A stretch of DNA of 64,000 bases from Arbacia lixula. Its lineage: Eukaryota; Echinodermata; Echinoidea; Arbacioida; Arbaciidae. Both the position numbers and the translations under genes were made by a program. The notes under the pieces are model-generated. The model made no database searches and was not told where the DNA came from. It was given only the letters and a program-made list of their open reading frames with translations. Positions 1 to 64,000 of this stretch are shown piece after piece. Positions within the stretch are counted from its first letter, which is position 1. Each line of letters begins with the position of its first letter. The DNA lies in NCBI GenBank assembly GCA_963669155.1, contig OZ022585.1, positions 24,529,511 to 24,593,510 on the forward strand. Direction: 5' to 3'.

Positions 1-124
1 AGCAGTTGCTAAGTCCTGGCTACTTCCACAACTATTGTATCTGTTTAGTGTATTGTGTATTAATCTACCAAACTCCTTTTTCAAAAGACTTTTAACAGCA
101 TGTTATTTAAATCCATTTTGAGTA

Positions 125-1165
125 ATGGAAACGATAGAGTCAAAAGAGACATTTTGTGTAATGACTATAATGAAGGGGGGGTTGAGAATGATTGATCCTT
201 GTACATTTCCTCATGCTCAGAAAATGTTTTGGGTTGCTAAACTTTTAGATGATAACAATGAAAGTACTTGGAAAGTGATAGAGTTGAAAACTTTATCCAA
301 TATTTGTGATGATATCCTGGCCCTCTTTAAGACAGATGCTCCAAATGGTGTTTTGGCAAAGATAAGAAATTGTCAGCTGGTAGAATCTATCAAGACATGG
401 TACCTATATAGGCAAAGTATGAACACAGAATTTGGTTTAAGTCAATATCACCTACAAGAACTTATTTGGTGGAATAGGAATGTTAGATTAAAGCATAAGA
501 CTATTTCTTTTATTTGATATGGTATGCTAAAGGTATACGTACAATCTCACAATTACATGATGGTTTCAGTAATGCCAAATTGTTTGAGGACCTAGTTATT
601 GAATTTGACATGCCAATTATAAGTGGGAAGAACTCTAAAGGGCATCAACCTAAAGAGAAAGAGTGGCTAAAAATCCATTCAGATAATTTTAGCTGTACGA
701 TTGCGACTCAACTGAGAAGTTTCTATTTCAGAGTTTTTTACAATGCCATTGGAGTTAGTGCTTTCTTGCACAAGATAGGGAAACAAGATGATTCTCCCAA
801 TTGTTACTTTTGCTCTGATCACCTGAAACTTTGTCTCATTTGTTTTGTGAGTGTACAAAAGCCATCCCGCTTTGGTAAAATTTGGTGGATAAAATTTTTA
901 CCAGTACTGACCTTAGACGAGATATCATTATTTCCAAATTGAATTATATATTTGGTGTACATGCAGGAACTAAACATGATGCGTGTATAAATCTTTTATT
1001 CTTATATCTAAAATTTTATATCCATACATGCAAGTTTCAAGAAAAAGAACTGATCGAGGTTTGAGGTATTTACCACAATGGTGAAATCTAAGCTGAAGTT
1101 AGAGTATAAGATAGCTCAAAAAAACAAAAAACTGAATGTTCACTTTAAGAATTTAAGAAATGGAC
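125..1165 (+). pseudogene. L1/Tx1-type LINE, C-terminal part of ORF2 (relic)
   Basis: This is the region downstream of the reverse transcriptase domain in a non-LTR retrotransposon ORF2. The first frame carries GGLRMIDPCTF, the conserved GGL-M-I segment after the RT thumb. A second frame (514-942) carries FLHKIGKQDDSPNCYFC, the cysteine-bearing C-terminal segment typical of L1/Tx1 proteins. A third frame (882-1064) carries LYLKFYIHTCKFQ, and a fourth stretch to about 1165 still reads as the basic tail. Coding sense is therefore spread over at least three frames with stops between them, so it cannot be functional. It differs clearly in sequence from the L1-type copy that begins at 1874, so it is a separate family. 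The 5' end lies outside the window. The 3' side runs into a MITE at 1183. Confidence 0.8.
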
Positions 1166-1182
1166 TATTAAGTTGTAATATG

Positions 1183-1744
1183 TTTTTCACACTGGCAAAA
1201 ATTAGCCCCGTACTATCCTTAGCCCCGTACTATCCCTAGCCCCGTAATATTTTTTGAAGCTTTTCACACTGGCGTTTCTTAGCCCCGTACTATTTCTTAA
1301 ACCCGACTAGCTGTTCTCACTCGAAATCGTTAGCCCCGGACTTTCTTGACAGTTTATGAATATTTATGAGTGTACGTCTTGCACACCGGCTCTTTACCAC
1401 TCCACATCAAGGTCACTCGCCCGTCGGGCCTTATCGGATTGGTTTCGGCGTTTCGGCCTTGAGAGCTGACACCGCATTTCCTTAGCCCCGTACTATTTTT
1501 CGTTTCTGTTCACACTGGCGCTCTTAGCCCCGGACTATTTGGCTTGGCCCTGCAATTGCGGTGTTAGCCCTGCTTTTTTGCAGGGCCAAATAATTCCGGA
1601 TTATTGGTGGGGCTAGCCTACTTTGGTAAAAACCAATGTGAACAGAAAGTGGTCTAAGCTTAGCCCCATACTATAGGTGGGGCTAAGGCCCCCCTTAGCC
1701 CCACCTATAGTACGGGGCTAAGGAAATTTTTGCCAGTGTGAAAA
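1183..1744. mobile_element. MITE / foldback element with GCCCCGTACTAT repeats
   Basis: Both ends carry the same inverted terminal sequence, TTTTCACACTGGCAAAAATT followed by AGCCCCGTACTAT. Near-copies of the terminal block recur inside at about 1262-1291 and 1507-1535. The right side holds a tight foldback at about 1659-1724, built from CTTAGCCCCxxACTATAGGTGG and its complement. No coding potential is seen. The target duplication is unclear because the inverted match seems to extend into the flanks. It is a non-autonomous DNA transposon of unassigned superfamily, inserted in or beside the 3' end of the LINE relic. Confidence 0.8.
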
Positions 1745-1842
1745 GCATATAAGTGAGCTGGATTTAATGGCTCGATTCCTTCTTTGGGATAAGACTCAAT
1801 ATATTTGTTTGCATAACCTTGGAAGACATGTGGTGTGGTGTA

Positions 1843-1873
1843 TGTGTATGTGTGTGTGTGTGTGTGTGTGTGT
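1843..1873. repeat. (TG)n microsatellite
   Basis: TG dinucleotide tract that ends exactly where recognisable L1-type coding sequence (LIDIWRERNP) begins. Confidence 0.9.
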
Positions 1874-4800
1874 TAATTGATATATGGAGGGAACGGAACC
1901 CACGGACGAGGAAATTTACTTTTAGACAAAATAATCCATTGGTTCAAAGTCGTTAAGACTATTGGTTCATCTCAAAAGATTTAGAAACTATAGTTGGCAA
2001 TTGTGATATAATAACATGAATAGCTCCTGATCATTCCAGCATATATTTTGAATTAAAATCTACTAAAAGTTATGGAAGATACGGAAAGTCGTATTGGAAA
2101 TTCAATAGCAGTTTATGCTTGGATAGAGATTTTGTTCAAGGAATGTCAGAGGAAATACGAACTGTAGAAAGTAAGTGGTTAAAGGAATTCGAATCTAAAT
2201 CGTCTTTTGGGGATTTTCTAAAAATGAAAATGAGAAGTTTTGCAATGAAGTTTTCAAGGAAAAAATCGAAAGAGAAAAGAACTTTTATAAAACAACTTGA
2301 GAATGATATAAAAACCCTGGAGAAAGATTTGGTGACCTCTTCTGAAAGTTCTACAATTATTAATGATATTGACAATAAAAAGAGTCAGCTAAAGAAATTG
2401 TATAATAACAGTGTAGAGGGACTTAAAGTTAGGTCAAGAGCAGCTTGGTGTTAAGAAGGTGAACAGAATAAAGAATATTTTGAGCAGTTACTTCAGTGGA
2501 ATAAAAAGAAAACAATTATTAGGGAACTGTACAATGAGAATGGGGAAATAACAAAAGAGAAAAATGGTATCATGCAAATAATTCGTTCTTTTTATGACAA
2601 TTTGTACTCTGAAAAATCATTGACAAGAGATGTATTCATTGATAATATGTGTAAGAACACCCCCAAATTAGACAATGTAAGCAAAAGTTCTTGTGAGGGG
2701 AAAGTCACTATAGATGAATGTTATAAAGCGTTAAAGAGTATGAAAATTAATAAATCTCCTGGCAATGATGGATTCACAGTCGAATTTTATCTAACGTTTT
2801 GGCCACTGATAGGAAAGCTGTTGGTTGAAGTTTTTAATGAAGCTGTTGATACGGGAAGACTGTCGACATCTCAGAAACAAGGTGTAATCACTTTGGTAGG
2901 AAAAGAAGGCAAAAATCCATTATATATCAAAAATTATAGACCGATCACATTATTAAATGCAGACTATAAGATACTCGCAAAGGTTATGGCAACCCGAATA
3001 ATAGATGTTTTAGATGAAATTATTCATTTAGATCAAGTGGGTTATATGAAAAATAGATATATTGGAGAAGCAATACGTCTGATAGACGATATGATTTTTC
3101 ATAGTATTAATAGTAATGAGGAGGATATTTTCTTAATAGCAGTTGATTTTGAAAAGGCGTTTGACTCTATTTCTCACAATTTCCTTTTCAAAGCTCTAGA
3201 ATCATTTGGCTTTGGTCCGTCTTTTTGTTCATGGATTAAAACAATGTACAATGGAATAAGTAGTTGTGTGATGAATGGAGGTGTCTCGACAGGGTATTTT
3301 GATATTAAGCGAGGGGTAAGGCAAGGTGACCCACTTTCTCCTTATTTGTTCCTCCTAGTAATTGAGATATTAGCACATACAATAAGAAACGATAACGTAA
3401 TCAAAGGTATAGAGTTTGGTGATTTTGACATTCGACAAGTCTTGTACGCTGATGACATGACTTTATTTGTTAAAAATATAAGTTCAATTTTAAGATTAAA
3501 GGATATTTTTCAGGCTTTTTTTTTAATCAAGTGGGCTAAAAGTTAATATTGAAAAAACAAATGTCATGAGGTAAGGGGAAAGTATTGACGGTTCGCAATC
3601 ACTTCCCATGGGCAATAGAGTGACAGAAGTGAAAATTTTAGGAGTTTATTTTTCATTGGATATTAACATTAGGGAGGAACTTAATCATAAAGAGATACTT
3701 AGTAAAATTAAAAGGCTTCTGGGTTGGTGGAAGCAAAGGGATCTGACCATTATGGGGAAAATTCATTTACTTAAAACTTTTGCTCTCTCCAAACTGAATT
3801 ACGTCTCTTCAGCTTTAGTTGTGCCCAAATGGGTGGTAGCTGAAATTAAAAAGTTATGTTTTGAATTTATATGGAATGGGAAATATCGTATCAAAAGAGC
3901 GATCTGTTACCAAGATTATGGTGATGGAGGTTTAAGAATGATTGATTTTGATTTATTTGTGAAAACCCAAAGGCTTATGTGGCTGAAGAGACTTCTGTAT
4001 GGAGAAAGGAATATGGGATGGAAATTGTATTTTGACCATATCTTTAGGATGGTTGGGGGAAGATTTGTTTCCCATTGCAATTATGATATGAAACTACTTA
4101 CAGTCAAAGCACCAATATTTTATTTAGAAATGTTAAAAGCATGGCAGGATATGGAGAGCTGTAGGAATTTTCAAGAAGGGAAAACTAATCCAATAATTTT
4201 TAATAATAAAAACAAAATAATTTTTCATGAAGAATTGTATAAGAAAAATATTTATTTAGTTGACCACATTCTCAATAAGAATCAAATCAGACCACTGGCA
4301 TACTTTCAGAATTTAGGTCTATGTAGTGATAACATAGCTAAGATTTGGGAAATGTGCAATGTTATTTTAAAGAGCGGGAAATTTGATGGGGTGCCAGACA
4401 AATGCTACTCAGTAGATGTACGAGATTTTAATATTACTTTAAAGATATCAGAAAATACGATCCTTTTGAGAGACCTAACATCAAGAAAGGTCTACGATCA
4501 TTTTATAACAGATTTGCAACGTTTATAACTTTATACACTTTAAAAATTTGGGATGGTCAAAATGATTTTGAATTCTCATAAAGGGAACTAAAGATATATT
4601 TATAAAACCCAGAACCACAACGCTTTTGTTAAAGATTAAGGAATTTCAGTACAAATTACTCCACGGAGCAACTTATACACAAGAACATCTATTAAGATTT
4701 GGTTTTGTTGAAGACGACCAGTGTTCTTTAAGACTTTCTGTAAACAAATGACGGAGTCATATTTGCATTTATTTTGGGACTGTGTATATGTCAAGCCCCT

Positions 4801-5482
4801 GTGGCAGGGAGTGATTGAAAGATTTGGGCTTGTAGAACTACAAAATGTAAAGTGGGAAAATGTTCATGTTGGAATACTGGGAAACTCATTTAGGATTAAG
4901 TGCTGCAATACATTCATTTTTACAATTAAGTATATCATATATCGGTCAAGATCAGTGGGTGCAGTTCCTAAGTTAGATAGATTGTTTAAAATAATATTGG
5001 AATATAAGGATGAGGATAAAGAGTTGGCTATAAAAAGAAACAAACTATGTAAACATCTACAAAAATGGGAAAGTATTAAATTACAACCAGTGTCAAGACA
5101 TTTATCTTCAGATTCAATTCATCAAGACTGAAAGCAGTCGGTGGGTGCTGGTGTGTGCATGTGGGTGTGTGTCGTGTGGTCGATGGATGTGTGTGCAGAT
5201 GTATTTTTTTTTTTTTTTTTTTTTTTTGGGGGGGGGGGTCGGGTCGGGGTGATAAAGGTTTATGTGTGCATGCATGTCTTCTTTTCTTCTTTTTCTTTCT
5301 TCATGTGTATATAAGGGGTTTCTTTCTTCCTTGTTTTGCTCATTAACTGATGTTTTATCAAAGAAAATTATGCTGTAGAAACAAAATGAAGACTTGTATT
5401 ATATTATTTTGCTTATATTGATTTATATGGATGTATTGATGCTTATTTTGAATGAAATCCCCAATAAAAACATGAAAAAAAA
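1874..5482 (+). mobile_element. 5'-truncated L1-type LINE, copy 1
   Basis: Non-LTR retrotransposon copy that starts inside the apurinic-endonuclease domain and runs through the reverse transcriptase, C-terminal domain, 3' UTR and a short A tail (ends with AATAAAAACATG then A9). It belongs to the same family as the minus-strand copy at 28266-32325: DIWR..NP, the RT core and the zinc-knuckle-like C terminus all align. The 3' UTR holds a TG-rich stretch (5145-5195), a long T run and a G run (5227-5238). The 5' edge abuts a (TG)n tract, the usual outcome of incomplete target-primed reverse transcription. Confidence 0.88.
1877..5131 (+). pseudogene. ORF2 endonuclease/reverse transcriptase (broken)
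   Basis: Domains in order are the tail of the endonuclease (FTFRQ, APDHS), a coiled linker (2119-2454), the RT (2572-3546) and the C-terminal region (3608-5131). The RT keeps FLIAVDFEKAFDSISH with its catalytic Asp, RGVRQGDPLSPYLF, and the YADD box in VLYADDMTLF. The C-terminal part keeps GGLRMIDFDLF and a HLFWDCVYVKPLW segment. Breaks visible are a frameshift near 1945, an in-frame TAA at 2452-2454 where the other copy has Trp, and frame changes between 3546 and 3608 and between 4528 and 4721. The catalytic motifs are intact, so this is a recently decayed copy rather than an ancient one. Confidence 0.85.
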
Positions 5483-5692
5483 AGTGTGTGTGTGTGTGTG
5501 TGTGCGTGTGTATGTGTGTGTGTAGGTCGTAGGTGTGTGTGTGTGTGTGTGGGTGTGTAGGTGTGTGTGTGTGGGGGGGGGGGGGTACACGTATAGATAC
5601 AAATTGTACACTTTGTTTGTAATTATTTACCGGTACCATGCAATTGATTATGGATGAAATCCTGAATAAAAACATGTTTGGAAAAAAAAAAA
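5483..5692 (+). mobile_element. Second L1-family 3' UTR tail in tandem
   Basis: Directly after the A tail of copy 1 comes another TG tract (5483-5572), a G run (5573-5585), about 70 bp of unique sequence, then GATGAAATCCTGAATAAAAACATG and an A12 tail. The same order, (TG)n, G run, unique sequence, GAAATCxxxAATAAAxA and poly(A), ends copy 1 and the copy on the opposite strand at 28 kb. It is either a very short 5'-truncated insertion or a template-switch product. Confidence 0.65.
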
Positions 5693-7524
5693 ATACAAAT
5701 GTTTGTGCAACGTTACTAATTTACTTTGCAACGTTGTTCAGTTGAAAGGAAAACAATAAAAACATAAAGAAAAAAAACCTTTAGATCATGTGGGACTGTG
5801 ACTGTATAGCCTACAATCAAATTGAATATCAAATCAAATGAGCTTACCTACACGAACATAAAACTGCAGCGCGCTTTTGAGCTTGCAATTTGCATGCCGT
5901 TTGTCGACCTGTCGTCTGTGACGGCTACACAGTGAATCCGCCATTGTTGGTCACCCTCAATCTTCAACTGATAAACAAGCTGCACCAAACACGCTCCACA
6001 ACTCGTTCCTCCTAACTACGACCATACGACTCCTGCCAATCTCCCGCCTATCCCTCCACCTAACAAGAACCACATATCTTTGGGCCTTGCCCTGATCTCC
6101 GAGGCGAAGAATGGAGGAAGAAGAAGAAGAAGAAGTTGGTCACATAGACGGACACAGTCACAGTATCCGTCTATCGTGGCGAAAAAGAACATGATACATG
6201 AAGAAAGGCTCAACTCGGTTTGTTATTGACAAACCGAACCTGACCATATTTAAGAACTCACCTTTCAGTCCTACTGCATTTGATGACGTTAGAAGAGGCT
6301 TAACTCAAAATTTGGTGTAGTAAACCGACGATAACGCACATTAAAGGTTCTGAATAACTATTTTCAGGCCTTCTTTCCGCTCGCGAGCATCGCATCGTAC
6401 TAGCCCCGGGACTGCTCCCGCGCTGCGTGAGCGGGCTGGTCGCAGTAACGCGTCGTGTATTCGTACAGTGTAGCTTTTGGGACTTCCCCGATGACGCGCC
6501 TAGTTTGGCTTTAATTCCAGGCTGTTGTTTATTTCTGATTCCAACTGAGTCTAAATCTCAGACTAGTCACTGTATTTTTATCCCATTTTCTCAGTCCGTT
6601 CCTCGCTCTTGTGAGAGCTGGAGAAGAAATTAAGAGTGAAAGTCTGTTGCAACGAGACCCCTTTATTGAATAATTTGGATTAGAAATATCCAAAAGCCTG
6701 GAAGTCAGGCTAATAAGCGCCTTATGTTCGCAATGCAGGACCACACCTTGTACCCATCATGGACCTATCATGGATGGACTGCGCTCGGATAGACTTCCTT
6801 TGATCTATGAGGTCCGCCGCCTCATAACAATTCAAGACATTCAGGTGTTTTAAACAATTAGCTGTATTTCTAATTAGGTAGTGCCTTCCTCTGAATAATA
6901 TAAAAGACAATCTGTTTTGAGAAGCATGTCAACCGTTCAGCCTTCGCTGGGAGCTCGTAGCTGATCTATTTACACACACTGTGAATTAGTTTTGGGGTGA
7001 GCGAAGGGGAATTTTGAAAAAACTTGTAGAAAGAATTTGGTCCGTAACTTTTCCGGACACCTCCGCACACGAAATTGAGATTGTTTCCATGAAAGATTAA
7101 ACACTCAATAAACAATTTACAAGATATTTTTAAGGAAATATGATTCGGAAATGTGCGATATGGAGGCATTTCTCTGGCATGTTTTCTACAGTATTCTCCT
7201 TTTATCACAAAAACGAAGCAACAATATAATCTGAAATTCACAGAATCGTATCTTTATAAGATGTAATACTACTGCACATGCACTTCAGTTCATGAAGTGG
7301 TTCTGAAATCTTCTGCGCATACAGAATATATATTCCTCAAAATGCATCCTACATTTTGTCATGCTTGTTTGGCGGCGGATCTCCCTCGATCAAAGAGCCA
7401 AACGCGTCAAATATTCCATTGTGATATCAATGCACGCGACTGCTGTAGGAATAAATTACACTTCGTGCTGACTCCATTCCTTACACCTCTCTGCTGTACC
7501 ACAGTCTATCGGCAGCGCTCGCTC
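5693..7524. other. Non-coding stretch, no gene recognised
   Basis: Only short frames without recognisable domains. A CpG-rich patch lies at about 6370-6500 and a (GAA)n-like run at 6112-6136. I see no splice-supported exon and no known repeat here. Confidence 0.4.
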
Positions 7525-7673
7525 TAGTCTAGGTTCTAGACGTATTTTATCAGCCCACAAAACTCAGGCTGGCGATCGCGCGATCACTCGATATCGTTAT
7601 CGTTGCGCTGAGTTTCGTCGCGCGCTGTGTATGCGAATGCGGGGCTGATAATATACGTCTAGAACCTAGACTA
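7525..7673. mobile_element. 149-bp MITE with 9-bp target duplication (family A, copy 1)
   Basis: Terminal inverted repeats start TAGTCTAGGTTCTAGACG and extend with one mismatch through TATCAGCCC (about 30 bp). The element is flanked by the perfect 9-bp direct repeat CGCTCGCTC (7516-7524 and 7674-7682). It has no coding capacity and its centre is CpG-rich. The 9-bp duplication fits Mutator-like (9-11 bp) or Merlin-like (8-9 bp) transposition. A related element with the same TIR start lies at 13008-13315. Confidence 0.85.
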
Positions 7674-7788
7674 CGCTCGCTCGTTCTACAGTACGACTAT
7701 TCAAAACGTTAGCGTTTTATTTTTCGCGTGCATGCAGATTTTGCTGCACTAGATTATGAATGAATGCATGCTCATGAGATCATGTGCT

Positions 7789-8009
7789 GGGGGGTGTTTC
7801 ACCAAGATGTTCGTAAGTTACGAACACTGAACTATACGGTATAGTTGAAAGTGGTTACGAACGACTTTACGAACGACTGGTGATCCCTTCTTGTGCTAAA
7901 TGCAATACCACACTCTGTTCACTGAGAATCTGACTTAGCACAAGAGGGGATAACTAGTCGTTCGTAAAGTCATTCGTAACTTACGTACAGCTTGGTGAAA
8001 CACCACCCT
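7789..8009. mobile_element. Palindromic MITE (GGTGTTTCACCAAG termini)
   Basis: Left end GGGTGTTTCACCAAG then GTTCGTAAGTTACGAA. The right end is the near-perfect reverse complement (CTTGGTGAAACACCACCC). Subterminal TTACGAACGACTTTACGAACGAC matches on the other arm, so arms of about 90 bp surround a unique centre. No protein is coded. The target duplication is not resolved. Confidence 0.85.
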
Positions 8010-8082
8010 GGTGTCTTTTTAAGACAGGGATCGAGATTAAATCTTTCTTAATAAGTATTTTCATATTCATCTATTTTACTTT

Positions 8083-8406
8083 TTGAACATACCATTTTTT
8101 CAACCTCTCCTTGTAGAAGGGTCAGCTTGGATCCATCAAAATATCAACCATGTTCAAATCCAAAATGCATGAGACATGACGAAGTTGTAAGCGATCCTAA
8201 CCAGCCAATCATAGTCCGAGACAGTTGAATCGCCGGTGGGATGACGTTATTAAGATCACAGACTATGATTGGCTGGTTAGGATCGTTCACAACTTCGTCA
8301 TAGGCCTATGTCTCACGCATTTTGGATTTGAACACGGTTGATATTTTGCTGGATCCTAGCTGACCCTTCTACAAGGAGAGGTTGAAAAATACTGGTATTT
8401 TCAAAC
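8083..8406. mobile_element. Foldback element with arms of about 130 bp
   Basis: The left arm starts near TTTTTCAACCTCTCC and runs through TCAAATCCAAAATGC and CTAACCAGCCAATCATAGTC. The right arm is its inverted copy, ending GGAGAGGTTGAAAAA. The two arms are separated by only about 45 bp, giving a long hairpin. The arms differ at several positions, so this is an old copy. No coding potential. Confidence 0.8.
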
Positions 8407-9050
8407 ATTACAATAGATTCCGCTTCAGATGATCTATAAGTGTAGGGAGCTCAAAAGCGATTGACTTGAAATATAGAGTTTAATTTCATTTTTCTTTTTC
8501 TTTTTTTATATAGAACCACATATTTATCTCGAATTTGCAATATTTGTTTGCCTGTTTTAATTGAATGTTTTTTCACACTTTGTAAATTTCGACCTCCAAC
8601 ATACAGTTGCAAAAGAAAGCGTACGAAAATATGGTTTATTCATGGAGATATCGCAGTTTGAAATGGAGACCTTTTCCACGGTTCGAGAGGTCAAGTGAAG
8701 GTCACGACTACCGAGCTGAAAATAAGATAAGCGGGCCTGCCGACTGGCTGACCAATTTCCAGTTGAATTTAACCAGTGGAAACCAGTTGAAGTCACTTCG
8801 TAATTGCAATTTGTGCATGGGCAGATATTGCTGGTAGAAAATGACGTCAGGCATTTCACCATTTACAGAGTAAAATATGGCCACATTTCAATTTATGATC
8901 ACGCAAATGATGGCAACAGCTATTCAGCTCACCAGCTTCACCTACTGAAAGAACATTCCACCATGTACATCTGCTTTTGTCTTATGTGCATCTTGCTTTT
9001 GTGCATCATTTAACACAGCATCAATAAAAAAAAAATACCAGTCAGCACGC
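8407..9050. other. Non-coding stretch
   Basis: No recognisable gene. Around 8745-8800 there are CAGTTGAA/CCAGTGGAAACC motifs like those in the repeat at 10735-11350, so it may hold a fragment of that family. Confidence 0.35.
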
Positions 9051-9054
9051 AGTC

Positions 9055-10690
9055 TAGTATCCCCCGTGGTATCAAATCATATAAGTATGTTGATGACATG
9101 ACCATGGTTGAATGCTGTAAATTTAACCAACCATTTTACATGCCAACAGCCTGCAACCTTGCAGCATGGTCAACTGAAAACAATATGAAACTTACTAAAT
9201 CCTGCTAAATGTACGCGAATGGAGGTCAATTTCTTGCGGTCTCCTCCTATCCCAACGCCCATCATGCTTGCTAACCACAACCTGGAGCTGGTACACAGCA
9301 GGATTGGGCGTCACAATCCAAATTGATCTGAATGGGACCTACATATGAATGACATTACCAAACGAGCAAATGGCAAGCTACATATGCTCCGTTTACTGAA
9401 ACGTTTTTGTTTAACGATACGTGACTTGTACATGAGGGCTATATCCGCCCCGTTATTGAGTACGGCGCCCCAGTATGGAGCGATGGCATTACCCAGAAGC
9501 AATCCTCTGACCTAGAGAAAATACAAAAACGTACTTTACGGATCATACTAGGAAGGCAATATGTTTCATACGAAAACGATCTTTTATCCTTTCCATTACA
9601 GATTCTAGATAGCAGAAGACAAAAAATGTGTCTGAAATTCGCTAAAAACACTACGCAATTTAGAAACTGCCTTCCCCAAACACCTCAGCATGAAAGAAAT
9701 CTTAGACGGCTATATAAACTCCCGGAACTAAGTTTTAGAACAAACCGAATGAAATACAGCCCAATTCCATCGCTGGTGCGCCTGTACAACTCAAACTCAA
9801 ATAACTTCGCCATTGTACTTTGTTCATATTGCGTAGTACGCTACCACTTGGTGTAAAATATCTTTGAGAACTGGAGAATATGTCACCAAAACAGGCATCT
9901 CTGTAATCACTATTACGATATATGAAGTTGCTACCGCTTTCTCGGACCAATTCAATTTTTGTCCTTCCATCAGACTGTACAATTTATAATGTATAATAAT
10001 CTAATTAAAAAAAGTAATACATGTATATCTAAAATGACTGATATAGGGTTTGGGACGTTGTTTTTTGTGGTAAGAAGTAATATTCTATAACAGGTATAGT
10101 CATCTTCGGAGAATCAGGATAAAAGAATTATGGCAGTTTATGTAATTGTCCTATGTTTACCCTTTACAATATGTTTGTGTTTACCCCTTAATCTTGAAGT
10201 AATAATTTCCGTCCAAAATCATGTGCATAATTTTTTTAATATATATTTCTTAAGTTAGTAATAGTGCGATGAATGCAGAAGGATAAGAGAATTATGGCAG
10301 CTTATTTGATTGTTCTACATTTACCCTTTAAGATATGTCATGTTTACTCTTCGATCTTGAAATAAGGATTTCCGTACAAAATCATGTGCATAATTTGTAG
10401 GGTTTTTTTTCTTTTGTACATTTCTTAGATTAGTAATAATTGGACGAACGCAGATAAAATAACATTCTTTACACTCTTATCACCTACAGTAAAAAGTAAA
10501 TAGTAAATAGTAAATTCCATTCTAATGTGCATAGATAATTATGTACAGAATCCTATTCTAATGTTTATATATGTTTATATACAATTATGTACAGTATTGT
10601 AAGGTCACACGCAATTCGGCCTGCGAGCCGCGAAGTGTTTCTGTCTTGTACCGTTGTTGTTTTTATCCTAATAAACCATTTTCTATCTAT
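9055..10690 (+). pseudogene. CR1-like LINE relic (RT C-terminus plus 3' UTR)
   Basis: Starts with YVDDMTMVE, the RT catalytic box, followed over several frames by ENNMKL, PTPIMLANHNLEL, DITKRANGKLHMLRLLKRF, a VIEYGAPVW-like segment, IQKRTLRIILGRQYVSYENDLLSFP and MCLKFAKNTTQFRNCLP. This order is the end of the RT and the C-terminal region of CR1-group non-LTR elements. Frameshifts and stops interrupt it, so it is dead. The 3' UTR continues through two copies of a sequence of about 160 bp to a GC-rich patch (CAATTCGGCCTGCGAGCCGC) and an AATAAACC end with a TCTATC tail at about 10690. Confidence 0.75.
10112..10455. repeat. Tandem duplication, two units of about 165 bp
   Basis: The block containing AGAATTATGGCAG, TTTACCCTTTA, ATCTTGAA and CAAAATCATGTGCATAATTT occurs twice (from about 10115 and 10287) with modest divergence. 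It lies within the 3' UTR of the CR1-like relic. Confidence 0.75.
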
Positions 10691-10734
10691 TCAGTGGATT
10701 GTCCGACTATGGCGTAAATTTTAAGAACTGGTCT

Positions 10735-11350
10735 ATTTTTTTTTTACTGGTTTCAATGGGGAAATTGGAACATTTCCAGAAGAAACCTAAGGGTTTTCAG
10801 TTAAACACTAACGATTTTCAGTTGAAACCAAAAGGATTTCCAGTTGAAACCATTTGACTAATTAAGCACATTAGCTCAAGAAACTGTATAAAACTTTTTT
10901 TGTCATGTTTATGAAGTCATAGACCTTAATCAGTCATATATTTAAGGCTCCAGCATAATATTTTAAACCAAAAAGTATTGAACATAATTGCTGTTTAACT
11001 ACATTATCACTAATAAACATGTTTGATTTTTAAAGTTTTTCATCAAAGTCGTTCTCTTTTTTTTCTTTTCTTTTTCTTTGGGTAGATATTACAGCAGATG
11101 TCTTCGTGAAGATATGACTATCAACTGATTTTTTTTCCCAGTTGATTTCCAGATGGATTGGATATCCAGTAGAATTTTCAGTTGAAATGGATTTCCAGTC
11201 GGATTTCCACTTCAATGATTTCGAGCTATAGTTAAGTTATTAACTGAAAATATTCAACTGGAAATTGTTGTCAACTAGTTTCTGATTTTTTAAGTGGAAC
11301 CATCCCAACTGCATGGTGCCAGTTGAAACCAATGGAAACCAGTTAAAACA
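10735..11350. repeat. Degenerate inverted repeat rich in CAGTTGAAACC
   Basis: Starts TTTTACTGGTTTC and ends GAAACCAGTTAAAA, which are inverted matches. Between them the motifs CAGTTGAAA, CCAGTTGAT and AACTGGAAAT recur many times in both orientations. Probably an old non-autonomous element with repeated subterminal transposase sites. No coding sequence. Confidence 0.5.
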
Positions 11351-12029
11351 AATAGGATTCACAATTGGTTTGGGCAGGATCGACAATACAGGCCATTTGC
11401 ATGATTGGCTAGTGTCTCCATGCAACGTATTTTTTAAAATTGACATTGGGGACCCCGCAGTGGTGCCGATATTCTTATGATTAAAACCAATTGTTTTCTT
11501 TGAGACGCATGCCGTCAATAGCATTAATAGAAGGTTTGTTTTTTCTTGTTGTTGATATGCTATACTTATTGCCTTTGGCCTGTTTAATACCACATTTAGT
11601 TTCTAACGAGATATAAATTCTGATTATCCTGTAATCATTGGCTATCTCTCAAGTAATCACGTTTTTCGTTCATTTACAGGATGGAGCACGCTATCCTTAC
11701 TGGGTGTATGCCTAAAATTTCTTTGTAAATAATAATGTGTTGTCTTCCATCCGCAAATGTTGTACCACTCAGCTGATATGTTGCTCTATGCGGGAGACCA
11801 ATATTTGAACAGAGAAACAGAGACAACTCTTGTTCCCCTCTTTCCAACACTATCGATATAAATTATCAAAATGCATAAATTCATAAATTACAGATCAATT
11901 TTCAATTTAGTACTATATGAAGGTTTTTAGGCATAGTTGGTGGAACCGTGCGGGGCTGATGAGCGCTGAGTGTATAATGTGATGTGTACACGCACGTGAT
12001 GGACGAAATGTTGAACATTTCCATCTTTG

Positions 12030-12700
12030 CAGGGCTTTTGTTTTTATAAATCACTTTACCGTCACGTCTCTTAATTAAATTGGTAGAGTTCGGGATTTTA
12101 CCGATAGAAGTACAATCGAACGTTTGGTTCACGCATTTGTTATTTGTCAGTTTGACTTCTGCAATAGTTTCCTTTTTCAATTACCACTTCGTCAAATCCC
12201 AAACTACTAACTATCCAAAATTCAGCAGCACAACTTGTTACACGTACGAGGAAACATGCTTCAATATCCCCTGTGTACGCAATTTACATTGGTCACCAGT
12301 CCAGTCTCGCGTTAAGTCCAATATACTGTTATTAGCCTATGAATGTTTTAATGGATAGCTCCTGCTTATACTCACTGTATACAAACCAACACGAAATCTG
12401 CCACCACGTAAAAAGAATTTCTCTAGTGTTCCTAGCTCCTATACTTACTCGGACATATTATGGTGCACGCTCATTTGCCCATGCTGCATGCTCCAGTTTT
12501 ATGGAATAGCCTCCCTGACATTCTTAAAAATATTAACACCATAGATAAGTTTAAGTCTGCCCTTAAAACACACTTTTTCCAAATGTGAAAGTGATTTAAG
12601 GAACTCAGTAACCTAATTTCTCTTTTCTTTCTTTTTTCCTAAAGCGCATATAGAGACATTCTTATGTATATGTGTTATGTGCTATATAAAATTGGTTTAT
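12030..12700 (+). pseudogene. CR1/L2-group LINE 3' end (relic)
   Basis: The decayed translation contains the C-terminal signature of CR1/L2-type non-LTR elements: ERLVHAFVICQFDFCNS, SSTTC.. in place of AARLV, VRNLHWSPVQSRVKSNILLLAYECFNG, then PSSYTYSD, APVLWN-like and DKFKSALKTHFFQM segments spread over three frames. A stop follows ECFNG. The end, GCTATATAAAATTGG, resembles the usual 3' tail of such elements. 5'-truncated and non-functional. Confidence 0.78.
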
Positions 12701-13007
12701 TATTCATTAATCGAGATATCCGGGTCAGTAGTCGTGGTAATATGATCCAAGTAATCACCACCGACGATAATCATATTTTAGAGTGCTACCTGCTGTAACA
12801 ACAACCTCTATACCTAGAAAGTCCCTTGCTCCTAAAATAACGACCACACAATATACCCCCCCCCCCCCCCATACCTCCCCGATGCACAACGTGACCAGCG
12901 ACGACGTGTACTCCGCACAAACACAAGATGCCATTATAGCGACCACGGCTCTGCCTGTCGATCTACCTGTTAAACTCTTTATAAGGTAGACAGAACACCC
13001 CTCTACG

Positions 13008-13315
13008 TAGCCTAGGTACTAGTCTGTGAGGTGGATGGACACAACCCAGTCTATGTCTATGTCTGGTAACACAGACTACGCCCTAATGACGTCATAGCTC
13101 CTCTGGCTTCTTCCCCTGTGAGGATGGGATTGGGGCATAGTCTGTCTTACCAGACACAGTTGTTAACAGAGCGGGTTGTGTCCATCATGCACCTCACAGC
13201 CTAGTACATAGGAGGAGTGAGGATGGGATTGGGGCATAGTCTGTCTTACCAGACACAGTTGTTAAACAGAGCGGGTTGTGTCCATCATGCACCTCACAGC
13301 CTAGAACCTAGGCTG
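13008..13315. mobile_element. 308-bp MITE with 9-bp target duplication (family A, copy 2)
   Basis: Ends are TAGCCTAGGTACTAG at the left and, inverted, CAGCCTAGGTTCTAG at the right. The inverted match continues for about 85 bp through CTGTGAGGTG, GGACACAACCC and TGTCTGGTAA. The flanking direct repeat CCCTCTACG (12999-13007 and 13316-13324) is a perfect 9-bp target duplication. The right arm is duplicated in tandem (13116-13203 and 13212-13304, about 96-bp unit). The TIR start TAGYCTAGGTWCTAG matches the element at 7525. Confidence 0.85.
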
Positions 13316-13489
13316 CCCTCTACGCCGCATAGGGACGTTTTCACCTGGTCTGAAGACAATGGGTCGCATATCAATGGCTACAACTTTTAACGCGATTGTT
13401 ATTTCTGAAATTGTTATTGAGGAAAGATAGAAGAATGAATGCTCTTTCTGATCATGTAATTTGTTTTATGTCTTGAAATTATTTACTTG

Positions 13490-13498
13490 CCCCCCCCC

Positions 13499-13551
<53 letters not shown>

Positions 13552-13690
13552 CTCTATTTCCTCCTACTCTCTCCAATCCCAAAACCTCTGCTCTATCACC
13601 CCCCCCCTCTCTCTCTATCTTACTCACTCCCTTCCCTCTCTCTCCCACACCTTGCTAACGTACCCCCACCCTTCTTCTCTCACCCCACCC

Positions 13691-13747
<57 letters not shown>

Positions 13748-13899
13748 TTTCCTCCTACTCTCTCCAATCCCAAATCCTGTGCTCTATCACCCCCCCCTCT
13801 CTCTCTATCTATCTTACTCCCTCCTATCTCTCCCACACCTTGCTATCCTACCCCCCCCCCCTCCCCGTCTTCTCACCCTCTCACCCCACCCCCTTTCTC

Positions 13900-13953
<54 letters not shown>

Positions 13954-14340
13954 CTCTCGATCTCTATTTCCTCCTATTCTCTCAAATCCTCTGCTCTATC
14001 ACCGGCTCTCTCTCTCTTTCTATCTTACACTCTCCCTTCCCTCCCTATTCCACACCTTGCTATCGTATCCGCCCCCCCCCCCCCTTCTTCTCTCACCCAC
14101 CCCCTTTCTCCCTTTATCTCCCTCGTTAACATTCTAATCCCATCCCTTGATGTCTAGCTGTATACTCCCCCTTTTTCTCTCTATCCCTCCTACTCTCTGT
14201 CATCCTCTCTTTTCCGCCTCTTTTCCGCCCCCCCCCCTCCCTCCCCTCCCCCTCTCTCCATCTATCTTACTCCCTCCCCTCCTTGTCTCACCCGTCTCTC
14301 TCTCTACCGTACTTCCTGTCTGTCTGTCTGTCTGTCTGTC

Positions 14341-14399
<59 letters not shown>

Positions 14400-14400
14400 A
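13490..14400. repeat. Higher-order CT-rich repeat
   Basis: Three to four units of about 205 bp, each made of a C run, CCCTTTCTCTC, a (CT)n block of 30-60 bp, TTTCCTCCTACTCTC, CTGCTCTATCACC, TATCTTACTC and CACACCTTGCTA. A (CTGT)n-(CT)n block closes it at 14318-14398. The long Ser/Leu/Pro frames found here on both strands are by-products of the repeat. Confidence 0.88.
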
Positions 14401-16315
14401 TTACCCCCGCTCTCTATCAATTTCTGCAACATCCAGTATTGGTTGGCAATTGATGTACACTGTATATAGAGGGAATATATGAGGTTGTGATGGCGCTGAA
14501 AGTGTAAAAATAAACATAAAACAATTTTTTGTTTGTGTTTCCTCATTATATTAGTAATCCAACAATCTGGTTTATCATAATTTATAATCATGTTTATTAT
14601 AGAAATAAGACTTTTGGTAATTCATAAACTAGCTATAAAGGTATGTGCAATATTTGCGTTGAAACAAATAGTGGCAACTGGAATTGTGATGCAAGGTAAG
14701 TCACCTGAACCATGCTAGATCACGTGATACTCCAGAACACTACTTCCTCTCCACTACTTTGGATGCCAATTTCATTCGCAGTTTGATTTACCAATTCTGT
14801 TTGTTCCCGTTTTGAATCGAGCAGTATCCAGTCTTGGGTAACAATAATGATATAACATCTTGTGAGTAAATCATTTTGATGGGAAAATTCAACATAAAGA
14901 TAAATTGGTTTTAATAATAGCAGGAAAATAAAGCAACATAAATGAAATGACCAAACACCATCAAAGGATGTTAGAAAGTTATGTTTTTTTTTATTATTAT
15001 TAAACATTGGTAAACACCAAAGCTAGTTGAACTAAATCAAAGTTCACATTATCAAATGAAAAATCTTCTGAATATTTCTTAAAAATTGTTTGTTGAATTG
15101 TTGAACTAAATTAAAGACAGGGTGTCCCTTTTGCAAAAGTCATAAAGCTACACAGGAATCAGCAGTATACACTAACAATAACATGACTTGTATTGATATA
15201 GCTTCACAAACATTTTCAGGAAAAGTGAATAACTATCTTTGTTTACGTTTGAAATGCACCGACCATAGTCTACATTCATTATCGTTTTGTCCCTGTCAGC
15301 GCGCGATGATGGCATTGCTCCCATTGAACGCATGCACTGTGGAGCGGACCAGTGCCAAACCATAGCGCACAGCAGTCTCCGGTCTCTTGGCTATAGGTTT
15401 TGGACGACCCGCCTAAAACCTCCTCAAAATCTGGCAATCGCTATAAATCCGCTTGAAGTCAATTTCCAGTTCTATTATTGGGAGGGAAGTTTTGATATAA
15501 TATCTTCTACCAATAATATTAAAGCCTGCAAAAGGGACACTCTGTCCTTAAATGAAATTGTATCACACAGAGAAGTCTATGTACTATTTCCCCCCTCACC
15601 TCTATGCACTTGTTGAAGTTCAGACAGTTTCTTACTTTACATCACTATTTGACAACATGATCCCGATTCACTCACACTTCAAAACTGATTTCTATTTAAG
15701 TGATGCAAAACAATTGAAGAATAATTGCCCCCTTATTGATAATGAACTAATAAATAAGTCCACGAATGGCAATTAGAAGATGGTTTTGTAAAGTAAACAA
15801 TAATCACAATTCAGGGAAGAGTTTTGCTAAAAAAATTAGCAACTTTCTTAAAGACCAACTACGTGAAAATTTGTGCAAAATTGGACCAGTAAAAAGGAAA
15901 TTATGGTCATATGAAATTTGAACATTCCTTAAATTGACAACACATATTATGCAAGAATATATTTCATTCCTAAGGGGAAAATACCTGTACCTCAAATATT
16001 GATAAAAGATGGAATTTACATAGGGCACTTCCTTGAACACAGCTTGAATGATCATGTAATTTTCAAACATATCACAAAGCACCATTACTCAACGTCACAG
16101 CTAGCTCATACCAGGTTTTATTAATTTGAAATGGCCATAGTTGTCCAACATTTGTTCTTTTATTTACAATATATTTCTAGTAGCCTGAGCGGTCAGTATA
16201 GTCATGACGGTCTGGTAGTAGTGAAGATGATGACAGTGGGGAGGATGACAATGGTGAGGATAGTGACAACAAATTATGGAGGTGAAGGTGGTAACAATGG
16301 AGTTGGATATGATAA
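14401..16315. other. AT-rich spacer, no gene recognised
   Basis: Short frames only. No domain, splice-supported exon or repeat family was recognised on either strand. Confidence 0.4.
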
Positions 16316-16382
16316 GGATGATGGCAATGATGATGGCAATGATGATGATGATGATGACGATGATGATGATGATGATGACGAT
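16316..16382. repeat. (GAT)n microsatellite
   Basis: Nearly pure GAT/GAC trinucleotide run, giving an Asp- or Met-rich artefactual frame. Confidence 0.9.
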
Positions 16383-16539
16383 ATGCCTCCGTCCTTCTAC
16401 GCAGTCACTGAAGTATTGCCAAATCTTTGAATATTTGATGAAATTTCACCTTCTAATGCATGGAAAACTTGGCTAAGAAATACGACTTAATTCAGAGAGA
16501 TCATTGCACCACTTTGGTGATATTTGGTCACATATTTAA

Positions 16540-17035
16540 TATTTTATCACATAAACAGCAACATTTTACAATTTGACGTTGACCTTGATATGTGATATTT
16601 CTGACCCATATTAGAATCACTTCATTGTTCTGTCATATATCAACATTGTAGCAAGTTTTGATGAAATTCAATGTATTATTTTCCAAGTGATGAAGTAAAA
16701 AATGACATGTTATGATTTGACCTTGACCTTTGTGACCCAATTCACTTAATTGTTCTGTCAAATGTCATCATTTGATCAATCACTTCTCGAGTTATGTAAA
16801 AACTGAAACTTTAAGATATGACCTTAACCTGTGATCTTTAACCTTTGACCTACATGACCCAAAATCTAATCAGTTAATTGCCCTGCCGTATACTATCATT
16901 GTACCAAGCTTCATGAAATTTGGTTGATTTCTTTTTCTAGTTATCATTTATACAAGATTCAGACGGACGGACGGACGGACAGACAACCTGGAAACATAAT
17001 GCCATCCAGCAACTTCGTTGCAGGGGCATAAAATG
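16540..17035. repeat. Degenerate interspersed repeat ending in an (ACGG)n block
   Basis: Contains repeated TTGACCTTTGACC/TGACCCA phrases, AAGCTTCATGAAATTTGG, an ACGG tetranucleotide run at 16961-16982, and the closing phrase CAACTTCGTTGCAGGGGCAT. From general familiarity this looks like an old interspersed element of marine invertebrates, but I cannot assign the superfamily. No coding sequence. Confidence 0.5.
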
Positions 17036-17685
17036 AACTTGTTACATCATTCCTGAATTATTCTCATTTGCTGGATTGGATAGCTTGATGAGTCTCGGCT
17101 ACTGAGTCAGTTGATCCAATCCCTAGGGTTCTTTAGAATCACTGTCAGCTTTACCTCTCTGCTGCCCTCTGCTGGTGAGTGTTTGTACTGCCATTTATGG
17201 ACATCAAACAAGGGAGATGAAAACACACAGGCCTGTATTCAGAACAGTGGTTTAACTTTATAGACCGTGTACTAAATGTAGACTAGCTTGATGCTGTCAC
17301 AAAATCATTGATGTTCATCGCAGAAGTCTCCTTCTTATACTTCATCTGTCATATCTTCTTCTATATATCTTCCTCATTTTTGTTCTCGTTTCATCATAAT
17401 CATCTTCCATATCTCCTTTTTCGTTCTCTTTCTCCTTTTTCTTGATCTTCTTTTAGCTCTTCTCATTTTTGGTATCCTTCTCTTTCCTCTCCCATTCCTC
17501 CCTCATTCCTCCATCCGTATTCATATTTACTATAAACCAACAAACTAAGAAGGAAAGCTAAAATATATGTACAAAGTCAACACCAATTAACTTGGTATAC
17601 ACATGGGTTTCAGGTAAAGGGTCTGTGGACCACGTGCATTAAGTTACCCTGATCCTACCCTCCTTTGTATGAATCCAAGCTATAC
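17036..17685. other. Non-coding stretch
   Basis: CT-rich from about 17330 to 17520. No gene or transposon ends recognised. Confidence 0.4.
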
Positions 17686-18694
17686 CAATATGTATCACTA
17701 TTGTTTTACCTGAGGCTACATCCATACATCGATGCTTGGTCATTAAACCAATATGTATCACTATTGTTTTACCTGTACCTGTGAGGCTACATCCATACAT
17801 CGATGCTTGGTCATCAAACCAATATGTATCACTATTGTTTTACCTGAGGCTACATCCATACATCGATGCTTGGTCATCAAACCAATATGTATCACTATTG
17901 TTTTACCTGAGGCTACATCCACACATCGATGCTTGGTCATGAAACCAATATGTATCACTGTTGTTTTACCTGTACCTGTGAGGCTACATCCATACATCGA
18001 TGCTTGGTTATCAAACCAATATGTATCACTATTGTTTTACCTGAGGCTACATCCATACATCGATGCTTGGTCATTAAACCAATATGTATCACTATTGTTT
18101 TACCTGTACCTGTGAGGCTACATCCATACATCGATGCTTGGTTATCAAACCAATATGTATCACTATTGTTTTACCTGAGGCTACATCCATACATCGATGC
18201 TTGGTCATTAAACCAATATGTATCACTATTGTTTTACCTGTACCTGTGAGGCTACATCCATACATCGATGCTTGGTCATCAAACCAATATGTATCACTAT
18301 TGTTTTACATGTACCTGTGAGGCTACATCCATACATCGATGCTTGGTCATCAAACCAATATGTATCACTATTGTTTTACCTGTACCTGTGAGGCTACATC
18401 CATACATCGATGCTTGGTCATCAAACCAATATGTATCACTATTGTTTTACCTGTATCTGTGATACATCGATGCTTGGTCATCAAACCAATATGTATCACT
18501 ATTGTTTTACCTGTACCTGTGAGGCTACAACCATACATCGATGCTTGGTCATCAAACCAATATGTATCACTATTGTTTTACCTGTACCTGTGAGGCTACA
18601 TCCATACATCGATGCTTGGTCATCAAACCAATATGTATCACTATTGTTTTACCTGTACCTGTGAGGCTACATCCATACATCGATGCTTGGTCGT
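17686..18694. repeat. Minisatellite, about 15 units of 63 or 71 bp
   Basis: Unit: CCAATATGTATCACTATTG, TTTTACCTG, GAGGCTACATCC, ATACATCGATGCTTGGTCAT. Two unit lengths alternate irregularly because an 8-bp TGTACCTG insert is present or absent. One unit near 18450 carries an internal deletion. Units are more than 95% alike, so the array is young or homogenised. It is directly tandem with no constant/variable spacer pattern, so it is not a CRISPR array. The frames of 60-120 aa across it are artefacts. Confidence 0.95.
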
Positions 18695-18870
18695 CACACT
18701 TGCCAGGCAACAACCTCCCCAGGAAGCCTTGGGTTCATCTCAACAGGATATGGTCTGGTGCTGCTCTTTTTGCATCCAACATAAAAAGATGGGGCATTGC
18801 AGACTTTGATCTCTGTCCTCATGGTGACGTACAGACTCATGACCATGTCCTAGGCCAGTGCGTGCTGTGA
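18695..18870 (+). pseudogene. Non-LTR RT C-terminal fragment (zinc-knuckle-like)
   Basis: Translation NLPRKPWVHLNRIWSGA, then SNIKRWGIADFDLC, CPHGDVQTHDHVLGQC. This is the conserved C-terminal block of many LINE polyproteins (W-V-LNR-R-G, a WG segment, then C-x-H/G...T-DH-C). Only about 55 codons survive, fused in frame to the end of the minisatellite and closed by TGA at 18868. The array has either inserted into the LINE or grown from its flank. Confidence 0.65.
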
Positions 18871-19465
18871 CAGGACCTCCCTGTTCACTAACCTACATCG
18901 ATACTCCCCAATTGGTGTTATGACACCTTAAAGACTGCCAATTTTGACTGCTTTAGTTATCATACAAGATAATACATGTAATGCTTGTTTCTTTTCTTCA
19001 ATCAATCATGTTTCTTATTGTTGTTGTATTGAAATGCATATTTTCGAAAAAGGATTTACACAACATAATGAGAGAAATCAAATAACTTTCTTTTCCTTTG
19101 GCCGATGTTCGTCGAACCAGGGACGTGAGAGGAGACGTCCCTGGTCGAACCTTCACCTGTTCACTAATATGTTTCTTTCATGTGTCTCCTTTTATTGAAA
19201 CCAATATAGTTTCAGGGTGAAATATCCCTTTAACGACAGCTGTTCTTCCTATACCACTAACTCACGTCTCCCTCAAATGATGTACTCATGACGGAAGGGC
19301 GGAACAAGGTGGGCAGGGGTGGGGGTTGGGGAGTAGCGACTCCCGAAAGAAATACACCTCCCCCCCCCCCCCAATATTAACCCAAAATGTGTTTTTTTAT
19401 TATTCTAAGACAACGTTTAAGGGGAATTCAGTGCGAGAGTGCAGGAGTGAGATAAAGAGATTGAT

Positions 19466-19526
<61 letters not shown>

Positions 19527-20794
19527 AGAGAATTAAAAAGGAAGGTGGGAGATATCAATTAATTGGAACTACTGAAAGGGCTCAAAGCGTCTCGTTCTAC
19601 AAACGAAGTTAACCACGGTCCTCTAAACTGTGCTGTTTGAATACTTTAATAGTTTGACTATATCACTGGGTCCTGATGTATCCTCTCCTATCATTAACAT
19701 TGCTCGTTTTATTGTGAATTGTGGACATTCTGTCGGATAAGTGTGTGATTGTTTCAGGAGTGTTACAGTCGTTGTTTAGTTGATTACCTTCTGAAGTCCA
19801 TATTTACTAGGGGTCTGCATTTAATCCTATAAAGCGTAAAACAGAACCCTTTCATAAAGGCTCTGGTGTAAAAGTAACAATGCTGCCCTCTTTCGTACAA
19901 AATTTGATTTAAAAAAAAAATTATTGTGAGAATATTTTGCTGAACTTGGGAACTAACAGTCAATAACAACTGTCATTTTCTTCCATTTTTTCCGTTATTG
20001 ACCATTATCAAATTTCCATCACCATATGTATGAAAAATGACCTGTTCAAATTCTTTGCTATGGTATCAATGTGCACGTTTGAATACATGATGGTTAATGG
20101 TATATTTTAAGTTGCATTTTCAATATCATTGCGCAGGGCTATCCGATTTTGTTATGAAAATAGTGTGGCTTTCTAAAACGTGGTCCACTGAACTTGTAAC
20201 TTACCATTTTTTTTCATTTTGGAATGATACAAATATTCGTATGATTCCACATGGAAGTCATAAAAGCATTGCTTTATGTTCATGAGATTTATCAGTTATC
20301 AGTTGATGCCTTAGTAATATAATACACAATGCTCAGTCACTACGTGTGTATGATGAATGTTTATAATGAATTTTCTCCCCCTCCTCTCTCTCTCTCTCAC
20401 TCACTCACTTTCTGCATGTCTGTATCTGTCTCTCTGTATCCCCCCTCTCTCTCTCTCTTGCTCACTCACTATCTGTATGTCTGTCTTTCTGTATCTACCT
20501 CTCTACACCCCCGCCCCTCCTCTCTTCCTCTCTCTCCTCACACTGATCGACCAGGTATTTGAGAGTGATATCGTTGTGTTCTGCTGTGTAGTGGTCGCAC
20601 GAGATTAATTATAATAGTTTTTATAGTTTTGCTTGGTTTTGACGTCGAAGGAGGACTCGCAGACTCTATTTTTTTTTTAAAAGTTGCAGTACATTTAGTA
20701 CTCGAATAACTGATGGATAACTGATCTCTATATGATTCTGAATTTAAGCTGATTCGAACTCTCTGATATATCTGAATAAACACTGATCATAAAT
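18871..20794. other. Non-coding stretch with simple repeats
   Basis: Contains a small hairpin at about 19116-19150 (ACCAGGGACGT and its complement), a (GA)n tract at 19458-19524 and CT-rich sequence at 20375-20540. No gene recognised. Confidence 0.45.
19458..19524. repeat. (GA)n microsatellite
   Basis: Pure AG dinucleotide run of about 65 bp. Confidence 0.95.
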
Positions 20795-21440
20795 TGTAAA
20801 TTGCATTTATTCGCTCCATTTGCACATAAATATATATGGAAATTTATTTCGTTCACGTGAAACACTGAACATATATGCAAACACAATTTTACAGTTTAAC
20901 TGATGACATCATAATTACATAATTACATGCTAAATATCCATTAACATACTACAAGGCTACAACATGATAAAACTCAATATACATCAAAGTGATAGCAATA
21001 TATCACTGAGTTGAATTGATTTCATACATTTGACTGTTCATTAGGTAAGATACAAAATGTTGTATAATTGTATATGCATTAAGATATTCGTGATAGAGAT
21101 ACCAATATATTCCAAGTCAATCCGACAGGTTAAGATGTGACAAATAATGACAGGTTTTACATAGAAAAATGGGTGCTATACCATACATACTCTAGTGACA
21201 CAATGTCATTTACATGTAATACTAATGTATAATTGAGTTTAAATATTTCTTGTACATTGAAATATTAATTAGGTCAATCTAAAATTGTGAAATGCATTGA
21301 TATACCATGTACAGGGGTGTATACCGTGAGAAATATTCTAGGTGATCTAGGCTACATGAACCTCACTATCGTCATTGATACTGATTTCTCGTTATTTTAC
21401 TATAATGCAACATAGAAATTATCAATTTCACTTAGTTTCG

Positions 21441-21505
<65 letters not shown>

Positions 21506-21960
21506 GCCCTTTATGATTTTAAAGTGATCAGAAGGTCACAACACAAATAAGGCAGCAAACAACTATTTGTTTTGTCCACCCATCTCCACGCCCCCCCCCC
21601 CCCCCCATCCCCTCCACGCACGCCCATCTTCACCCACCCCTCACTTCACTCCTTTATACTGCAATCATGCTGAACTATTTTGTTGACAATTGTACACACA
21701 AATTGAATACAAACCAAGGAATCTAGGTAACGTTTAGTGCGGCATTTCATTGACCCGATCCTTCTTTCAGATCGCATGAATTTATAACAATCGTTTAAAA
21801 TGTGATCCTCAATTGTTAGTATTTCTTTAATCTTTTTAGCGATTCTGTCCTCACATTCCTTCCAAAGTTGCTGTCTCTCTCCAATTATTTTATTGGGCCG
21901 TTTCAGAAAAGCTTCTAGTTTCCTAAGATCTTCCTTCTTAGATAAGATAGAAATAGACAA
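20795..21960 (-). mobile_element. Rex1-like LINE 3' end, copy 1
   Basis: On the minus strand this reads the last part of a non-LTR RT protein, KKEDLRKLEAFLKRPNKIIG then ECEDRIAKKIKEIL and SMKCRTKRYLDS, followed by an AT-rich 3' UTR. It matches the copy at 56255-58370 in both the protein end and the UTR (for example AATTTACAGTTTAAC... and TTTATTTGGTCCATTTG-like 3' ends). The copy is 5'-truncated at about 21960. A (TA)n tract (21443-21500) and a C run (21592-21607) have expanded inside it. Confidence 0.72.
21443..21500. repeat. (TA)n microsatellite
   Basis: TA dinucleotide run within the LINE copy, absent from the paralogous copy near 56800. Confidence 0.9.
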
Positions 21961-22414
21961 TCATGGTGAAATTCCTTGTAAGGGCCAGTTTCTTGGATGT
22001 ACTCATACATATTCCTAAGAAAGTGGACCTTAACTCTGTCACAGTTCCTGAAATCCAGTGAATGTCATTTAGAGACTAGCCCCATAAAACTCGAGGGTCA
22101 ACTATAACCTTCCCAGAAATTGGGCTTCTGCAGAGTGGTCATATTGGAAGACAGGATTTGAGGCGGGGGAGTGGTGAATGAACTTATCACAGAACAAAAT
22201 ATAAACATTGGATCAAATTGTGAAACAGAATGCAAATAATAAACCACTCGACATGGTTCCTTTAAGAATATGAAATACATACATTTAGTGAGGACAAAAT
22301 GCACCCCACCACAAGCAGACAAACAAACAAACAATCAAAGGATAAAATTATCCATGCTAATCCATGACATATAGGCATATCATGTCTGATAAGGCACTGA
22401 TATCCAGGACATTT

Positions 22415-23345
22415 CGCAACTCAGTACTGTACTTATAAAGATATGACAACAATGCAATATTTTAACATTAGATCCAAAGGGAATTTACACTTCATGGTAC
22501 TATATTAAAATATATTGACATGGTAATATGGTACAATTTTATGATACAGTAATAGTACTGGTGTACTGTAGTGCAATAGCTTCACATTATACATTCAAAA
22601 CTTCACAACTCACTACTGATACATGTACTCATGATAAAGATAAGACAACAATGTAAGATGTCAACATTAGATCCAAAGAGAATTTACACCTCATGGTAAT
22701 ATAGTACAATGTAATGACATTTTATGATACAGTAATAGTACTGGTGTACTGTAGTGCAATAGCTTCACATTATACATTCAAAACTTCACAACTCACTACT
22801 GATACTCATGATAAGATATGACAACAATGCAAGATTTCAACATTAGATCCAAAGAGAGTTTACACCTCATGGTAATATAGTACAATGTAATGACATTTTA
22901 TGATACAGTAATAGTACTGGTGTACTGTAGTGCAATAGCTTCACATTATACATTCAAAACTTCACAACTCACTACTGATACTCATGATAAGATATGACAA
23001 CAATGTAAGATTTCAACATTAGATCGAAAGGGAATTTACACTTCATGGTAATATAGTACAATGTAATGACATGGTAGCATGATACAATTTTATGATACGG
23101 TAATAGTACTGGTATACTGTAGTGCCATAGCTTCACATTATACATTCAAAACTTCGTGACTTAGTACTGATACTGACAATAAAAATATGACAATGAAAGA
23201 TTTCAACATTAGATCCAAAGGGAATTTACACTTCATGGTGATAATTATAGTACAATATAATGACATGGTAATATGGCACAATTTTATGATACGGTAATAG
23301 TACTGGTCTACTGTAGAGCTATAGCTTCACATGATACATTCAAAA
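22415..23345. repeat. Satellite, five units of about 176-199 bp
   Basis: Each unit contains CACTACTGATAC, TATGACAACAATG, ACATTAGATCCAAAG, GAATTTACAC, TCATGGTAATAT, ACAGTAATAGTACTGG and GCTTCACATTATACATTC. The GATCCAAAG landmark recurs at 22471, 22670, 22846, 23022 and 23212. Inner units are nearly identical and the outer ones more diverged. Non-coding. Confidence 0.92.
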
Positions 23346-23698
23346 CCCTTAATTATCTACGGTGGGTTTTCTTTCTCAAATTCTTATATATACACATAAT
23401 GTACATTGATTACATCATGGCAGAACATATTCAACCAAGAAGAGTTAATAATGTTCAACATATTTCATGGCAACACGTAATGATAGCACTGATTTCAAGA
23501 AATATGGATCTTGGTAATGATGACAAGTGGAAATGTGACATTAGTCAACATCATACAACAGTCACGTGACAGTTTATAAGTATGATAACAACTATCTCAG
23601 TGAATACATTTCACACAATGTAAGGTTGCAATACTTGTAACATAGACAAGAAGAATACGACTTAACACGGTAACATGGGTACTGTACATACTTGAACA

Positions 23699-24022
23699 TC
23701 AAAACTTCTTGTTTCTGAACTGTGTATGGTCTGAAGTGGACTTCACATGAATCGTCATAAAATGAAAGAAGTGTTGAGCAAAAGATGGTAGTCTCCACCA
23801 AAAATAGATGAAAAGGGAGATGGAAAAGAGGATAATTTCTTTTAACTGGGTTAACAGATCACCTTGGAGAACAGAACAGGATATTTGAAGAGAAGAATGA
23901 AATGTAGCGATCTGAGCTGTTTTTTTCTCAATGAGGATCTCTCCATATCCCTCAAGAGGGAGGTCTTCAACCAGTGCATCATCCTTGTGCTCTGGTTTGG
24001 GGAAGAAACTTGAGAGTGACAA
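23699..24022 (-). CDS. Possible 3' exon, hypothetical protein with a membrane segment
   Basis: A minus-strand frame reads SSFFPKPEHKDDALVEDLP, EGYGEILIEKKTAQ and then a hydrophobic stretch (IILFSISLFIYFWW) before the stop. Upstream, CAGTTTCTCAG is a plausible acceptor giving a phase 0 or phase 1 entry. It lies downstream of the two terminal exons at 25.3 and 27.1 kb on the same strand, but its phase does not match their phase 2 entry, so membership in that gene is unproven. It may be spurious. Confidence 0.25.
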   Translation of the reverse strand: MSLSSFFPKPEHKDDALVEDLPLEGYGEILIEKKTAQIATFHSSLQISCSVLQGDLLTQLKEIILFSISLFIYFWWRLPSFAQHFFHFMTIHVKSTSDHTQFRNKKF

Positions 24023-24784
24023 CTGAGAAACTGAAGCTCAGTATAAGAGATATAACAATAGAAAGAATCCTGATAGGTATCACAAGAAGAGACAGAGAAA
24101 GAAGCAAGGATCTAAACGACATGACCAACATGAGTAAAAGAGATAACATCAATTAAATTAAGGTGAGCAGATCTTCTAGCCAGGAAGAGATATTTCAGAT
24201 GGACAAACAAGTTGACCAACTGGACATGTAGGGCAAGTTCTGGAAGAAAGGGCACACAATGCAGGATATAGATGACATTCAGGAACATGGGAGTGTTACA
24301 TGGACAAGAACAGCACAGGACTGAGTGAAGTAGAAAATAGGTGTAGATTCCTTCCTTTAGGCATGGCGTGTACCAGGTGGAAAGATATCTGATATACTAC
24401 TTGATTATATAACTTAATCATGATACTTGCTGTGATATTTCTGTTCAATGATTCACTATAACATCTCTTGTACAGATTAATACCATATCGTTCACGGTCA
24501 TATTCATTAATATCTGATACATGATACCACTTCTTTGTGACAGATTAAAAGAAATCCTACAACACACTCCTCAAAAGCATTGACTATGATGGACAACATC
24601 GTGTTATCAATTGTCCAAGTTATGCTAAGAAATATTACATAATGCAGATTACACAATTATTCAAAAGCATCAACTCTTTCTCTGTCAGACAAAGATCTGT
24701 TATTTGGGATGTATGTGTGTCTGGTGCAAGAATGCCTCAATGGTGAAAAAAGAGTAGATGATTATATAAACCATTATCATTATC

Positions 24785-25343
24785 AATTAAAAACAAATTC
24801 TTGCTTTATGGCTCAGATATTTCTAAAAATTGCATATCATGTAGAGGGGCTACTGGTGTCAGGTTGATTTGCAATCATGAACAAGAATATCTCAAATATA
24901 AATTATCACAATGGTCCACCATGTACACAGCAAAGACATAGATAAAAGAAGCATCTGCACATCTAAATAACATAGTTTAGGAATATATTTGCTTCTTTTA
25001 TACAAAAAAAGGAATAAAAAAAAACAGAGTCTCACTGAAATATGGCTGCTTATCAGCAGGATCCAAAATGGAGTCTTAGACATGCAATATTGTATTGTAT
25101 TTGTAGTCAAACATTTCAACTTGCATTAAAATCTGACTACTATGCACTAGATGCAGCACATGTGGAGAAAACAGGAATGGTAAATGTGGATGAGAAACAA
25201 ATGAGAATATTAAGTCACTGTGACTGTGTTCATGTAATCATTAGGCTAAATTTTACTCATCGTGCTTGCCATAATATTCCTGCTCTCATAAACTGAACAA
25301 ATATTATCCCCAAAACTACACAAAAGAAACAAGAAGCAAAACC
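24785..25343. repeat. Direct repeat, copy 1 (paired with 26540-27113)
   Basis: About 550 bp over 90% alike to 26540-27113 in the same orientation, beginning CTTGCTTTATGGCTCAG and including TATGGCTGCTTATCAGCAGG. Copy 2 has a small extra insert near 26900. The repeat covers the 3' UTR and final coding segment of the minus-strand gene, so it is a terminal-exon duplication. Confidence 0.92.
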
Positions 25344-25443
25344 GGGAGCCATCGCGATCCGCTGTTGCAATGTTTGGTAGAGTCCATGGGGGTCCTGCAG
25401 GTTATCGCTGTCCGATGAATGGTCCTCCCCAGAACTAATGGAT
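25257..25443 (-). CDS. Terminal exon, form 1: acidic linker plus C-terminal membrane segment
   Basis: Read on the minus strand. The acceptor CCTATCTACTTCAG precedes 25443, and the exon enters in phase 2 (one base, then 62 codons including TGA at 25257-25259). The product segment is SISSGEDHSSDSDNLQ, DPHGLYQTLQQRIAMAPG, then GFASCFFCVVLGIIFVQF as a hydrophobic segment, with the short tail MRAGILWQAR. Its last 29 codons are identical in protein to the last exon at 27028-27113, but here they are joined without an intron to the preceding coding part. The join is exactly at the GT-AG boundary used by the other copy. The phase fits the donor of the exon at 27684-27752, so it could serve as an alternative 3' end. 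No known protein family was recognised. Confidence 0.5.
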
Positions 25444-26150
25444 CTGAAGTAGATAGGAAACCAACAAAACGGACAAAGATTTATTAGAGACCCTACCGCC
25501 TCGAAACTACTAAGCTGTAGTTTGCACAAAATGAATGTCAGACCAGTAAATCTCTTTCTTGAGGGATGTTGTTTAGAACCAGAAACTTGCATAACAATGG
25601 GTATGACGACACCACTCGGTACTCCGTACAAATCATTGAAGAACTGACCGATGAATATTCCTTACACTATTTGCTTGATATAGACTCAATGAAATTCAAG
25701 ATGTATGTGAGCCACATAAATAATTCAGTAGTGCATTAGATGATAAATGCTTAATATTTGAGTGCAATTACTGTGTCTATTTCCTGACTGAAGCCGATAA
25801 CTGCTCATATCAAATGACCATGTGCATCTAACAAATCTGTTATATGAAGCAGAAAGACTATGCGATTATACCTTGTGAAACTGGATGCTTGAATTTATAA
25901 TAAGAATCTTCCTGCAATATGACAATGACATACTGGAATGAAACTCTCTCCAGTATTATATCGATTTCAGCACGTCGCTGATTCATAGTTTCTATGCATA
26001 TTGTGGAGACGGTGCATGCATCTTCGAAAGAGGTGAATTGTTACGAGCTTACAAAGCTCTACAAAGCTTATAATGTAATCTAATATGACTGAAGTTTTTG
26101 CTCTTGAGAATCTCAACAAAATGTCATCGATGAGTGACATTTTTCAGCGT
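25444..26150. other. Intron/spacer with a repeated 95-bp segment
   Basis: 25443-25535 matches 28125-28218 at about 90% (GGATCTGAAGTAGATAGG to TGTAGTTTGCACAAAAT). No exon was recognised in the remainder. Confidence 0.5.
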
Positions 26151-26151
26151 G

Positions 26152-26412
26152 ATGTAACATTCGCTCAAAATATACATTTGTTTAGATGTTGTAATGCTAA
26201 TATCAAGTAAGCTATAAACAAAACCTCTTTCACACAGTGACGTAACATTCGCTCAAATATACATTTGTTTAGATGTTGTAATGCTAATATCAAGTAAGCT
26301 TTAAACAAAACCTCTTTCACACAGTGACGTAACATTCGCTCAAAATATACATTTGTTTAAATGTTGTAATGCTAATATCAAGTAAGCTATAAACAAAACC
26401 TCTTTCACACAG
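26152..26412. repeat. Tandem repeat, three units of about 86 bp
   Basis: ACGTAACATTCGCTCAAA, ATACATTTGTTTAGATG, TAATGCTAATATCAAG, AACAAAACCTCTTTCACAC repeated three times with almost no divergence. Confidence 0.92.
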
Positions 26413-26539
26413 TAATATTGATGTTTGTTTGCTCCCTCCTTCATGATGGAGTAATTGAAAACTTGTTGATAAATCCCAATTCTGTCTGTTTGAGCACATG
26501 GGGGCGGATTAAATCAATGATTATTGGTGAGATTTGTAG

Positions 26540-27113
26540 CAATTAAAAAAAAATCTTGCTTTATGGCTCAGATATTTCTAAAAATTGCATATCATGTAGA
26601 GGGGCTACTGGTGTCAGGTTGATTTGCAATCATGAACAAGAATATCTCAAACATAAATTATCACAATGGTCAACCATGTACACAGCAAAGACATAGATAA
26701 AAGAATCATCTGCACATCAACATAGTTTAGGAATATATTTGCTTCTTTTATGCAAAAAAAAAGGAATAACAAAAACAGAGTCTCACTGAAATATGGCTGC
26801 TTATCAGCAGGATCCAAAATGGAGTCTTAGACATGGAATATTGTATTGTATTTGTAGTCAAACATTTCAACTTGCATTAAAATCTGACTACTATGCACAT
26901 GCTTAATATATTATACACTAGATGCAGCACATGTGCAGAAAACAGGAATGGTAAATGTGGATGAGAAACAAATGAGAATATCAAGCCGCTGTGACTGTGT
27001 TCATGTAATCATTAGGCTAAATTTTACTCATCGTGCTTGCCATAATATTCCTGCTCTCATAAACTGAACAAATATTATCCCCAAAACTACACAAAAGAAA
27101 CAAGAAGCAAAAC
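26540..27113. repeat. Direct repeat, copy 2 (paired with 24785-25343)
   Basis: Second copy of the terminal-exon duplication. It ends exactly at 27113, the first base of the last exon of the gene on the minus strand. Confidence 0.9.
27028..27113 (-). CDS. Last exon, form 2: C-terminal membrane segment
   Basis: The acceptor TATACACAG precedes 27113. The exon enters in phase 1 (2 bases plus 28 codons including TGA at 27028-27030). It encodes the hydrophobic stretch ASCFFCVVLGIIFVQF and the tail MRAGILWQAR. It joins in frame to the exon at 27360-27433 across a 246-bp GT-AG intron. The segment could act as a single-pass or tail anchor, which is inference from hydrophobicity only. Confidence 0.6.
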
Positions 27114-27359
27114 CTGTGTATATTAAAGCATAATCACTTAACAGACTTAAATCAGAGATCAGTCCCTCTCTAAGTTTTATGTTAATGTCCTTTCATAGGA
27201 TGACAGTTCACGAAGTGTTCTCTACCAAGTTATAGATGACTCTGTAATAACGCAATCACGAGGCTTGGTGGATTCCCCAAGGTCTGTGCTGACACGTTGT
27301 CCGCACTGGTGCGGTAGCTCAGCTGCGGCCGCTGTCCGACGAATCGTCCTGTGGGTTAC

Positions 27360-27433
27360 CGGGAGCCATCACGATCCGCTGTTGGAGTTGTCTCAATACT
27401 TGGAAGAGTTCACGGGGGCCCTGCAGGTTATTA
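27360..27433 (-). CDS. Internal exon of the same minus-strand gene
   Basis: The acceptor has a strong pyrimidine tract (CTCTCTCCAATCAG) and the donor is CCCG|GTAACC. It is 74 bp, phase 2 in and phase 1 out. It encodes NNLQGPRELFQVLRQLQQRI then VMAPG. The paralogous segment in the exon at 25257-25443 reads DPHGLYQTLQQRIAMAP, so the coding sense is conserved between copies and two extra codons are present here. Family unknown. Confidence 0.55.
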
Positions 27434-27683
27434 CTGATTGGAGAGAGATGTCTTCCCAATCACAGGCAATGTTAGTCTCTCAGACCTGCTGGGGACTGGA
27501 AAAAGTCTCAAAAAAATTGAACATGTTTAAAGTTCCTGTGACTCCCTGGAGACCCGGCTAGTCTCCAGGAGACATCGCTACGACTGAGCAGAAACTGAGC
27601 AACCAACAAACCCTGAACAACTCTCCAGGGCAGCAAGATAGGCCCTTTAGACACCAGCTTGGTTTTAGGTTTGAGTGCTGTAC

Positions 27684-27752
27684 CTGTAGTTGGCTTCAGA
27701 ATAAACGTCCATCTCTGCTCTCCTCCTCAGGATCATGAATGGGTGGGTCGAC
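27684..27752 (-). CDS. Internal exon, 69 bp, phase 2-2
   Basis: Acceptor GCTGACTATCTTGCAG and donor CTACAG|GTACAG are both canonical. Only one frame is open: HPFMILRRRAEMDVY followed by SEANY. The exon enters and leaves in phase 2, so it can splice in frame either to 27360-27433 or to 25257-25443. No family recognised. Upstream exons probably lie beyond the LINE that begins at 28266. Confidence 0.5.
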
Positions 27753-28124
27753 CTGCAAGATAGTCAGCAACAGTTAACTCTTTACATGCCTTTGCTATAT
27801 TTTAGCATTTAGTACTTCATACAAATCTTAAACACCAGTATTTTGAGCGGCATTTACAGAGTTAAAAACATGGGGGAATAATGCTGGTAATGGTTACAGC
27901 TGGAATCAGGGTGGGTCTGTTCTCTTGTAATTTCCAGGGTCAGGATTTTGTTGAATTTCAATGCTTTTATCATTTTGAGATGATTTCATTTCTCGCTAGT
28001 ATGGAATGGAACCCCTGGTCATTGCAGAATAGCATTATGGTCCACTTTCACTACCATCCCTTACCTTGAATACATTACATATAGAAAACAAGTTCACGAG
28101 AACAAAACAATGAGACAAAATATA

Positions 28125-28218
28125 GGATCTGAAGTAGATAGGAAACCAACAAAACGGACGAAGATTTATTAGAAACCCTACCGGCCCAAAACTGCTAAGC
28201 TGTAGTTTGCACAAAATT
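28125..28218. repeat. Copy of the 95-bp segment at 25443-25535
   Basis: Same orientation and about 90% alike. On the minus strand it ends in a CTACTTCAG acceptor-like site, the one used by the exon at 25257-25443. Here it is followed by unrelated sequence. Confidence 0.8.
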
Positions 28219-28265
28219 ATTGTAGTCTGCGTTTATTTTCATATCACATCTTTCTTATTTCACTT

Positions 28266-31200
28266 TTTTTTTCCATATTCTTTATTTGATTTCATTCACA
28301 TAATGAAATAAACAATTTCACTTTATAACAGAATTACAAATCCATAAACGTAATATTTCTATTGATTCAATAAACACAATAAAGTATGATATACCACTTG
28401 TATATAAACACAATATATATGTGCCATATTCTACCTGAATATGCAACTTATAAATTATATTCCTATCAAATAGAATAATAATCATAATACTAATAGATAT
28501 GTATAATAGTAATGATAATAAAGCAATTCCATATTACATAAGAATGAAATCTTTTCTGATACCCCCCCCCCCCCCGAACATATAAATCCACCTCCACACA
28601 AAACATGTAAGTCCACCCCATCCCCCTACACACACACACATACACACTCACATACTGTACATACTCACACACAAAAACACACACATACACACACTCACAC
28701 ACACACACACACCACTCTAACCTTATGTGCTATTTCTTAAAAGGTAACATTCTTCCATTTTAACAGATGTAATCCTAACTTGTTTCTTTTTAAAGCAATT
28801 TCTTTTTCTTCATTCCGATATTCCGTTATCTTTTTAAATATTACCTCATGAGATGGAATTACACCCTCCGATCTAGATCGAAAAATAATGTATTTTAAGA
28901 TAAAAATAACTGTAGTTGCAACATTTTATATTAAGATCTTTTCCCTTGATACCTACATGAATATCTATCCACTCTGCATTTTCAAAAACTATCGCTTCCT
29001 ATCTTTCTATAACTTTTTGCCATAAAGGTTTGATATACACACAATCCCAGAATACATGTTGATACGTTTCTACCTTAATGCCACAAAAGGAACACTGATT
29101 ATTATCAACAAACCCGAACATGAAAAGGTTTTCTTTTGTATAGATAGCTCCATGCAGTAATTTATCCTGAAATTCCCTGACTTTTGTTAGAAGTGTTGTA
29201 CTTCGTGGTCTTAGAAAAATATCTGTAATCTCTTTCTTTGAAAATGTGAAATCATGAAGATTATCTTTATTTCGTAAAGTGTATAATTCTTGTAATTTTG
29301 TAACAAATACTTCATACAGCTTTCTGGATGGGAGATCTTTGAGTAACATTGTATTTTCAAAGATCTTCAATGAAATACTATATTCCTGTACATCAACTTA
29401 GTAGAAGTCATATTCCCTTTGTATTTCCCACTTGTTAAAATTGCATTACATATTTCCAAAACTTTCAATATATTTTCAGCTCCTAATCCTAAATTTTGAA
29501 AATATGTAAGTGCTCTTATTTGATTTTTTTCAAGAATTTGATCAAATAAATATATATTTTTCTCAAGTAAATCTCCATGAAAAATCATTTTATCTTTACA
29601 CAAATACTCCTTATTGTTAAAAAAAGATTGGATTAATCTTTCCTTCTTTTAAGTTCCTAATATACTCCATATCTTGTCATACCTTTAAAATGTCTAAATA
29701 AAACTGAGAAGTTTTTAGTTTCAATAATTTTGTATCATAATTGCACAGAAAGATAAATCTTCCCCCCACTGTCCTTAAGGTGAAGTAAAAAAAAAAAGTT
29801 TCCATCACATTCTCTTTTCACCATATAAAAGCCTTTTTAACCACATAATTCTTTGAGTTTTAACAAATAATTCATAGTCTATCATTCTTAATCCACCATC
29901 ACCATAGTCCTGGAAACAAATAACTCTTTTGATTCGATCTTTCCCATTCCATATAAATTCAAAACAGATCTTATTGATCTCAGTCACTACCCACTTTGGA
30001 ACCACTAATGATGAAGAAACATAATTCAATTTAGACAAAGCATAAGTTTTCAGTAAATGTACTTTCCCCATGATAGTTAAATCTCTTTGTTTCCACCAAC
30101 CAAGAAGTCTTTTTATTTTACTTAGTATCTATTTGTAATTTAATTCCTCTGTGATTTTTATATCCATTGAAAAATACACCCCCAAAATTTTCATTTCGGT
30201 AACCAAATTTCCCATGGGTAACTTTCCCAACTCCTTTTTATTTTTCCCTGTCCTCATTATATTTGTCTTCTCTATATCAACTTTAAGTCCACTTAATTAA
30301 AAAAAAGCCCTGAAAAAGTTCCTGCATTCTTGTGATCGATGTCTTATTTCTAACGAACAAAGTCATATCATCAGCATATAAGATTTGCCGCACTTCAAAA
30401 TTGTCAAACTGAATTCCCTTGATTACATCATCCTTTCTCAAAGCCAGCACTACGATTTCGATTGCCAACAAAAACAAATACGGTGAAAGTGGGTCACCCT
30501 GTCTCACCCCCCGCTTGATATCAAAATAACCTGTCGAAAACCCTCCATTCATGACACAGCTACTAATTCCGTTGTACATTGTTTTAACCCAGGAGCAAAA
30601 AGACTGACCAAACCCAAATAATTCTAATACCTTAAACAGAAAACTATGTGAAACGGAATCAAATGCTTTTTCAAAGTCAACTGCTATTATGAAGGCCTCT
30701 TCATCACAATCATCACAATAATTCTGACAATGAAAAATCATGTCATCTATTAAGCGCAAAGCTTCACCAATATATCTACCTTTTATGTAACCCACTTGAT
30801 CTAAATGAACAATTTCATTTAAAACTCCTTTTATTCGCTTTGCCATTATTTTTGAAAGTATCTTGTAATCTGTATTTAACAGTGTAATTGGTCTATAATT
30901 TTTAATGTATAAATGATCTTTACCCTCTTTTTCTATTAATGTAATTACACCTTGTTTTTGAGAAGTTGCTAAACAACCTCTCTCAAATGCTTCATTAAAA
31001 ACTTCAACCATTAATCTTCCTAACTGTGACCAAAATGTAAGATAAAATTCAACAGTGAACCCAACGTTACCAGGTGATTTATTAAGCTGCATACTTTTTA
31101 ATGCTTTTAAACATTCTTCTTTAGTGATTTTCCCTTCACAAGAATCCTTACTTTCATCACTTAAATGGGGGATATCTTTGAAAAATATTCTTTCTCTAAA

Positions 31201-32325
31201 ACTATCATGCGTTTGTGTATTCTCTGCATACAGTTTTTCATAAAACTCTTTTATTAACCTTTGTATTTCATTATTTTCTTTAATAACTTCCCCTTCATCA
31301 TTACACAATTCCTGTAAAATTGTTTTCTTTTTATTGGACTTAAGTAACTGCTCAAAGTAGTCTTTATTTTGTTCCCCCTCTTCCCACCATACTGCTCTTG
31401 ATCGAACCTTCAGCCCCTGCATGGACACATTGTATAATTTCTTCAACTGATCTTTTTTATCATCTATGTCCTTAATAATTTCACCTCTACTCGGAGAAGA
31501 TAAAAGTTCTTGTTCAAGTGATCTTATTTCATGTTCAAGTTGTTCTATGATCAATTTTCTTTCCTTTGATTTTTCTTCGAAAAAATATTAGCAAATGTTC
31601 TCATTTTCATTTTAAGAATGTCCCAAAAAGAAGATTTACTATCAAATTCCCGTAGCCACTTCATTTCTATATTTTTAATTTCTTCACACATTCCCTGTAC
31701 AAAATCTTTGTCTAAACACAAACTGTTGTTAAATTTCCAGTATGATTTACCTGATCTTCCAAAACCTTGATTAGGTTTCAATTTTAAAAAGATCCGAGAG
31801 TGGTCAGGGGCTACTGATGTCATAATATCACATGAAAGTATTTTGTTTTCCAAACCCTTTGATATAAACCAATAGTCTAAACGACTTTGAACTAATGGTG
31901 TAGTTTGCCTGAAGGTAAATTGCTTTAACACTGGGTTCTGTTTTCTCCATATATCCATTAAATCCATTTTCCTTACAAACTGCTCTATTTTCTTTGTAAA
32001 ATTTGTTCTAAAATTTGAACTAGGCCCCATATAATCTAAATCTTTATTCATTACGACATTAAAGTCTCCTCCTAAAATTAACAAGTAATTAGAGGAGTTC
32101 AAATCAGAAAAACAATTATCTAATTTTTCAAGAAAACTAATTTGTTGGTGCACCTTTTCCCTTGTTGGGAAATAAACATTCCAACAATTTATACCCTAAT
32201 AGATCCCCTTTAAGAACCACAAAACGTCCCTCATTATCTTTCACCTCCTGATCAACCTTAAAATTTAATCCTTGAGCTAACAAAACAAGTACCCCCCTAC
32301 TGTGATTTGAACCATGACTAAAATG
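28266..32325 (-). mobile_element. L1-type LINE, copy 2 (5'-truncated)
   Basis: Longest copy of the L1-type family in the window, on the minus strand. Order: partial endonuclease domain, linker, RT, C-terminal region, 3' UTR. The 3' UTR carries TG-rich blocks (28620-28712), a G run (28561-28575 as C on +) and ends GAATGAAATCAAATAAAG with A9 at 28266-28274. The 5' edge at about 32325 abuts (CA)n, as copy 1 abuts (TG)n. It probably sits in an intron of the minus-strand gene whose exons lie at 25.3-27.8 kb. Confidence 0.88.
28999..32325 (-). pseudogene. ORF2 endonuclease/reverse transcriptase (frameshifted)
   Basis: Endonuclease motifs: SNHSRGVLVLL, LLILGGDFNVV and the DH of APDHS. RT motifs (30283-31554): YRPITLLNTDYK, IIAVDFEKAFDSVSH, RGVRQGDPLSPYLF and ILYADDMTLFV, so the catalytic Asp residues are present. 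The C-terminal parts (28999-30071) carry GGLRMIDYELF and CSFCGIKVETYQHVFWDC. Breaks are a frame change near 32145, a 1-nt type shift at 31551-31554, loss of frame just after the RT (about 30283) and further shifts at 29805, 29603 and 29370. The RT block itself is open for 423 codons. It is better preserved than copy 1 but not autonomous. Confidence 0.87.
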
Positions 32326-32409
32326 ATTACACACACACAAACCTAAGGGCACACACACATCACCCACACAATTACACACACACACACACGCACACACACA
32401 CATACACAT
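32326..32409. repeat. (CA)n microsatellite at the LINE 5' edge
   Basis: Impure CA repeat directly upstream (minus strand) of the truncated LINE. Confidence 0.9.
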
Positions 32410-32411
32410 AC

Positions 32412-32480
32412 AAATGACTCTGTAATAATGCAATCAAAAGGGCTTGGTGGATTCCCCAAGGTCTGTGCTGACATATTATC
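32412..32480. repeat. Copy of 27237-27309
   Basis: GACTCTGTAATAAxGCAATC, GGCTTGGTGGATTCCCCAAG, GTCTGTGCTGACA, about 88% alike and in the same orientation. In the other copy this lies in the 246-bp intron between the last two exons, so a third fragment of the duplicated gene region flanks the LINE. Confidence 0.85.
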
Positions 32481-32489
32481 CGCACACAC

Positions 32490-33800
32490 ACACATACACA
32501 CACATTCTTGTAAGGAGCTTCAAACGGGGAATTAGTTTTCACACCTTCAAACGGGGATATCTTTATTACTTTATCAGAAGCATTGCGATTGAATGAAATA
32601 TGTTAAAAATATTGTACTAATATTGATAATGGGTCATTTTACCTTAAATTTCAATTATTTAATATTTCGGTTATTTTCCAGGTAACTGGGCCTATTGCTA
32701 TACACACATGTTGTGTGTAAAAAAAATATTTGTCTGATATGAAATCGGGGAATTCATGTATCATGTACATGAAGCAGGTAAATGTGTCCCATACGAAATT
32801 ATTGTCCACACACACACTCGGCAGAGATATTCCCGTTTTCATGCTATATTCTTCACACACACACACACCTTACAAATATTATCCTCGGTTTCATTGTGTA
32901 ATACTTGACACACTCTATATACAGGGTTATTCCTGTTCTCATTGTATAGTCTGCACAAACACACACACACATATAACCTTTATCCACGATTTCATTGTAT
33001 AATAGTTCACACGTACACACTCAACGGAGATATCCCGATTTCATAGATTGTCTTATTCACACACACTGTTCAAACTTTATCCACGGTTTCATGGTATAAC
33101 AGTTCACACACTCTTTATAGGGATTTCCCCATTTTCATAGTTTAGCCTTCACACATAGTGTACGAACCATATCCTCAGTTCCGTGGTGCCACACTTCACA
33201 CACTCTATATGTGTACCCCCCTTTTCATAGTACAGTCCTCATAAACGCACACACTGTACAAATATTATCCCCGGTTTCATGGTGTTATAATTTACACACT
33301 CTACAGGGATATTCCCGTTATCATAGCATAGTCTGCACAAACGCTAACACTGTATAACCCTTATTCACGGCTTCATGGTATAATAGTATATAATCTCTAC
33401 GGAGATATTCCCGATTTCATAGTATTCTTCACACACACTGAACAAACTTTATCCACGGTTTCCTAGTATAACAGTTCACACACTTCTTATAGGGATATCC
33501 CCGTTTTCATTTTTTAGTCTTCACACATAAGCAACGAACCGTATCCCCAGTTTCATGATGCCACACTTCAAACATTATATAGGTATGTCCCCGATTTCAT
33601 TGTACAGTCCTCACAAACACACACACTGTACAAACATTACCCCCGGTTTCATATTGTATATTGTTCACACATACTCGACAGTGATTTTCCCGCGTTCATA
33701 TCTATTCTTCACACAAACTCTACAGTTAAATGGCACTGTTTACATATTATAGCCATCACACTTTGTACGAACAATATCCGATTTCCTGGTATAGGATTTA
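32490..33800. repeat. Degenerate satellite, unit about 110-120 bp
   Basis: Repeated phrases TATCCCCGTTTTCATAG, TAGTCTTCACACACAC, TGTACAAACxTTATCC, CCGGTTTCATGGTATAA and TAGTTCACACACTC recur about ten times with 15-25% divergence. It begins with ...AAGGAGCTTCAAACGGGGA, which also resembles a segment at 42290-42390 in inverse orientation. Non-coding. Confidence 0.82.
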
Positions 33801-33867
33801 AATTTGCACACACCTGTTGTAAATAGTATGGTCTTCCTATAAACCATATCCCGCTTACCCATTTAAG

Positions 33868-33907
<40 letters not shown>

Positions 33908-34715
33908 GACTGAGAACACTTACCCTGGGTTCTCTCTCATATTACACTGTACTCTCAGTTATGTTATACATGCATACGTGTCTTTCGTTGAGGTGGGTCC
34001 CAATTCGTTATAGCCCAGAGAAATATGATAATAGTCTTTACAAGTAATCTATTTTAGTGAAATATTGGTTAATAGAAAGAAAAATGTGTTGGAGACCACA
34101 TGCTCTGATTATATCCAAGGTAAATATTTCAGTAAAAAGGTGAAATATGCATGTGTTTGTAGGTAATATAAATATACACTACTCAAATATTAGTCAGAAT
34201 TCTGAACAAGGTCCAACATAATTCTGACATATCATTAGTTGTATTCAGAGAAAAAAAAAAAAAAAAAAAAAGAGTTATGATAGAATCTATATTGGAATAT
34301 CTCATACCTGTATAACATGGACATCATTATGAATGTGGGGACCAACGTCATAGAGAGACCCATATGCAAACAATATACTTTCAAAATATTGCAAGTTAAA
34401 TTCAGCTAAAGAAAAAAGAAAAGAAAAGTCACATACTCTGTGAGGGATATTTTTCAACATACTTTAATAGCAAAAACAACCAATATGATGCATGAGTATC
34501 GAAAAGTTCTTTATCATCATTAAGGCCAAGAGGGATGCAACGGGTAAACATGTCAAGATTCAGTTTTAACGACATATGCGTTCTAATAAAACACTTTATG
34601 TATATTAACCTGTAAATACTCTTGGAGCAAATTTGCAATGCTCTTGTTACAGGTATGAAATGTCATACATTCTGAATGTATATATGTCATATCCTTACAT
34701 GGGAAATTCAGTGTT
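33801..34715. other. Spacer with (TA)n and poly(A)
   Basis: (TA)n at 33867-33906 and an A run at 34250-34271. No gene seen. Confidence 0.5.
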
Positions 34716-34827
34716 GTGTTGTGAAACACCACACTCTCACAATTTATACACGTACCAGCAATGCTCATTTTTCCCCGAGGATTGCTCTGACACTTCACCT
34801 GGAGGAGAGTGTGGTGTTTCACAACAC
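34716..34827. mobile_element. 112-bp MITE (GTGTTGTGAAACACC termini)
   Basis: Near-perfect inverted repeats of about 22 bp, GTGTTGTGAAACACCACACT and its complement, enclose about 65 bp. The termini themselves contain the palindrome GTGTTGTGAAACAC. No coding sequence. Target duplication unresolved. Confidence 0.7.
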
Positions 34828-35690
34828 GTCAAAATATCAGAACACCCAAATCTATATTTAGGCATTCATAACACTGCATGATGCTTAATACAGTATGTCA
34901 CATGAGAAATTTAAGGACTAGAGATAACCTTCAGAAAAAAAAAATGTTGAAATTGTGCTAGTGGAGCTAAACCACTGATTTTTTAATCAAATCTCTATTT
35001 TTGCTTCTTCAAATGGATAAAGAGTAATGCTTATTCTACAAAACACAATAACATGTAACTCTGATGACTGTAGACAAGAGTTCCTGAAAATTATTTGCAT
35101 AATACCTACTAAACCATAACAGGATGTAACTCCAACAATCAGAGTAACTGAATTAAAAAAAAAAACATATTTGTAAATATTTGTTACAAAAACGCCCAAA
35201 GCACTATGTAGCACACATACCCAAACTACCATGAAAATTATCTCACTCATCACCTAAATGCACAAGAAGATTATCTTGCTTATCACCTAAATGCACGAGA
35301 AGATTGGGTTGTACTGATCTTAAAATTGTCATGTCGCAAGGATTTAAGCATCTAGTCATGTTTGTGTGGGTCTAAAAACAACCCAGATGGCACTACTTCT
35401 GAAGGAAATCCATCCATATTTGAATAAGTATAGCTGGGTAAAAATATTAGCTCTGCACGTGGCCTATATTTCCATGTGGTGATACAATTCCTCTTACTAT
35501 TCTCAGCCTTATACATTCGTTTCACACCGGGATTTTTTTTTACCTCGGGGGGGGGGGGGGGGGGGGGGTGATATGCTATACTGAACAAGATTAAATCAAT
35601 GCAGTTTCAACTGGTAACAATTGTTTAAGGGTGAACATTGTTCTCCTGTGTCTTTAAGGAAAATCTTACCAGAAAACAGATGGAGAGCTC
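34828..35690. other. Spacer with a G run
   Basis: A 34-bp direct duplication (ATCACCTAAATGCAC... at about 35248 and 35280) and a run of about 23 G at 35546-35568, which could form a quadruplex or be an assembly-sensitive homopolymer. No gene seen. Confidence 0.5.
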
Positions 35691-36117
35691 ATTTGCAATA
35701 GGGGTTAGACGAACTTTTTGCAAAATGGGTTTTGCCCTAATGTATTTATTTAGAAACTCTATAAGATGATACCAAAAATATGGTGAAATTCCTTTGTAAA
35801 GTGAACAAAAATGGCAAAGAAAAATCTGTTTTTTTTTCTTTGAAAGTAGTTATTTCCATTTCAGTTTGTTTGCAAAAGCCGTTAGATCCACTTTAACAAA
35901 ATCTGGAAAATTTGTCCTTTTATGTCTCCCATATTGCAATATTCTTATGCCAAACTAAATTGTTATTATAAACTACCCTACCATGTGAATGTAAAATGGA
36001 GTATGAAAGAAATCCGCCTGTCTTATTCTTTAAAACGTAGTTTTTAACCAATGACCTTTGTTGGCCTACGTTATTTTGCAAACAAAGCGGATCTAACCCA
36101 TTTTGCAAACAGTAAAC
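35690..36117. repeat. Inverted repeat with TTTGCAAAATGGG ends
   Basis: The left side has CATTTGCAATAGGGGTTAGAC and TTTTTGCAAAATGGG. The right side inverted gives GTTTGCAAAATGGGTTAGATC. Probably an old MITE with degraded arms. Confidence 0.5.
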
Positions 36118-37079
36118 AAGTGTAGTGGGAGCAAAAATTAATGAATCATGAAGTGAGTAGCACATTCTAATTCACTGCCCAGCTATACATTATTTCTGGT
36201 ATAAAATAAAGCATCTTACTCATACCGTTTATGATTCAAAAATAAATATTGATTAGAATGCATTGATAATTGGATACAACATTGGTAATGAGAACATAGA
36301 TTTCCTTAATACTAATTATTATTTGCTCCATATGCTATTTATTAGATGTATGTTTTGAGTAATTTTACTTCCCAGCAATTCAGCTCGATAGCATGGTTTT
36401 TAGATTACAAAAAACAAATATATAGCATGGAAAATGTGAAATACGTTATGAGGAAATGAAAGCTTTAAATCTCTGAAGGAAAATACCTGAGATTAATGGC
36501 ACCTGCAAGAAACTTTAATTTATGATGTGTTCTCAAGTCAATGTATGTCATTATGTTCGGTTCAACTGTAACTATAATTATGTGATTTAAATTGCTTGTT
36601 CAGAAAAAAGGAAAATAAAATAAGGTGAGTAAAATATAGCTTGACTTGTTTATCTATTTGATCAAAACAGAACTCATTTTGAATTTTGATAATGTGACGC
36701 AGTTATATTAAAAATAAGAACATATAAGTGCATTGAATGAAACTGTAGTTAGTTACTGTAATCGGACTTTTCTTTAAAGGTTTAAAGGTTCTTTAACCTG
36801 TATTCTAATGAATAGAACATACAAAACATGTATAAGTGAATGTTTGGCACGATAATTCGAGATATTGGAGTTAATGAGTCATTTTGCGGAACGTTTGGTA
36901 TGTTACTAAGGTTCACAGTTTCCTCCTATGTAGTTCACTATCCATATTTGTGCTATATAACTTTGTCAAACGACATGCTATGCTCGAAATTCAAAGTGAG
37001 TCATATTTACTTGATCAAAGAGACGAAAAAATCAAGGTATAAATACCCTATTTTCATGATTCGCTCCCACTACTCTTGT
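36118..37079. other. AT-rich spacer
   Basis: Short frames only, no domain or splice-supported exon recognised. It is downstream of the stop of the minus-strand gene ending at 37080, so part may be its 3' UTR. Confidence 0.4.
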
Positions 37080-37330
37080 TTACTTTGAATTTAATTGACA
37101 CCACCTTTCCTCACTACATTTCCTTGCACGTGTAACGAGTTTATTACGCACATGGTCTTTGATGTTCTTCCAAGTGCGTCCTTTCAGCACTGGCTCCACC
37201 TGAATACACTCCTCACACTGCCTTTTGCCTGGTATTACATCTGTTGCCAAACATTTTGAGAAGTGTCTGCCAACTGCCGCTTGCTCCTCTTCCGACCAGG
37301 ACCTCTTCTGCGTCGCCTTCTTCGCAATAC
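37080..37330 (-). CDS. Terminal exon with Myb/SANT-like domain
   Basis: Minus strand. The acceptor CTCCTTCTGCACAG precedes 37330. The exon enters in phase 1 and runs 83 codons to TAA at 37080-37082 (251 bp = 2 + 249). It encodes KKATQKRSWSEEEQAAVGRH, then DVIPGKRQCEECIQVEPVL and GRTWKNIKDHVRNKL. The W-S-x-EE...A-V-x-x-x-F, P-G-K-x-x-C-x-x-C and R-x-W-x-x-I-K-x-x-V-x-N pattern is a Myb/SANT-like helix-turn-helix module found at the C terminus of many uncharacterised invertebrate and fish proteins. A DNA- or histone-binding role is inferred from the fold only. Phase agrees with the upstream duplicated exons. Confidence 0.72.
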
Positions 37331-37499
37331 CTGTGCAGAAGGAGGGTGAAACGTGCTACTATAACATACAACAGATGAGCAATTATAAATATGCTACTAA
37401 AAACATACACATAAGATGGAAAACTTGCAAGATTCATTTCCGAGATACTCAAAACACTTTCTCTCCAAAGCTCTTTACAACATGTTTAGAACACATCTA

Positions 37500-38060
37500 A
37501 AGATATATCAATGGGAAAATAAAAGGATCAATGTGAATGGGGAGAGACTCAATTAACCACCTACGTTTCGCTGATGATATATTCATCATAGCCAATAACC
37601 TTAATGAAATAGAAATCATTTTACAGGATTTAGATACAGCAAGCAGAAATAGAGGATCGAAAATGAAGATGAAGAAGACCAAAGTAATGGCAGATCTGTC
37701 AGTTGAACACAAACCAGTCATCATTAATGGAATACAATTGGAACATGTATCAGAATACATCTACCCGGGTCACCTGTTTAATCTCATCAAAAGGAATCAA
37801 GACAATGAAATAAGGAGAATGATCAAAACAGGTGGGCAAACATTTGACAGATACAAAGGTTAAGGACATAATTAAAGTAATCAAACATCGCAAATGGACA
37901 AGGGCTGGCCATGTCATTAGGAGGAGAAATGGACGATGAAGTACGGAAATGACTGAGATGATACTTTTTGAGGGAAAAAGGAACAGGGGCAGGCAAAGAA
38001 AGAGATGGAATTCAACAATTCTGGAATAAAATCAACTTCTTTAAATATACAACAGCATGA
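37500..38060 (+). pseudogene. RTE-like LINE fragment
   Basis: Translation gives INHLRFADDIFIIANNLNE, then LDTASRNRGSKMKMKKTKVM, IQLEHVSEYIYPGHL, then in other frames VIKHRKWTRAGHVIRRR and RNRGRQRKRWN. This is the RT catalytic box (FADD) and the thumb/C-terminal block typical of RTE-type elements. Frameshift at about 37860 and stops later. Both ends are truncated. It lies antisense in the intron before the SANT-like exon. Confidence 0.78.
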
Positions 38061-38185
38061 TTTTTAAGTAAAACTACCTCTCTATAAGAATAATTTTAGT
38101 GCCATTTTTCCACATAATCGTGCTAAAGTCACAATTGATTCGTTACATTTTTACTATAAGAACACGTTTATGCTCTGAGCTTTAA

Positions 38186-38640
38186 AGGGATATTTCAGTA
38201 GTGGGAGCGATTTCCAAATCATACTCAAATGTCGTGCTATTTAGTTATAATGGAGTATAAATTAGCATTTTTGGAAGCAGTTGTGATGTTGAAGACAGCT
38301 TCCATTCCAAAGTAGAGTTGGTACTTGTTAGATTTATTTCATAATCAATTCTATTATAATCAATTTATTTGTTTTTTATTTTACCCAAATCAAGAAGGAG
38401 AATTATTAACGGCCATAACGGCCATTTCCGAATTTGATTAAAATGCGACGGTCCGTCACTTAATCGAACAGTTATATATTTCTTGATAATTCAGCCGTTT
38501 ATGGATGGATTTTTCTCAAACCAAAGGTATTTGTATTCGTTGATTATCATTCTGATGCAATTTTCATTGTAGTTTTTTCCCCACCGACCAAAGTAGTTAT
38601 GAAACTGAAGCGCCCCCTCTCCCACTACTGAACTATCTCT
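38186..38640. mobile_element. 455-bp MITE with TTAA target sites
   Basis: TIRs AGGGATATTTCAGTAGTGGG and, inverted, AGAGATAGTTCAGTAGTGGG. Both flanks carry TTAA (38182-38185 and 38641-38644). TTAA duplication is characteristic of piggyBac and Kolobok transposons, and the purine-rich start favours Kolobok-like. No coding sequence. Confidence 0.82.
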
Positions 38641-38742
38641 TTAAAAGTGCACCTATATTCGGAGAAAAAATAAATGAGAATGGAGGTAAACTGTTGCATA
38701 GTAAAAGACTGTCAGAAATTTTGTATCAATAAGATTACTCAC

Positions 38743-38815
38743 TGTCTTTGTTTGAAACTGGGGTTGGTTCTTGCTTGCTGCTTGATGCGGCATCACCCAG
38801 ATGAACATCAGCAAT
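38743..38815 (-). pseudogene. Exon-like segment, third duplicate (acceptor not found)
   Basis: Minus strand. GDAASSSKQEPTPVSNKD corresponds to the end of the duplicated exons at 39913 and 40689 (VASTSSSKDKPTPMSV), and the donor AAAGACA|GTGAGT is in the same phase 1. The 5' part lacks homology and a clear AG acceptor. It may have been displaced by the purine-rich repeat just upstream. Possibly skipped in the mRNA. Confidence 0.45.
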
Positions 38816-38955
38816 GAGAAACGTTTACACAAGGACATCACAAAAGAATCACATCAAGAATCAAAAGAAACAAAATAGCAAGTAACAAAGCAAGGAAAAA
38901 ATACAGAATGGTTCGAAAAAAGGCAGGATCAACAGATTGGAGAGGGACATGAGAG

Positions 38956-39230
38956 GGAGGAGGTGAGGGAGGAGGGGAGGAAGGAAGGGAGGAAGGAGGA
39001 GAGGAAGGAAGGGAGGAAGGAGGGGAGAAAGGAAGGGGGAAAGGAGGAGAGGAAGGAAGGGAGGAAGGAGGGGAGAAAGGAAGGGAGGAAGGAGGAGAGG
39101 AAGGAAGGGAGGAAGGAGGGGAGAAAGGAAGGGAGGAAGGAGGAGAGGAAGGAAGGGAGGAAGGAGGGGAGAAATGAAGGGAGGAAGGAGGAGAGGAAGG
39201 AAGGGAGGAAGGACGGGAGGGAGAAGGGAA
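38956..39230. repeat. (GGAAGGA/GGAGAGGAAGGAA)n purine-rich repeat
   Basis: Near-perfect units of about 56 bp made of GGAAGGAGG, GGAGAAAGGAA and GGAGAGGAAGGAA. The Arg/Glu/Lys-rich and Ser/Pro-rich frames across it are artefacts. Confidence 0.93.
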
Positions 39231-39912
39231 ACGAAAATATGAAGAGGTGGATGAAGGAAAAAATGAGGAGGGAGGAAGGACTTCAAGTGAAGAAGGTAGG
39301 GAAAGAAAGGAAGTGGCAGAAGAAGAAGAAATGTCATAGGAAGGAGAGGGAGGAGGTGTGTGAAAAGAGAAATCAGTAGGGAAGGAAAGAGATGAAGAGG
39401 AAGCAGTATAATTACTTAAAGGAATGGGGGTTGGAAGGGATAGCGGTGAAATTAATGGAGCTGTGGGAATAGATTTGAAAACAAAGGAACAGCTAAGATT
39501 TGCATGTATGTATGACCCTACCACAAAATTATTTCTGATGTGGAAATGGATAAATCACATATTTTTCATTGGACAAAAGATAGAAATTATAAATAATGAT
39601 CACAGTGATTAAAATGCATACAGTGTAATCACGTTCAGTAATCAGTATACATTTTGTCTTTTTGTATACATGAAGGTACATGTTCAATGATACAAGTTCA
39701 TGCCATTTTCGTTCTGAACAGACGATGCATTCTCAACTTAATAAGAAAAAGAAGAGAAGTAAAACAGAAATTTATATAAATTGAGAGGAAAATACATTAA
39801 AGTTGAAAGAGAAGTATGTTTTACATTAAAGTGTTACACTGACAAGTCTATCATTATCATCACTATTATAATTATCACTATTATTATTACTCATTATAAT
39901 AAGATTACTTAC

Positions 39913-40035
39913 TGTCCTCAACTGACATTAGAGAGGGTTTGCTTGATGCCACAGTGCCTGGACTTGTGTCACCAAGAGATTCGGGACAATCAAGGGGATC
40001 TCCGTCTCCATCATCAGCGTCACAGGACTCGATTT
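39913..40035 (-). CDS. Duplicated acidic exon, phase 1-1 (copy B)
   Basis: Minus strand. Acceptor TTTTTTCTCTTTAG, donor GAGGACA|GTAAGT, 123 bp. The only frame open in both duplicates gives IESCDADDGDGDPLDCPES, then DTSPGTVASSKPSLMSVED. It enters and leaves in phase 1, so it can be added or skipped without frameshift. It probably forms a disordered acidic linker upstream of the SANT-like domain. Confidence 0.68.
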
Positions 40036-40688
40036 CTAAAGAGAAAAAAAAAATTGTAAGACTTTCTGTACTTTGGGCAATATTTGATTCTAGTTGTCAA
40101 TATTTCATACAAGCTGTGCAGAGAAAGACAATATTATTTGATTTATTGACCTGTCCCTTAAACCACATACAAACACTAAATCTGGACCCGTCTAGACATT
40201 TGATGCTTGGAGTGGCTTAATTGATAGACTTTCTGTTTCTCTTTTTTTTTCTACATTCAACATTACTTGATGTACAATCAAAATCTATGATGCCTCCAAA
40301 TACTGTATAATACGCATAGTGCATTGAGCATCAAAGCTTTATAATGTGCTCAATATGTATGAACTCATTTGTTTTCTTTCATGAAACATTAATATCGAAT
40401 GTATATATTTAATCATTGATAGCAGGAAGGACTAAAATTAATTCTTGATGAAACCAAAATGATATTTCTTTAATCATACAATGAACAGGGACTATTATAA
40501 AGACAAACATATTTGGACATAACTGAAGGAATAATGTCTCAGGTCATATTTGAAAGTTAAAAGACTGTAGTATCATTAGTATGCATGCTGATTATCGAGT
40601 CCGAGGATTTGTGACAGGTTTGCTATGTAGCTGTAGATGATCCCTTATTTATTATCAATCTTAAAAATATATATATAAGATTGCTTAC

Positions 40689-40835
40689 CGTCCACAACTG
40701 ACATTGGCGTGGGTTTATCCTTGCTGCTTGAAGTTGATGCCACAGTGCCTGGATTTGTGTAGTCAACAGATTCGGGACAATCAAGGGGATCTCTGTCTCC
40801 ATTGTCTCCATCGTCAGCGCTGAGGGACTCGATAT
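40689..40835 (-). CDS. Duplicated acidic exon, phase 1-1 (copy A)
   Basis: Minus strand. Acceptor CACCTTAG, donor GTGGACG|GTAAGC, 147 bp. Encodes IESLSADDGDNGDRDPLDC, PESVDYTNPGTVAS and SSKDKPTPMSVVDG. About 75% alike to copy B with three length differences, all multiples of three, which argues that the reading frame has been under selection. Phase 1 at both ends. Confidence 0.7.
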
Positions 40836-40949
40836 CTAAGGTGAAGAAATCAGAGTGACAAATATCATATCAAAATTCATTCTTGATGAAATCAAAATGT
40901 CATTTCCTTATTCACTGATAAGGGAATATTAAAGGCTGCCTCAATATTA

Positions 40950-41022
40950 ATGCTAAGATTATGCAAGTACATGAATCAAGGTCATCTTTGTCTCCATCTT
41001 CAGTGATGAGGGATTTGATTCC
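40950..41022 (-). pseudogene. Dead duplicate of the acidic exon (acceptor AG changed to GG)
   Basis: Minus strand. GAATCAAATCCCTCATCACT then GAAGATGGAGACAAAGATGA aligns with the start of copies A and B. The acceptor context CTCTTTAG of copy B reads CTCTTTGG here, and homology stops after about 70 bp. A relic of a fourth exon copy. Confidence 0.6.
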
Positions 41023-41879
41023 CAAAGAGGCAAAAAGCACTGAAGACTTTCACCATTTGGAGGACATTCAGTGTGCATTTTCATTTTCATGTCACTTGCA
41101 TGAAGATATACAAGTTCATGAAATAAACTGGAAATTTGATCTTAACTCAATCAAACTAAAAAAAGTAGTGCCTCATATCTAGCTTCCTTGCATGTCAGAG
41201 GCATAAAAAAATCAATCAAGATCAATGTGCACTAGCAACAGCGATATTTACAGGTAAAGACAACACTGAAATCACATTAGGCTATTCAGATTCAAAATGA
41301 ATATAGTTTACCTGTGTTCTATGTTGCAGTTTTTCCTAATATACAATATACAGTTCCTCCGATTTGATTGTCCTTTCCCTTTAAAGGAACCTCATTACTT
41401 AACATTATATAATGGGTTTAAAGAAGGGATCGTTCTCATCGTATACATGTATAACACCTACTTATTACTAGTTTTCTTTAATAATCACTCGTATGTTTCT
41501 CCTACAGTGGAAAAGAAAGGTAATCCCCTGATGATATTTTACTCTAATAATGAATCTGAATAGTACAGGCTACAATCTACAGCCTAATTATAGACTTAGA
41601 GTCAAGGATTTTGTACAAAGTTTGGCAAATCATGCAGTCATGTAAAACATAGATCTAGTCATAATGACTCTGACTTTAGTGTAAGAAATGTCCAAAGTCT
41701 TATTAAACTTTTTTAAAGACTAGACTTAGACCCTACTCTACTAGAGTCTTAAGACTTTACTTTAGTCTTAGCCTACTTAAAATAACTCAGGCTTAGCTAA
41801 ATAACATACCTTGGAATTACCTCGAAAACAGATTTTAAAAAAGATTGAACATATAAAACAAATTTGATATGACTTACGA
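41023..41879. other. Intron or upstream spacer
   Basis: AT-rich. A cluster of TAGACTTAGA / AGACTTTAGTCTTA phrases lies at 41590-41790. No exon recognised. Confidence 0.4.
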
Positions 41880-42120
41880 TGTTTTTAGAAGTTAAAGACC
41901 CGGAAATTCAGAAGGCGTTCAGAACTCGAGGCAGGCCAGCTAGCGCTCGCTCACGTTCACCCGGTAGGTTCCCCGGCCCGGCACGTACGGTACGTGTGTT
42001 CACCAACCTCTACTCAAGATCTAACGGTCGGCTAGCTGGATACAGTATACTCGAGGCGCGCACATGGTCTGTCGACACAGGATGAACGTCGTGCAATCGG
42101 GCATATGGATTCGCTTGCTA
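41880..42120 (-). promoter_or_regulatory. CpG-rich patch, possible 5' exon/promoter
   Basis: This stretch is much richer in CpG than its surroundings. On the minus strand it ends in a donor-like ACATC|GTAAGT at 41879-41875. It could be the first (untranslated) exon and promoter of the gene with exons at 40835-37080. No start codon in a usable frame was found, so this is a weak inference. Confidence 0.3.
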
Positions 42121-42533
42121 GAAAGTGCATTACACAAACTGCGTGGTAGGATACACACATCTTACACACGATTTATCTTTCGTGAACATGAAATCGGGGA
42201 GGATTCTGGAATTGCATGTAAAGCATCGGGAATAGGCCAAAAATGATCGCTGACTTCATTTTATGTTCGTATAAGCACTTTCGGAAAACGGGGATATGCC
42301 CGGTCTCCTACTTATCCCCGGTTGGAAGGTGTGTAAACATACGAACATCCCCGATTGAAGCTGCTTACAAGAACATACACACAAGCATACACACACGCAT
42401 GTACAACCTTTAAAATTCCCTTTTTCATGTAAAATTAACTTCTGCTCCTCCCACCCTTTTCTCCTATACCATGCATTCCTTCCCCTGATGCTTCATATTG
42501 ACTCCCCCTTTCCTCTCCTCATGTGCATCTTAC

Positions 42534-42612
42534 CCATGGGTCACATCAACAGTCAGCTTTCCCTGCTGGTTGGTCTGACGGATTAGTTCATCCAGCTCCT
42601 TATCCTTGGCAT
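42534..42612 (-). CDS. Exon of an unidentified minus-strand gene
   Basis: The acceptor TTGCCATACAG precedes 42612 and the donor is CCCATGG|GTAAGA. It is 79 bp with only one open frame: AKDKELDELIRQTNQQGKL then TVDVTHG. It enters in phase 1 and leaves in phase 2. The exit phase does not match the phase 1 entry of the exon at 40689-40835, so either an exon is missing between them or this belongs to another gene, possibly the LRR gene upstream. The sequence suggests a helical segment and no family was recognised. Confidence 0.5.
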
Positions 42613-43930
42613 CTGTATGGCAATATTCGAACCTAAATAAAAAAAAATACATTTCATTATGTTACTTTTGCTGATACATTCAAATAATGTGGCTTCCAAA
42701 AAAGAAAGTAGGTTTTTCAGTAGAGCATGATCAGGAGCATGAAAATATGGAAATAAACTCTTTATTTCAACTGAATATGACTCAATTAGCAATATATCTT
42801 CATAATAGGGAATGTATTATCTATAGTGAAGTTGTGATGACATGCTATTAGATGTGTTTATAGTTCTATTACGTTGTAAGTCAAACACAGAAAGAATAGG
42901 ATGCTTTCTTTCACACCAATATCAATATATAATTATTTATAGCGGTGTTAAAGTACCCATCATATGCTTTGATACCCACTGATCATCCATATTCTTTAGA
43001 GATGGAATGTAAAAGAATTAAGTTTCAGCATTGCGCTGGTCACAGTTCACGTTGCACAGGTGGATCGAGTTAACACAAATGGCAGTGAGACATGGCTGGA
43101 GCAGACCACTTAATGTACAATTATATCAGGCCATGTCATTTGGATATTAGCTAGCTATGGAAGCAACATTATAATGTGCTTGCCGAGTGAGGGCGCTATA
43201 ATTTTGAGTCCGACAGAGTCATTTCCACACTGAGCCAACCACCAAAAAGACAATTCAAATGACACTGCTGCTACTGTAAGTGTCATAATCTGACAATTTT
43301 TTTCTCTGCATACAGTTTAAGACTGTAAAATTACATGTTAATGGGATTTTACAAGGGCTAAATAATCATTCACAAATTGTTGACTTTTTATCGCGATCAG
43401 CTACATGTACTTAGTTTATGATAGAAGAATTACCTATCAAAATAGTTTAGACTGTATTGTAGGCTGGATAAAGACATTGGATGGAGTTTCCTAACAAAAC
43501 AGGAAAGAGAAGATACGTAATCACAATATTTTAATTTTGCTGTACAAGTTTGTTTCTTGAATAAAATCCTCTCTAGGCTCAGAATTAAATCATGTAAATG
43601 CATGGTTAACTGTTAAAACCTTTCATGTTCTGTGTATTCCATTTAAAGTGCAGTAGTTGTTATTGTTTTACAAATACTTTGTGTAACATGCCCACAAACA
43701 ACAAATAATCACACGTGTGGTATCCCTGCTGTGTTCTGTATACATATTTACCTTGTAATGTTCTAGCATTGCCCTTGCTCATGCACATTGCGAGAGAAAC
43801 CAGTTCTGGAACCATAACGAGCTTGTGTCAAACGTGTGTTACTTTGTGTCTCATATGTAATTATAATCTACACACATGGTAGCCTCTGTGGAGTACATAT
43901 TATATTCTGGCAACAAGGATAACCTTTTTT
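42613..43930. other. Non-coding stretch, may include an old LTR
   Basis: No exon recognised. The end (about 43700-43905) precedes TTCTGGCAACAAGGAT and the gag relic, so it may contain the decayed 5' LTR and primer site of the old gypsy element. No matching 3' LTR was seen downstream. Confidence 0.35.
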
Positions 43931-44155
43931 GTGTCCTCCATATCTTTTCAGGAAATAATGTCTTTGTTTGGTGTTTTGGGTGAATTTCTTGACAGGGAAG
44001 AGGAGTGGCTGCAGTACATGGAGCGAATGCGGCATTACTTCACAGCATCACCACTGCAGAGGGCAATAATCTTGAGCGTATGTGGAGCGTCTACATACAA
44101 ACTACTGAGCAGTTTGGTGTCACCGCAGAATCCTGGAGACTTAAAAATTGGATGA
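43931..44155 (+). pseudogene. Old Ty3/gypsy gag fragment
   Basis: Reads MSLFGVLGEFLDREEEWLQY, MERMRHYFTAS, then RAIILSVCGASTYKLLSSLV. The pattern (FDxxxEEWxxYxERxxxYFxA...KRAIxLSxxGxxTYxLLxxLxxP) is the N-terminal capsid region of Ty3/gypsy gag proteins of marine animals. It stops at TGA 44153-44155. The C-terminal end of the same element type is found at 44690-45081. Confidence 0.7.
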
Positions 44156-44513
44156 CCAGATAACTCTAACTAGTATTCAACCACAACGTCATTAGCGACC
44201 ATTGAGAGTTTGTGGCAGATTTTCGCAATGCACTGCATACTGACAGTGCCAGTGCTTGTGTCGGATAATATAGCACGTCATTCACAAGTTAGAAGTTTGC
44301 TCAATTCAAGCTCAATATGGCGATCAAACACATTCGAAGCGCCCCGTAATTAAAAGTAATTAGTTAGCTAAGCGTGCCATATAGACAGTCAAGGTGGGAT
44401 TGCAAAAAGTCACCTCAACGGGTGACACCCCAGCCGGTCTGTTGATTAAGCAGGATCTGCGTTCACGCGCCTTGACGCGGTCCGCCCAGACGACAAGCAA
44501 AACGTTGACACCA

Positions 44514-44683
44514 GGGGGGCATTTCATGAAAGTTGTCAGCACTGACAAGTTGTCTTTCTCCGACAGTTACCATAGTAACAGTCAGAGGCTAGTGCCTCTC
44601 AGCCAATCAAAACTGAGGATTTCACTGAAATTGTTGGCACTGACTATTTAGTCAGTGCTGACAACTTTCATGAAATGTCCCCC
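44514..44683. mobile_element. 170-bp MITE (CATTTCATGAAAGTTG termini)
   Basis: Left end GGGGGGCATTTCATGAAAG, TTGTCAGCACTGAC. The right end is the inverted copy GTCAGTGCTGACAACTTTCATG, AAATGTCCCCC. Arms are about 40 bp with subterminal GTCAGCACTGAC/GTCAGTGCTGAC. It is inserted in the old gypsy relic. Target duplication not clear. Confidence 0.8.
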
Positions 44684-44689
44684 AGAAAC

Positions 44690-45081
44690 GTCGCCCAGCA
44701 AAACAAAAGCCTGTGAAACACACCAACGCGCAAATTCTGTGCTGGTAATTCAGTGCCCGTCAAGAAACATGCACCCGGTGATGCAGGGGTACTGGTCGCG
44801 TGATCTGAAAAACAGGACCCGCGTCTTATGACATCAAAGTAGTCATCGGATCGCGTACACTGAGATGGAAAAAACACGTGGACCATCTCCGTGGTTGTGC
44901 CGAAGATCAACGCGAGCGGACGACAACTCCAGAGGGGGAAAAGATCAAAGACGATGAAGATAGCGATCCCTGTGATGATTAGGCTATCGATGGAAGAGCA
45001 GACTGCAGTGAAAATGACGTAAAAACCACAAACAAACAATATCCAAAGCGTGTAACAAACCGACCAGCATTTTACGGTAAG
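44690..45081 (+). pseudogene. Old Ty3/gypsy integrase C-terminus (left part)
   Basis: One frame reads GPASYDIKVVIGSRTLRWKK, HVDHLRGCAEDQRERTTTPE, a stop, then SENDVKTTNKQYPKRVTNRP and AFYGK. GP-SY...G-R-x-R-HVDHLR is the GPY/F module at the end of gypsy integrases. The frame continues across the young retrotransposon inserted at 45082: after the second target copy it reads TNT and stops at 50377-50379. It is decayed (stop in the linker, lost frame at the 5' side). Confidence 0.72.
45077..45081. repeat. 5-bp target-site duplication GTAAG (left)
   Basis: Matches 50363-50367 and defines the outer edges of the LTR retrotransposon. Confidence 0.93.
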
Positions 45082-45192
45082 TAGAGGATATTAACACTTG
45101 ATTCATACCTGTCCTGCTCTCTACACAGAAGACTGTGAACATTGCTATTCCAGTGTCTGCTGATCCAGGCAAACAGTACAGGTACTCATTTA
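45082..45192 (+). repeat. 5' LTR, 111 bp
   Basis: Starts TAGAGGATATTAACAC and ends GGTACTCATTTA. Identical to 50252-50362 by direct reading. Unusually short for the group, with TA...TA rather than TG...CA ends. If the transcript begins at 45130 as the self-priming model predicts, U3 is only 48 bp, with an ATATTA box about 40 bp upstream. Confidence 0.95.
45130..45141 (+). promoter_or_regulatory. Proposed self-primer / transcript 5' end within the LTR
   Basis: AGACTGTGAACA is the exact reverse complement of the 12 bases that follow the LTR. In Tf1-type self-priming the first bases of the mRNA fold back on the primer site, which would place the cap site at or near 45130. Transcript start not shown by the sequence itself. 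Confidence 0.6.
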
Positions 45193-45204
45193 TGTTCACA
45201 GTCT
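45193..45204 (+). promoter_or_regulatory. Primer-binding site complementary to the element's own LTR
   Basis: TGTTCACAGTCT starts at the first base after the 5' LTR, the invariant position of a primer-binding site. It lacks the TGG start needed to pair with a tRNA CCA end, and it pairs 12/12 with 45130-45141. The stem ends exactly at the LTR border. Confidence 0.75.
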
Positions 45205-45227
45205 AGAGTATTGGCCTAGCTACCACC

Positions 45228-48200
45228 ATGCCTGTCGTATCCTGCCCAATCCCAGGCTGTGACTACACTACGCCAGAGCTTGATGCCTCTATTGTCGCTG
45301 CCCTACTCACAACCCACTGCACAATTCACGCCTCTGGGACAGGGCCAGCTGCCAAGATAGAGAAAGTCAAGAGGCCTACCATAGCTGCAGCTGGTACTAG
45401 TGAAGACTGGGCTTACTTTACCTCCTGATGGTCAGATTATGTGGAGGCCACAAGGGTCTCTGGCAAGGACAGGGTCATGCAACTCCTTGAATGCTGCGAG
45501 GAGCCCCTTCGCAAGGACCTTACAAGATCCTCTGGTGGCAGCCTCACCGTCAAGTCTGAAAAGGAGGTGCTCGCAGCCATCAAGAGACTCGCTGTACGTG
45601 AGGAAAACACCATGGTTGCTCGTGTGACACTGCATAACATGCGTCAGGATCGGGAAGAGACAATTCGCAGCTTCGGAGCCCGCTTACGAGGTCAAGCCGG
45701 CATCTGTAAATTTGTCATCAAGTGCCCAGGCTGCTCCATCGATGTCAACTACACTGATGAGATACTGCGAGATGCCCTGACCAGGGGAATCGCTGACCCC
45801 GAGATCCAGCTCGACCTTCTGGGAGACAAGAACCAGACCATGGATCTAGAAGATGTCTTCCAGTTCATCGAGGCAAAGGAAGCCGGGAAGCGTTCCGCAT
45901 CTTCTCTCCTTGACTCTCATGCCGTGAACTCTGCCAGCAGCTCATACCGGAGGACCAAGCACACGCACCTCAAGGAGAGCCAAGACTTGTGTGACTACTG
46001 TGGAAAAAAGGGACATGGTCGGGGTGCCCCTGCTCGCATCCGTAAGACACAGTGCGACGCATATGGACACAAATGCAGGCACTGTGACAGACTCCACCAC
46101 ATGGAGAATGTATGTCGCAGTAGGGACAATCCACGACGTCCCCCTCCAGCAAAACCAGAGGGACTTGAGAATGCAGCCTTTGACTCCTTTTGTTCTGTCC
46201 ATGGGTACGATCGCTCATGTGGTGGCCATGGCATTCCCCTTGATCATCATGTATATGATAGCCTTAACCAGGCATGGATCAGAAGGAAATCTTCCCCGCA
46301 ACCCTTCATAGATGTCACTGCTCAGGTTGTTCCTGATGACTATGAAGCTCTTGGGTTTCGCCTCTCCTCCCCCACGATGCCTCACTCTACCCCTGCTATG
46401 GCTGACACTGGGTGCCAGAGCTGCTTAGCCGGCATGAAGATCGTTCGACGTCTTGGATTACGTCAACAGGACCTCATCCCTGTCAGCATGAAAATGCGCA
46501 CTGCCACGAAGGGGGGTGTCAGGATTCTTGGGGCCGTTCCACTGTGTTTGTCTGGCAGGGCTCCCTCAGGTCATACAGTCAGGACGAAACAGCTGACTTA
46601 CGTCACCAACAGCTCTGATCAGCTCTTCCTCAGCCGGGAAGCGTGCGTTGGCTTGGGAATCATCTCGGACAGTTTTCCACAACTGGGTGTGACACAGGAG
46701 CGGCCCCTGATGGATACGACTGCAGCCCTTGAGGGGACCCCTGCTGGGAAAACCTGCCAATGCCCCAAGCGCCAAAGGCCACCGCCACCCCCTACCTCAC
46801 TGCCTTTCCCAGCGACTGAGGAAAATCGTGAAAAACTCCAGCGATACCTCCTGGACTATTACAAGAGCAGCACATTCAACACTTGTGAACACCAGCCCCT
46901 GCCCCTGATGGATGGCCCTCCTATGAAACTGATGGTGGATCCAGATGCAGAGCCTATCGCACATCACACCCCTGTGCCTGTCCCACTCCACTGGCGGGAT
47001 GCTGTCAAGGCCGGGTTGGATCACGATGTTCAGCTGGGCGTGCTTGAACCTGTCCCAGTTGGGGAGCCTGTAACCTGGTGCCACAGGATGGTCGTGTGTG
47101 CTAAGAAGACTGGCGAGCCAAGAAGGACTGTTGACTTCCAGGCCCTAAATGCACATGCCACCCGTGAGACACACCACACCCAATCTCCTTTCCTTCAAGC
47201 TCGGTCGGTTCCACATGGCAAGAAGAAGACTGTCTGTGATGCTTGGAACGGCTATCACAGTGTACCCATCTGCCAGGAAGACCGCCATCTCACAACTTTC
47301 ATAACGCCCTGGGGACGATACCGCTACAAGACCGCCCCGCAGGGGTACATTGCCTCTGGCGATGGCTACACCAGGCGATATGATGAGATTGTGTCTGCCA
47401 TCCCGTGCAAGACAAAATGTGTTGATGACGTCTTACTCTGGGCTGACACGTTAGCTGACAGCTTCTTCCAAGCTATCCAGTGGCTGGATGTCTGCGGCCG
47501 GAACGGGATCGTTCTCAACCCTAGCAAATTCACATTCGGTGCAGACGTCGTTGAATTTGCAGGCTTCGAAATCACTACTGACAGTGTCCGACCATGCCGG
47601 AAATACCTGCAGGCGATCCTCGACTTCCCGACACCCACTACCATCACTGATGTGCGATCATGGTTCGGGCTCGTCAACCAGGTGTCATATGCCTTCAGCA
47701 TGACAGAGAAGATGCTACCGTTTCGTCAGCTCCTGAAGCCTAGTACGCCATTCGTGTGGACCAACGCCCTCCAGCTTGCCTTTGAAGAGTCCAAGGCCTT
47801 CATCGCCAGCGAGATTGAAGATGGCGTACGGATCTTTGACCCCACCAAGCCTACCTGCCTGGCTACGGACTGGTCCAAGGATGGTATTGGTTTTTGGCTT
47901 TTGCAGAAACATTGCGATTGCAGTGGCACTACCCCTTTCTGCTGTGTCTCTGGTTGGAAAATAACTCTTGTAGGCAGTCGATTTACTCATGCTGCTGAAT
48001 CTCGCTATGCCCCAGTAGAAGGCGAGGCGCTTGCAGTTGCAGACGCCCTTGACAAGGCACGATACTTCGTCTTGGGGTGCGAGGATCTCATCGTTGCCGT
48101 CGACCACAAGCCACTACTCAAGATCTTTGGTGATAGGGCCTTGGAGGGAATCCCTAATCCCCGCTTGCGGAATCTTAAGGAGAAGACATTGCGATACAAG

Positions 48201-50045
48201 TTCAAGATGGTCCATGTCCCAGGCATCCGTCACCGTGCTACAGACTGCCTCTCTCGTCACCCAACAGGTGAGCCTGAGAAGTTACACCTCCCGGATGACG
48301 TAGCGGTGGTCGATATGGTACCACCATCGCTCCTCCACTCACCAACCCTCATGGGGGGCCTTCGAACCTTAGACCCGTCCACGGATGCTGTTGAAGTCTG
48401 CACACTCTCAACTGCCATGTGTGCTCTGGACTCTATGCACCTCAAGTCAGTTACATGGGACCGAGTACGTTCCGCCACCGCAAGTGATGACACCACGCAG
48501 GCACTCCTTGACCTCATTGAGTCTGGCCTGCCTGACCATCGCCTTGCGTTTCCCCAACCTCTTCGTGAATATTCCCAGTTTCGAGATGGCCTTTCTTCAG
48601 TTGATGGAGTTATCCTGTACAATGATCGTGTGCTTATTCCTCCTTCACTCAGGGATGAAGTCTTGAGCCACCTTCATGCTGCCCACCAGGGGATTACGTC
48701 AATGACCGCTCGTGCTGAAGCATCTGTCTTCTGGCCTGGCATCACTCCGGCGATTGCTGCTCTACGTGCGGGATGCACTCAGTGTAACCGTATAGCACCC
48801 TCCAATCCCAGTGCGCCACCAGTTCCACTGCTCTCGCCAGTCTACCCCTTCCAGTGTATCTGCGCGGACTACTTTCATTACAAAGGATGCAACTATTTGG
48901 TCATAGTGGACAGGTACTCGAACTGGCCAATCGTTGAACGGTCTGCGAATGGGGCGGATGGCCTAATCACGTGCCTACGTCGCACCTTTGCCACTTTCGG
49001 CATTCCTGATGAGCTGACCTCTGATGGTGGCCCTGAATTCACGGCAGTAGCTACACGCCATTTCCTCGCCAACTGGGGTATCCATCATCGCCTCGCCTCT
49101 GTTGCCTTTCCCCACAGCAACTGTCGAGCTAAGGTTGCTGTGAAGACCATTAAACGACTCATTATGGACAACACTAGCGCCACTGGATCCCTGGATACAG
49201 ACAACTTTCAGCGGGCCATACTTCAGTATCGCAATACCCCAGACAGGGACACGAAGCTCTCTCCAGCCATGTGCGTCTTTGGCCACCCGATCCAGGATTT
49301 CATCCCAATTGCCCCTGGCAAATACAAGCCACACAACACCTGGTGTGAAACCTTGCAGGCAAGAGAAGAGGCCCTTCGCAACCGTCACATGAAGGGGGCG
49401 GAACGCTGGTCGGAGCACACCAAACGGCTTCCACCTCTTGTTGTCGGCAATCATGTCCGCATCCAGAACCAAACCGGGCCACATCCTCTGAAATGGGACA
49501 AGACCGGCATCGTCATTGAAGTACGGCAATATGACCAATACATGGTCCGTGTAGATGGCTCCGGCCGGGTGACGCTGCGGAACAGGAAGTTTCTGAGACA
49601 ATACACCCCTGTCCATCGGCCCTTGCCGCCGAAGACGATGGAGGATGATGTTCGTGCCTCAAGTCGACCAGTGTACCCTTACTCTCCCAAGCATCCCACT
49701 ACCATGTCTGGAGGCCCACCATCACCCCCTTCACGTCCCGTTGAACCTACCAGACAGCGGCCCGAGCCCATTGCTGATGCCTTCCTACCACCAGTGGTTG
49801 ATATCGCTGATGACTCCCGCATATCGCCACCTTTTGTTGATACCCCGTCAACCGCGGTGGGTCGTGCTACTCCTGCTGTGGTTCCCTCTGCCGCTGCACC
49901 TTCAGCAGCTGCTCCTCCACCCCTCCCTCCTCCTCCTGAGGACAGCGTCATCGCTCCTGCTGCCGACCCAGCCCCTCCACCTAGGCGTTCTCTTCGTCGG
50001 GCCGGCAGACCTGCATGGCACTCAGATTATGACATGTCGCCCTAA
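45228..50045 (+). pseudogene. gag-pol polyprotein with two inactivating changes
   Basis: Start chosen at ATG 45228 (good context, CTACCACCATGC). One frame of 1,606 codons, broken by an in-frame TGA at codon 67 (45426-45428). Domains by codon: N-terminal C2H2-like finger (C6, C11, H30, H34); gag; two CCHC-type knuckles (about 255-268, the first degenerate, and 283-296); aspartic protease with ADTG (D393); RT with CVDD (D733, D734), where Cys takes the usual aromatic place; RNase H (ATDWS, D881); integrase with an HHCC finger (about 1148-1186) and catalytic D1214 and D1266. The third acidic position is Lys1302 (AAG at 49131), exactly 35 residues after D1266. Next come a GPY/F-like module ([12 protein letters not shown], about 1417) and a Pro-rich tail. 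The GTG at 45441 is not a start. Readthrough of the TGA is unlikely because it lies inside gag, not at a gag-pol border. Confidence 0.9.
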
Positions 50046-50242
50046 GTTAAGGACGGCATTTTCCTTGTGTTCTTGTTTTGGAGTTCCTGTTCGACGAGTT
50101 TTAGTGTTTTACAACGTTGCCTGTTATTTGGATATTGGACGTTTTCCTCGAGTTACCCGTTCTTTGGATATTTGACCTTTTTTTTTTGGACACAACTTTC
50201 ATCTTCGACACGCTTCGTTACTTCTCACCGTGCCAAAGACTT

Positions 50243-50251
50243 GGGGGGAGA
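50243..50251 (+). promoter_or_regulatory. Polypurine tract
   Basis: GGGGGGAGA directly before the 3' LTR, the plus-strand primer position in LTR retrotransposons. Confidence 0.88.
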
Positions 50252-50362
50252 TAGAGGATATTAACACTTGATTCATACCTGTCCTGCTCTCTACACAGAA
50301 GACTGTGAACATTGCTATTCCAGTGTCTGCTGATCCAGGCAAACAGTACAGGTACTCATTTA
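50252..50362 (+). repeat. 3' LTR, 111 bp
   Basis: Identical to the 5' LTR. Followed by the second GTAAG copy (50363-50367). Confidence 0.95.
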
Positions 50363-50379
50363 GTAAGACAAATACTTAA
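50363..50379 (+). pseudogene. Old gypsy integrase C-terminus (right part)
   Basis: Second GTAAG copy, then ACA AAT ACT TAA, continuing the frame interrupted at 45081 and ending it at 50377-50379. Confidence 0.6.
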
Positions 50380-53300
50380 CCTGTAAATAGAATTTGTAAT
50401 ATAATTTGCTTTTCTGCATATTTAAAATGATTAATTGAAGAATCCCTATAATTAATATCTAATGACTTGATGATCTTAAATGGTAAAGAGAGACAAAAAA
50501 GCATTGGAGAATGAAGAATTTTCGCAAAAACCTTTCAAAAATTATAAACTAGAATTATTGACTCTTTCCTGGTGATACAAAATAAAAAATGGCAGATGAT
50601 AAAGTAAGTTTAAGTTATGATGTAAATGTTTAAATTATTGTGTTTCTGGCATGTGTTATTGCTGCAATCAGCTTAGCCTTTAGCCAAGGCATTCGGCGCT
50701 GTTATATCCCAAAATGTGCCGAACGAGTCTGCATTCATAAGACTATCATGCGAGGAACAATTAAGTCTGTGTCACAATGTGAGTCTAACACCCCCCCCCC
50801 CCCCTCCCTCATAGCGGGTAAACACAATACACAACACAAACTCTGGAGCCAACTTTACGAATAATTAAGATACTCAGAGTTCCATAGCCAGGTGTGGGTA
50901 AGAGCGGGTAAACACAATAGAGGCTCTGGAGCCAATTTTACGAGTAATTAAGATACTCAGAGTTCCATAGCCAGGTGTGGGTAAGAGTGGCATTAGGTGA
51001 GGCAGTGTGTGGAAAAGTGGATGCAGATGACAGTAGGCTGTGCTAAGAGCAGGACGAGAGAGAGAGAGAGTGCTAGGGCGTGGAGGCACAGATTCACGGT
51101 TGGTTTAAAAACCATGCAGCGACGGGCATCGTGCAGGCTAGTTTCAACGCCGAATTCTCCGCACACCTCCCGGCCCGGAGAAGCCTCCTGACGCACCACA
51201 CCTCTGTAACAACTGTCATTTTGTCACCAGAACCGTACGTTACATTTTATTTGTATTCAAGTATTAGAATGCACAGGTACTATGGTGTGATTTGCTTTTA
51301 GGCAGGAGAAAATAGGCACTCAAGTATTGTATAGATGCATGTGTAACAATTAGAACATGGAGAGATTATCATTATTGATTTTGTAATTTTGACAACCAAA
51401 AAGGAAATATGGCAATGGCATGTTATCCATTATACATCCTTTAGTATCAATGTGGATGCCTAACATTTATCCATTATGTGGTATGAGAAAAGGAGGCAGG
51501 AAATAATTATTCAGCAAGGTTTTAAGTCAAACATGGAAGATACAAGTGTTATGATTAATTTTGTGACAGTGGGATAATATGATGTAAGGAATGAGAATTA
51601 ATTATTTCAAGAAGGTAAAAGCAAACAGCCTTATAAGATTTTATATGATCATGTGCAGAAAGCAAAAGTATTTGCATATTTGCAGTTCAAGAAATAAAGA
51701 TAATGTGTATAAGGTAATGCTTCTAAAGGAAATAATTACATGTATGAAGGTATATGAATGTATAACCTCTCAATACCAGTATTCTGACAGGTTCTTGATG
51801 TGGTGGAAATGTAAGTACAGTGTATAACATCAGTTATACATGATAACAGTAACTGTTATTCTGGAGTATGTAAAAATGATTGCAGATGAAATTGTTTTAA
51901 CAATGTTTTGTTTCTGGTATTCATTGCATATAGTATATATGATAGCAGGTAACGGTAATAACTGTGTGTGGCAGAAGACAATATTATTTGCAATGTTTAA
52001 ACTTAAATTCTCCCATAGGGACGAGCTGGGCTCACTTATAGGCCTGTCCACCCCATCACCTATGACGCATCCAGGCGGCAGTGACTTCCCTACGCGCCGA
52101 CGCGCATGATGACCTATATTGTTCTTCCATTTCCCGTTTCTCCTTTTCTTTCCCTTTCCATCACAAATTCCAGTTCCATTTTGTCATTTCCTAAATTGTA
52201 CCCACTTCCTCACTCATTCTAATATAGAGATTTTTTTCTTTTTTTCCCTTTTTTATCGTTCCTTCCGTTTTATCCTTCATCTTATCTTTATGTTCTTTCT
52301 GACCTTTTCCTTTCCATTTCCCTCTCTCCTTTTCTTCCTTTTCTCCCCTTTTCATTTCCTCTTTCACATTATTTATGATTTCATTTTCCCGGTGAGCTCC
52401 GCGGGGGCGGAGGAGCAGTCCGCCCCCTGCACCCTGACTGTTACGCCACTGCACTTTCACTATCTTTAGTATCATCATTATAGTGAACATAAGTATAACT
52501 ATTACATTTCTTAATTCTGTCATGACGAACATTGCAAAAGTACGAACAAATAAATATACAACTATTAAAAAGAAAGGAACAAGAATGTCGAGGAGCTACA
52601 TGTAATACAAATATTTTGTTTGTAAAAAAAAAAAGGACAGCGGAGAAAATGTCGGTGCAGCAATATTATCGGGGCAGCATCATTGTCGCATTTACTTCGT
52701 GAGTTATTGTCGATTATGCATATTTCGTTTTATCGAAAAAAAAAAAAACACGTCGAAAAGTAAGAGTGTTATAATATGTCGATTAGATTAGGAGATATAA
52801 TGGTAAATGCATGTGACACCGATTATAGGTCCGACTATTCCACAGATTTTCAAATGGGATATTTTTGACGTTAATTGCAAGGTTGATTCAAAGTATCACA
52901 GTAAAACTTTTACAAATTAAATCCCCGTTCAAAAACCGAGGGCCACGCAAGATTATATCTGTGGTCCGCCATAATTTAGACATCAAAACAAATACATGAA
53001 CAAACCTCCACAATTCACGCAACAGACGAGAAAAAAACGGGACGTGAGTGTTCACTTAGTGTACTTTAAAGCTTTTTATTAGTCACAAAACATTCAAAAT
53101 ATACCAAAAATGCATTGCATCGTCAATCAAACAGATTGTGCCTAAGATAAAACATTTCGAAAATACATCGTTCTGTATTCAAAATAACTTAACATGAAAC
53201 CTGGCCCTGCCGACAAGACAATCAATAGACCGAATTAAGTGAAAAGGAGAGATTCGCTAGCAAGCACAGCCAACTGCGTGCAGGCTGCGTGCAAGCTGCG

Positions 53301-54653
53301 AGAAAGCTGCAAGGATAATCTACGATCGATTCTTCCTGTTAATCCGCTTTAATCTGTGCAGCGCGCTGCCGCGAGCTGCATCTAGCGGCGAGCTACATCC
53401 TGTTCACTAATCACCGCAGCATGGGTGTGCCCGCGGCGTGCACGCTGCCAAAATAATATGGATGTGCTCCCTTAAGACGTACGTTCAAAAGAAATGTCAA
53501 ATTATTTTGACATTTCTGAACCTCTAACGCGCATGTTTTGCGAGCTTTTGCAGCAGAATGCGATTGTTGGACTTTGCCATTTTTTGACATTTGCTTCCTT
53601 TGCAAATCATTCGCCTGCACGGGGCAGAAACATTTCTCCAAATCCAAATGTTTGTTTGACATTCGCGTCATTTGCATGTCGTTCGCGTGCTCCGTGAAAA
53701 CCGCTCTTTAAGCTCTTGCAGCAGAAAATGCGAATGTCGGCCATTTTTCTATATTTGCGTCCTTCGCAAATCAGGCACTTGCCCCGTGAAAACAACCCTT
53801 TAAGCATAAGCATCAACAACAAGCTTCTGACACACATACATGTAATGTGTTTTATAGGGGCTGTTGTTTGCACGCAAAGCATGCGCCGTCAACATGCTAC
53901 ACAATCATCTCTCTAAAGAAGAAACTGACATATGACTTGAATCAGTTTCAACAGTGAATATGCTTTAAACAAATGATAGCCGCCTGGATAATTCTGATCA
54001 TTGCAACCACCCTGATATACATGTACATTATTGTGTTGCACATGATAATCATATATGATGGTTCGCATTGGTATATTGTGTGGCTAAATCATGATACAAC
54101 TTGTTCTTTTATTGCGGTGATCAGGATATCTTGAACCTGAACTCGCAACAAGTTTCAAAGCATATGGTGATAGGCTTTTATGTTCTGGAAGGTTGATTTA
54201 CATAGTAATCATGTACGCACATGTTTGTTTGGTAGCTTGCACATGTTTAGCTCATGAATAACAAACTTCAAATTTCTTTTAAATCAATGTTATGTTCTAA
54301 ATAGTTCATTGTAAGCATTACATATATTATTATTAAGCTTTCATGAATCTGTCCTTTCTTTTCCTGAAATATCAACATATTTTTATCAACATATTTGTCA
54401 GAAATGATGCTGTTTATATTTGATTTCATATTCAATCTCATGTAATTTCTATCTTTGACTCAACATGTTCAAAGTCTTTATAAGCATGCTTTATGATTAT
54501 GTGAACTCCTGCCCTACTTGAACATATAACGATCAAAACCAACCATATCAATATCCTAGTTTGTTTTCTTGTCATGCACTCAAACAATGGCTTCAGATAT
54601 TTCCATCTTATTATGTAGTTAAACCATGTAAACAGTAAAAGCATCCAACTCAC
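50380..54653. other. Non-coding stretch with small repeats
   Basis: Holds a tandem duplication at 50813-50990, pyrimidine-rich sequence at 52110-52375, a CpG-rich transposon-like end near 52390-52455 (GTTACGCCACTG), GCTGC-rich sequence at 53260-53450 and degenerate repeats of about 80 bp with TTTGCxTCCTTxGCAAATCA at 53540-53800. No exon was recognised, although the LRR gene should continue downstream of 54654. Confidence 0.45.
50813..50990. repeat. Tandem duplication, two units of 89 bp
   Basis: AGCGGGTAAACACAATA, CTCTGGAGCCAA, TTTTACGA, TAATTAAGATACTCAGAG, CCATAGCCAGGTGTGGG occurs at 50813 and 50902. Confidence 0.92.
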
Positions 54654-55030
54654 TCGATACGCCTCAATGACTGGTGCTCCACCAGGAGTGCCACCATGCT
54701 TCTGACTGCTTTGTCACCGAGCTGGAGACACATGAATGTTATCTCCGTGAGCCTGGGGCATGACGACATCACAGCACGGCACAAGGAGACCGGATCGTCA
54801 ATACTCTTACCAGGGATGCCGCCTATAATGGTGAGACTGTTGAGGTTCTGGACCGCGTTACAAATCTCCTCCAACATGGCAGACCTTATCGTGTCTGCAT
54901 ACCTTGTACTGTCTAGTGTCAGGTGCTTCACTTCTGGGCGTATCGACGCGAGTCCCAGCTCCAACACAATAGTCATGTCATCGACATCGACATCGAGTTC
55001 TAAACTCTCAAGTCGAACGTTTGTGGGAAT
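54654..55030 (-). CDS. LRR gene, exon 3 of those seen
   Basis: Minus strand. The acceptor TTTTACTCCACCTGTACAG precedes 55030 and the donor is TATCGA|GTGAGT. It is 377 bp, phase 0 in and phase 2 out. Encodes VRLESLELDVDVDDMTIV, EVKHLTLDSTRYADTIRS, LEEICNAVQNLNSLTIIGG, CPRLTEITFMCLQLGDKAV and LLVEHQSLRRI. The repeated LxxLxLxx...L spacing is that of RI-like leucine-rich repeats, as at the C terminus of NLR proteins. The acceptor was chosen because it alone keeps phase 0 with the upstream exon. No NACHT or death domain is in the window, so the NLR assignment is inference. Confidence 0.72.
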
Positions 55031-55794
55031 CTGTACAGGTGGAGTAAAATCAAAATGGATGTTCTTCACATGAATCCTGTGATTTATAAACATTGACACA
55101 ACCTGACATTAGAATACTGGGGGGGAGTTATCGGCCGAAATGAAAGAGTCACAGTTTGTGGAGAAAAAGTTTTATTCTACACCATGTGTCTTACTTTGTC
55201 ATGTGAATATATACTTCAATGACAACCTCAACAAATGCAAAGAGTAGGTCATATTTTCACATTAGACATACAAGCAGCACATTTCTTTACAGCCAACCAC
55301 CAAAGTATAAGCTTGGATTGAGCTTTATGATTACAGTAGTGTTTGGAGAGGATGAAATCTACCACATAGTCTTCAGCATGCACCTAACTACATTTTGAAT
55401 TTTGTTTGTCGTGACTAAAAAAGAATAGTTTGAGACAATAAGATATGACGAGACTATAATCGGCCTGACGAAGAGTGGCTTATTTTCCTTCAGAGAGAAA
55501 AGGTTGAAGAATTAAACCTAATATCACTGACTGATATAAAAGTGTAATACGGTATCCACTCTGTTTGTATGTACTGTGTGTCATTAATATGTTTCTTTGT
55601 GTGTTTGCTTGCGAGTATATAGTTCATGTGTGTAATGTGCATGCGTAAGGGTGCAAGATTTCACAGATATTCAGACTATCATGAATGTGTGTGGTCGCAT
55701 AAAATAAAAAACGTGTGTGCAAGCGTGTGTGTGTGTGTGTCTGTGTGTGTGTGTGTGTATGTGTGTATGTGTGTGTGTGTGTATGTGTGTGTGT

Positions 55795-55836
<42 letters not shown>

Positions 55837-56030
55837 TTTTGTTACTGATGTGCGAAAGTGTTCAGTGTGGTGCCTGAATTGTGGGTTATTTTGTATTCAC
55901 TTTTCATATCTTAATTGTGGCTGCTTTCAGTTAATGATAGTTATGAAAGTAGATGCTAGCTAATAATCACATATGCCTTGTATAGTCATGTTGTCAATCC
56001 TAATGGTTGCAATATAACCTGGTCACTTAC
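55031..56030. other. Intron of the LRR gene with (TG)n
   Basis: (TG)n with interruptions at 55724-55834. The Cys/Val-rich frames here are artefacts of the repeat. Confidence 0.7.
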
Positions 56031-56162
56031 CTGCAGTGGTCCCTTCGATGGCTGACCTCGCCTGATACACATCATGTTGAGGGACTGCAGGAGAGGCAGC
56101 TGCAATATGGCATGTAGCCTTACTCTGGTCATGGTCACGGAGTAGATGGTTAGGGTCCTGAT
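56031..56162 (-). CDS. LRR gene, exon 2 of those seen
   Basis: Minus strand. The acceptor has a long pyrimidine tract (CATCCTTCCATTCCTCCTCTCAG) and the donor is CTGCAG|GTAAGT, both near consensus. It is 132 bp, 44 codons, phase 0 at both ends. Encodes IRTLTIYSVTMTRVRLHAIL then LPLLQSLNMMCIRRGQP. The LxxLxI...L-LPLLQSLNM spacing continues the repeat begun in the 63-kb exon. A second frame is also open but has no repeat pattern. Confidence 0.75.
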
Positions 56163-56254
56163 CTGAGAGGAGGAATGGAAGGATGAGAAGAGAGATAGAG
56201 CAAGAAGGATCAGAGGAGGAACCGGGGAGAGAGACCGAGGGGCATATTTTCAAT

Positions 56255-58370
56255 GTATTGTATTGTATTTATTTGGTCCATTTGAAAGATACATATGGAA
56301 ATTCACCTCGTTCACATGATAAAAATGTGTCACATAGAACATAAAAGCAAAACACAATTTTACAGATTAACTGACAACATAATACACACGGTACTACAAC
56401 GGTGAAATTAAACATAAATACTCCAGATCAACCCGATAGATTAAGATAAAATGACAAATAATGACATTATTTACATAGAAAAAATGGTATTATACCACAT
56501 ACTACCTATTTAATATCTATTGTACAGTTAAATTTTGAAAAGGTCAATTTAAAATTACGAAATGCATTGATATACCGCTAAATATTCCAGGTGAACTCGA
56601 CATAACCTAGGTAGTATTATTATAATTGCACTTATTGCATAGGCAAATAGGCATTCCGTTTATTGCATTTGATAATGTGACTAGAAAGGCAAAAGATATG
56701 TGAACATCATTAACATAATTGATACTGATATCTTATCATTTTACCATTAATTATACAGCATTTAAATTATTACATTCGCTATAACTCGGTAATGATCGAT
56801 ATATTGGATACCCTTTATGATTTTAAAGTGATCGGAAGGTCACAACACAAAACAACAGAAGGCAGCAAACAATTACATGTATTCATCCCCCCCCCCCCCC
56901 TCCACGCACGCCAATCTTCTCCCATCCCTCACTTAATTCACCCTTTTATATTGCACTCATACTGAACTATTTTGTTGACCATTGTACATAAGAATTGACT
57001 ACGGAACAAAAGAATCTAGGTAACGTTTAGTGCGGCATTTCATTGACCTTATCCTTCTTCCAGATCGCATGAATGTATAACAATCGTTTAGAATGTAATC
57101 TTCATTGGCTAGTATTTCTTTAGTCTTTTAAGCGATTCTGTCCTCGCATTCCTTCCTAAGATGTCGTCTTTTTCCAATTATTTTACTGACCCGTTTCGCA
57201 ATAGCTTCGAGTTTCCTAAGATCCTCCTTTCTGCAGGCTCCGAACCAAACAACACAATTAAAGACTAAAGCACTTTCAACAATGGATTTGTAAAACATAC
57301 TCGGTATTGGTTTGTCAACATGCAATTATCCTAGTTTACGTAAGAAATACATTCTTGTTTGAGCTTTGGAAACAATGGACTTACATTCTTCAGCCCACAT
57401 GAGTTTGTTGTCCCAAGGTATCTATTGTTGTCCCAAGGTATTTATATTTCTGAACTATCTCAATGTTTTCACCTTTTATCTGAATTGGGTCATGTTGTGG
57501 GGCAGTTGCGCTAAAATTAAATATGATTTCTTTGGTTTTGGAAGGGTTTAACTGAAGAAAATTATCATCACACCAGAGGGTAAACTGATCCACATTTGAC
57601 CGACATTCAATTTCGTTATGTCTAATCAGTCCTAGAATTACAGTATCGTTTGCGTATTTGAATATTCTGACATTACCCCCTTCAGCCCTACATCCATTAG
57701 TGTACACAATGAACAATACAGCAGACAGAACACATCCTTGTGGGGCGCCGGTATTAAGTAACATGGGATCTGACAAACAGTTTTGAACCTTTACTCTCTG
57801 AGTCCGATTTGAAAGAAAGTCTTTTATCCACAAAATCAGGGAAGGTGGGACATCCATCTGATGTAACCTGTCCAAAAGAACGTGGGTTTGAATAGTGTTA
57901 AACAGCCGATGAAAAATCGGTGAAGAGAGCGCGTGCGTAAGCAACCCGGTTTATCGGTGTGTTGCGCAATATCATGGATGAGCGTTAACACGGCATCGTT
58001 GATGGACTTTTTCAGCTGATACACGAACTGAAAACTGTTTAGGTTGGAGATGTGCGGGAAGATGAATTGCAACACAAGCCTCTCAAAACATTTCATAACA
58101 GTGGAGGTGAGCGCGACTGGTTGATAATCGTTCAGGACTGATGCACACTTTGTTTTAGGAACAGGGATTACAGTTGCCGATTTCCAGCAGGCGGGGGATC
58201 TGCATGCATCTAGAGACATTTGAAACAGCTTGGCGTAAGGAATTGCCAGCTGAGAGGCACAACACTTGAGTAGTTTCCAATTTATTCCATCAGGGCCCAT
58301 TGCCTTGTTCGGTTTGACTTTTTGGAACACTTTCGTATAACCGTTTTGAAGAGTCAAATGCCTTCCGTTT
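56255..58370 (-). mobile_element. Rex1-like LINE, copy 2 (5'-truncated)
   Basis: Minus strand. RT fragments in several frames: KVKPNKAMGPDGI, SPACWKSATVIPVPK, LNDYQPVALTSTVMKCFERL, GVPPS-like VPPSLILWIKDFLSNR, GAPQGCVLSAVLFIVYTN, NVDQFTLWCDDNFLQLNPSK and RKEDLRKLEAIAKRVSKIIG. The catalytic box reads YANDT, with Asn (AAC, 57648-57650) for the first catalytic Asp. Frame changes occur near 57940 and 57330. The 3' end at about 56258 has short (ATACA)n units instead of poly(A). It lies in the large intron of the LRR gene. Clade assignment is by motif only. Confidence 0.78.
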
Positions 58371-58454
58371 TGCTAGTAAATAAAACGTTGGTGTTTCAAC
58401 ATGTTCAATTATATGATATGTAATATGTGAATCCCGGAATGCAATACTGTATAG

Positions 58455-58875
58455 TGAATATTTTGCCCCAAGGTCAAATGGATGCTAAGATGCAGCCTCC
58501 CTTAGCAACCAATGCATGGTGGAACAACTGAGTTTAAATAAAATTGGCTATTTTTGATTGGCCGCTGCAGCCAAGTTAGATGAGTTACATCGCTCATTTC
58601 CTGTAAATTGAAAGAACATTATAGTCTTAATATGCACAATGTATTGTAGTGCCGACCTAACTACCTGTTATTATGTATGAGGTCACTGAAAATGGTGTTA
58701 AACGTCAATGGTAATGTGTTTGGGTGCATGTTTGGAAGCTGATAACTTTGAAACTCTATCAGTTTAGAATTCAACATTATGCAGATATAAAGTCTTTTAC
58801 TAGTTCTACCCACCTACCAAAAAATCGGTCTAAAAATATGCATCGTTTTCTTGTAGAGCGCCCTCAAATTTTGAC
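58455..58875. repeat. Left arm of long inverted repeat
   Basis: About 420 bp, inverted copy of 62198-62626 at roughly 85-90%: GAATATTTTGCCCC, GGTCAAATGG.TGCTAAGAT, GGCTATTTTTGATTGGCCGC, TTTGGGTGCATGTTTGGAAG, CCACCTACCAAAAA, GAGGGCGCTC in reverse. Confidence 0.88.
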
Positions 58876-58889
58876 TGTTTGCCCATAGC

Positions 58890-60360
58890 CACCCCTTCAG
58901 AGTATGAAGAAGGGGCGGCCATGCATGGGCATGCAGTCCAGTCTCGGCTGTCGTGGCCATTGCAACCTGTACATGGAGAGTTTTGAAGATGAAGCGCTGG
59001 ACGCATGCCCTCTCTCTTGCATTCCCCGGGTTTTGAAGAGATACGTAGATGATACGTTCATCATAGTCTCTAGTTCAGAAACCAACAACCTGCTCAGACA
59101 AATGAATAGCCGCCAACCATCCATTCAATTTATGTCGGAGGTTGAGTGTGAAGGGAAGATAGCATTCTTAGACACGCGGCTCACAGGCACGAGAACCACG
59201 TAGAGGCTCTCCACCTCAGTCTACAGGAAGCCTACCCATACAGACCAGTACATTGTGTTCGACTCTCACCATCTCCGGCTCGATCACTCAATGTGAATTA
59301 GGGACCGCATGATCGTTACCAAAATCGCGGAAAAAGAGTTCAATTTCAAGCAAATAATCCTTGAAATGTAGAAAATAAGGGGGCACAGGTGTCCTCGAAA
59401 TTGATAAATAGGGGTCATGAAAAGGGAAAAGAGAAAACTTAACCGGGAAAAAAATTATCGGAGCCCAGTCGCGATTCGAAAGAGTGCGCCCCGCGCCTGC
59501 TTTTATCAATCTTACCCCCGGTTTATGCCCAAAGAAAAAGTCCTCCACATTGCAAATCAACAGAACGCGTGCACAACACCCGTACTGTACTACGTATATT
59601 AACTAATAAAAAAAGGTATAAATGTCTTGTCCTTAAAATATGGTAAAATAGGGGTAAATTTGCAAAAGTATCCTTTCAATCTTAATTTTTTCTAGGGGTA
59701 TTAAAAAGTATGATTTTGTCCTTGTTTTGACGTAAAAAAGGGGTTTAGAATTTACAAAATGTCCTTGAAATTTACTGCGAAAGGGTTTTTTTTCAGTTGT
59801 GGTAATGGTCATACGCGTCACCCTCTACGGGGGAGTGACCCCACCGGGTCACCACCCCACATCGGTGAAGAGAGGGCTGGTGAAGTGTTTTTTTTGCAAG
59901 AGCATCACGCCTCGTGACAAGCCCACAACAGCCAAGCAAAGAGCGGTTACCCACGCCGTTTTATACATAACACAAAGAAGAAAGCACTAGAACCAAAAGA
60001 TCAGAAGGAATATAGTCTTTCGTAGTCTTGCCTTATGTTGATGGATTGTCCCACAATGCAGCCCCCACCTGGAAAGCCATGGCATCCGTACGGTTTTCCG
60101 ATCAGATACCACCCTCCGACCACAACTAACACGCCCCGATCCGATCCGATCCTTCAACATGCACAGACAGGACGGAATTGTGTACAATATTCCTTGCAAA
60201 GGGTGTGACCGCTCATACATCGGTGAAACTGACCGATCTGAAAGAATCACTGAGCATAAGAGGGATGTCATGCTCCACCGGACTGACAGCTCAGCAGTAG
60301 CCGAACATGCATGGGATAACCAGCACCAACCGGACTGGTAAGGGGTTCAGTGCATCTCCC
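58890..60360 (+). pseudogene. Penelope-like element relic (RT and GIY-YIG)
   Basis: RT end: KKGRPCMGMQSS, RVLKRYVDDTFIIVSS, EGKIAFLDTRL, a TAG at about 59201, then SVYRKPTHTDQYIVFDSHH. It is interrupted by about 500 bp of unrelated AT-rich sequence (59292-59790), then resumes with HPTSVKRGLVKC. The GIY-YIG endonuclease part (60159-60341) reads IVYNIPCKGCDRSYIGET, RITEHKRDV, SSAVAEHAWDNQHQPDW, with the V-Y...Y-I-G-E-T core and the downstream EH and H residues visible. RT with YVDD plus GIY-YIG is diagnostic of Penelope-like elements. Stops, frame changes and the insertion make it non-functional. Confidence 0.85.
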
Positions 60361-60387
60361 ACGAACGGCACTGGTATAACACACGTA

Positions 60388-60547
60388 CACTACAGCTCAA
60401 AGGAATTGGCATAGGGAAAGGGAAGAAAGGGAAGGAGCCACAGTTTATCACACCGGTATATATTTTGTCCAGTTCAGCATGAGACATGATGCTTTAGCCT
60501 AAAAAGCGTCATGTTTTTTTCTATGCCATTTCCTTTGAGTTGGAGTG
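60388..60547. mobile_element. 160-bp Tc1/mariner-type MITE
   Basis: TIRs CACTACAGCTCAAAGGAATT and, inverted, CACTCCAACTCAAAGGAAAT (both followed by GGCATAG). Flanked by TA on each side (60386-60387, 60548-60549), the Tc1/mariner target. No coding sequence. Inserted in the 3' part of the Penelope-like relic. Confidence 0.78.
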
Positions 60548-60593
60548 TATATATGGTAAAGGATGCCATCAGTAACCGTCTCAAACCCAACAA

Positions 60594-60975
60594 TAGGGAG
60601 CTTTCGTTATATCCCCGCGGACGGAAACAAGATCAGTGAGCAATCTGTTCTCGCCGTCCGTCCTCGGCAATTCACATGCAGTTTCGCTAAAAGACAGAGA
60701 ACGCGAACGACGGTGCGTGTGGCGTCATCTGGCACACCCCCTACCGAGCTTGTCTACAAAACAGCCGGTCGCACGTGCGATTTGCATTACATCATCTGTA
60801 CGGGCGCTGATTGGCTGCTGTCATCTACTCGTCGAGGACGAGAAATCTCAGAATTCACGTTCTCGATTCCCCGCGCGGATTCCAGAGCGAGCGGTGGCGC
60901 ATGCGCAGATCGATCTTGGTGTCGGATTACCGCACTGGAGCCCGTCCGTCCTCAGAACGAAAGCTCACTAATTTC
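60594..60975. mobile_element. CpG-rich inverted-repeat element (GAGCTTTCGTT ends)
   Basis: The left end GGGAGCTTTCGTT and the right end AACGAAAGCTCAC are inverted, and GGACGG/CCGTCC follows on both sides. The interior is markedly CpG-rich and has no convincing gene. Probably a MITE with weak arms. Target duplication not found. Confidence 0.5.
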
Positions 60976-62197
60976 AATAGAGACAACTGGATCGATGTCC
61001 TATTTTTGGATCCATACAATACGCCGCCATGACACTCCCTGACCACCTATCGACACGCCATAGTAGCTCGTTGTAAGTTTGAAGCTAGCCATTGCTACCG
61101 TGTTACCGCCCAACAATGCCCACCTATTAGCAGCCCTTGGACTGGTTGGTCACTCGTAACTACCAACCAGTGGCTTTGCGCCTTTTGTCCTTTGTTGGTA
61201 ACTTGTTACCGCCAGACAATACGAGCCGCATCAGCGGTCTATTGTTGGTTAAGTACCCGGATACGCCATTTATGAGCAGATTTCGGTTAGTGTGCTGCAC
61301 TGACCATAGGGTATTCAAACCCCTACTTTGTACAATTTTGATCACGCCTGACGAAGTGTTGCAGCGGCACACAAAACTTCTTGATCTTCTTTCGATTCTG
61401 TTTACCATACATTGCGAGACAAACGATTATCACTAGCCACTATTTGTTTGTCAAGGTCATTGTCATGTTAGGCAAGTAAAATAATACTAGATTCTCTAAG
61501 TACTTATTTCAGACTACCAATACTGCAAATATTGACATGATCAGGCATTCTGTCCACGAGAAAATTGATTTTGAAATGTGATGTAAAGCTCACCGGTGTT
61601 GAGAATATGCTAATTTTAAGGCTTTTACCACTCTTTGCAGAATAATGTCAAAGTCAAAAGACATGAATATGACTTAAAATATTATTTGTAGCTAAAATAG
61701 AATATATTTGGAACATGATATGCAGGTATCAGCATAAAGTCACCATTAGTACTGAAATGAGACATAACTAAAAGTCGATGTAAACACACTTTAACACCAT
61801 TATGGTTACCATCATACCACGGTTACGGAAAATTGACTGATTTATTGTTTTTTGTGATTTTCAGCTGCGTTTTAATGGACAAGAAGACAAAACTATTTGT
61901 GCTAGTACTAATATCACAGATAATACCATTGTATTTTAGCTCGATCATCATCTCTGACTTATCACAATTTGAAATGTGCTAATTAAACCCCAATGTATCA
62001 TTTTACATAGATATTGGGATGTTTACGACCATTTTCGAATGCTTAAACCAGGATTTCGGTCACAAAAGTTTTCAGGTACCCTATAAAAATATACTAGGTA
62101 AAAGTCTATCAACACACAGGAATTGATGTCGATCCGAGATGGGACAAGTGTATGGTGATCTGTGACCTTGAACTTGGCAACTTTTTTAAAATTTCAA
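60976..62197. other. Interior of the long inverted repeat, right half
   Basis: Contains repeated TTGTTGG/GGTAACTTGTTACCG phrases at 61090-61250 and a phrase CTGACGAAGTGTTGCAGCGG that resembles Penelope-like 3' sequence. No exon recognised. AT-rich after 61440. Confidence 0.45.
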
Positions 62198-62626
62198 AAT
62201 TTGAGGGCGCTCTCCAAGAAAACGATGCATGTTTTTTGACCGATTTTTGGTAGGTGGGTAGAACAAGTAAAAGACTTTATATATCTGCATAATATTGGGT
62301 TCTAAACTGATAGTCTAGAGTTTCAAAGTTATCAGCTTCCAAACATGCACCCAAATACGTTACCATTGACGCTTAACACCATTTTCAGTGACCTCCTGCG
62401 TAATAACGGATAGTCAGATCGGCACCACAATACATTGTGCATATTAAGACTATAAAGTTCTTTCAATTTCTGGAAAATGAGCATGCAATTTAACTCATCT
62501 AACTTGGCTGCAGCGGCCAATCAAAAATAGCCAATTCTAATTAAACTCAGTTGTTCGACCACGCATTGGTTGCTAAGGGAGGCCGTATCTTAGCAACCAT
62601 TTGACCTGGGGGCAAAATATTTCAGA
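62198..62626. repeat. Right arm of long inverted repeat
   Basis: Inverted copy of 58455-58875. Together the arms enclose 3.3 kb containing the Penelope-like relic and two MITEs. Confidence 0.88.
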
Positions 62627-63059
62627 ATCTTCCATCAGACACTTGGGGGTACATTTGGTGCTAGTTTAAAGAAAATTGAAGGGGTCGGGTTACAAATTGT
62701 CTGAAAATTGGTTGATTTGACGTGGACCCATTAATAAAACAGTGCACATATTTAGCAATAAAATACTTGAATCACAAATCCTTCAGAGTACAAATTACAC
62801 ATAGCGCACATCCATTTAAATTAGTACATGATATGCTTATGAACTAATCGCTACCACACACATATACTTATTGTTTAAATACAATTTTAACAACTTTTTG
62901 AAATATGGGATTTTTATTTACATACAATGTAAAAACAATGTAAGAAGCTAAACATACACGCACACATATATATAAACACACACACACACACACACACCTT
63001 TTCCGCCTTCCAACTCTAAAGAAAAGTTATGTCTCATTCTCGTGACTGAATATCCCTAC
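62627..63059. other. Intron of the LRR gene
   Basis: AT-rich with a (CA)n tract at 62957-62997. Nothing else recognised. Confidence 0.55.
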
Positions 63060-63299
63060 CCTTGACTTGTGCGATACTGAGAGCATAGACGAGTAGAACT
63101 CTTCTGGCAGATCGACATCCCACAGTCTGAGCTTCTCCAGCTTTGGTAGCAGGCAGAGCCCAGCAGCTGCTGCATCCATCCCCTCCAGCTTCACAGACTC
63201 TCCATGTGGTGATGCTGACGCTCCCAGTGAGGATGACACCGACGATCCAGACTGTGAGTCGAACAGACGAGTGGATGATCTGGCTCTGTCTGCTTCCAT
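63060..63299 (-). CDS. LRR gene, exon 1 of those seen
   Basis: Minus strand. The acceptor TTTAACAACAG precedes 63299 and the donor is TCAAGG|GTAGGG. It is 240 bp, 80 codons, phase 0 at both ends. It begins MEADRARSSTRLFDS with a Ser-rich stretch (GSSVSSSLGASAS), then KLEGMDAAAAGLCLLPKLEK and LRLWDVDLPEEFYSSML, the first leucine-rich repeat. It reads directly into IRTLTIY of the next exon at 56162. The Ser-rich part would be a linker before the repeats. More 5' exons are expected beyond the window. The ATG may be internal rather than the start. Confidence 0.68.
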
Positions 63300-63374
63300 C
63301 TGTTGTTAAATTTACACACATAATCATTATAATCATGATCAAGAATGTTTGTTTCCGCATTGGTTCCAATGCAA

Positions 63375-63565
63375 GTACAGCTTACTCTCGATACAACGAG
63401 AGAAATCTCTCGGTCCCAAATGTTTCTACATGCAAACCTATGGTGCAACACATCGCTTACAACGAGCACGGTTACAACGAGATTTCGTTACAAAGAGCTT
63501 ATTCTGTTGACCCCAAGACAAAAAAAAAACATAACAATTGCGTCCCGTTACAACGAGGAAGGAAA
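63375..63565. repeat. TTACAACGAG-rich repeat
   Basis: Recurring TACAACGAGA/GTTACAACGAG phrases in both orientations (for example CGATACAACGAGAGAAATCTC). Resembles termini of pogo/mariner-like non-autonomous elements, but ends are not resolved. Confidence 0.4.
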
Positions 63566-63615
63566 ACTCGAGACATGAAAACTCCGGCACCGCAAGGAGC
63601 CAGACACGCATCTCA

Positions 63616-63661
63616 TAATACACGGCCACACAACGCAATTGCGTTGTGTGGCCGTGTATTA
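63616..63661. repeat. 46-bp perfect palindrome without spacer
   Basis: The two 23-base halves (TAATACACGGCCACACAACG... and ...CGTTGTGTGGCCGTGTATTA) are exact complements and meet at CAATTG with no spacer. Confidence 0.95.
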
Positions 63662-63664
63662 CAG

Positions 63665-63890
63665 CATGTGCACAGTTTCTGATACTGTACATCACTCCTT
63701 CGCGATCACACAGCTTATGCATATTGAAAGCACATGGCTTCCAAGTCCGATCCCATCGCGGCAATCAATGATATACGGCGCGTGCACAGTTTCTGATACA
63801 TCACTCCTTCGCACAGCGTACGGACATTGAAAGCACATGGTTTGCAAGTCCGATCCCATCGCGGCAATCAATGACACGGTGCGTGCTGAA
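63665..63890. repeat. Tandem duplication, two units of about 115 bp
   Basis: GTGCACAGTTTCTGATAC, ATCACTCCTTCGC, CATTGAAAGCACATGG, CAAGTCCGATCCCATCGCGG occurs twice, from about 63667 and 63783. A shorter inverted echo (GATTGATTGGG) follows. Confidence 0.85.
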
Positions 63891-64000
63891 TTGGCTTGAT
63901 TGGGTGTGTGTCTGATGAGCAGCGATTGATTGGGTTTCTTGACAAAAACAAATGTGATCTCGGACGGGTGAAGTATATTTCACGCACTGAAATATGACAT

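Follow-up and report, generated by a model that had tools for sequence, protein, structure and literature searches.

Which RNA starts the reverse transcription of an LTR retrotransposon whose primer-binding site (PBS) does not begin with TGG? The question is raised by a 5.3-kb LTR element at 45082–50362 of the window, the whole 64,000-nucleotide stretch of Arbacia lixula DNA that was analysed, for which an earlier note had proposed priming by RNA of the element's own LTR. The LTR border that the note had fixed from the second LTR copy and from the GTAAG duplication stands, as the two 111-bp LTRs are identical and GTAAG is found at both ends (Table 1). The order of RT, RNase H and integrase together with a Ty3-like RT is that of Ty3/gypsy (Metaviridae), and judged from its sequence the element can be classified as a young Ty3/gypsy LTR retrotransposon. 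A search of solved structures with the coding frame gave 174 matches, the best two being RT/RNase H 4ol8 (E 1.5e-24) and Ty3 Gag-Pol 7q5b (E 2.5e-24). At the integrase C terminus (49251–50042), where a chromodomain would be expected, no Pfam match was obtained with E up to 0.05 or up to 10, and in a genome-wide chromodomain search none of the 30 matches belongs to a frame of more than 395 codons. Frames of 356–395 codons at several places (e.g., C17:17472172 and C11:17857989) contain a recurrent partial chromodomain, which may be part of another mobile family. The LTRs of this element, called A here (45082–45192), and of the related family B (L078) both have the termini TA...TA and not TG...CA, and AATAAA was seen in neither of them. 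At 45154 and its counterpart in the 3' LTR the window copy has a T where the other A copies compared have a C. To the left of the element lies a 33-nt inverted repeat (97%, 44514–44546/44651–44683) and to its right a 79-nt near-tandem repeat (91%, 50829–50990). Scans of the window with Rfam and ARAGORN returned 0 matches and 0 tRNA genes, respectively.

Table 1. Features of the element and its borders (positions in the window).
Feature	Position	Strand	Basis or remark
Left target-site duplication GTAAG	45077–45081	.	same 5 bases at 50363–50367
5' LTR, 111 bp, TAGAGG...ATTTA	45082–45192	+	100% identical to 50252–50362
TATTAAC, branch-point-like, 34 nt before the acceptor	45089–45095	+	putative function
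Pyrimidine-rich tract (15/20 nt) ending in CAG 45126–45128, putative 3' splice acceptor	45106–45128	+	host exons join exactly at 45129 in four sourced defective copies
AAGACTGTGAACA, putative 3' part of the self-primer; 45130–45141 pair with the PBS	45129–45141	+	complementarity, covariation, copied complement in defective insertions
Primer-binding site TGTTCACAGTCT, adjoins the LTR end	45193–45204	+	sequence, 12/12 complement
gag-pol frame, broken here by in-frame TGA 45426–45428	45228–50045	+	longer and uninterrupted in other copies
RVT_1 match, E 0.0022, under the curated cut-off	47130–47357	+	Pfam
RNase H match (RT_RNaseH), E 3.1e-15	47838–48140	+	Pfam
Integrase zinc-binding match (Integrase_H2C2), E 1.5e-10	48636–48800	+	Pfam
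Integrase core match (rve), E 3.1e-15	48846–49100	+	Pfam
Putative polypurine tract GGGGGGAGA, precedes the 3' LTR	50243–50251	+	role by position
3' LTR	50252–50362	+	identical to the 5' LTR
Right target-site duplication GTAAG	50363–50367	.	matches the left copy

The 12 bases directly behind the LTR do not start with TGG and are the exact reverse complement of 45130–45141, as the note had observed, and its opinion that a chance match is very unlikely agrees with our calculation, which gives ~6e-6 for a 12-nt complement to exactly that stretch anywhere in a 111-bp LTR. We scanned the 607-Mb host assembly with a 21-nt pattern spanning the border of LTR and site, allowing ≤3 mismatches, and obtained 88 places compared to 25 for the reversed control. 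The 43 exact places and the 9 with one mismatch form our set of 52 A-type LTR/PBS junctions, all of which were examined. Primer arm and site are complementary at 12/12 positions in 50 of them, and the remaining two (L033 and L090) show one uncompensated mismatch each. L033 (C19:3506268–3507190) carries the site of the subfamily A' described below behind an A-type primer arm, which could reflect a point mutation or the primer of a co-packaged RNA. From the 36 weaker hits 15 loci were examined besides four full-length copies of family B. Twelve loci outside A and B among the hits with three mismatches (L106, L108–L113, L121–L125) were considered as additional self-priming families and rejected, their anchored complement being only 3–5 nt long. 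The stability of the predicted leader fold is unexceptional, with 17/200 shuffles being as stable for A and 53/200 for family B, and a scan of viral contigs with the pattern led to 3 hits, none of which was confirmed.

A comparison of copies, which the note had suggested, shows that both 12-mers co-vary. The RT search, in which 150 of 636 candidates were scored, yielded close copies and fragments, four rows at 69–70% that represent family B, and a remainder at ≤38%; frames of 1611–1612 codons occur in 16 of its rows, three of these being one duplicated insertion. Family B consists of 4 full-length copies with LTRs of 172–173 bp (TAGAGGA...CTCATTTA) and four different 5-bp duplications, and its primer AGATTGTCAACA and site TGTTGACAATCA form 11 pairs, two of which are changed on both sides with respect to A. 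In subfamily A' (AGACTGTGATCA with TGATCACAGTCT), found in L087–L089 and L115, one pair is changed on both sides. A' represents two independent insertions, as L087–L089 have their flanks in common and are one insertion that was duplicated, and counting these three C7 copies as independent cases was therefore rejected. With six arm types compared, pairing is seen in 69 of 72 cells and 3 pairs show a change on both sides; pairs were counted on the arms alone, and a MAFFT alignment of the whole leader misplaced the B primer. The covariation score was matched by 1/500 shuffles and the number of doubly changed pairs alone by 94/500, with shuffles that ignore kinship in both cases, and six slid control structures gave no double change. 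Families C, D and E, gypsy elements of the same genome (RT 31–35% identical) and the only other families whose LTR ends were examined, possess the site TTGGTGACCCCG, which starts with TGG and presumably fits tRNA-Trp, and an LTR complement of ≤6 nt.

The strongest evidence for self-priming is independent of this covariation and comes from defective insertions that carry host exons. The leader AGA follows the site in 43 of the 52 A-type junctions and is different in 9, belonging to 8 insertions as L013 holds two. Together with the B-type insertions L107 and L114 they make up a set of ten defective insertions, and matching 5-bp flanks were found at 10/10 defective insertions, including L006, L044 and L107. 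In all eight A-type cases a T, the complement of A45129, follows the 12-nt site, and after this T comes foreign DNA before the element resumes further downstream. A host source was searched for four of the ten fillers (L044, L115, L013 and L042, the other six being those of L004, L008, L019, L035, L107 and L114) and found at C1:26276469 (90%) for L044, at C3:26933182 (97%) and C3:26930557 (90%) for L115, at C2:20391832 (99%) for L013 and at C1:24767454 (99%) for L042. In all four the host match begins one base after the T, and the junctions of the sources read GAG/gtaagaa, AAG/gtgagta, TAG/gtaagag and ATG/gtaaata in host sense (exon/intron). All four fillers are antisense host exons that start exactly at the splice donor and are joined to the complement of AAGACTGTGAACA. 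Since they begin at exon ends next to the T, each of the four is the complement of an RNA of the type 'host exon–AAGACTGTGAACA'. In antisense the L115 filler codes for the beginning of APC11 (E 5e-16), and this ANAPC11 filler joins two exons that are 2.5 kb apart with the intron being absent; at the boundary of exon 1 and exon 2 one G misfits a clean GT-AG intron in the assembly.

A break after TGTTGACAAT, where a splice at CAG would place it, is a possible reading of both B insertions (L107 and L114). The bases that directly follow the site in L004 and L107 are also compatible with the CAG of the LTR itself. L107 (C2:2888821–2889992) is palindromic and consists of LTR, site, an arm of ~55 bp, loop, arm, site and inverted LTR with GATAG on both sides, perhaps resulting from snap-back of strong-stop DNA. 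L013 (C19:575527–576634) contains two units of LTR and site 185 bp apart that have their first filler bases in common, a tandem duplication within a defective insertion. A second deletion class (L012, L037 and L047) retains the first 152–344 bp of the element and continues further downstream without a filler. Among the 100 of 109 LTR matches listed, the four donor loci have no A LTR closer than 0.4 Mb; the exon-trapping insertions may be lost, polymorphic or outside the listed matches, or the exons may have been joined in trans.

From the complementarity, the covariation in B and A' and the primer copies in defective insertions we consider it very probable that the element primes its own reverse transcription by LTR-derived RNA, including RNAs that bear host exons, which agrees with the self-priming postulated in the note. 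The LTR-derived RNA would fold back and pair by AGACTGTGAACA with TGTTCACAGTCT directly behind the LTR. It would then be cut after ...GAACA (45141), presumably by the RNase H of the element as in Tf1, and the resulting RNA piece would act as minus-strand primer; the cut, the enzyme and the order of the steps are our reconstruction. In LTR elements the plus-strand strong-stop DNA includes a copy of part of the minus-strand primer, and the same would happen here. If a host 5' exon was spliced at the acceptor 45128/45129, the copy would continue into this exon, and the antisense exon would end up behind the site in defective insertions. Self-priming by an RNA whose 5' part was a host exon joined by splicing at 45129, and which was cut after 45141, would thus be expected to give DNA in the order LTR–TGTTCACAGTCTT–antisense host exon, and copying of the RNA primer 'host exon–AAGACTGTGAACA' is the best explanation for the fillers.

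The inverted repeat might be a mere RNA hairpin involved in packaging or translation, with a host tRNA or tRNA fragment priming at or near the LTR end, and hairpins do exist close to primer sites for which priming is unproven, as in the fungal GalEa according to the accessible part of its description (PMC5445492). We regard this as very improbable, as the LTR end is not followed by TGG, as the repeat adjoins the LTR end both in A and in B even though the primer sits 51 and 82–83 nt away from it, and as antisense host exons joined to the complement of AAGACTGTGAACA, which follow the site in the four sourced insertions, could not stem from a tRNA primer. A tRNA is unable to carry the ANAPC11 exon and thus the fillers oppose tRNA priming. 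Still less credible is an origin of the fillers from an antisense element in a host gene that was spliced to a host exon without any copying of a primer. The host exon is indeed antisense to the element, but the antisense strand of the intact leader, ...CTCTAG-ACTGTGAACA, would give exon–ACTGTGAACA, whereas the copies read exon–AAGACTGTGAACA, a string that is present in the LTR and absent at that place of the leader.

Self-priming by the LTR-derived RNA leaves the question of how this RNA obtains its 5' end, and here our results differ from the note, which had placed a transcript start near 45130. In the four sourced cases among the ten defective insertions the primer RNA extended beyond 45129 on its 5' side into a host exon joined by splicing, and from these joins the CAG at 45126–45128 appears to be a splice acceptor that was used in the RNAs behind these insertions. 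The LTR reads CCTGTCCTGCTCTCTACACAG/AAGACTGTGAACA in A and TTCTTTTCACCTCCTGCAATGCAG/ATTGTCAACA in B, with 15 pyrimidines in the 20 nt preceding CAG in both, and TATTAAC resembles the branch-point consensus. A transcript start at A45127, which had been read from an extra TCT behind the site, was discarded because the element contributes just the first T of these bases, the others being the exon end. It is conceivable, though we hold it only tentatively, that the 47-nt 'U3' is a splice-acceptor module (TATTAAC, pyrimidine tract and CAG) without a promoter and that the element is normally carried along by host genes. The LTR would receive a host 5' exon by splicing, either in cis, from insertions absent from the assembly, or in trans, and the primer of each cycle would have a host exon at its 5' end. 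In that case splicing and not the start of transcription would set the edge of the self-primer. We see roughly even chances for an RNA that normally starts at a promoter of the element around 45126–45130 (with a C/A initiator), with host-exon primers as rare accidents that defective copies over-represent; this view and the best explanation disagree solely about where the RNA comes from. In 43/52 junctions the site is followed by the leader, so that most insertions have no trace of a host exon, and defective copies are a biased sample. As defective products may favour chimeric primers, the normal RNA is not readable from them. Evidence against an own promoter comes from the 47 nt before 45129, which resemble a splice-acceptor module in A, with B also having 15/20 pyrimidines before CAG, and no TATA box was seen by eye ~30 nt upstream in A.

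Like Tf1 and Tf2 from Schizosaccharomyces pombe and the Tf1/sushi chromoviruses, the element has an LTR-derived RNA segment, predicted to lie in the 5' region of the RNA, that is complementary to a PBS adjoining the LTR. As far as the accessible text of the respective reports goes, the first 11 bases pair in Tf1 with the cut between bases 11 and 12 (PMC7175516), compared to 11–12 paired bases here, and self-priming is a common feature of Tf1/sushi chromoviruses involving a 'pretzel' RNA of three duplexes (PMC10085805). Only the primer:PBS duplex and neither the second nor the third is evident here in single-sequence folds, which are blind to pseudoknots. Unlike in Tf1/sushi, a chromodomain was not detected, the defective insertions point to primers with spliced host exons and the LTR termini are TA...TA. 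The likeness to Tf1 and sushi drawn in the note is well supported for the mechanism and does not extend to the chromodomain: the element works like Tf1/sushi, but the domain that marks this group was not detected in it. The TGG at the LTR end that characterizes tRNA-primed LTR retrotransposons is missing in TGTTCACAGTCT and present in families C, D and E, which are RT relatives in the same host but have no LTR complement to their site.

Self-priming has also been predicted for Tcn1 (a chromovirus) and TAR/Houba/Osr-1 (Ty1/copia), plant elements of other lineages (PMC6317226), and for SM-Tcn1 another study found no evidence for it (PMC2864245). Bivalve TRIMs (PMC6934838) and the fungal GalEa share the absence of a tRNA-type site, and hairpins have been discussed for them, but in the accessible sections they differ in showing no LTR complement and no established mechanism. 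According to the portions available to us, LTR models of Metaviridae have TG...CA except for most of the Zam clade, with hairpin priming in some chromoviruses (PMC3601003), and Cer1 combines SL1 trans-splicing with a tRNA-type site (PMC3315495). Tj1 (PMC4600332) and further literature available in part (PMC5006619, PMC8556966, PMC4340606, PMC4558846) belong to the same context. Among the literature matches listed, with most subscription journals being outside our reach, self-priming was not recognised in any animal gypsy element without chromodomain, and primer copies with host exons were not recognised either.

In the literature found, as far as its accessible parts show, Tf1/sushi elements with a chromodomain and a few copia lineages of plants are the ones to which self-priming has been linked, and here it would concern a gypsy element in which no chromodomain was detected. 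As defective insertions retain the complement of the priming RNA, the identity of the primer, usually a question for the bench, becomes readable from the assembly. The same scan, which looks at the DNA that follows the primer site of defective copies, is applicable to other LTR families, and the host-exon fillers reveal a route by which such elements may capture pieces of host genes.
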